Position numbers and translations under genes: made by a program
The notes under the pieces: model-generated
Told to the model about the DNA's origin: nothing
Databases searched by the model: none
Seen by the model: the letters and a program-made list of their open reading frames with translations, nothing else
Shown: positions 1 to 22,681 of the stretch, piece after piece
Layout of the letters: each line of letters opens with the position of its first letter
Position numbering within the stretch: position 1 is the stretch's first letter
From: a virus
Length of the DNA stretch: 22,681 nt
IMG/VR virus record: IMGVR_UViG_3300006071_000104
Location: 1 to 22,681 of that record
Direction: 5' to 3' (one strand)

Positions 1-263
1 GCAAGTCTGTACAGATATACATTTTCACCTATGCTAACAAAGCCGACACCATTCAAATTTGGTGCAATGTCACCGCGGTCCGGTGTTAGTATGCCAGCAC
101 TAATAAACTGATTCATTGCGGCCAAAAACTCTTGATTAACAAATAGTGCTGGACTAGTGCCCTGCATTAAAAAGTTAGCAAGAGCCAACTGCAACGGACT
201 CATACTACTGATGACTTTGGGAGTTAGGCCTGCATAGGCCTGAGGTATGCTGGTTGTGGTCAT
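1..263 (-). CDS. Unknown phage protein, C-terminus cut by window edge
   Basis: An open minus-strand frame starts with ATG at 261-263 and runs off the left edge, giving 87 complete codons. The visible N-terminus begins MTTTSIPQAYAGLTPKVIS and continues with a helical-looking stretch (LQLALANFLMQG) and a segment ending IGENVYLYRL. It begins one base after the stop of the PAAR gene (stop codon at 264-266), so the two are probably translated together. I do not recognise the family. Its position directly after a spike-tip protein suggests a baseplate or tail role, but that is inference from context only. Confidence 0.6.
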   Translation of the reverse strand, partial: MTTTSIPQAYAGLTPKVISSMSPLQLALANFLMQGTSPALFVNQEFLAAMNQFISAGILTPDRGDIAPNLNGVGFVSIGENVYLYRL

Positions 264-569
264 TTATTTTAACCTAACTGCAGATAGTATGCCACCGCCT
301 ACTAATACGTCAGTACTTGCACTCATAACCATATGCCCGCAAGCAGCAAAACTGGTCTTAATAATCGGAGGCTTCCCATTAACTTTTATATCTCTGGGCA
401 AACTCAGTGTGGGTCCAGTTAGGTGTAATCCTGTAAATGGTGCGTGGGGAGTATACAAGCATCCGTCTAATGCCACCGGTCTACCGTTGACTCTGACATC
501 TGTACTTACAGGGGCCGTCAATAGTCCGCCTGCACCTACAACGTCTCCTAGTCTTGCAATTCCTGGCAT
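264..569 (-). CDS. PAAR-motif spike tip protein
   Basis: A 101-residue protein with the hallmarks of the PAAR family: the start MPGIARLGDVVGAGG, a repeated beta pattern STDVRVNGRPVA and STDVLVGGG, a single histidine/cysteine region (AACGH, near residue 78) and a high Gly/Pro content. PAAR proteins form the sharp cone capping the tail spike of contractile phages and type VI secretion systems, usually with a bound metal ion. The length fits a single-domain PAAR protein with no attached effector. A good Shine-Dalgarno (AAGGA) sits 8 nt before the ATG. It lies between an Sm-like small gene and an unknown gene, all on the same strand. Confidence 0.85.
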   Translation of the reverse strand: MPGIARLGDVVGAGGLLTAPVSTDVRVNGRPVALDGCLYTPHAPFTGLHLTGPTLSLPRDIKVNGKPPIIKTSFAACGHMVMSASTDVLVGGGILSAVRLK

Positions 570-579
570 AATTTAGTCC

Positions 580-894
580 TTATTTAACAATAGGACCTTT
601 ACTCATAGTTTGTATACCAGTTGTGGTCTGCAAGTAATGATCCTCTAATGCTTTGATCGTAGTACTGTGCATCATAACGTGCTCAGCTTTTAGCTCTACA
701 TTTTTATTTATATCAGCAGAAAATAGGCTCTGGATCAAGCCTAATCCTTGATTACTGGGCATTACTGTACAGGGCTTATGAATGGTCCACCCGAATCCAG
801 TTTGATCTACAATTTTTGCTACGATCTCGTCACCATTGACCAGTTTGAACGCAACAATCTCCCCTACTGCATAGTTTGTCTTATTGATTAACAT
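580..894 (-). CDS. Small Sm-like-fold protein, function unknown
   Basis: A 104-residue protein whose first 30 residues (VGEIVAFKLVNGDEIVAKIVD) follow the Sm1-like pattern of a strongly bent beta sheet with an N-G-D/E-E-I turn, as in Hfq/LSm-like proteins. A second short beta segment around residues 68-75 (NVELKAEHVMM) could be the Sm2 part. The tail is Thr/Gln-rich. Small proteins of this type recur in T4-like phages of aquatic bacteria as I remember them, without a known job. Its start overlaps the end of the glutaredoxin gene by 14 nt, so it is co-transcribed with the RNR genes. RNA binding is a guess from the fold. Confidence 0.6.
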   Translation of the reverse strand: MLINKTNYAVGEIVAFKLVNGDEIVAKIVDQTGFGWTIHKPCTVMPSNQGLGLIQSLFSADINKNVELKAEHVMMHSTTIKALEDHYLQTTTGIQTMSKGPIVK

Positions 895-1135
895 TTAGTT
901 TTGCCTTGATTTCTTCTTCAGTTAGTTTTGATAGGCCTTGGAATCCACCTTCTACAAATAGGTTGGTGCCTTGATAAATTTGTGGTACAGTTCTGTGTCC
1001 CTGTGTTAAAATAAATTCCCGTGCTTCAGGAACTTCATCTATTTTGATTTCTTCAAATGCAATATTTTTCTTTGTGAGTAAATTTTTTGCTTGAGTGCAA
1101 AAACTGCAATTGTTTTTTGAATATACTGTCAACAT
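881..1135 (-). CDS. Glutaredoxin, likely RNR electron donor
   Basis: An 84-residue single-domain glutaredoxin. The redox motif is C10-S-F-C13, the cis-proline segment is T49-V50-P51, and the glutathione-site GG lies at 63-64 (VEGGFQG). The order MLTVYSKNNC...TVPQIY...GG is canonical. The motif CSFC replaces the usual CPYC, although both cysteines needed for dithiol reduction are present. The start codon overlaps the nrdB stop by one base (TAATG), so it sits immediately downstream of nrdA-nrdB. That placement supports a role in re-reducing the C-terminal cysteine pair of NrdA after each turnover, as T4 NrdC does. It acts in the host cytoplasm. Confidence 0.93.
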   Translation of the reverse strand: MLTVYSKNNCSFCTQAKNLLTKKNIAFEEIKIDEVPEAREFILTQGHRTVPQIYQGTNLFVEGGFQGLSKLTEEEIKAKLNVNQ

Positions 1136-2262
1136 TATAAACTAAATCCTTTGAATGTATCTGTATTTACATCTTGTTTAGTACCGCCAATAATATATGA
1201 ACTGATTTCTGTTTCTTGTGGTGCCACTTGAACATCTGCTCCGGCAATCCATTTGGCAGTCCAAGGCAAAGGATTAGATCCAGTTTTAATACCGCAACTG
1301 AGTCCTACCGCAGTCATACGCTTACAGGTCAACCAGTCTACATAGTCACACAACAACTGTGTGTTAAGACCAATCATTGATCCATCTTTGAACAAATAAT
1401 TTGCCCAGGTCTTTTCTTGTTCTGCGGCCTGCAAAAACATTGCTTCGCATTCTGCTTTGGTTTCTTCTTTAAGACGTGCAAAGTCAGGATCATCACCTGG
1501 CAATAGTTTAATCAACATCTGTGTACTGCCAAGGTGTACATTTTCGTCTCTGCAGATCAATTTGATAATCTTGGCATTGCCTTCCATCTTTTTAAGTTCA
1601 GCGAATGCCCAGCTACACGCAAAGCTCACATAAAAACGAATACCTTCTAGTGCGTTAACACTATTGATGGCCAACCATAACTTGCGTTTGAGTTCGTAGT
1701 TACTGATAACCATTTCTTTGCCATTGATAGTGTGTGTACCTGCACCTAACAAATTGTAGTAGCCACCGTAGGTAATAACATCGTCATAGTAACGACTGAT
1801 GTCTCGTGCACAGTTGGCGATTTCTTCAATTTCCAATAGGCCATCAAACACTTCACTGGGATTGTTATAGACATTGCGAATAATGTGTGTATAACTACGA
1901 CTGTGAATTGTTTCGTTAAAGCTCCAAGTTTGAATCCAAGTTTCTAATTCTGGAATACTTACAAAAGGCAAGAACGCTAGGTTTGGACTGCGTCCTTGCA
2001 CACTATCTAATAGAATTTGTCTTTTCAAATTACTAGTAAAAATATGTTGCTCAAATGGAGTTAGTTCTTTGAAGTCTTTGGCATCTCTCAATACATCAAC
2101 TTCTTCAGGTCTCCAAAAGAATCCCAACTGTTTATCTGTTAGTTTTTCAAATTGTCTATACTTTAATGTTTCATATCGTTGTAATGTCACTGACCCTGAC
2201 GGATCTAAAAATGCCAATGCTTCTGTATGCTTCTTTTTATTATTAATATTAAATACGCTCAT
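1135..2262 (-). CDS. nrdB: Class Ia ribonucleotide reductase, beta subunit (NrdB)
   Basis: A 375-residue protein, the normal length for class Ia NrdB. It carries the diiron site and radical tyrosine: D86 (LLDSVQG), E117 and H120 (NETIHSRSY), Y124 as the tyrosyl-radical residue, E206 (ALEGIRF), E240 and H243 (RDENVH). The spacing E-T-I-H-S-R-S-Y equals E115-H118-Y122 of E. coli. The tail (GGTKQDVNTDTFKGFSL) provides the acidic/aromatic peptide that docks on NrdA. It generates the radical used by NrdA to reduce ribonucleoside diphosphates. It follows nrdA with a 12-nt gap, has an AAGG ribosome site, and is coupled to the downstream glutaredoxin. Confidence 0.97.
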   Translation of the reverse strand: MSVFNINNKKKHTEALAFLDPSGSVTLQRYETLKYRQFEKLTDKQLGFFWRPEEVDVLRDAKDFKELTPFEQHIFTSNLKRQILLDSVQGRSPNLAFLPFVSIPELETWIQTWSFNETIHSRSYTHIIRNVYNNPSEVFDGLLEIEEIANCARDISRYYDDVITYGGYYNLLGAGTHTINGKEMVISNYELKRKLWLAINSVNALEGIRFYVSFACSWAFAELKKMEGNAKIIKLICRDENVHLGSTQMLIKLLPGDDPDFARLKEETKAECEAMFLQAAEQEKTWANYLFKDGSMIGLNTQLLCDYVDWLTCKRMTAVGLSCGIKTGSNPLPWTAKWIAGADVQVAPQETEISSYIIGGTKQDVNTDTFKGFSL

Positions 2263-2274
2263 TTTTTTACCTTG

Positions 2275-4578
2275 TTAAATTACACAACTATCACAATCTT
2301 CTTGATCGACTATTTCAGCAGGAATATCTTGTTTGGCTGACATTTTGTCTACATCTATCTCGCCCTGCTGATCATTTGTTTGGAAGTAATAAAGTTGCTT
2401 AGTACCATACTTATAGCACATGATCAGGTGCTTGAGCATTTCACTCATAGGGATTTTTTCATCTTCATAAAATCTTGGATTATATGAAGTGTTGACACTA
2501 ATGCCTTGATCAATATACTTTTGTAATATTGCACAAATTTTCAAATAGCCTTCTGGCGATTTTTGATCCCATAACAATTCATATTTGTTTTTAAGTTTAC
2601 GATACTCAGGGACTACTTGTCTTAGAGCACCGTGTTTGCTTTGTTTAACACTTACATAACTACGTGGAGGTTCGATACCATTTGTAGCGTTGCTGATCTG
2701 TGCACTGGTTTCTGCTGGCATCAGTGCCATTAGTGTAGCATTACGCTGACCAGTTGTTTTGATTTGTTCACGCAACTCTGCCCAAGGCATACGCTCCTGA
2801 TGTGGCACTAGCTCGTCTACTTCACGCTTGCGAGTATCAATAGGCAGTCTACCATCTGCAGACTTCAAATCCTTCCAACGACCGCACGCACCTTGTTCGG
2901 CGGCAAGATCGGCACTTGCTTTGATAAGATAATAACTCCACGCTTCGGCGTACTCATCTACCAATGCTAGTGCAGCTGGATCACTGTAGCTAACACCATT
3001 CTTAGCCAAGAAGTAAGCAAAGTTAATAATTCCCACTCCCAAGGGACGGAATTCTTGTGTGCTCAACTCTGCCGCACGAATTGGATAGTTTTGATAACTT
3101 AACAATGCATCTAATCCGCGAACCGCCAAACGGCAAATTCTTTCAAAGTCTGCGGGCGCTTTGACATTGCCCCAGTTAATAGCACTGAGTGTACATAATG
3201 CAATACGTCCGTTTTCATCATTAATATCAGTTAATGGTACAGTAGGTAAATCAATTTCACTGCAAAGGTTACTCATCTTGATAGGAGCAACTTCTTCTTT
3301 GAAAGGACTGTGTGTATTTGCGTGATCCACATTCTGCAAATAGATACGACCAGTGTCTTTGCGTTCTTGCATAAATCTACTGAACAAGTCAATGGCCTTG
3401 ACTGTTTTCTTGCGCAATTTGGTGTTACGCTCTGCACGTTCATACAGTTCTTTGAACTTGTCTTGGTCATTAAAAAACGCTTCATATACTTCGGGAATAT
3501 CGTGTGGGCTAAACAAAGTGATGTCGCCGCCTGTGATCAATCTTTCGTACATTAGTTTATTAAACTGTACTCCGTAATCCATATGACGCACACGATTGTC
3601 TTCAGTTCCTTTGTTGTTTTTAAGAACCAACAAATCTTCAACTTCCAAATGCCACAAAGGATAATACAATGTAGCCGCACCATTGCGTACTCCGCCCTGA
3701 CTACAACTGCGTGTTGCTGCTTGGAATAATTTGAAGAAAGGTGTTACACCCGTATGGTATGCATCGCCGGACCTGATAGGCGATCCCAACGCCCGAATTC
3801 GTCCTGCACCGATTCCAATACCAGCTTTCTGGGAGACATACTTAACAATACTACTAGCAGTAGCATTAATACTATCAAGGCTGTCATCAGCTTCAATAAG
3901 AACACAACTACTAAACTGCTTTTGCGGAGTACGTACACCAGCCATGACCGGAGTTGGTAAACTAATATCGTGCGTGCTAATTGCATCGTAGTATTCCTTA
4001 ACATATTGTAATCTTACTTCCTTGGGATAGCTTTGGAATAATGTGGCTGCAATTAGTACATAAGCTACTTGGGGTGTTTCTTTAATTTCTCCTGTAACAC
4101 GATTTTGTACAAGATACTTACCTCGCCATTGTTCCATTGCAACGTAGGTAAAGTTTTCGTCTCGCTCGTGACGTATGAAACTATTGATCTGTGTCCACTC
4201 ATCCGTATTGTAGGCGGCGAGAAGGCCCGTATCGTAAAATCCAGACTCCACATTCTTTTTAACTATATCTAATAGAGCCGCCGGGGTATAATCGTTATAG
4301 ACTTCTTTGCGTAGATGATAGTTAATTAGTCTACCAGCAACATACTGATAGTTAGGAGTATCTTCGCTGATCAAGTCAGCAGCTGATTTGATTAGTGTTT
4401 CTTGAATATCTGCAGTTTTAATACCGTTGTAAAACTGTATGTGGCTTTTGATTTCTAATTCGCTTGCGCTGACTCCGGTAATATCCTTGGTTGCCCAAAA
4501 TACCACTTTATGTAATTTCTCTAGATTTAACGGTTCTTTGTTGCCGTCTCGTTTTGTAACTTGAATGGGTGCTGTCAT
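2275..4578 (-). CDS. nrdA: Class Ia ribonucleotide reductase, alpha subunit (NrdA)
   Basis: A 767-residue catalytic subunit, close to the 761 of E. coli. Residues 5-95 form an ATP-cone, so dATP activity control is expected. The active site aligns with E. coli numbering without offset: C225 (FSSCVL), N437, C439 and E441 (SNLCSEID), C462 (ALCTLS), and radical-transfer Y730-Y731 (QLYYFQ). The signature PAETSAQISNATNGIEPPR is intact. The C-terminus ends C762-D-S-C765, the shuttle cysteines, spaced more tightly than the E. coli CX4C pair. It reduces ribonucleoside diphosphates for phage DNA synthesis. No intein, split or intron is present, although such interruptions are common in phage nrdA genes. 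The AAGAGA ribosome site precedes ATG. Confidence 0.97.
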   Translation of the reverse strand: MTAPIQVTKRDGNKEPLNLEKLHKVVFWATKDITGVSASELEIKSHIQFYNGIKTADIQETLIKSAADLISEDTPNYQYVAGRLINYHLRKEVYNDYTPAALLDIVKKNVESGFYDTGLLAAYNTDEWTQINSFIRHERDENFTYVAMEQWRGKYLVQNRVTGEIKETPQVAYVLIAATLFQSYPKEVRLQYVKEYYDAISTHDISLPTPVMAGVRTPQKQFSSCVLIEADDSLDSINATASSIVKYVSQKAGIGIGAGRIRALGSPIRSGDAYHTGVTPFFKLFQAATRSCSQGGVRNGAATLYYPLWHLEVEDLLVLKNNKGTEDNRVRHMDYGVQFNKLMYERLITGGDITLFSPHDIPEVYEAFFNDQDKFKELYERAERNTKLRKKTVKAIDLFSRFMQERKDTGRIYLQNVDHANTHSPFKEEVAPIKMSNLCSEIDLPTVPLTDINDENGRIALCTLSAINWGNVKAPADFERICRLAVRGLDALLSYQNYPIRAAELSTQEFRPLGVGIINFAYFLAKNGVSYSDPAALALVDEYAEAWSYYLIKASADLAAEQGACGRWKDLKSADGRLPIDTRKREVDELVPHQERMPWAELREQIKTTGQRNATLMALMPAETSAQISNATNGIEPPRSYVSVKQSKHGALRQVVPEYRKLKNKYELLWDQKSPEGYLKICAILQKYIDQGISVNTSYNPRFYEDEKIPMSEMLKHLIMCYKYGTKQLYYFQTNDQQGEIDVDKMSAKQDIPAEIVDQEDCDSCVI

Positions 4579-4587
4579 TGATTTCTC

Positions 4588-5034
4588 TTATTGTATTTTT
4601 TCTAAATTTAGATCTTCGGCTGTTACCAAAGATACCAACTGTAACTCTTTTGCAATTTGTGTAGTATTTACAACCTCGTCGTGTATATAATTAAGCACAT
4701 ATTTTCCTTGCTCAACAAATACTAAATTATAGTGTTCTTTGGTTTCTGGATCATTATATACTCTTATTTCTAAGTCAGGCTGATGGCTGCTCAAGTACAA
4801 AGTATACACTATTCCAAGTGCTTTTGCAAGATCACAGTAATAATTTTCGTAAATTAATTCCCAAGGTCCGGGCCATTCACCAATATTATCGGTGTATAAG
4901 TAGTGTGCTACATAGGGTGCGTAGCTCCAAAGGTGCTGAGTATCTTGTACTGCTTCATTAAATGATTTTTGGCTAATAGATTTTCGAAAATCCTGCCAAC
5001 AACGAAGCCTCTCGTCTGGTAGTAGATTCCACAT
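4588..5034 (-). CDS. Unknown protein upstream of nrdA
   Basis: A 148-residue protein that starts MWNLLPDERLRCWQDFR and is rich in aromatic residues (Trp, Tyr). The middle (WPGPWELIYENYYCDLAKALG, residues 54-74) and a following segment with NLVFVEQGKYVLNYIHDEV look like a compact alpha/beta fold. I see no signal peptide, membrane segment or known catalytic motif. A transglutaminase-like fold crossed my mind because of the Cys in YYCDLAKALGI followed by a beta segment, but no convincing Cys-His-Asp triad could be placed. It ends 9 nt before the nrdA start, so it is almost certainly in the same transcript. Function unknown. Confidence 0.75.
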   Translation of the reverse strand: MWNLLPDERLRCWQDFRKSISQKSFNEAVQDTQHLWSYAPYVAHYLYTDNIGEWPGPWELIYENYYCDLAKALGIVYTLYLSSHQPDLEIRVYNDPETKEHYNLVFVEQGKYVLNYIHDEVVNTTQIAKELQLVSLVTAEDLNLEKIQ

Positions 5035-5055
5035 ATTTGTTTGATTTGGTAGAGA

Positions 5056-5571
5056 TTAAAAGGATAAAGTATTGAAACTGGTTTTCAGTGTAACATTGCT
5101 ACCAGTGTTGGACACATTGGCATAAATCCTTACACCGTGACCGACCATAGTATAACCAACGCTAATTCCGCAGTTGCCGTTAACTGTTTGGTTTTGATCG
5201 TCAGCCGAAACAACACCGTTACCATTATTTAGAATAGTGTATGTTCCTGCAGTTAATGCAGAGCCATTGGTTGCTGCCCAGTTCATAATGATAGATGCAA
5301 CATTACTGCTGAATGTGCCGCCTAATACGGAAACATTAGTGCTGTTATAAGTGATAGTTTGAGCTTGAGTTTCTCCGCCCATATACAAAATGTCGTGCTC
5401 AGTTAAAATTCGTGTGTTACCAACCTGCGGTGCACCTTCTGCTAATGTACCATTACCGATGTGTAGTTCTTGAGTGTCAACACTCCATCCCAATTCGGCG
5501 CTGGCTAACTGTGGTAGATCTTCCGATAATCCTCTGCGTGCTTTAACTTGACTTATTTGTACAATTGACAT
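5056..5571 (-). CDS. Small tail-fibre-like protein with Mtd_N-type N-terminus
   Basis: A 171-residue protein. Residues 1-45 (RRGLSEDLPQLASAELGWS, then DTQELHIGNG) match the N-terminal module found on many phage fibres and on the major tropism determinant: a K/R-R-G start, L-P-x-L, E-x-G-x-x-x-D-T, then L-x-I-G-N-G. The remainder is Gly/Ser/Thr/Asn-rich beta sequence of the receptor-binding or virion-decoration type. It is short for a complete fibre. It sits between an exonuclease and an unknown gene, so it is an isolated structural gene inside a replication/metabolism block. An 8-bp inverted repeat ends exactly at its start codon and may affect translation. Confidence 0.7.
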   Translation of the reverse strand: MSIVQISQVKARRGLSEDLPQLASAELGWSVDTQELHIGNGTLAEGAPQVGNTRILTEHDILYMGGETQAQTITYNSTNVSVLGGTFSSNVASIIMNWAATNGSALTAGTYTILNNGNGVVSADDQNQTVNGNCGISVGYTMVGHGVRIYANVSNTGSNVTLKTSFNTLSF

Positions 5572-5594
5572 AGTTATATCATTCCCTATAACTA
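5571..5594 (-). repeat. Inverted repeat at a gene start (possible translation hairpin)
   Basis: The arms TAGTTATA (5571-5578) and TATAACTA (5587-5594) are perfect reverse complements separated by 8 nt. In the minus-strand mRNA the loop reads GGGAATGA and contains the only Shine-Dalgarno-like bases (GGGA), while the 3' arm abuts the ATG (5569-5571). A hairpin here would place the ribosome site in a loop. The stem is AT-rich and therefore weak. The regulatory role is inference. Confidence 0.4.
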
Positions 5595-5597
5595 TAT

Positions 5598-6308
5598 TTA
5601 GTTTTTAAGATAGTACATCTCGACTCGCTTGAGCCACTCTTGGGACCAGAACTCAAATTCTTCGCCTTCGATTATGAATTCTTGATACACTGGTGTATCA
5701 AACACACCTGGAGCAAGTTGCGCAGGTTGTACACACATTAGGATAACGCCCATATTGATTTCAGTATTGTGCATATGATTATGTGCCATAGCATATGCAG
5801 CTAGCTGAATAAAATAATCGTCAATCCACTCGCGTTTTTTGGGCTTATTTGTTTGTTTGAAGTCTAAAATTGAGGGTTTTCCTTGCCATAAACCCACACA
5901 ATCTGTAGTACCAGCATATAGCCCACTGTAGTATAAAGGAACCTCTACACCCCAGAATTCTGTAACATTTACTAGCCCTTGTCGTATAACACTATCAGCC
6001 ATACTATGACTCTGTCGGCTATAAGGATTGGTACCTGGCTGATCAAATAAATCGTCTTTGATATAATTTTCCAGCCACTTGTGCATACGTGTTCCGCGGC
6101 CAGCAGCTTCAGTGGTAATTTCTTGCGCTTTGGCTTCACCTACACGTTTTTTCCAGTTCCATAAAGCCTGTTTCTTTTCTTCAGATTTAGTAGCATCGAG
6201 TATGGTTGTAACAGAAGGTACTTTGCTGCCGTCAGGGGTACAGTAGTGACGTTTACCTTCAATGGTAGTTCTGCTCATTGGTGAGTAATTGAATTTAGAT
6301 AGTAACAT
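5598..6308 (-). CDS. PD-(D/E)XK exonuclease, MGME1/RecB-like phage family
   Basis: A 236-residue nuclease. Motifs in order: an N-terminal module FNYSPMSR...PDGSKVPSVTTIL, then RGTRMH with H76, VEVPLYY with E122, D136 (GTTDCVG), D149-F-K151 (the D-x-K metal-binding core) and Q168-L-A-A-Y. This is the RecB-type exonuclease arrangement found in T4-like phages and in the mitochondrial exonuclease MGME1. The expected role is single-strand exonuclease work in recombination or end processing. The three cysteines visible are scattered and do not form the Cas4/AddB Fe-S cage. I kept the first ATG because the F-x-Y module before residue 12 is part of the family pattern. It follows erpA after 19 nt. Confidence 0.88.
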   Translation of the reverse strand: MLLSKFNYSPMSRTTIEGKRHYCTPDGSKVPSVTTILDATKSEEKKQALWNWKKRVGEAKAQEITTEAAGRGTRMHKWLENYIKDDLFDQPGTNPYSRQSHSMADSVIRQGLVNVTEFWGVEVPLYYSGLYAGTTDCVGLWQGKPSILDFKQTNKPKKREWIDDYFIQLAAYAMAHNHMHNTEINMGVILMCVQPAQLAPGVFDTPVYQEFIIEGEEFEFWSQEWLKRVEMYYLKN

Positions 6309-6327
6309 TTTATTTTGTTAGTTAGTT

Positions 6328-6657
6328 TTATACACTAAAGCTGCTGCCGCAACCACAAGTGCTGGTAGCATTAGGATTGGTTATAACAAAACTACTGCCC
6401 ATTAAATCTTCTTTGTAATTTATAGTAGCGCCTTCTAGATATTGCATACTGATCGCATCTATTAGCAATGTAATAGATTCTTTTTGAATAACAAAATCAT
6501 CGTCATTGGCTACTTCATCAAAAGTAAATCCGTACTGGAATCCGCTGCATCCGCCACCTTGAACAAAAGTTCTAAGTTTAAGATTTGGATTACCTTCTTC
6601 TGCAATTAAATCGGCAATTTTTGCAATTGCACTATCAGTTATCGTAAGTTGATCCAT
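6328..6657 (-). CDS. erpA: ErpA-type A-type Fe-S cluster carrier
   Basis: A 109-residue A-type carrier. The three cluster ligands are present: C37 in [11 protein letters not shown], and C101 and C103 in STCGCGSSF at the extreme C-terminus. The blocks [21 protein letters not shown] and [15 protein letters not shown] are those I remember from ErpA of Beta/Gammaproteobacteria rather than generic IscA or SufA, so the ErpA call is firm. ErpA receives Fe-S clusters from the IscU scaffold and delivers them to apo-enzymes. Its start overlaps the iscU end by 23 nt. No cysteine desulfurase is nearby. Confidence 0.93.
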
Positions 6658-7030
6658 GTTTTTTCCTATAATCTGCTATTGCGGCTTTTATAGCATCTTC
6701 TGCCAGAATTGAACAATGAATTTTAACAGGAGGCAAAGCAAGTTCTGAAGCGATTTCGCTATTTTTAATATTGCCGGCTTGATCTAATGTTTTCCCTTTG
6801 ACCCATTCCGAGACCAAACTAGAACTGGCAATCGCACTACCGCATCCGTAGGCCTTGAATCGAGCATCGCTAATAATACCGTTTTTGTCTACTTTAATTT
6901 GTAGTTTAAGAACATCGCCGCAGGCCGGTGCTCCCACCATACCTGTGCCTACATCTTCATCGTCCTTGGCAAAGCTACCCACATTGCGTGGGTTCTCGTA
7001 ATGATCAATGACTTTCTCAGAGTAGGCCAT
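6635..7030 (-). CDS. iscU: IscU Fe-S cluster assembly scaffold
   Basis: A 131-residue IscU. All functional residues sit at E. coli positions: C37, D39, C63, H105 and C106, and the LPPVK motif (99-103) recognised by the chaperone HscA. The start [19 protein letters not shown] is the canonical N-terminus, so I chose ATG at 7030 over a longer in-frame extension to 7066 that adds a basic, non-homologous leader. The start overlaps the stop of the cysteine-rich gene by one base (TAATG). It accepts sulfur from a cysteine desulfurase to build [2Fe-2S] clusters. The retained LPPVK and catalytic residues suggest a working protein that uses host IscS, HscA and HscB. Confidence 0.96.
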
Positions 7031-7194
7031 TAATTGTATCCTTGACCTTCGACGCAGGCTTCGCATTCACATTCGGTACAGTAATCGCAGTTTTGGCAAC
7101 TGTGCCCGCAATGCTGTTTACAACTACATTTACAATTGTAAGTGTATCGTTTGTAATTTTGAAATTCATATGTGTCGTTTGTATCGTCGTTCAT
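7030..7194 (-). CDS. Tiny cysteine-rich protein inside the Fe-S cassette
   Basis: A 54-residue acidic/polar protein with ten cysteines between residues 21 and 47 (positions 21, 23, 25, 29, 33, 36, 39, 42, 44, 47) and two histidines (28, 31), a dense CxC/CxxC array. I chose ATG at 7194 because it begins one base after the iscA stop. A longer frame to 7314 would overlap iscA by over 100 nt and has no support. The stop overlaps the iscU start by one base. I recognise no family: the pattern recalls metallothioneins or small zinc/iron-binding knuckles, but cysteine spacing alone cannot decide. With iscA and iscU either side, metal, persulfide or cluster handling is the natural hypothesis. There is no signal peptide. 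Confidence 0.72.
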   Translation of the reverse strand: MNDDTNDTYEFQNYKRYTYNCKCSCKQHCGHSCQNCDYCTECECEACVEGQGYN

Positions 7195-7195
7195 A

Positions 7196-7519
7196 TTATA
7201 TCCTAAAACTTTCTCCGCATCCGCAACGGTCTCGCTCATTGGGATTTGAGAATTCGAATCCTTCATTAAGTCCGTTTTTAACATAGTCCACTGTGGATCC
7301 TTTGATGTAAACACTATCCTTGGGGTCTACTAAGATAAAAAATTCAGGATATGTGATACGTATTTCTGGACCAGAGTTGTTGTTCTCAGTAACGTATTCT
7401 AACACATAAGCAAGTCCAGAGCAACCGGTGGTTCGGACTCCGATTCGTATACCTACAAAGTTTTTTTTATTTAATAAATTTCGAAGTTTGGTGACTGCTG
7501 ACTCTGTAAGAGTTATCAC
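7196..7519 (-). CDS. iscA: IscA-type A-type Fe-S carrier
   Basis: A 107-residue IscA with ligands C33 (VRTTGCSGLAYVLE), C99 and C101 (CGCGESF). The GVRTxGCSGxAYVLE and GLNEGFxFxNPN blocks are IscA-specific and differ from ErpA next door, so the phage carries two functionally distinct A-type carriers. The frame starts with GTG (7517-7519), and ITLTESA follows as in host IscA. The upstream gene stops 4 nt before it, and a purine-rich AAGAAG lies about 12 nt upstream. The middle (residues 46-70) diverges more from the host form than IscU and ErpA do. It could deliver or store iron/clusters for IscU-dependent assembly. Confidence 0.92.
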   Translation of the reverse strand: MITLTESAVTKLRNLLNKKNFVGIRIGVRTTGCSGLAYVLEYVTENNNSGPEIRITYPEFFILVDPKDSVYIKGSTVDYVKNGLNEGFEFSNPNERDRCGCGESFRI

Positions 7520-7523
7520 GATG

Positions 7524-7928
7524 TTACTGTCTTCTTTGCATTGCTGATTTAGCCATTCCGGAAACTACTGCTTCAGGATTGTCTACTGCACTGGTGTACT
7601 CTTCGGGATTGGTAACCGACGGAATACTACTGGTATTGAACTGTACCATATCAGTGGTTATTTTTTTAATTAAATTTTTAACAGCTGGTTCGTCTTGATT
7701 GGCAGAAATCAAATCATCGTAAGTAAAGCCAGATAAACCGCTGTTATTGATATAACGCAAAACCAAAGCAGTCGGTACTTCGGGTTTGAGATTGTGTGTT
7801 TTAATTTGGCTCTGTAATAAACTCAATGCTGTTAATATATTTGGATCTGAATCTGCATCCGTGTCAAAGTCCTGATTTGTGGGATCAGCAAGACTGTTGT
7901 CTTCAAATGCAAATTCACTTAAACGCAT
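7524..7928 (-). CDS. Unknown acidic phage protein
   Basis: A 134-residue protein starting MRLSEFAFEDN, with an Asp-rich segment (residues 20-29), a helical middle (ILTALSLLQSQIKTH) and a region TYDDLISANQDEPAVKNLIKKI. The N-terminus MRLSEF resembles short openings of several conserved T4-like phage proteins from aquatic hosts, but I cannot name a family. The start overlaps the stop of the upstream gene by one base (TAATG) and the stop lies 4 nt before iscA, so it links the upstream gene block to the Fe-S cassette. No catalytic motif or membrane segment is visible. Function unknown. Confidence 0.75.
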   Translation of the reverse strand: MRLSEFAFEDNSLADPTNQDFDTDADSDPNILTALSLLQSQIKTHNLKPEVPTALVLRYINNSGLSGFTYDDLISANQDEPAVKNLIKKITTDMVQFNTSSIPSVTNPEEYTSAVDNPEAVVSGMAKSAMQRRQ

Positions 7929-8605
7929 TAACGACGCTCTCTGCCTAAATCTTCTGCGCCACCTGCGGCTGCATCAGTTGCATCGAATCCGTCTGCTTGA
8001 TCTAAGTCATTTTCTTCAGGAGCAGGTAATGCACCAGCTGCACCTTCGGGCGGCATACCGCCACCCATATCCATTGATTGACCAACATCTTCGCCAGCCA
8101 ATTGACGTGAACCTTGATCTAACGCATCACGAGCAGTATTCAAACTATCCATTAGACCTTGTAGTGCACTGGTAACAGTATTCTTGAAACTGTCAGCCTG
8201 TGGTACACCAACTTGATCGCGGATAGTATCCAGCAATGGTGGTAATTGTTCGTTAAGCATTTTGCTAGCGTCAGTGATCATATCCTGAACACTATCAACC
8301 ATGTCTTTGGCAGCCAATACTGCTTCGGCGGTTTCTAGCTCGCCTTCCATCAATGCATAGTTTTGCTTCAAGTAAGATTTAAGTCCTTCTTGAACCATTA
8401 ACATTTCCATATATTTAGGATTGCGTTCAGCACTATGAGCTCCATAGCTTTGACGAATTTTATTTAATTGTTCACTGATAGCAGTGCTCAATCTTTTTGC
8501 TTTGCTAAGTGACATATTATCATAGTCAAGGGAAAATCCGAATCGACTCTCCATAACACGATTATATTTTTTAGCAGTTACTGGGGTTAGCTCTTTAAGG
8601 TTCAT
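7928..8605 (-). CDS. Unknown helical phage protein, possible scaffold or virion part
   Basis: A 225-residue protein from ATG 8605 (MNLKELTPVTAKK). A further in-frame ATG at 8620 would add five residues. I prefer 8605 because it makes a 4-nt ATGA overlap with the upstream stop. Residues 1-150 are strongly helical (RFGFSLDYDNMSLSKAKRLS; NPKYMEMLMVQEGLKSYL; MVDSVQDMITDASKMLNEQ). Residues 170-225 are low-complexity and rich in Gly, Pro, Asp, Glu and Ala. This architecture resembles conserved proteins of T4-like aquatic phages annotated only as hypothetical. A coiled helical protein with an acidic tail would fit a scaffold or structural part, but I have no motif to prove it. Confidence 0.75.
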   Translation of the reverse strand: MNLKELTPVTAKKYNRVMESRFGFSLDYDNMSLSKAKRLSTAISEQLNKIRQSYGAHSAERNPKYMEMLMVQEGLKSYLKQNYALMEGELETAEAVLAAKDMVDSVQDMITDASKMLNEQLPPLLDTIRDQVGVPQADSFKNTVTSALQGLMDSLNTARDALDQGSRQLAGEDVGQSMDMGGGMPPEGAAGALPAPEENDLDQADGFDATDAAAGGAEDLGRERR

Positions 8606-9126
8606 AATATCTGATTCCAAAGTTTTATATATTTAGCAGACTTTAATCTTTTTTCCAATTCTTCTCTAGCAGTTGCTAGGCGAGACTTGGAGTCTGACAG
8701 TTTAATTAGCCATAAATCACGCTGAAATATGTCTGTTTTTTTAGATTTTTTATATATTTTTTTAGTATACAGTTCGTACTCGTCGGATAGTTTTGCCACT
8801 GTTTGGTCTTTTAATAAAATATCGTCTGCAGCTTTATAGTACTTAAATTTTGTAAACACCGCATAAAAAACTGCGGCCTGTTGACTATAAAAAATATGTA
8901 TAACTTTATCGTCTTTGGTAACACGCCATTTGTGTTTGTCTAAATGGCATATTTCATAATCTGCTAATATCCAGTTGTATTTGTCCATTTGAACAAATAT
9001 AGGATACACACTGGCACGACGCATTATTGCTAATTCATCTTCTGCCCAAGCATCGATTTTGCTCATAGCAAAATCTACTAAGCGTTCACCCAGTTCTTTT
9101 TTTGTATACGATTTTGCCGTTTTCAT
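8602..9126 (-). CDS. Unknown phage protein with aromatic N-half and helical C-half
   Basis: A 174-residue protein. Residues 35-95 (YPIFVQMDKYNWILADYEI, then KVIHIFYSQQAAVFYAVF) are aromatic-rich and look like a small alpha/beta domain. Residues 100-174 form a basic helical or coiled-coil tail (KLSDEYELYTKKIYKKSKK ... REELEKRLKSAKYIKLW). Proteins with this DDILxKDxxVxxL plus RLxxAREELEK pattern recur in T4-like aquatic phages as far as I remember, without a known role. The start overlaps the upstream gene by 41 nt. An internal ATG at 9066 would remove the overlap but shows no better ribosome site, so the start is uncertain. The stop forms ATGA with the next start. Confidence 0.72.
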   Translation of the reverse strand: MKTAKSYTKKELGERLVDFAMSKIDAWAEDELAIMRRASVYPIFVQMDKYNWILADYEICHLDKHKWRVTKDDKVIHIFYSQQAAVFYAVFTKFKYYKAADDILLKDQTVAKLSDEYELYTKKIYKKSKKTDIFQRDLWLIKLSDSKSRLATAREELEKRLKSAKYIKLWNQIL

Positions 9127-9298
9127 GTTTTCTTGTGAGGAGGTCTTTATTGACTAGTTGATTGGCGATTATCTGCTGGCGTTCAGATAAGTCAGATTTT
9201 TCAATTATAGGTGTAGAATCGTCGAATTGAAGCAATACATCTGCTTCTTCGTTACTAATTGCAACAGAAGGTCTGTTAACCAATTCGATTATTTTCAT
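9086..9298 (-). CDS. Small protein with winged-helix-like C-terminus
   Basis: A 70-residue protein MKIIELVNRPSVAIS... whose second half (SERQQIIANQLVNKDLLTRK followed by HENGKIVYKK) follows a winged-helix pattern: a helix ending in a conserved-looking L-V-x-x-x-L-L, then a charged beta hairpin. Too short for a full regulator; it may be a DNA- or RNA-binding accessory. It starts one base after the stop of the upstream membrane protein gene, so the two are co-translated, and its end overlaps the next gene by 41 nt. The family is not recognised. Confidence 0.65.
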   Translation of the reverse strand: MKIIELVNRPSVAISNEEADVLLQFDDSTPIIEKSDLSERQQIIANQLVNKDLLTRKHENGKIVYKKRTG

Positions 9299-9299
9299 T

Positions 9300-9560
9300 T
9301 TATTTCAAGTAGTTTACTAACAGGGTAATTATGCCCGCAATCAATACTCCCACAACAGAAGTGAAAATTGCAATTAGTTGTTTATCCGAAGAGTTTGATT
9401 TATTAGTGATAGAATCCCTAATGGCAATCAAATGTTCTTCGACAGCATTTAGACGTTTGTCCATTGAGTCTAGTTTTTGTTCCAAAGAATTATACCTTTC
9501 AGCGCAAAGTTCCACGTGCGCCTCCAGATTTTTCTTTTCTATATCCGTAGATGATGACAT
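9300..9560 (-). CDS. Coiled-coil protein with C-terminal membrane anchor (XhlA/holin-like)
   Basis: An 86-residue protein. Residues 8-55 form a heptad-rich coiled coil (ERYNSLEQKLDSMDKRLNAV, then EEHLIAIRDSI). Residues 62-84 are one hydrophobic transmembrane helix (LIAIFTSVVGVLIAGIITLL), followed by a two- to three-residue tail. This topology is that of XhlA-like and related phage accessory membrane proteins near lysis genes. No endolysin or classic holin is in the window, so a lysis role is only inferred. It is the first gene after a late promoter motif at 9655-9662, giving a leader of about 90 nt. Confidence 0.72.
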   Translation of the reverse strand: MSSSTDIEKKNLEAHVELCAERYNSLEQKLDSMDKRLNAVEEHLIAIRDSITNKSNSSDKQLIAIFTSVVGVLIAGIITLLVNYLK

Positions 9561-9654
9561 ATTTTATTTGCTTCATATTATGCGATGCAATTTCCAGTGT
9601 AAACTTATTCTGAGCCATAAAGAAAAACCATAAGGGGTGCCGTAGCATCTAAGT

Positions 9655-9662
9655 TATTTATG
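9655..9662 (-). promoter_or_regulatory. T4-type late promoter, CATAAATA
   Basis: The minus strand reads CATAAATA in the 105-nt gap (9561-9665) between two genes. T4-like phages use a -10 element with consensus TATAAATA (aquatic relatives accept NATAAATA) recognised by gp55 with the sliding clamp. Transcription would start near 9649 and run through the membrane protein gene and probably onward toward the Fe-S cassette. The gap holds no other convincing gene. Confidence 0.55.
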
Positions 9663-9665
9663 CTG

Positions 9666-10067
9666 TCAGTGTACATCAAAATATATGTTTTTTAAGGTGC
9701 CTGTCCCAAAAAATATAGGCAACATAAAGCGTGCAGTTTCTTCCAGTCCCAATATAATAGGAACTTCGGTAAAATCTTTTTCTAATTCTTCTATGTTATA
9801 AACATCAGTTCTGCCGCCTTGAAAACTAAAATACCACATTTTATGTTCACCTTGATAAAATTCACCAAATAAAGGATTATAATCGTCTAAATTTAATACA
9901 ATAGACTCAACTGGTTTTATAATTTCAGGTTGTGTTTTAAGGCCCAATACTTGTAATACTGTTTCCCAGTTACGTTGTTGATCTCTATCAGTTCCTGTAC
10001 CCCGAATTTGATAAGTTGGGGTTATATCCACTAGCGTAATACATCTGAATATAGGGGTGTTTTCCAT
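9666..10067 (-). CDS. Unknown phage protein (FRCITLVDITPT family-like)
   Basis: A 133-residue protein beginning MENTPIFRCITLVDITPTY, with RDQQRNWETVLQVLGLKTQP at residues 29-48 and an aromatic segment MWYFSFQGG. I moved the start from 10097 to ATG 10067 because the upstream codons lie inside a terminator hairpin (10092-10110). The R-N-W-E-T-V-x-Q-x-x-G-L-x-T-Q-P pattern is one I associate with a small conserved protein of T4-like aquatic phages, role unknown. A perfect TATAAATA ends five bases before the ATG, which would give an almost leaderless message. Confidence 0.7.
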   Translation of the reverse strand: MENTPIFRCITLVDITPTYQIRGTGTDRDQQRNWETVLQVLGLKTQPEIIKPVESIVLNLDDYNPLFGEFYQGEHKMWYFSFQGGRTDVYNIEELEKDFTEVPIILGLEETARFMLPIFFGTGTLKNIYFDVH

Positions 10068-10072
10068 CAAGT

Positions 10073-10080
10073 ATTTATAG
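10073..10080 (-). promoter_or_regulatory. T4-type late promoter, perfect TATAAATA
   Basis: A perfect match to the T4 late consensus on the minus strand, directly after the terminator of the upstream gene and directly before the ATG at 10067. The expected transcription start falls at or within the start codon, so either the mRNA is leaderless or the real start is elsewhere. Placement between a terminator and the next gene argues for a real promoter. Confidence 0.6.
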
Positions 10081-10081
10081 G

Positions 10082-10110
10082 TCAAAAAGAAAGGCAACTA
10101 AAAGTTGCCT
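10082..10110 (-). terminator. Intrinsic terminator after the 10141-10572 gene
   Basis: A perfect 8-bp stem (AGGCAACT / AGTTGCCT, 10092-10110) with a 3-nt loop is followed on the minus strand by TTTCTTTTT. It lies about 30 nt after the stop of the small virion-like gene. Stem, tight loop and U-run together make this the clearest terminator in the window. Confidence 0.85.
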
Positions 10111-10140
10111 TGTCTTCGTGTTTACAGAGTAAACTACTGA

Positions 10141-10572
10141 TTAATTACCAGCTGTTGTAACAAGTTTCAAGCCAGGGGCTGCAACTTTGATACCAGTGTA
10201 GTTATAACCATTACCGTCAACTCCAAGAGCAACGATGTTAGCTTGAAGATCAGTTGCATTCCATGAACTGTCTTCGATCAATACGCTGATCAAACCTTGT
10301 GTAACACCACCGATAGCTGCACTGTCAACTTGATAAGCCAACAATGTGCTGTTAACACCGATAGTACGCAAAATTGTTTCAACTGCTTGACCTGTACCAA
10401 CTTGTGATGTCATTGACACGTTACTGTTGATAGTGAATGCTTGTACTGGCTTACCAATACCTGTGCTAACAACATAACCCAATGTACCAGCTGCTGAGCT
10501 GAAAGCTTGACCGCCGCTGCCAACGTTCTCTACGTTTTGAGCATTACCATTAATTCTTGTAAATACTGCCAT
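10141..10572 (-). CDS. Small, probably abundant virion protein
   Basis: A 143-residue Gly/Ala/Val/Thr/Ser-rich protein with almost no Lys/Glu and no cysteine. It starts MAVFTRINGNAQNVENVGS and has an alternating beta pattern (LGYVVSTGIGKPVQAFTINS). Proteins opening with MA-x-F-x-R-x-N-G-x-A-Q are small virion components in T4-like aquatic phages as I remember them. The gene is a single-gene unit: late promoter CATAAATA at 10616-10623, strong AAAGGA ribosome site, and an intrinsic terminator at 10082-10110, which is what a highly expressed structural protein would have. It could be a capsid decoration or head-vertex protein; the exact role is not known. Confidence 0.78.
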   Translation of the reverse strand: MAVFTRINGNAQNVENVGSGGQAFSSAAGTLGYVVSTGIGKPVQAFTINSNVSMTSQVGTGQAVETILRTIGVNSTLLAYQVDSAAIGGVTQGLISVLIEDSSWNATDLQANIVALGVDGNGYNYTGIKVAAPGLKLVTTAGN

Positions 10573-10606
10573 TTTGTTTTTCCTTTAATAAAATCTGCGA
10601 CCTAAC

Positions 10607-10624
10607 GCATAAAATTATTTATGC
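10607..10624. repeat. Palindrome overlapping a late promoter
   Basis: GCATAAA and TTTATGC form a perfect 7-bp inverted repeat with a 4-nt spacer. The minus-strand CATAAATA element occupies one arm. The stem may be incidental to the AT-rich promoter or could serve as a weak 3' end for the upstream gene that stops at 10631. Confidence 0.4.
10616..10623 (-). promoter_or_regulatory. T4-type late promoter, CATAAATA
   Basis: CATAAATA on the minus strand, about 45 nt before the ATG at 10572, just downstream of the preceding stop codon. Expected transcription start is near 10610, leaving a leader of about 38 nt that ends in a strong AAAGGA ribosome site. Confidence 0.7.
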
Positions 10625-10630
10625 CTAGTG

Positions 10631-11899
10631 TTATTTTTTCCAGGCCTGCCCAGCACTAAAATTCTCTTTACTGAACTCAATTCTGTCTACTAGTTTAACT
10701 GCACCGCCGTCGTGCCCGATAGCAACAAACCCTTCGGGTTTTGTAATTTTATAACCTGTATCTGTTTTAATAAAGGTGCCAGCAATGCTTTCAATTTGAC
10801 GTAGTTTGTTGATAACTAAAAGCTTTAGTTCAACAATACGTTTGTACATTGCCAATATTCCTAATAGGGTATTACTGTTGTCAGCAATAAACTGCTCTTT
10901 TTCCTGTATCTTTTTGATACGGTCTTGTGCAGCTTTGCTTTCGGGTCCGCCTTTTAATTTTGCGATTTCAGCTTCTTGCTTGCCTTTGTAGTAGGTAAGA
11001 AACTGTTTCAAAAACTCTGTAGGTTCTCCTACTTGATCAACTCCGCCTCGTACTAAGTTATTGATAAAAGGCTTGATATGTTTGGCAAACTCTGCATTTT
11101 TGAGAATAATGTCAAAATTGGATTTATTAATCTTTTTCAACGTGTTGGCACTTTGAATTAATCCTGCACGTAGTAAACTGTTTTCTTCTGGAGTTAAACT
11201 AGCTATACCTGTATAATCGTGGTAAAAAGCGTCATCAAACCATACATTTTTGCTTTGATTCAGGCCAGCTACACTATAGCCGTATTGTGCAGTCATATTG
11301 GAAATTTCGCTACCTTCGTAACTAGTGTGAAACACAATACCAACTTTTGCACTCATCATACGTCGAGCTAAATCACTGCTCTTGGGTACTGCGTAGGTAA
11401 TAGTATTAGGTTGAAATACAATACATTCTTCGTTGTTGATTGTAGCAGTTTGCAGGTCACCTTCAGTAAACATCAGGTCACCTTTAATAACACCGCTAAT
11501 ACCAAGACTGGGCAAGTACTTCAAACACAATTCTAATTTTCTTGCAAGGTCGGGTTGCTCGCCATACCAGTTTTTAATATCTTTAGTTGACTTGCACAAC
11601 TTGGCTTCACCTTTGGCAAATACACTTTTAGTGCCTACAAAAAATTTACTGTCAGCAGGATCTAATCCACAATGTATAGCAGGAGCACCGTCCCACTTGA
11701 CTGTGACTTGGCTGGGCTCGCCTGTGCCTTCGCTGAGCATTTTGCGCAATGCTTCAATATAGTTTAGTGCTCGTTGTGCACCAAGAAATCCTTCATTGAA
11801 GATTAAATCTTCAAGATGTTCCAAGTGTGTTGCTTTGTCCTCAGCGGATTCCAACAACTGCCATTTGGGTTGTAGATTCTTTATTTCAAATAGTTTCAT
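10631..11899 (-). CDS. Nucleotidyltransferase/ligase-like phage protein (DUF6267-like)
   Basis: A 422-residue protein. K68-W-D-G (VTVKWDGAPA) matches motif I of covalent nucleotidyltransferases (DNA/RNA ligases, capping enzymes), where the lysine takes the nucleotide. Further matches: FFVGTKSVFAK (86-96), IKGDLMF (138-144, motif III-like), E389-G-F-V (motif IV-like) and VK402-LVDR (motif V-like). A helical, lysine-rich insertion of over 200 residues (about 220-370) separates motifs III and IV. This matches, from memory, a large conserved family in T4-like aquatic phages usually left as DUF6267 or hypothetical. It is the last gene of a late-promoter cluster and overlaps the upstream stop as ATGA. 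Ligase or nucleotide-transfer activity is inferred from motifs only. Confidence 0.72.
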   Translation of the reverse strand: MKLFEIKNLQPKWQLLESAEDKATHLEHLEDLIFNEGFLGAQRALNYIEALRKMLSEGTGEPSQVTVKWDGAPAIHCGLDPADSKFFVGTKSVFAKGEAKLCKSTKDIKNWYGEQPDLARKLELCLKYLPSLGISGVIKGDLMFTEGDLQTATINNEECIVFQPNTITYAVPKSSDLARRMMSAKVGIVFHTSYEGSEISNMTAQYGYSVAGLNQSKNVWFDDAFYHDYTGIASLTPEENSLLRAGLIQSANTLKKINKSNFDIILKNAEFAKHIKPFINNLVRGGVDQVGEPTEFLKQFLTYYKGKQEAEIAKLKGGPESKAAQDRIKKIQEKEQFIADNSNTLLGILAMYKRIVELKLLVINKLRQIESIAGTFIKTDTGYKITKPEGFVAIGHDGGAVKLVDRIEFSKENFSAGQAWKK

Positions 11900-12528
11900 T
11901 CTGAGTAACCTTGAGTAAAGTTGGCCTGTTGGTCAAGGAATGTATCCAGGGCCGCGTCAACTTTTCTACGATTCTTGTGATTGATCCATTCGCCCATTCC
12001 GCCAAGTCTGTAAACAGCTCCTTGGAACTTGATCATTATAGGATCTTGATTTACAATCTCTACACCAGGTGCAAGTTTATGTGCGGCTGCTGGTGCCGGT
12101 GGTTCTTGTGCGGCCGCCGGCTCTGCGGGAGTATTTCCTGCTATCTGACTCTTAACTTTATTGGCCAGTGATTTTTTTTGACTATATTCTATATCATCCG
12201 AGCGGTTGCCAGTTTGTGTATCTACTATGGCTTTATAGATATAATTTTTAATGGTATTACCGTCAATGGCAGTTAGTGTTCCTTCATAGGGCGGAGCACT
12301 TGTTCCGTTGTTTAACCAACGACCCAACCATCTATTAAGTTGTTCGCCGTAGACTGCAGGATCTTTCATATCATATCCAGCGGCAGCTAATTTATTATCA
12401 ATCTTGTCCCATTGGTCTATTGCAGACTGTACAACAGGACTGTGCTTTGCTTGAGATTGTTTGACTCCTTTAATTGCACCTTTGATGCCGCCCCACAATC
12501 CTTCATTAACGATTTCATTGACCTTCAT
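11896..12528 (-). CDS. Unknown phage protein with Ala/Pro linker
   Basis: A 210-residue protein with three parts: an N-terminal Gly/Lys-rich amphipathic stretch (MKVNEIVNEGLWGGIKGAIK), a helical domain (residues 30-130, WDKIDNKLAAAGYDMKDP, LNRWLGRWLNNG) and an Ala/Pro/Glu linker (133-150) leading to a small C-terminal domain (VEIVNQDPIMIKFQGAVYRL). It overlaps its upstream neighbour by 14 nt and shares a 4-nt ATGA with the ligase-like gene downstream, so the two may work together. No catalytic motif was recognised. The late promoter ahead of the cluster suggests a late, possibly assembly-related role. Confidence 0.72.
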   Translation of the reverse strand: MKVNEIVNEGLWGGIKGAIKGVKQSQAKHSPVVQSAIDQWDKIDNKLAAAGYDMKDPAVYGEQLNRWLGRWLNNGTSAPPYEGTLTAIDGNTIKNYIYKAIVDTQTGNRSDDIEYSQKKSLANKVKSQIAGNTPAEPAAAQEPPAPAAAHKLAPGVEIVNQDPIMIKFQGAVYRLGGMGEWINHKNRRKVDAALDTFLDQQANFTQGYSE

Positions 12529-12766
12529 TCTTCATCCTTTTAACGCCTCTGTTGAACTTGTCAATATCCTGTGTGCGGATACTATTAAGTAATTTGCGTT
12601 CAAGTTCTTCAGCCTGTTCTTGAGTGTAGTTTTCTCTGATAAATGTCATGAGATTAATAGCTCCCTGAATAACATGGTTGGCACGACTTTCCACAAGATT
12701 TTCTCTATCTTTGTGTAAGCGTAGACTTTCCAGTTCTTCAAAAAGACTGCGTGTTTTTTTCTGCAA
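12515..12766 (-). CDS. Small helical phage protein, TTG start
   Basis: An 83-residue all-helical, charged protein (SLFEELESLRLHKDRENLV; HVIQGAINLMTFIRENY; LLNSIRTQDIDKFNRGVKRM). The initiator is TTG at 12764-12766, supported by a GGAG ribosome site 6 nt upstream and a late promoter element just before that; no in-frame ATG upstream fits. Proteins with the A-I-N-L-x-x-x-I-x-E-x-Y ... K-F-x-R-G pattern occur in T4-like aquatic phages without a known role. First gene of the three-gene late cluster ending in the ligase-like protein. Confidence 0.72.
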   Translation of the reverse strand: MQKKTRSLFEELESLRLHKDRENLVESRANHVIQGAINLMTFIRENYTQEQAEELERKLLNSIRTQDIDKFNRGVKRMKNEGQ

Positions 12767-12787
12767 GATTAGCTCCGAAGTATGTTA

Positions 12788-12795
12788 TATTTATT
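12788..12795 (-). promoter_or_regulatory. T4-type late promoter, AATAAATA
   Basis: AATAAATA on the minus strand, overlapping the helicase stop codon at 12791-12793. The predicted start near 12782 leaves a leader of about 16 nt containing GGAG before the TTG start at 12766. That spacing is coherent, and it separates a late transcription unit from the replication genes. Confidence 0.55.
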
Positions 12796-14251
12796 CGGAT
12801 TTGTTTTTTAGGCCTGCTAACATCTGCTTGAGCATAGTACCGTCAGCTTGTGCTCTAGGTGCACCGCCGGGTGCAATATCTAACGGATCACGTATACCTT
12901 CTTTGAGTCTAGGCTTGTCCCAAGGTACAGTTTTAGAATCGCCGCCTTCCACTGTACTTTTTGCTTTGATTTGACTCATTACACTGCCAACTTGGGGTCT
13001 TAAAGAGCCAGGAGTGCCTTGTGCTTCCTCGCCAGGGTCTGTGATACGTAAACTCTCAATATCAAAGTCTAAGTCCACTTTTGTGCCTACCCCACTACTG
13101 CTACGAGTTTTCATCAATTGTATTTGATAACGTCCACGTTCACGCATTGCACGACTTGTAAAAATACCAAACACATTATCAGCAGTATTAATCTTAGAGA
13201 TACCACCCGAAATATGACTATGGTCAAATTCAATTTCTTCAACTGCACTACGATTCAACTGACTAGCAGTGATCATCAATATATTAAATTCTCTGGCTAG
13301 GTTACGCAGTTCTTCTGACACATACTTGTCTTTGACAAACAAATCATTGGGGCTAACTTTGGCACTAACTGGCATAACCAAATCCAAGTAATCCACCATA
13401 ATAAAATCTGTTTTGCGTCCTGTTTGTACTTCTAGTTCTTTCAAATATGCACGAATTTGATTAACATTACTTTGTGCTGGCATATACTTGATACGCAGAT
13501 TGCCGGACTTTTTACCAACCATCTTGAGTTTTAGTTCCAATGTATCTAAGTCTTTGAAAATCTCTCTTGTGCTGATATTGGCCACCATACTGTCCATACG
13601 CATTGCACACAGTTCTTCACTGAGCTCCAGTGTTAAGAATACACCATTAAGTCCTTGTTGTATCCAATTGATAGCAATATTCTGCATAAACAAACTCTTA
13701 CCAGAACCACTTCCGCCTGCAAAGATGTTTAGCTCACCCCTGTTCATACCACCAAACAATCGTTTGTCCATGGTAGGCCAGCCTGTGCTGATTTGTCCGT
13801 TGTTGCTTTTGATCTTTAACAATCTTGCACGGGGATCTTCAAAGTAGTCAGTGCCCATATCTTTTGTAAGGCTAATCTGTACTGCATCTTTGATAATCTT
13901 TTCTACTGGATCATACTCGCCCTTTTCCAACATATCTGCACATTTCAAAATTGCACGTTCAAGTTCTTGTTTCTTAGTAAATCCCTCAAACTCTCCCATA
14001 AACCAATCATAATGACTGTCTGTTAAACTGGGCACTGGTTTCAATTCCACTGATGTTACTGCAAATATTTGTTCTGCAGTTGGCATTGCTTTGTGTGCAT
14101 CCACGTGCTCTTTGATAAACTTTGCAGCTGCTTTTAGACTACGATCAAAGTTTTCTGCATTATAGATATTTTGTACACGCACATAGCTTTCTGCTTTCTG
14201 TAACATCATTTCCAGAAACAAGCGTTGTAAGTCGACTGAATATTCTTTCAT
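12791..14251 (-). CDS. DnaB-family replicative helicase (T4 gp41-like)
   Basis: A 486-residue hexameric 5'-3' replicative helicase. The N-terminal half (1-150) is the helical primase-interacting domain. The RecA-like core holds Walker A G179-GSGSGK185-S, Walker B with D287 (FIMVDYLD), ITASQLNR (DnaB motif 3), and KTRSSSG, which includes the arginine-finger-type basic residues. The last 60 residues (GEEAQGTPGSLRPQ... APGGAPRAQADG) are a flexible Gly/Pro tail. Length and order match T4 gp41. It unwinds the phage fork and stimulates the primase. It is coupled to the upstream primase through a 4-nt ATGA overlap. Confidence 0.95.
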   Translation of the reverse strand: MKEYSVDLQRLFLEMMLQKAESYVRVQNIYNAENFDRSLKAAAKFIKEHVDAHKAMPTAEQIFAVTSVELKPVPSLTDSHYDWFMGEFEGFTKKQELERAILKCADMLEKGEYDPVEKIIKDAVQISLTKDMGTDYFEDPRARLLKIKSNNGQISTGWPTMDKRLFGGMNRGELNIFAGGSGSGKSLFMQNIAINWIQQGLNGVFLTLELSEELCAMRMDSMVANISTREIFKDLDTLELKLKMVGKKSGNLRIKYMPAQSNVNQIRAYLKELEVQTGRKTDFIMVDYLDLVMPVSAKVSPNDLFVKDKYVSEELRNLAREFNILMITASQLNRSAVEEIEFDHSHISGGISKINTADNVFGIFTSRAMRERGRYQIQLMKTRSSSGVGTKVDLDFDIESLRITDPGEEAQGTPGSLRPQVGSVMSQIKAKSTVEGGDSKTVPWDKPRLKEGIRDPLDIAPGGAPRAQADGTMLKQMLAGLKNKSE

Positions 14252-15291
14252 AGTAATTTTTTCTTCTTTAATTCAATTTTTAATCTATTGGTTTCCTTGG
14301 CATCAATTATTGTTTTTAACACAAACAATTTGCCATATCGTTGTACTGCTGCACTAACATCTTTGACATCTGGTTCCCACTCAGGAAAGCTAACACTCCA
14401 TCCATACTCCAATGCATCATTGATTAACTTTGCACCAGCTCGGTCTCTATCAGGCACTACAATGACTTCTCGAGTTAGACTGTCAATAATATCTGCTTGT
14501 ATTTCGTTGCATTCATTGCTTAATATTGCAACTCCATCAACTGCCATTGCATCAAATGGTCCTTCAACTACAATAACAAACTTGGCGTCTGGATATTGGC
14601 GATCTATATTAAACACATAGTTGGGTTCGTACTGACTAAAATATTTGGGCTTAACATAGTCTTCGAAGGTTCTGGCAGTATAGCCAATGACTTGATTATT
14701 CCAAGTAAAAGGAATAATAACACGTTTATTTAAGTTATGTTGTGCCTCAGGTGTCCACATTAGATTGTACTTGATCATATCAATGTGTCGGTCTGCGGCA
14801 TAGATAACTGCTGAATGGTAATCCGCTGGCACATCGTACTCGTCGGTATTTTCTGCACTTAGTGTATAAAAGTTTTCCCACTTTGTAAAATTCATTGCCT
14901 CCGCTGGTAATGATTTTGGTTTGAACTCAACTTCTAGTTTTGCTTCTTCTACAAATGTGTCTGTAGGTGTTACCAAATCTTTAATACGAATAGCATCAAT
15001 AACCAATCGTTTAACTTCGTTTTCGCTTGCACCTAACCAACTCAATAGTTTACGAAACTTATAAGTTAAATGGCGTCCAGGAACATAGCTGGCTTTATAG
15101 TTACAGTTGAAACAGTGATAGCTAATACCACCGCCGGGATTGGTGATCAATCCACCTCTACTACGTGTGTCTGCAGTTTCGCCGTTGTGATGACAACAGG
15201 GCGCATTGAAACTGATCCAACCACTTGTGGGATTTGTTTTTCTTTTGGGAGGTAGTAATAGCGTTACTGCATCGAGAATGGTATTAAACAT
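14248..15291 (-). CDS. DNA primase (T4 gp61-like), zinc-binding plus TOPRIM
   Basis: A 347-residue primase. The zinc-binding domain shows C32-C33-H34-H35 and H59-C60-x-x-C63 (APCCHH; YHCFNCNYKA). The TOPRIM core shows E243 (VVEGPFDAM) and D281-x-D283 (VVPDRDRAG). Length and domain order match T4 gp61 rather than the larger bacterial DnaG, and no helicase is fused. It lays RNA primers on the lagging strand with the helicase downstream. The ATG at 15291 is the only start that keeps the N-terminal zinc module. A sigma70-like promoter ends 7 nt before it, which would give a leaderless mRNA. Confidence 0.94.
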   Translation of the reverse strand: MFNTILDAVTLLLPPKRKTNPTSGWISFNAPCCHHNGETADTRSRGGLITNPGGGISYHCFNCNYKASYVPGRHLTYKFRKLLSWLGASENEVKRLVIDAIRIKDLVTPTDTFVEEAKLEVEFKPKSLPAEAMNFTKWENFYTLSAENTDEYDVPADYHSAVIYAADRHIDMIKYNLMWTPEAQHNLNKRVIIPFTWNNQVIGYTARTFEDYVKPKYFSQYEPNYVFNIDRQYPDAKFVIVVEGPFDAMAVDGVAILSNECNEIQADIIDSLTREVIVVPDRDRAGAKLINDALEYGWSVSFPEWEPDVKDVSAAVQRYGKLFVLKTIIDAKETNRLKIELKKKKLL

Positions 15292-15298
15292 TCTACAC

Positions 15299-15327
15299 AG
15301 TATACGCTAAAACTTAAACTAAATCAA
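15299..15327 (-). promoter_or_regulatory. Sigma70-like promoter before primase
   Basis: On the minus strand TTGATT (15322-15327) and TATACT (15299-15304) are separated by exactly 17 nt, a 4/6 and 5/6 match to the host consensus. This fits early or middle expression of the primase-helicase pair. Caveat: the predicted start lies on the primase ATG. The same stretch contains a weak AT-only hairpin (AAACTA / TAGTTT). Confidence 0.5.
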
Positions 15328-15342
15328 TAGTTTTGACTGATA

Positions 15343-16836
15343 TTAACCGAAATTGGCGTAAGTGGCCAATACGTTTGCCCAACCTTGATCTGTACGCAAC
15401 ATTGTAAATCCATAGACTTCTGTTCTACGTGCAACAGGAGTAGGAACGTTGGTATTCAACCAATTTACGTTGGCTGCTACACCATTGATCTGAACTGAAC
15501 TAGGATAGTGTGGGCTAGCACCTTGTGGGATAACCACAACTGCAACTGTACTTCTCCAAGCAGTGGTTGCTACATTGGTAAAGTTAGCAGTAACATTTCC
15601 ACCCAATGCATTTGCGTAGAATGTGCCGCCTTGGTTCATATCAAAATTAATAGTCCCAGTAGAACCACTGTTATAACTGATCAACTCTTGACTTTGTTGT
15701 AGAGTTGTAGCACCAGTAATAGTTAAAGTGCTTGCTGATACACTGGATGCAGAAACGGTACCATTTGCAGAAATATTTCCACTTGCAGAAATGTTGTTTA
15801 GTTTAATAGAGTCTAATGCAATATTAGGATCTGTAAATGCAATTGTGCCGCCACCAGGTTCTGCGGCATTGCTAAAGAAATACCAATTACCGTCAACGTG
15901 ATTTCTTACCACACCAGTGTGTTGATAGATATTACCAGTACCGCCAACAAAGTGACTATACAAACCTATATCATAACTGTAAGGATATGCTGGAGTTGCA
16001 GTCAAATATACTAACGGAGAGGTTACATTAAGAGTGGTTGTGCTAATACTTGTTAGATTGTTAGTAAACACTGTACCACCGACCCATAGGTCTTTGGTAA
16101 TACTAGCACCGCCAGGAACAACCAGTGTACCAGTACCTGTACCAGTAGAATTTGTTGTACCAGTCAATGACATTGAAATCGGATTAAACGATCCACTTAT
16201 TGACACATTACCAAACGCAGCGTTTGACAAGAAATTAATATATCCGCCGCCTGAGGCTGCTTGGACGATAAAGTTTTGTCCCGATGTATGACCGTAGATG
16301 CCGTCAACTTCAATTGGTTGGGAAAATGCAACGTGGCCGCCATCGCTGGACGTAATATTATAACCGTGTGTTAATGTTATAGTACCTTCTGCTTGTATGG
16401 TTCCAGTTCCTGTAGGATTCAATACAATGCTTCCAGATCCTGAAGTTTGTAAACTTAAATTTTGATTAACATCAGCACTAACAACAATAGTACCAGAGTT
16501 ACTACTCAATACCTGTTGTCCGTTAACATACAAAGAGCCTGGACCAACATATACGCTGTGGAACATCTGTGTGGGAGTTCCAAGATTAAATGTATTATTG
16601 GTTGTTGGGATAATATTACCAGTTAAGTAAATATTAGCATTTGTAACAGTTGCGATTGAATTTCCGCCACTGGTTAATACTATATTTCCGTTAGCAGTTG
16701 GAATATCTACTTTGGTATTACCAGATAAAATAGTAGTAGGGGTGCCAGTATTTGCACCTACAATACCTGTACTTGGTTCGATCGTAATATTACCAACATG
16801 AAATCCACCTTGTACCGTAAAATCAGCTGTTGCCAT
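15343..16836 (-). CDS. Tail-fibre or adhesin-like structural protein
   Basis: A 497-residue protein dominated by Gly, Ser, Thr, Asn and Val in beta-repeat patterns (LSGNTKVDIPTANGNIVL; LWVGGTVFTNNLTSISTTTL; NISASGNISANGTVSASSVS), typical of trimeric beta-helical phage fibres. The last 120 residues (YNSGSTGTINFDMNQGG ... YGFTMLRTDQGWANVLATY) look like a compact terminal domain with aromatic residues, plausibly the receptor-facing or chaperone end. Cysteine is absent. It has an AAAGGA ribosome site 8 nt before ATG and a late promoter motif about 55 nt upstream. Similar repeat grammar recurs in the giant adhesin at the right edge, so the two may share fibre or baseplate attachment. Confidence 0.75.
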   Translation of the reverse strand: MATADFTVQGGFHVGNITIEPSTGIVGANTGTPTTILSGNTKVDIPTANGNIVLTSGGNSIATVTNANIYLTGNIIPTTNNTFNLGTPTQMFHSVYVGPGSLYVNGQQVLSSNSGTIVVSADVNQNLSLQTSGSGSIVLNPTGTGTIQAEGTITLTHGYNITSSDGGHVAFSQPIEVDGIYGHTSGQNFIVQAASGGGYINFLSNAAFGNVSISGSFNPISMSLTGTTNSTGTGTGTLVVPGGASITKDLWVGGTVFTNNLTSISTTTLNVTSPLVYLTATPAYPYSYDIGLYSHFVGGTGNIYQHTGVVRNHVDGNWYFFSNAAEPGGGTIAFTDPNIALDSIKLNNISASGNISANGTVSASSVSASTLTITGATTLQQSQELISYNSGSTGTINFDMNQGGTFYANALGGNVTANFTNVATTAWRSTVAVVVIPQGASPHYPSSVQINGVAANVNWLNTNVPTPVARRTEVYGFTMLRTDQGWANVLATYANFG

Positions 16837-16890
16837 TTTTTTTCCTTTAATTCTGACAGATTAGCGTTAAACTAATATGATTGTTATGTG

Positions 16891-16898
16891 TATTTATT
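16891..16898 (-). promoter_or_regulatory. T4-type late promoter, AATAAATA
   Basis: AATAAATA on the minus strand 55 nt before the fibre gene start at 16836, inside the 137-nt divergent intergenic region. Expected start near 16885 gives a leader of about 50 nt. The other strand of the same region carries a sigma70 promoter for the plus-strand genes. Confidence 0.55.
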
Positions 16899-16920
16899 GA
16901 AATCTTAAAATTTATTAGGC

Positions 16921-16949
16921 TTGACAGAACCAGGTTAAATAGTTACAAT
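16921..16949 (+). promoter_or_regulatory. Near-consensus host sigma70 promoter
   Basis: TTGACA (16921-16926), a 17-nt spacer and TACAAT (16944-16949) form an almost perfect sigma70 promoter, a 6/6 and 5/6 match. Predicted start is near 16956, about 18 nt before the ATG at 16974, with an AAGGA ribosome site at 16964-16968. It would let the host polymerase transcribe the plus-strand island right after infection. Confidence 0.8.
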
Positions 16950-16973
16950 CAACTAATATTTTTAAGGACTTTT

Positions 16974-17714
16974 ATGGCAACAATCGTAGGCGCCGAAGAT
17001 GACGTCGCTACTCTCCAATCTTCAACTACTATCTCCGGAGTTAGCTCCAACCCCCCACCAAGTGCCCCAATAAACAAAGCAGTATCTATAGAACCACTGT
17101 TTAGTAGTGGTATTTATCGTTGTGCAGCCACGGAATTCTTACCAGAAATAAAATTAGTGTTCAAAGATGCTATTGCTGAAATAAAAAAACATTTTCCGTT
17201 GATAACAAAAAGTGTATATCCGGTTTTACAATCAGCAAATATTTACGATGACCCCAGAATTGCAAAGTTCACTGAATTTATTGGACAAACTGCTTGGGGA
17301 ATCTTGAATAATCAAGGCTATAATATGGATGCTTACCATATGTTTTTCAACGATATGTGGTGTCAAGAACATCACAAATATTCAGGGCACGATACACATA
17401 CCCATCCAAATAGTGCAATTACTGGTTTTTATATTATAGAAGTGCCAGAAAATAGTTGCAGGATAGTATTCAAAGACCCACGTAGTGCTAAATATCATAG
17501 CAATTTGATGGAAAGAGACATTAGTCAAGCTTCCATGGCTAGTAATGAAATTAACTACGGACCGGCGGCCGGAGACTGCTTTTTTACCAACAGTTGGTTA
17601 CCACATAGTTTTACTCGCAATGGCAATATGAAACCATTTAAGATGATACACTTTGATCTAGGAGTGAAATGGGCAGATGGTCCGTTACCAACACAAACAC
17701 AAACAAGACAATGA
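16974..17714 (+). CDS. Putative 2OG-Fe(II) oxygenase-like protein
   Basis: A 246-residue protein. I chose ATG 16974 (MATIVGAEDD) with AAGGA 5 nt upstream; a longer frame from 16881 would start ahead of the promoter. The core reads H142-T-H144-PNSAITGFYIIEVP, IVFKDPR, then WLPH211-SFTR215N and a closing beta strand MIHFDL. This H-x-H...DPR...LPH-x-x-x-x-N layout is that of the putative 2OG-Fe(II) oxygenase group frequent in aquatic T4-like phages, where distal His and Arg bind iron and 2-oxoglutarate. The usual H-x-D is H-x-H here, so activity is uncertain. Residues 1-40 are a Ser/Thr/Pro-rich leader. Its substrate cannot be predicted. Confidence 0.68.
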   Translation: MATIVGAEDDVATLQSSTTISGVSSNPPPSAPINKAVSIEPLFSSGIYRCAATEFLPEIKLVFKDAIAEIKKHFPLITKSVYPVLQSANIYDDPRIAKFTEFIGQTAWGILNNQGYNMDAYHMFFNDMWCQEHHKYSGHDTHTHPNSAITGFYIIEVPENSCRIVFKDPRSAKYHSNLMERDISQASMASNEINYGPAAGDCFFTNSWLPHSFTRNGNMKPFKMIHFDLGVKWADGPLPTQTQTRQ

Positions 17715-17971
17715 ACAAATATCACGTTAGATTTAATAAAAGTCGTGGACAACCTGGAAGAGGTAGTCTACAACACGTTTGGCGTGTGTTTGAAAACGGT
17801 GAGGAATTCATCGTCAAGCACGTTCGAATATCGGTCCCAGTACACGATGAAGTCACTGGGGACGGTAGAGGCAACGATGACTGGAACTTTAGTTGCGAAG
17901 GTTATATGACCTTGGACACAAAATCATCTACTGCTGTAATTACAGATAAACCTAGCAAACTTAAAAAATAA
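17711..17971 (+). CDS. Small conserved-looking phage protein, unknown
   Basis: An 86-residue protein from ATG 17711 (MNKYHVRFNKSRGQPGRG). The start forms ATGA with the stop of the oxygenase-like gene, so I reject a longer frame from 17669. Basic N-terminus, then VWRVFENGEEFIVKHVRISV, an acidic turn (DEVTGDGRGNDDWNFSC) and a beta segment with TSTAVIT-like spacing (SSTAVITDK). I associate this pattern (RGQPGRG ... HVWRVFE-G-E ... DWN-x-x-C-x-G) with a small protein widespread in T4-like aquatic phages, role unknown. It ends 4 nt from the converging minus-strand gene with no visible terminator. Confidence 0.78.
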   Translation: MNKYHVRFNKSRGQPGRGSLQHVWRVFENGEEFIVKHVRISVPVHDEVTGDGRGNDDWNFSCEGYMTLDTKSSTAVITDKPSKLKK

Positions 17972-17975
17972 TAGA

Positions 17976-18794
17976 TTAGAAATAAGTTTGATACCAAGTG
18001 GGTGTGCCACTGATGACGCCAGCGTATACCCAAGAAATAGGTTGAGCACCAAAGCCCGATACTAAATCCAAATATGCTGCAATCCCAGATCCGCCAGTGC
18101 CAATAACAAGTCCAGTACCAGCTCCGTTACCTTGATTTGATATAATTGCTTGTTGCCCACTTGCTGGTTTGAAAATTAGTTTGTTTACACCAGTTACTGT
18201 TGCAGCCGTGCCAGTTCCTGAACCAACTCCTGTTGCCGTAAATGTTTGCCCAGGATATGGACTAGTTGCACCTATACTAGAAAAATCAGTAGTTCCTTGG
18301 GTGACAATTACATATTCTGTACCAATTACGAAAGACCCTGCGTTAACAGTAGTAGTCGGGCATACTAATGGAACAACAAATGTATCACCTACACTTGGGC
18401 TAGCGGGAAATTCAATTACCAAACCATATTTACTATTGGTATGAATTGGTGCATCATTTATACCTAATATTTTATCACCGGTAGTAACTTGACGACCATA
18501 TGCAGTTTGTGAACTTACTGTTAAATCAACAGGACTACCAGTTTGACTAAACATTTGTTTGATAGTGCCTGTCAATGAATAGCTAGTCCAGAAACTATCT
18601 GTTTTAGTACTGAATATCCAAACGTTCGAATAACCAGGTGATCCGGCTCCGGCCGGACTGGAACTACCACCAGCATAGGCTTTAAGGTTTGCTGCAGTAA
18701 TTTGACTTGTGGTTCCTGATTGAACCACTGGAATTAATTCTGATCCAGATAAACTGCTTATACTTGGTAAAGCACTGATTTTTACGTTTGCCAC
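17976..18794 (-). CDS. Adhesin or tail-fibre-like protein, GTG start
   Basis: A 272-residue protein. The N-terminus (VKISALPSISSLSGSELIPV then VQSGTTSQIT) matches the short module that opens many phage fibre and adhesin proteins (I-S-x-L-P ... L-x-G-x-E-L-x-P-V-V-Q-x-G). Residues about 150-197 form a mobile module seen repeatedly in phage structural proteins: AGSFVIGTEYVIVTQGTTDF, SSIGA, then TFTATGVGSGTGTA. The C-terminus ends in aromatic beta strands (PISWVYAGVISGTPTWYQ). It starts with GTG at 18792-18794 behind AAGGA. No classic late promoter is visible immediately upstream, so it may be co-transcribed with the giant adhesin ahead of it. Confidence 0.75.
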   Translation of the reverse strand: MANVKISALPSISSLSGSELIPVVQSGTTSQITAANLKAYAGGSSSPAGAGSPGYSNVWIFSTKTDSFWTSYSLTGTIKQMFSQTGSPVDLTVSSQTAYGRQVTTGDKILGINDAPIHTNSKYGLVIEFPASPSVGDTFVVPLVCPTTTVNAGSFVIGTEYVIVTQGTTDFSSIGATSPYPGQTFTATGVGSGTGTAATVTGVNKLIFKPASGQQAIISNQGNGAGTGLVIGTGGSGIAAYLDLVSGFGAQPISWVYAGVISGTPTWYQTYF

Positions 18795-18808
18795 TTTTAT
18801 TCCTTATT

Positions 18809-18967
18809 TTATATAATTAAATTATCCCCGGACTCAGTTAATATCTGAGTTACACCATCTTCTGTAGTCAAATCATTGTATATAACCACATAGGCATTTA
18901 ATAGGGTAACTGCAATGTTACCTATGTCAATGCCACTACCAATTTTTACACCAGATTCGATTATCAT
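18809..18967 (-). CDS. Small protein coupled to the giant adhesin
   Basis: A 52-residue protein [20 protein letters not shown]... then YVVIYNDLTTEDGVTQILTE. I chose ATG 18967 because it makes a 4-nt ATGA overlap with the adhesin stop. An in-frame ATG at 19033 would overlap the adhesin by 70 nt. It is beta-rich with Gly turns like its neighbours. It could be a small fibre accessory or chaperone-like piece; no family is recognised. Confidence 0.5.
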   Translation of the reverse strand: MIIESGVKIGSGIDIGNIAVTLLNAYVVIYNDLTTEDGVTQILTESGDNLII

Positions 18968-21900
18968 ACCAATCTTTCGATACTGATCATATTGTTGTTG
19001 TAGCCTATACCAACTACCAATGTTATTCTCCAAGCAATAGAATTTGAAGTATCTCTAATTACCCAGGTATCGGTCAGACCAGCACCACTCAAATTAGCAG
19101 AAGCACTTAAATATGCCGGTGTGGTAGTAACACTTAATGGACTAGTACCGCCATCAATGTAGCCGCCGGCTGTGCTACTACCATAAACAGTAAGTGTTCC
19201 TGATACGGTTGATACTTGTAAACTTGCGTTTCCACTAGAAGCCATTCTTACTTTTAGATTGCCTAAAGTAACATCTACACCACGATTAACAAATCCTGAG
19301 GCTTTTGTTATAAGACTAGTACTTGTTCCAGTAACATTCAGGTTGCCACCAACTGACACATTGCCAGTTGTGGTCATTGTGCCAAGCGTGTTAAGGGCAA
19401 AGGCTTGGTTAATCTGTGTGATGGCAGCACGGCTAAAGTAGCCACCACGGTGTTTGGCATTTAGGCCTGACGTACCGCCTGTTACTCTAAACTTGACAGT
19501 TTGATTTGTGCCGGGAGTATAAACAATATCTAAACTGATGTTGTTGACTTCATTGTAGCCGGTGTTGTATGCGGCCGATATCTGTTGGTTGCCGATTACT
19601 GCATTGGTTGTGGCATCAACCAGTTGAACTATCAAATATCCGTTGGCACTGTAACCAGCAAAGCTGAACATGCCCACAATATTGTAGGTCGACCCTGCAG
19701 TCAATGTGAACTGACCGTTTGATGTGCTGTAGGCAATGCCTGAACTGGTTGACAAGGTGTCCCAGATAATATCTGTACCTGTGGCATATACTGTTTGGTC
19801 AGCGGCATTGGTCACATTCACATACTGATTGTTTAAGGTGCCAGTAGCAGTGGCCTGAACTGCTATGGCCGGATTCAGTTGTTCAATTTCAACCACCGCC
19901 CCACCATTGACACCGTTGAAGGTGATGGTATTGTCAATGCTGGTCAATCGATATGTGGTGGCCTGAGTGGGTGTTACATACGCAATGGTTTCGTTGTTAC
20001 TTCCTATATGTCCGGCAGTACTGTCTACTGCTTCTGTAAAGCCACGAGTACCAACATAGGCACTGTCAGTCACACTATACCATTGGAATTGACCCCAGGT
20101 GTTTGACGACACAAATCTTGAGGCAGTAAACTTCAGTTTGTATGTCCAGCCTGGTTGTAGAGTAAATGTTGATGTGGTTGGTTGTGTGATCAATGATCCC
20201 ACAGAATACACACTATTTGAGAAAGGTACAGCACCACCGGCTGTGACTGCTACATCTCCACCAGTGTTAGTAGTCGCAAGCAATCTTGAACCATTTACTA
20301 CCCCATAAGTTGTTGGCTGACCGTTGACGATAATATTACTAACATTCAAATTGCCTGGAATAACAACATTACCGTTACTGGCAACTGTCATTCTTGTTGC
20401 TAATATATTTGCACCTGCACCAGGAACTTTTGTAGCAAAGTTGATGTTGGCACTATAATCACCGTTGTCAATAGCAAAAATTCTTGCTTCTGGTGGGAAT
20501 CCGGCACCACTATAGGTGTACAAATCAATAGCCGAGCCACTGCCAGCACCACCTCCAGTGTTGAATAAGTTCAATGTACTGACTACATTGCCAGCATTTG
20601 AAACAGTAACACTCATTGGAGATGCATAGTAAGCAGTGCCTACTGCGGTACCAACAAACAAACTAGTACCAGTTATAGTTCCGACTACACCCACATTAGT
20701 ACCAAATGTAGCAGAGTTATTAACTGTTAAATTGTTAACAGTAACATTGCCACCATAAGTTGCAGTAGTACCGTATGCATTACCAAAATGTGATCCAGCA
20801 ATATTGCCAGCAGTGATATTCCCTGTACCGCTACCAATACTAACACTCGCATTTGCTGCACCTGCATTAATTGCAGTAGCAACTCCGCCTATATTCAAAG
20901 TAGTTGCAGTGGTATTGAATACCGAAACATTGGTAGTGGCTGCAATAATACTTGTTGTAGTTACATCCTGTCCTGCGGTTAGATGTTGTAGGCCACTTAA
21001 TGTAGCAGTACTTGGATTGTAACGTAGCCCATTGCTCAATCCATTTAGCGAACTTGTTCCAGTATTGGCAAATACCACTGGATAATAATTGTTAACGCTG
21101 GTATTGGCTATGGTGCTAGTAACGGCCGACACATTTGTTATTTGTGTGCCATCACCAATTAAACTTGCACCAGCGTTACCGATAGTAGCAGCATTTACAG
21201 TTGTACCATTTAGTGTACTGGTTAGCGTTAAGCCAGCAAAAGAAGGCGAACCATTTGTTTGTAAATTTTGTGGGCTACTGATAGTTACGGTATTACCGCT
21301 GGCAGTTATTGTAACACCATTTGTACTGGCAAATGCCAATGTTTGATTAATTAAACTAACTGATCCAGTTCCGCTTGTACCAGACATACTCAACGAGCTA
21401 CTGACACTGGCAGTGCCGATATTGGCAACACGGCCATATGGGTCTAACGTAATTACTGGAATACTAGTGGCATTACCTGTAGTGCCTGCTCCAGGACCAG
21501 CAGTAGTTAAACTGATATTTGAACCAGTAATAGTTAAATTACCTGTACCTGATGAAGTCGAAACCACACGATTACCATTATCAGTAATCACATTGCCTGT
21601 AACGCTACCGGTTGTGCTGATTGGAAGATTGAAAGTCCACGCATTGCTGATACTGTTATATAATATACTGGCATTTGCACCGTTGGCAAATATACCTGCA
21701 CCGTTGGCCTGTGTTGTAGTACTAGCGTTTGCAGCCAAAGTAATTACTAAATTACTCAATGTTAAATTGGTGGCATTTACTGTAGTAGTGGTACCACTAA
21801 CCTGTAGATTTCCTAAAACATATAAACTGTTGCCTACAATAGCATTGCCACCTACTGTAGTATTGCCTGACGATTGTATTATAGTAGCAGATAATACATT

Positions 21901-22681
21901 GACATTTGAAATGTTGCCCGATGACCCAGTGGTAGTGATATTACCACCTACATATAACGCTCCGCCAATACCAACTCCACCTACTACTTGCAATGCACCT
22001 GTTGTGGTACTGGTTGCAGGTGTGGTGTTTGTTGTGATAATTTGTTGTGTAGTTGTGCCTGAAAATATTCCAGTAGGTCCTTGTGGGCCTTGTGCCCCAG
22101 TTGAACCCTGTGGTCCTTGTGGTCCTTGTGCCCCAGTTGAACCCTGTGGTCCTTGTGGACCTTGTGTTCCTGCAGAGCCGGCGGTTCCTTGTGGACCTTG
22201 AGGGCCTTGTACTCCCGAAGAGCCTGCAGCTCCTTGTGGTCCTTGCGGTCCTTGTGCCCCAGTTGGTCCTTGTACTCCGGTGGCACCTGTCGGGCCTACT
22301 ATTCTACCAGCATCGTGCCAAGTACTGTCTGCACCCCAAAACCAAACATTACCTGTATTTGAAGTAATATATCCATCGTCTAAATTATTGCTGGTATTTG
22401 GTAAGAATGTATAGTCTGTTACTGTACCCAATAATGTTACACTAACACCTTGTTGTCCTTGTGGACCTTGTGGTCCAGTTTGCCCTTGCGGTCCCTGTGG
22501 TCCTTGTGTGCCAATTGGTCCCTGCGGTCCTTGTATTCCCTGGGGTCCTTGAACACCTGCTCCAGTAGGTCCTTGTGGTCCTTGCGCTCCAGCGCTGCCA
22601 TTACTTCCACTTGGGCCTTGTGGTCCTTGTACACCAGTAGGTCCTTGTGGTCCTTGCGCTCCAGCGCTGCCATTACTTCCA
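18964..22681 (-). CDS. Giant collagen-like adhesin/tail fibre, N-terminus outside window
   Basis: The frame is open from the right edge to 18964, at least 1238 residues. A TTG at 22431 could be read as a start, but Gly-X-Y codons continue in frame upstream without a stop, so the gene begins beyond the window. From the N-terminal side: a Gly-X-Y block (22447-22680), a short domain ([20 protein letters not shown]), a second Gly-X-Y block (22069-22296), a long Gly/Thr/Asn/Val beta-repeat stem, two C1q/TNF-like jelly-roll-looking domains (about 20310-19870 and 19850-19420), and an end with [19 protein letters not shown] typical of phage fibre C-termini. Collagen triplets trimerise into rods; with jelly-roll tips this is a host-contact protein. 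No endosialidase-type peptidase was recognised. Confidence 0.88.
22069..22296 (-). repeat. Collagen-like Gly-X-Y block with 36-nt direct repeats
   Basis: Seventy-six residues of G-P-Q, G-S-T, G-A-Q and G-P-T triplets. Within it, a stretch of about 35 nt beginning at 22088 recurs at 22124 with a 36-nt period (four triplets). GPQ dominates, with proline in the X position and glutamine in Y, as in bacterial and phage collagens that lack hydroxyproline. Confidence 0.9.
22447..22681 (-). repeat. Collagen-like Gly-X-Y block with 48-bp exact direct repeat
   Basis: The block continues beyond the right edge. An identical 48-bp segment occurs at 22562-22609 and 22634-22681, offset by 72 nt (24 codons, eight triplets), so the period keeps the collagen frame. 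The second copy runs to the window edge and may be longer. One interruption (G-A-G-V, at about 22555) breaks the triplet register. Confidence 0.9.

Follow-up and report, generated by a model that had tools for sequence, protein, structure and literature searches.

Cys10, a conserved viral family of small cysteine-rich proteins and metal-thiolate candidate, found beside phage iscU and in other operons

Introduction

What does a protein of 54 residues, ten of them cysteines, do between two genes for Fe-S cluster assembly in a virus? The question is raised by one locus of the window, by which we mean the whole of IMG/VR virus record IMGVR_UViG_3300006071_000104 (22,681 bases), where a gene that we call Cys10 lies between an iscA-type gene and iscU. 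Phage iscU and A-type carriers have been presented as auxiliary metabolic genes in marine viral genomes (PMC5332604), and a phage iscA is reported (PMC8226683). The first-pass annotation of the window had described Cys10 as fixed between iscA and iscU and metallothionein-like in its Cys pattern, and had listed metal buffering along with inhibition of the Isc machinery, sulfur carriage and cluster holding among its possible roles. We wanted to know whether Cys10 is an Isc component or a protein of more general use.

Results

The Cys10 gene and its neighbours

On the minus strand, the genes run in the order iscA-type (7519-7196), Cys10 (7194-7030), iscU (7030-6635) and erpA (6657-6328), and then comes a PD-(D/E)XK exonuclease gene. 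The features of this operon are as follows:

7196..7519, minus strand: A-type Fe-S carrier, IscA-like; GTG start; Cys 33, 99 and 101; TIGR00049 at 99.8 bits, passing the cut-off of 58.8
7200..7204, minus strand: Shine-Dalgarno-like AGGAT of Cys10, within the final codons of the iscA-type gene; read from the sequence
7030..7194, minus strand: Cys10 gene, metallothionein-like; 54 aa, with 10 Cys and 2 His in residues 21-47
7054..7134, minus strand: Cys/His core of Cys10, residues 21-47, C-x-C-x-C-x2-H-C-x3-C-x2-C-x2-C-x2-C-x-C-x2-C; coordinates computed from the start at 7194
7039..7043, minus strand: Shine-Dalgarno-like AAGGA of iscU, within the final Cys10 codons, 8 nt 5' of the iscU ATG
7028..7032, minus strand: TAATG, overlap of the Cys10 stop (TAA, 7032-7030) with the iscU start (ATG, 7030-7028)
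6635..7030, minus strand: IscU scaffold; TIGR01999 at 219.7 bits, passing the cut-off of 192.4
6328..6657, minus strand: ErpA-type A-type carrier; Cys 37, 101 and 103; NF010147 at 173.7 bits, passing the cut-off of 117

The Cys10 protein of the window, MNDDTNDTYEFQNYKRYTYNCKCSCKQHCGHSCQNCDYCTECECEACVEGQGYN, has a mass of 6.3 kDa, a pI of 4.6 and a Cys content of 18.5% of residues, with three CxC and four CxxC motifs in its 54 aa. In the minus-strand translation, Cys residues were located at positions 21, 23, 25, 29, 33, 36, 39, 42, 44 and 47 and His at 28 and 31, confirming ten Cys and two His within a span of 27 residues. The plus-strand frame over the same locus is not the gene, the coding strand being the minus strand from 7194 down to 7030. 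A single base (7195) separates the stop of the iscA-type gene (7198-7196) from the Cys10 ATG (7194-7192). On re-reading the sequence, the first-pass annotation was found to be right in its coordinates and in both junctions, the 1-nt gap after the iscA stop and the TAATG shared with iscU, and its view that Cys10 is translationally coupled to both neighbours is supported as far as can be judged from sequence.

The window IscU retains Cys37, Cys63, Cys106, Asp39 (in the PACGD motif, 35-39), His105 and LPPVK at 99-103. With the IscU assembly residues and the three Cys of each A-type carrier in place, the neighbours of Cys10 look functional. The upstream carrier (7196..7519) scored 112.5 bits against the IscA model TIGR02011, under the cut-off of 150.6, and the second A-type gene of the window, downstream of iscU, is erpA. 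Further along, past the exonuclease gene, come nrdA and nrdB (read from ORF translations) and a glutaredoxin. Neither IscS nor HscA/B was noticed on reading the window's ORF translations, so host partners would presumably be needed. Elsewhere in the window, a very long tail-fibre-like ORF with collagen-like GPQGPQG repeats at its start lies at 18964-22431, and a further repeat-coding ORF is found at the contig end (22437-22673).

A chance control was made with 100 first-order Markov sequences of the window's length. No open frame of at least 40 aa with 10 Cys per 27 aa was observed; the maximum was 9 Cys per 27 aa, reached once, and 95 of the 100 sequences stayed at 5-7. We also observed that a second record, 99.3% identical to the window over 7,708 bases (51 differences), has no difference in the Cys10 gene.

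Conservation of the family

When the window protein alone was used as a query, 10 loci were detected in IMG/VR. Profile scans found 104, 118 and 72 stretches, from which the best 80 of 104 and the best 80 of 118 were taken, further relatives being included only where another scan returned them. Counted by their last 48 residues, 56 different sequences make up the resulting set; 55 are full-length, and many are closely related. The number of Cys is 10 in 49/55 and 11 in the other six, and the HC motif (His before the fourth Cys) is present in 55/55. Exact Cys/His spacing is kept in 49/55, the remaining 6/55 having altered spacing yet still 10-11 Cys, and the second His is kept in 44/55 and lost in 11/55. 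An eleventh Cys accompanies the lost second His in 4 of these 11 by eye, but three of them are one group and the fourth is L272, and we do not claim compensation.

In an alignment of 44 distinct homologues, all ten Cys, H28 and E43 are invariant (44/44), positions 37 and 41 within the Cys core are acidic in 44/44, and both Cys codons occur at every Cys column. The N-terminal YKR motif is partly conserved (Y 36/44, K 38/44, R 36/44) and absent in one group. In a wider alignment of 50 sequences, the ten Cys and the His remain invariant (50/50) and E43 nearly so. The metallothionein-like Cys pattern proposed at the outset is thus supported across the family, with 10-11 Cys and conserved CxC/CxxC. 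The dN/dS check that had been suggested along with it gave a median of 0.23 over the 66 pairs whose dS was usable (0.05-1.5); every one of these pairs lay below 1, and none of them included the window. These results indicate, at the sequence level, that the Cys10 family is under purifying selection. Conservation across homologues is the decisive evidence that the ORF is real, and the 44/44 conservation, the dN/dS values and the Markov control together rule out a chance or mis-called ORF.

In the family tree, iscU-linked members fall in more than one place, the sequences being short and support not having been assessed. AlphaFold2 gave no confident fold from either 44 or 50 sequences (pLDDT 56.4 and 57.9, pTM 0.26 and 0.27). 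Such low confidence is as expected for a fold made by metal, although a shallow alignment alone could also cause it.

Searches for known relatives

Pfam has no family for the window Cys10. Across 34 members, Pfam returned two unrelated single-member matches (E 0.062 and 6.2) and no zinc-finger or Cys-cluster domain, and the prokaryotic metallothionein family PF02069 matched neither the window protein, nor any of the 34, nor L272, L276 and L261. As a control, SmtA matched PF02069 at 4.5e-21 and was also found by the PDB search, so that both searches are able to detect an established bacterial metallothionein of similar length. No PDB chain was matched by the window protein or by Cys10 profiles. 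NCBIfam gave no family for the window Cys10, the sole member tried there, and it matched nothing in NCBIfam, Pfam or PHROGs at E up to 1, the known Isc components (iscR, iscS, iscU, iscA, hscB, hscA, fdx, iscX) included. In PHROGs v4 the window protein had no match and 50 members weakly matched six families, with 1-3 members each and a best E of 0.046; PADLOC anti-phage defence models gave 0 families for 50 members.

With BLAST run with its low-complexity filter on, which may cost sensitivity, phage records gave no match for the window Cys10 at E up to 1 and two chance matches at E 5 for the L122 member, for which plasmid records gave none. Two pattern scans of a prokaryotic genome collection, which require conserved stretches and could miss distant relatives, gave 78 and 163 pattern matches and 0 confirmed relatives, leaving a bacterial origin unsupported. 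Among the collections searched, Cys10 occurs only in viral contigs.

Classical metallothioneins have few or no aromatic residues, bacterial members being laxer in this respect. With 6 Tyr and 1 Phe among its 54 residues, and Tyr38 within the Cys core, the window Cys10 falls outside this classical definition; it fits the broad one as far as small size, a very high Cys content and CxC/CxxC repeats go.

Genomic contexts and the link to iscU

We looked at the position of Cys10 for the 55 full-length members. Many of them are close relatives, so the context counts are not counts of independent events. The largest group (22/55) lies in a neck/tail slot, with a virion neck gene (phrog_11591) on one side and a gene for the tail-sheath stabiliser (phrog_11196/227) on the other. 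Another 11/55 are beside erpA or iscA without adjoining iscU; 8/55 are directly upstream of iscU (the window, L271, L110, L273, L225, L195, L229 and L238) and 1/55 (L096) is upstream of it with one gene between. Ribonucleotide reductase (RNR) genes are the neighbours in 4/55 (L275, L278, L261 and L227), and the last 9/55 are in other or unread settings, an exonuclease being among the contexts seen. Linkage to isc genes is therefore not constant, 35/55 being elsewhere or unread.

At the RNR loci, the order nrdA-Cys10-thioredoxin-nrdB was found in L275 (50-3287) and L278 (1-3040), with genes abutting or nearly so. In L261 (13-1406) the contig is cut just upstream of Cys10, and thioredoxin and nrdB follow; among these three loci, Pfam labels were obtained for L275 only. 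In L227, nrdA precedes Cys10 and an isocitrate lyase gene follows directly at 3590-4816 (PF00463, E 3.5e-100). A look-alike of isocitrate lyase, judged by its first residues, is also found near Cys10 in L272 (8289-9500). Directly 5' of Cys10 in L100, the ORF at 431-1129 resembles a membrane fatty-acid desaturase, its HRGQAH and HRKHH motifs being what we take to be desaturase-like. The gene between Cys10 and iscU in L096 (5150-5746, the same gene as L097) encodes a 198-aa protein, sulfotransferase-like by eye.

In the eight directly upstream members, Cys10 overlaps the iscU start or sits at most 2 nt away. The gene on its other side varies (an IscA-type gene, a gene for an exported-looking His-rich protein, one for a small protein some 83 residues long, and others), and since the Cys10-iscU pair persists while this neighbour changes, the pairing looks selected. 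A similar ORF upstream of iscU in other phages, which the first-pass annotation had proposed to look for, does exist in these eight (window included) and, one gene away, in the ninth; homologues keeping the Cys pattern do adjoin iscU elsewhere, and the objection that the annotation had raised against itself, that there might be none, falls away. Its description of Cys10 as fixed in an Isc position did not hold. Of the eight, only the window, together with the second record 99.3% identical to it, has the order iscA-Cys10-iscU, and most family members are located elsewhere, for example in the neck/sheath-stabiliser slot or beside RNR genes.

We also looked for Isc genes from the other side. The iscU survey covered the best 80 of 514 iscU relatives, and 27 of 27 long phage iscU records, chosen for lacking a neighbouring Cys10, had no copy anywhere in the available sequence. 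Over 30 Cys10 records, IscU was found in 9 and an IscA-type protein in 18. In the 20 control records of the sheath-stabiliser locus read as lacking Cys10, the counts were 0/20 and 1/20; one of these controls, L289, carries a truncated Cys10, which leaves 19 without it. The apparent association of Cys10 with Isc genes vanishes in the neck-context subset, where iscU was found in 0/10 records and an A-type carrier in 1/10 (often fragments, and several close relatives), and we do not claim it. As the records are fragments, absences are lower-grade evidence. A strict iscA/iscU partner is rejected as a family-wide property by the context counts and by the iscU records without Cys10, and this distribution does not require an Isc-specific role such as inhibitor, sulfur carrier or cluster holder. 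Altogether, the sequences indicate that Cys10 is a conserved viral family and a metal-thiolate candidate, not an Isc component as such.

Other small genes were noticed upstream of phage iscU. By a strict count, 8/80 loci (best 80 of 514) have an exported-looking His-rich protein at most 450 nt upstream, with a signal-like start, an HHGHGH-like run, a GG-rich stretch and a VVQQPP-like tail; the loci named for it are L003, L016, L021, L044, L056, L057 and L072. In L021, Cys10 lies between the gene for this His-rich protein and iscU. Lower-His versions were seen by eye at more loci. In L028 and L031 a 67-aa protein, cold-shock-like by eye, lies upstream of iscU, and in L029 a 59-aa ORF is found there in tandem duplicate.

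Empty sites and translational coupling

The neck/sheath-stabiliser junction was surveyed in the best 80 of 143 stabiliser relatives, of which 79 were examined (L303 was left out). Cys10 was found in 23/79 loci and was absent in 54, the last two (L289 and L301) being unreadable. In relatives 74-76% identical in the stabiliser protein, the site is empty and the neck stop directly overlaps the stabiliser start (..gcagataattaATGGAACATTTT). In carriers, Cys10 fills exactly this overlap point, by gain there or by loss in the relatives. The copy number was one in 11/11 records searched.

A Shine-Dalgarno-like word is present in the tail of Cys10 in 49/55 members, where shuffling of the tail bases predicts 17.0; as shuffling disregards the encoded residues, conservation of the C-terminal residues of the protein could account for some of this excess. 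In 39/55 the Cys10 stop shares bases with a start codon. The frequent tails GQGYN and GKEFN read as at least partly a ribosome-binding site, and the gene as a whole reads as a portable, translation-coupled cassette, insertable between two genes without cutting the translation of the second.

Discussion

The reading that we favour, with about an even chance of being correct, is that Cys10 may be a metallothionein-like Zn/Cu(I) thiolate buffer for about 3-4 ions that spreads as a portable, translation-coupled gene. We infer metal binding, its stoichiometry, the buffering role and any benefit to the Isc proteins. Eleven near-invariant ligands (ten Cys plus the His that precedes the fourth of them, in most members joined by the second His) would wrap some three to four soft ions, with Zn(II) or Cu(I) the likeliest, and the protein would act as a cytosolic metal buffer during infection. 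SmtA has eleven ligands as well, 9 Cys and 2 His, in its Zn4Cys9His2 core (PMC10119931). The shifts of spacing in 6/55 at a constant 10-11 Cys are easier to reconcile with a thiolate cluster that is flexible than with a rigid zinc finger, and the diversity of contexts (Isc, RNR with thioredoxin, neck/tail, exonuclease) favours a general over a pathway-specific role. Placed exactly at a two-gene junction, Cys10 would keep the downstream gene translated by means of its Shine-Dalgarno-like word and stop/start overlap. In the window operon, a buffer of thiophilic metals would in addition shield IscU and the A-type carriers, at whose Cys sites Zn can bind. The use of a buffer beside isc genes would be obvious, Zn being tightly seated in IscU (PMC4243993) and, on human ISCU, a hindrance to iron entry and assembly (PMC6687725). 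PMC4243993 also reports a helpful effect of constitutively bound Zn on E. coli IscU, and this counts against zinc as a simple poison.

Several features speak against a buffer. The aromatic content exceeds that generally known for classical metallothioneins, and this counts against it, as does the lack of a profile match to prokaryotic metallothionein. The invariant E43 and the acidic positions 37 and 41 are unusual in an already negative cluster and might point to discrete structural sites, and the partly conserved YKR suggests a binding partner.

These same features can be put together as a zinc-stabilised interaction module, with three discrete Zn sites (Cys3His, Cys3His and Cys4), that would bind and redirect a host protein or nucleic acid, the metal being structural only. 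We regard this as possible, if doubtful. Ten Cys and two His make 12 ligands, that is three four-ligand sites, in the 44/55 with both His; the basic/aromatic YKR stretch before the core, E43 and the two acidic positions would suit such a module, and so would its presence in structural operons and beside nucleotide-metabolism genes. Fixed sites are hard to reconcile with the loss of the second His in 11/55 and the shifted spacing in 6/55, YKR is missing from one group, and no zinc finger was matched by Pfam in 34 members. A dedicated Fe-S partner, to which IscS/IscU would hand iron, sulfane sulfur or a cluster, or which would regulate the host Isc machine, is unlikely. In its favour, Cys10 adjoins the iscU start in 8/55 with differing upstream neighbours, 11 further members lie beside erpA/iscA, and phage IscU retains its assembly residues; against it stand the 22/55 in the neck/tail slot, the neck records with IscU in 0/10 and an A-type carrier in 1/10, much like the 20 controls (0/20 and 1/20), and the 27/27 other long iscU records without Cys10.

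Conserved His and CxC repeats are features of metal clusters rather than of redox pairs. For this reason, and with just 4/55 members beside RNR genes, we hold it very improbable that Cys10 serves phage enzymes, ribonucleotide reductase for one, as a thiol redox buffer or reductant, with metals incidental, even though nrdA-Cys10-thioredoxin-nrdB is found in L275 and L278, Cys10-thioredoxin-nrdB in L261 and nrdA-Cys10 in L227, and though nrdA, nrdB and a glutaredoxin are also encoded in the window. The 22/55 members between a neck structural gene and the sheath stabiliser gene could also suggest a disulfide-rich structural or virion-associated protein from tail operons. Its absence at 54/77 readable neck/stabiliser junctions, the closest being 74-76% identical in the stabiliser protein, its presence in non-structural operons and the lack of a signal peptide by eye leave only the slimmest chance of this.

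A decidedly unlikely extension of the metal-buffer reading is that, in Isc-linked phages, apo-thionein Cys10 translated in step with IscU would strip the newly made scaffold of the Zn blocking its assembly site, letting iron enter and Fe-S clusters be built fast. In human ISCU, bound Zn hinders the insertion of iron and the assembly of Fe-S clusters, and a chelator removed it in vitro (PMC6687725); E. coli IscU binds Zn at about 1e-13 M (PMC4243993). The latter paper reports, to the contrary, that constitutively bound Zn helps cluster formation.

If Cys10 binds metal, it would represent a family of metallothionein-like proteins that has no name in the libraries searched and was seen in this work in viruses alone, and phages would handle host trace metal with a dedicated protein, not with enzymes alone. 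The carriers appear to be tailed phages with neck and tail-sheath genes. The repeated placement by iscU, erpA and RNR genes directs attention to cofactor assembly, and the apparent travel of a gene of about 50 codons with a ribosome-site-like word in its tail offers a checkable example of operon-sparing small-gene movement.

Comparison with known systems

No phage metallothionein or Cys-rich Isc partner was found in the literature covered, that of open-licence PMC papers. TCR/CXC and pre-SET Zn3Cys9 domains have runs of CxC/CxxC in which about nine or ten Cys bind three Zn; their spacing differs from that of Cys10, and no such Pfam match was obtained in 34 members. Prokaryotic metallothionein (PF02069, SmtA) is like Cys10 in its length of about 50-56 aa, its similar number of Cys and His, its CxC and CxxC motifs and the likely 3-4 soft ions. 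Four Zn were measured in SmtA (PMC10612145), and for a metallothionein of marine cyanobacteria the expectation is that as many as four zinc can be sequestered (PMC9337993). Cys10 differs from PF02069 in giving no profile match, in packing its Cys in a single run of 27 residues and in occurring, among the collections searched, only in viral contigs. The phage Fe-S assembly genes of PMC5332604 show the same kind of neighbourhood, with iscU, A-type carriers and glutaredoxin; Cys10 is distinct from them in that the part of that paper at hand describes no Cys-rich partner, the word "cysteine" being missing from its main text. Small phage moron or cassette genes likewise consist of one small gene at a junction that is absent in relatives. 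Unlike them, Cys10 is coupled to its neighbours through a Shine-Dalgarno-like word and a stop/start overlap, and it is found at several unrelated junctions.

What the first reader, a model, noticed from the sequence alone, without database searches (positions are those of the whole stretch)
10631..11899. Late phage protein with a ligase-type KWDG nucleotidyl site and a giant insertion
Motif I (K68-W-D-G) plus motif-III-, IV- and V-like segments appear in ligase order, but over 200 helical residues separate III from IV and the gene lies in a late-promoter cluster rather than with replication genes. If active it could be a DNA/RNA ligase, a capping-like enzyme or a protein nucleotidyltransferase used during assembly. 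Such proteins are usually annotated as hypothetical.
Basis: partly seen in the sequence, partly recalled or inferred. Interest (0 to 1): 0.75.

Follow-up and report, generated by a model that had tools for sequence, protein, structure and literature searches.

The report
Capsid-packaged ligase-like phage enzyme
The gene encodes a widespread, unnamed phage protein (DUF6267) that looks like a DNA/RNA-ligase-type enzyme carrying a tag for packing it inside the virus head, so the phage probably injects it with its DNA, perhaps to repair RNA that the host cuts in defence.

Summary
The ORF at 10631-11899(-) is real and belongs to Pfam DUF6267 (E 1e-105), a family of T4-like phages with no assigned function. 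K68, D70, G71, K91, D141, E389, G390 and K402 are invariant in every one of ~230 distinct homologues that cover the position. AlphaFold models of the window protein and of a 298-aa short homologue match covalent-nucleotidyltransferase ligases almost exclusively (49 and 50 of the top 50 VIA-align rows; best Naegleria RNA ligase, Z 8.1 and 8.9). Foldseek E-values and profile-profile comparison are not significant.

(1) Many members begin with a T4-type capsid-targeting sequence: (I/L)xE|(A/G/S) near the N-terminus in 41/70 against 130/1121 other genes. The adjacent gene is hypervariable but keeps the same tag. A same-tag neighbour was found in S-SM1 virions by others. (2) The operon starts with a late-type ATAAATA element, enriched about tenfold, although it sits between helicase and reductase genes.

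Best reading: a virion-packaged, injected ligase-fold nucleotidyltransferase, possibly for RNA repair. Activity, substrate and the packaging of DUF6267 itself are unproven. The 'giant helical insertion' is about 130 residues and shrinks to roughly 75 in short relatives.

The parts
10631..11899 (-). DUF6267 protein, 422 aa; ligase-fold covalent nucleotidyltransferase candidate
   Evidence: PF19782 E 1.3e-105; PHROG 455
11849..11899 (-). predicted capsid-targeting propeptide, residues 1-17 (MKLFEIKNLQPKWQLLE|S); cleavage predicted after E17
   Evidence: (E17 at least 90% conserved); residues 1-4 and 9-24 modelled as disordered
11687..11698 (-). motif I, K68-W-D-G71 (predicted nucleotidylated lysine K68)
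   Evidence: invariant K, D, G
11627..11629 (-). K91, possible motif Ia basic residue
   Evidence: invariant 234/234
11471..11491 (-). motif III-like strand, residues 137-143, with D141
   Evidence: invariant D141, strand 137-145 in the model
11318..11341 (-). motif IIIa-like strand, residues 187-194 (GIVFHTSY), with H191 and T192
   Evidence: invariant H191 and T192; strand 186-195
10799..11191 (-). helical insertion, residues 237-367, between IIIa and IV
   Evidence: AlphaFold model; shorter in 298-aa homologues
10724..10735 (-). motif IV, E389-G-F-V392
   Evidence: E389 and G390 227/227
10682..10702 (-). motif V, residues 400-406 (AVKLVDR), K402 and R406
   Evidence: K402 227/227, R406 225/225
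11896..12528 (-). upstream gene, 210 aa, overlaps DUF6267 by 4 bases; predicted hypervariable internal head protein starting MKVNEIVNE|G
   Evidence: 24/32 non-identical products in this position carry the tag; unrelated bodies
12502..12528 (-). predicted capsid-targeting sequence of the upstream gene, residues 1-9
12515..12766 (-). small first gene of the operon (83 aa, TTG start), similar N-termini in relatives
12788..12795 (-). late-promoter-like AATAAATA at the head of the operon, overlapping the helicase stop

Best explanation
The protein is a ligase-fold covalent nucleotidyltransferase that the phage makes late, packs into the prohead through an N-terminal capsid-targeting sequence, trims with its gp21-type protease at LLE17|S18, and injects with the genome. 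Once in the cell, K68 would be nucleotidylated by ATP (or another NTP), using D141, E389, K402 and metal, and the nucleotide passed to a polynucleotide end. The most likely use is sealing host or phage RNA (for example tRNA cut by anticodon nucleases) before phage genes are expressed. The helical insertion would stand in for the missing second domain as substrate- or partner-binding part. Supported here by computation: family, motif invariance, fold match, tag-like N-terminus, late-type promoter element. Inferred: packaging of this protein, cleavage, injection, catalysis, and RNA as substrate. My sub-estimates: nucleotidyltransferase core 0.9, packaging in the tagged lineages 0.8, nucleic-acid sealing as the task 0.45.
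For: Fold: 49 of the top 50 and 50 of the top 50 VIA-align rows are DNA/RNA ligases, for two models (pLDDT 83 and 90). Beyond the family itself, the best BFVD hits include many viral RNA ligases. Catalytic residues invariant. Tag: (I/L)xE(A/G/S) within residues 5-28 in 41/70 non-redundant members, against 130/1121 other genes of the same contigs (Fisher 4e-19) and 3% of random windows in the same proteins. T4 IpIII starts MKTYQEFIAE|A. Upstream gene products share 39% identity in the first 10 residues but 7% in residues 31-40 (414 pairs without downstream similarity), matching the description of T4 internal proteins (PMC3012670). S-SM1 SSM1_190, next to that phage's DUF6267, starts MKKFSAFLNE|A, and its family T4-GC190 was detected in S-SM1 virions (PMC3037559). 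Head protease, scaffold and major head protein are encoded in the one relative scanned, L262; L263 carries similar ORFs. Late-type element 23/59 against ~0.04 expected. Nucleic-acid repair: tagged neighbours resemble polynucleotide kinase (HTVC008M E 8.5e-8; a HAD protein in L069 E 3.6e-5).
Against: No significant sequence-profile link to T4 Rnl2 (hhalign probability 0.3). No PDB match by Foldseek at E <= 0.001. VIA-align Z of 8-9 is middling by that tool's own note. Motif V has K402...R406, not the K-x-K of T4 Rnl2. The protein ends 20 residues after K402, so there is no C-terminal domain like that of known ligases. Most marine cyanophage members examined lack the tag (MPNKHLEH..., MAKNTHLEH...), and DUF6267 itself has not been reported in a virion proteome that I could read. 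The tag rules were applied after looking at the data. Kinase-like and phosphatase-like neighbours occur in a minority of loci.
Confidence: 0.55

Rival explanations
1. A packaged DNA-end or nick-sealing ligase that repairs the injected phage genome rather than RNA.
For: DNA ligases also fill the fold lists; motif I KxDG is compatible with either; the gene lies beside helicase, primase and reductase genes.
Against: The top structural matches are RNA ligases (Naegleria, TbREL1, T4 Rnl1; Trl1 and Rnl2 close behind); no OB-fold or DNA-binding domain is left after motif V; the tagged kinase-like and phosphatase-like neighbours resemble polynucleotide kinases, which does not separate DNA from RNA.
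Confidence: 0.15
2. A nucleotidyltransferase that marks a protein or small molecule (capping-like or AMPylation-like), working with the neighbouring HIGH-type cytidylyltransferase/NMNAT-like protein, for example in NAD or nucleotide chemistry after injection.
For: The commonest partner is a CTP_transf_like protein, fused in S-PM2 (591 aa) and inside the PHROG 455 profile; weak NMNAT similarity of that partner. No known nucleic-acid-binding domain is attached to DUF6267.
Against: The motif and fold matches are to polynucleotide ligases and include few capping enzymes.
Confidence: 0.2
3. An ordinary cytoplasmic phage enzyme of the replication cluster; the LxE N-termini are coincidental or lineage sequence without packaging.
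For: Most cyanophage members examined have no tag; position between gp41 and nrd genes.
Against: Tag enrichment, the hypervariable neighbour with a constant tag, virion detection of a same-tag neighbour family, and the late-type element.
Confidence: 0.15
4. A degenerate nucleotidyltransferase fold with a purely structural role in the prohead core.
For: Large helical insertion; packaging tag; middling structural scores.
Against: The catalytic residues are invariant in all ~230 distinct sequences that cover them, at down to ~30% overall identity, which a dead enzyme would not need.
Confidence: 0.07

Closest known systems
Covalent nucleotidyltransferase superfamily: RNA ligases (Naegleria gruberi RNA ligase, T4 Rnl1, T4 Rnl2, TbREL1, Trl1)
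   Same: KxDG lysine motif, acidic motif III (D here), EG motif IV, lysine motif V in the same order; predicted core aligns over ~170-200 residues at 3.6-5.2 A.
   Different: No significant sequence similarity; R406 where T4 Rnl2 has its second motif-V lysine; helical insertion between IIIa and IV; no C-terminal domain; N-terminal HLEHLED region not matched to a known motif here.
T4 internal (ejection) head proteins IpI, IpIII and Alt with a capsid-targeting sequence
   Same: Short N-terminal peptide ending in an (I/L)xE|(A/G/S) type gp21 site; neighbouring cargo genes with unrelated bodies and the same tag; head protease in the one relative scanned.
   Different: Cargo is a ligase-fold enzyme; the tag of the window protein is longer (17 residues) than that of IpIII (10); located beside gp41; DUF6267 itself not shown in virions.
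Cyanophage T4-GC190 'cytidyltransferase' (virion-detected in S-SM1; a cytidylyltransferase was also detected in S-CREM2)
   Same: Adjacent gene, fused to DUF6267 in S-PM2; carries the same type of tag in several phages.
   Different: Different fold (CTP_transf_like, HIGH superfamily); not found in the window itself.
Heal-and-seal RNA repair (T4 Pnkp plus Rnl1; bacterial Pnkp1-Rnl-Hen1)
   Same: In some relatives a polynucleotide-kinase-like or HAD-phosphatase-like gene lies beside the ligase-like gene.
   Different: Here the parts bear packaging tags; kinase and phosphatase are separate, occur in a minority of loci and were not seen together.

Membership tests
Covalent nucleotidyltransferase superfamily | Motif I K-x-D/H-G with invariant lysine | tested here: met
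   K68, D70, G71 234/234
Covalent nucleotidyltransferase superfamily | Acidic motif III, motif IV EG, motif V lysine in order | tested here: met
   D141, E389-G390, K402 invariant
T4 Rnl2 family | Second lysine of motif V (K-x-K, as in T4 Rnl2 KCK) | tested here: not met
   KLVDR: K402 then R406, not K-x-K
Covalent nucleotidyltransferase superfamily | Ligase-type core fold | tested here: met
   49/50 and 50/50 top VIA-align rows are ligases, Z up to 8.1 and 8.9; Foldseek not significant
Covalent nucleotidyltransferase superfamily | Self-nucleotidylation | not testable with these tools
   needs bench assay
T4 Rnl2 family | Detectable sequence-profile similarity | tested here: not met
   hhalign probability 0.3
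T4 Rnl1/Rnl2 RNA ligase families | C-terminal domain after motif V | tested here: not met
   protein ends 20 residues after K402
T4-type internal/ejection proteins | N-terminal capsid-targeting sequence with (I/L)xE|(A/G/S) site | tested here: met
   window LLE17|S; 41/70 against 130/1121
T4-type internal/ejection proteins | Co-encoded gp21-type head protease and scaffold | tested here: met
   L262: PHROG head maturation protease 1e-72, scaffold 1e-89, major head protein 2e-156; the window fragment is too short to show them
T4-type internal/ejection proteins | Present in the virion and cleaved there | not testable with these tools
   only the neighbouring T4-GC190 family has published virion evidence that I read (PMC3037559)
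DUF6267 (PF19782) | Match over the curated cut-off | tested here: met
   354 bits against 27

The most novel reading that the evidence does not exclude
T4-like phages of freshwater and marine bacteria carry a virion-packaged nucleic-acid repair kit: a ligase-fold sealing enzyme (DUF6267) and, in some relatives, tagged polynucleotide-kinase-like and phosphatase-like healers, injected with the genome to mend RNA damage inflicted by host defences before any phage gene is expressed.
Probability: 0.3. Interest if true: 0.88.

Novelty: new variant of a known kind. Interest (0 to 1): 0.72.

Why it matters
Assigning it to the ligase-type nucleotidyltransferases, and predicting that tagged members travel in the virion, would give a testable role to a major marine and freshwater phage protein and suggest that phages inject repair enzymes rather than only inhibitors and ADP-ribosyltransferases. 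The N-terminal tag rule also offers a simple way to list injected proteins in uncultured T4-like phages.

Tried and rejected
Sequence-only links to ligases: phmmer and hmmsearch against PDB sequences gave no ligase, mostly coiled-coil chance hits. hhalign against T4 Rnl2, single sequence and 9-member alignment, gave nothing. Pfam scan of 63 members gave one RNA_lig_T4_1 hit at 0.017 among 48 mostly spurious families, taken as chance. PADLOC: no hit. NCBIfam: no hit at cut-off. TATAAATA and CTAAATA counts within the window are at chance; the promoter argument rests on relatives only. Gp23 and gp21 Pfam searches in four records rang nowhere, also not in controls, so uninformative; a T4 gp23 protein search found head genes in two other records. 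The upstream protein has no match in deposited phages; a weak HopA1 match below cut-off was not pursued. 'Cytidyltransferase' as the identity of DUF6267 was rejected: it is the neighbouring or fused domain. The two tag regexes were written after seeing N-termini; one search repeats the test with a T4-type rule, still post hoc.

Full report
OBSERVATION. The ORF at 10631-11899(-), 422 aa, is open and real. It matches Pfam DUF6267 over 24-416 (E 1.3e-105) and PHROG 455, unknown function. Two IMG/VR contigs carry the protein at 100% identity and others at 50-70%. In deposited phages the best relatives are at 35-42% identity in Kyanoviridae cyanophages, pelagiphage HTVC008M, methylophages Melnitz and Stenotrophomonas phage DLP6.

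CATALYTIC RESIDUES. Over 246 distinct sequences aligned to a family HMM, K68, D70, G71, K91 and D141 are invariant in all 234 sequences that cover them; H191 and T192 in 235; E389, G390 and K402 in 227; R406 in 225. W69 is W, with a few F or Y. Part of the set was fetched with patterns that include KWDG or HLEHLED, but the sets were fetched with other peptides and agree. The residue order is motif I (KWDG), Ia-like K91, III-like GD141, IIIa-like GIVFHT, IV EGFV, V AVKL.

FOLD. The AlphaFold model from 63 sequences (mean pLDDT 83, pTM 0.77) places the motifs on strands and shows a helical insertion at ~237-367; residues 1-24 are mostly disordered. VIA-align over Foldseek's candidates gives Naegleria RNA ligase Z 8.1, TbREL1 7.5, T4 Rnl1 7.3, then other ligases; 49 of 50 rows are ligases. 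A 298-aa homologue with a shorter insertion modelled better (pLDDT 90, pTM 0.85), and all 50 top rows are ligases, Naegleria RNA ligase Z 8.9. Foldseek on its own is not significant and sequence profiles see nothing, so the assignment rests on the agreement of motifs and fold, not on homology statistics. Naegleria residues named as mutants in the PDB titles (K170, D172, E227, E312, K326) have a similar order and similar I-to-III and IV-to-V spacing (57 and 14 against 73 and 13 here), with the extra length between III and IV.

CAPSID TAG. Homologue N-termini read MKFTEYLTE|A, MQSFKQYLSE|A, MKLFEIKN...LLTE|S and so on. T4 IpIII starts MKTYQEFIAE|A and T4 head precursors contain similar xE|A/G sites (IP and Alt tags described in PMC7411985, and PMC3012670). 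With the T4-type rule [IL]xE[AGS] near the N-terminus, 41 of 70 non-redundant members match against 130 of 1121 other genes in the same contigs (Fisher 4e-19), and 3% of random windows in the same proteins. Relatedness of the members makes the p-value optimistic. In the window's own clade, the gene just upstream (11896-12528 here, MKVNEIVNE|G) starts with the tag in 24 of 32 non-identical products, while 414 pairs with no downstream similarity share 39% in residues 1-10 and 7% in residues 31-40. That is the pattern described for T4 internal proteins. In several cyanophages the tag is on the adjacent cytidylyltransferase-like protein instead (S-SM1 MKKFSAFLNE|A, DSL-LC02, Syn19, S-SZBM1). T4-GC190, that family, was found in S-SM1 virions (PMC3037559), and S-CREM2 virions contained a cytidylyltransferase (PMC10665884; its authors note that carry-over was not excluded, and I could not retrieve its sequence to check for a tag). 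The head protease, scaffold and major head protein of one tagged relative were confirmed by PHROG (L262), with xE|A sites in the scaffold and core-like proteins.

TRANSCRIPTION. The window's TATAAATA count is at chance. But after the helicase stop, at the head of this operon, an ATAAATA element occurs in 23 of 59 loci against 0.04 expected per stretch; the window has AATAAATA at 12795-12788(-). T4-type late promoters are TATAAATA, and NATAAATA in cyanophages (from memory).

PARTNERS. DUF6267 is next to, and in S-PM2 fused with, a CTP_transf_like protein. One S-PM2 record splits the fusion and the record of a spontaneous deletion mutant reads through it. In other relatives a tagged P-loop protein (PHROG polynucleotide kinase E 8.5e-8) or a tagged HAD protein (polynucleotide kinase family E 3.6e-5) follows. 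Each occurs in a minority of loci and I did not see both in one locus.

MECHANISM. I therefore propose a late-made, capsid-packaged, protease-trimmed and injected ligase-fold nucleotidyltransferase, most likely sealing RNA early in infection. Catalysis and substrate are untested. Against a plain ligase: no C-terminal domain and a divergent motif V.

NOVELTY. No paper in the held library mentions DUF6267, and the one paper with both 'cyanophage' and 'capsid targeting sequence' is the T4 head review PMC9026906, with a single mention of cyanophage. Virion-packaged NAD/ADP-ribose enzymes and polyvalent effectors are known in myoviruses (PMC9503650, PMC5512222), so injected enzymes are a known idea; a packaged ligase-fold enzyme appears to be a new variant. 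Subscription literature was not searched.

Noticed in passing
6328-6657, 6635-7066, 7196-7519 (-): An IscU/NifU-N-like gene (PF01592, E 6.7e-52) flanked by two small genes with IscA-like C-terminal CxC ends (7196-7519 matches Fe-S_biosyn, E 1.6e-16): iron-sulphur cluster assembly genes in a phage. Related genes appear in other contigs of this clade.
   Followed up: no
7524-7928 and 7928-8620 (-): Two further genes with tag-like N-termini in relatives (MRSSEFIIEA, MRATEFVFED; MNRIMESRFG). The second matches a PHROG virion structural family (E 1e-13), so more head cargo may follow downstream.
   Followed up: partly
10072-10079 (-): TATAAATA just upstream of an ATG inside ORF 9666-10097, after an inverted repeat (AGGCAAC...GTTGCCT) and a T run: a plausible terminator and late promoter of the next operon; the listed TTG start is probably too early.
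   Followed up: no
18964-22431 (-): 1155-aa tail-fibre-like protein with collagen repeats.
   Followed up: no
5056-5571 and 5598-6308 (-): An Mtd_N-domain protein (E 1e-6) beside a PD-(D/E)XK nuclease-like protein (E 9e-5).
   Followed up: no
L034 (AJ630128) and L126 (LN828717): S-PM2 records differ: DUF6267 and cytidylyltransferase are two separate frames in one and a single 591-aa fusion in the other. PHROG 455 also mixes both domains.
   Followed up: partly
L056, L057, L061, L069, L070, L074, L085, L101 and L067, L103, L110, L118: HAD 'WDIDDTL/FDIDDTLF' proteins and P-loop kinase-like proteins close downstream of DUF6267, most with tag-like N-termini.
   Followed up: partly
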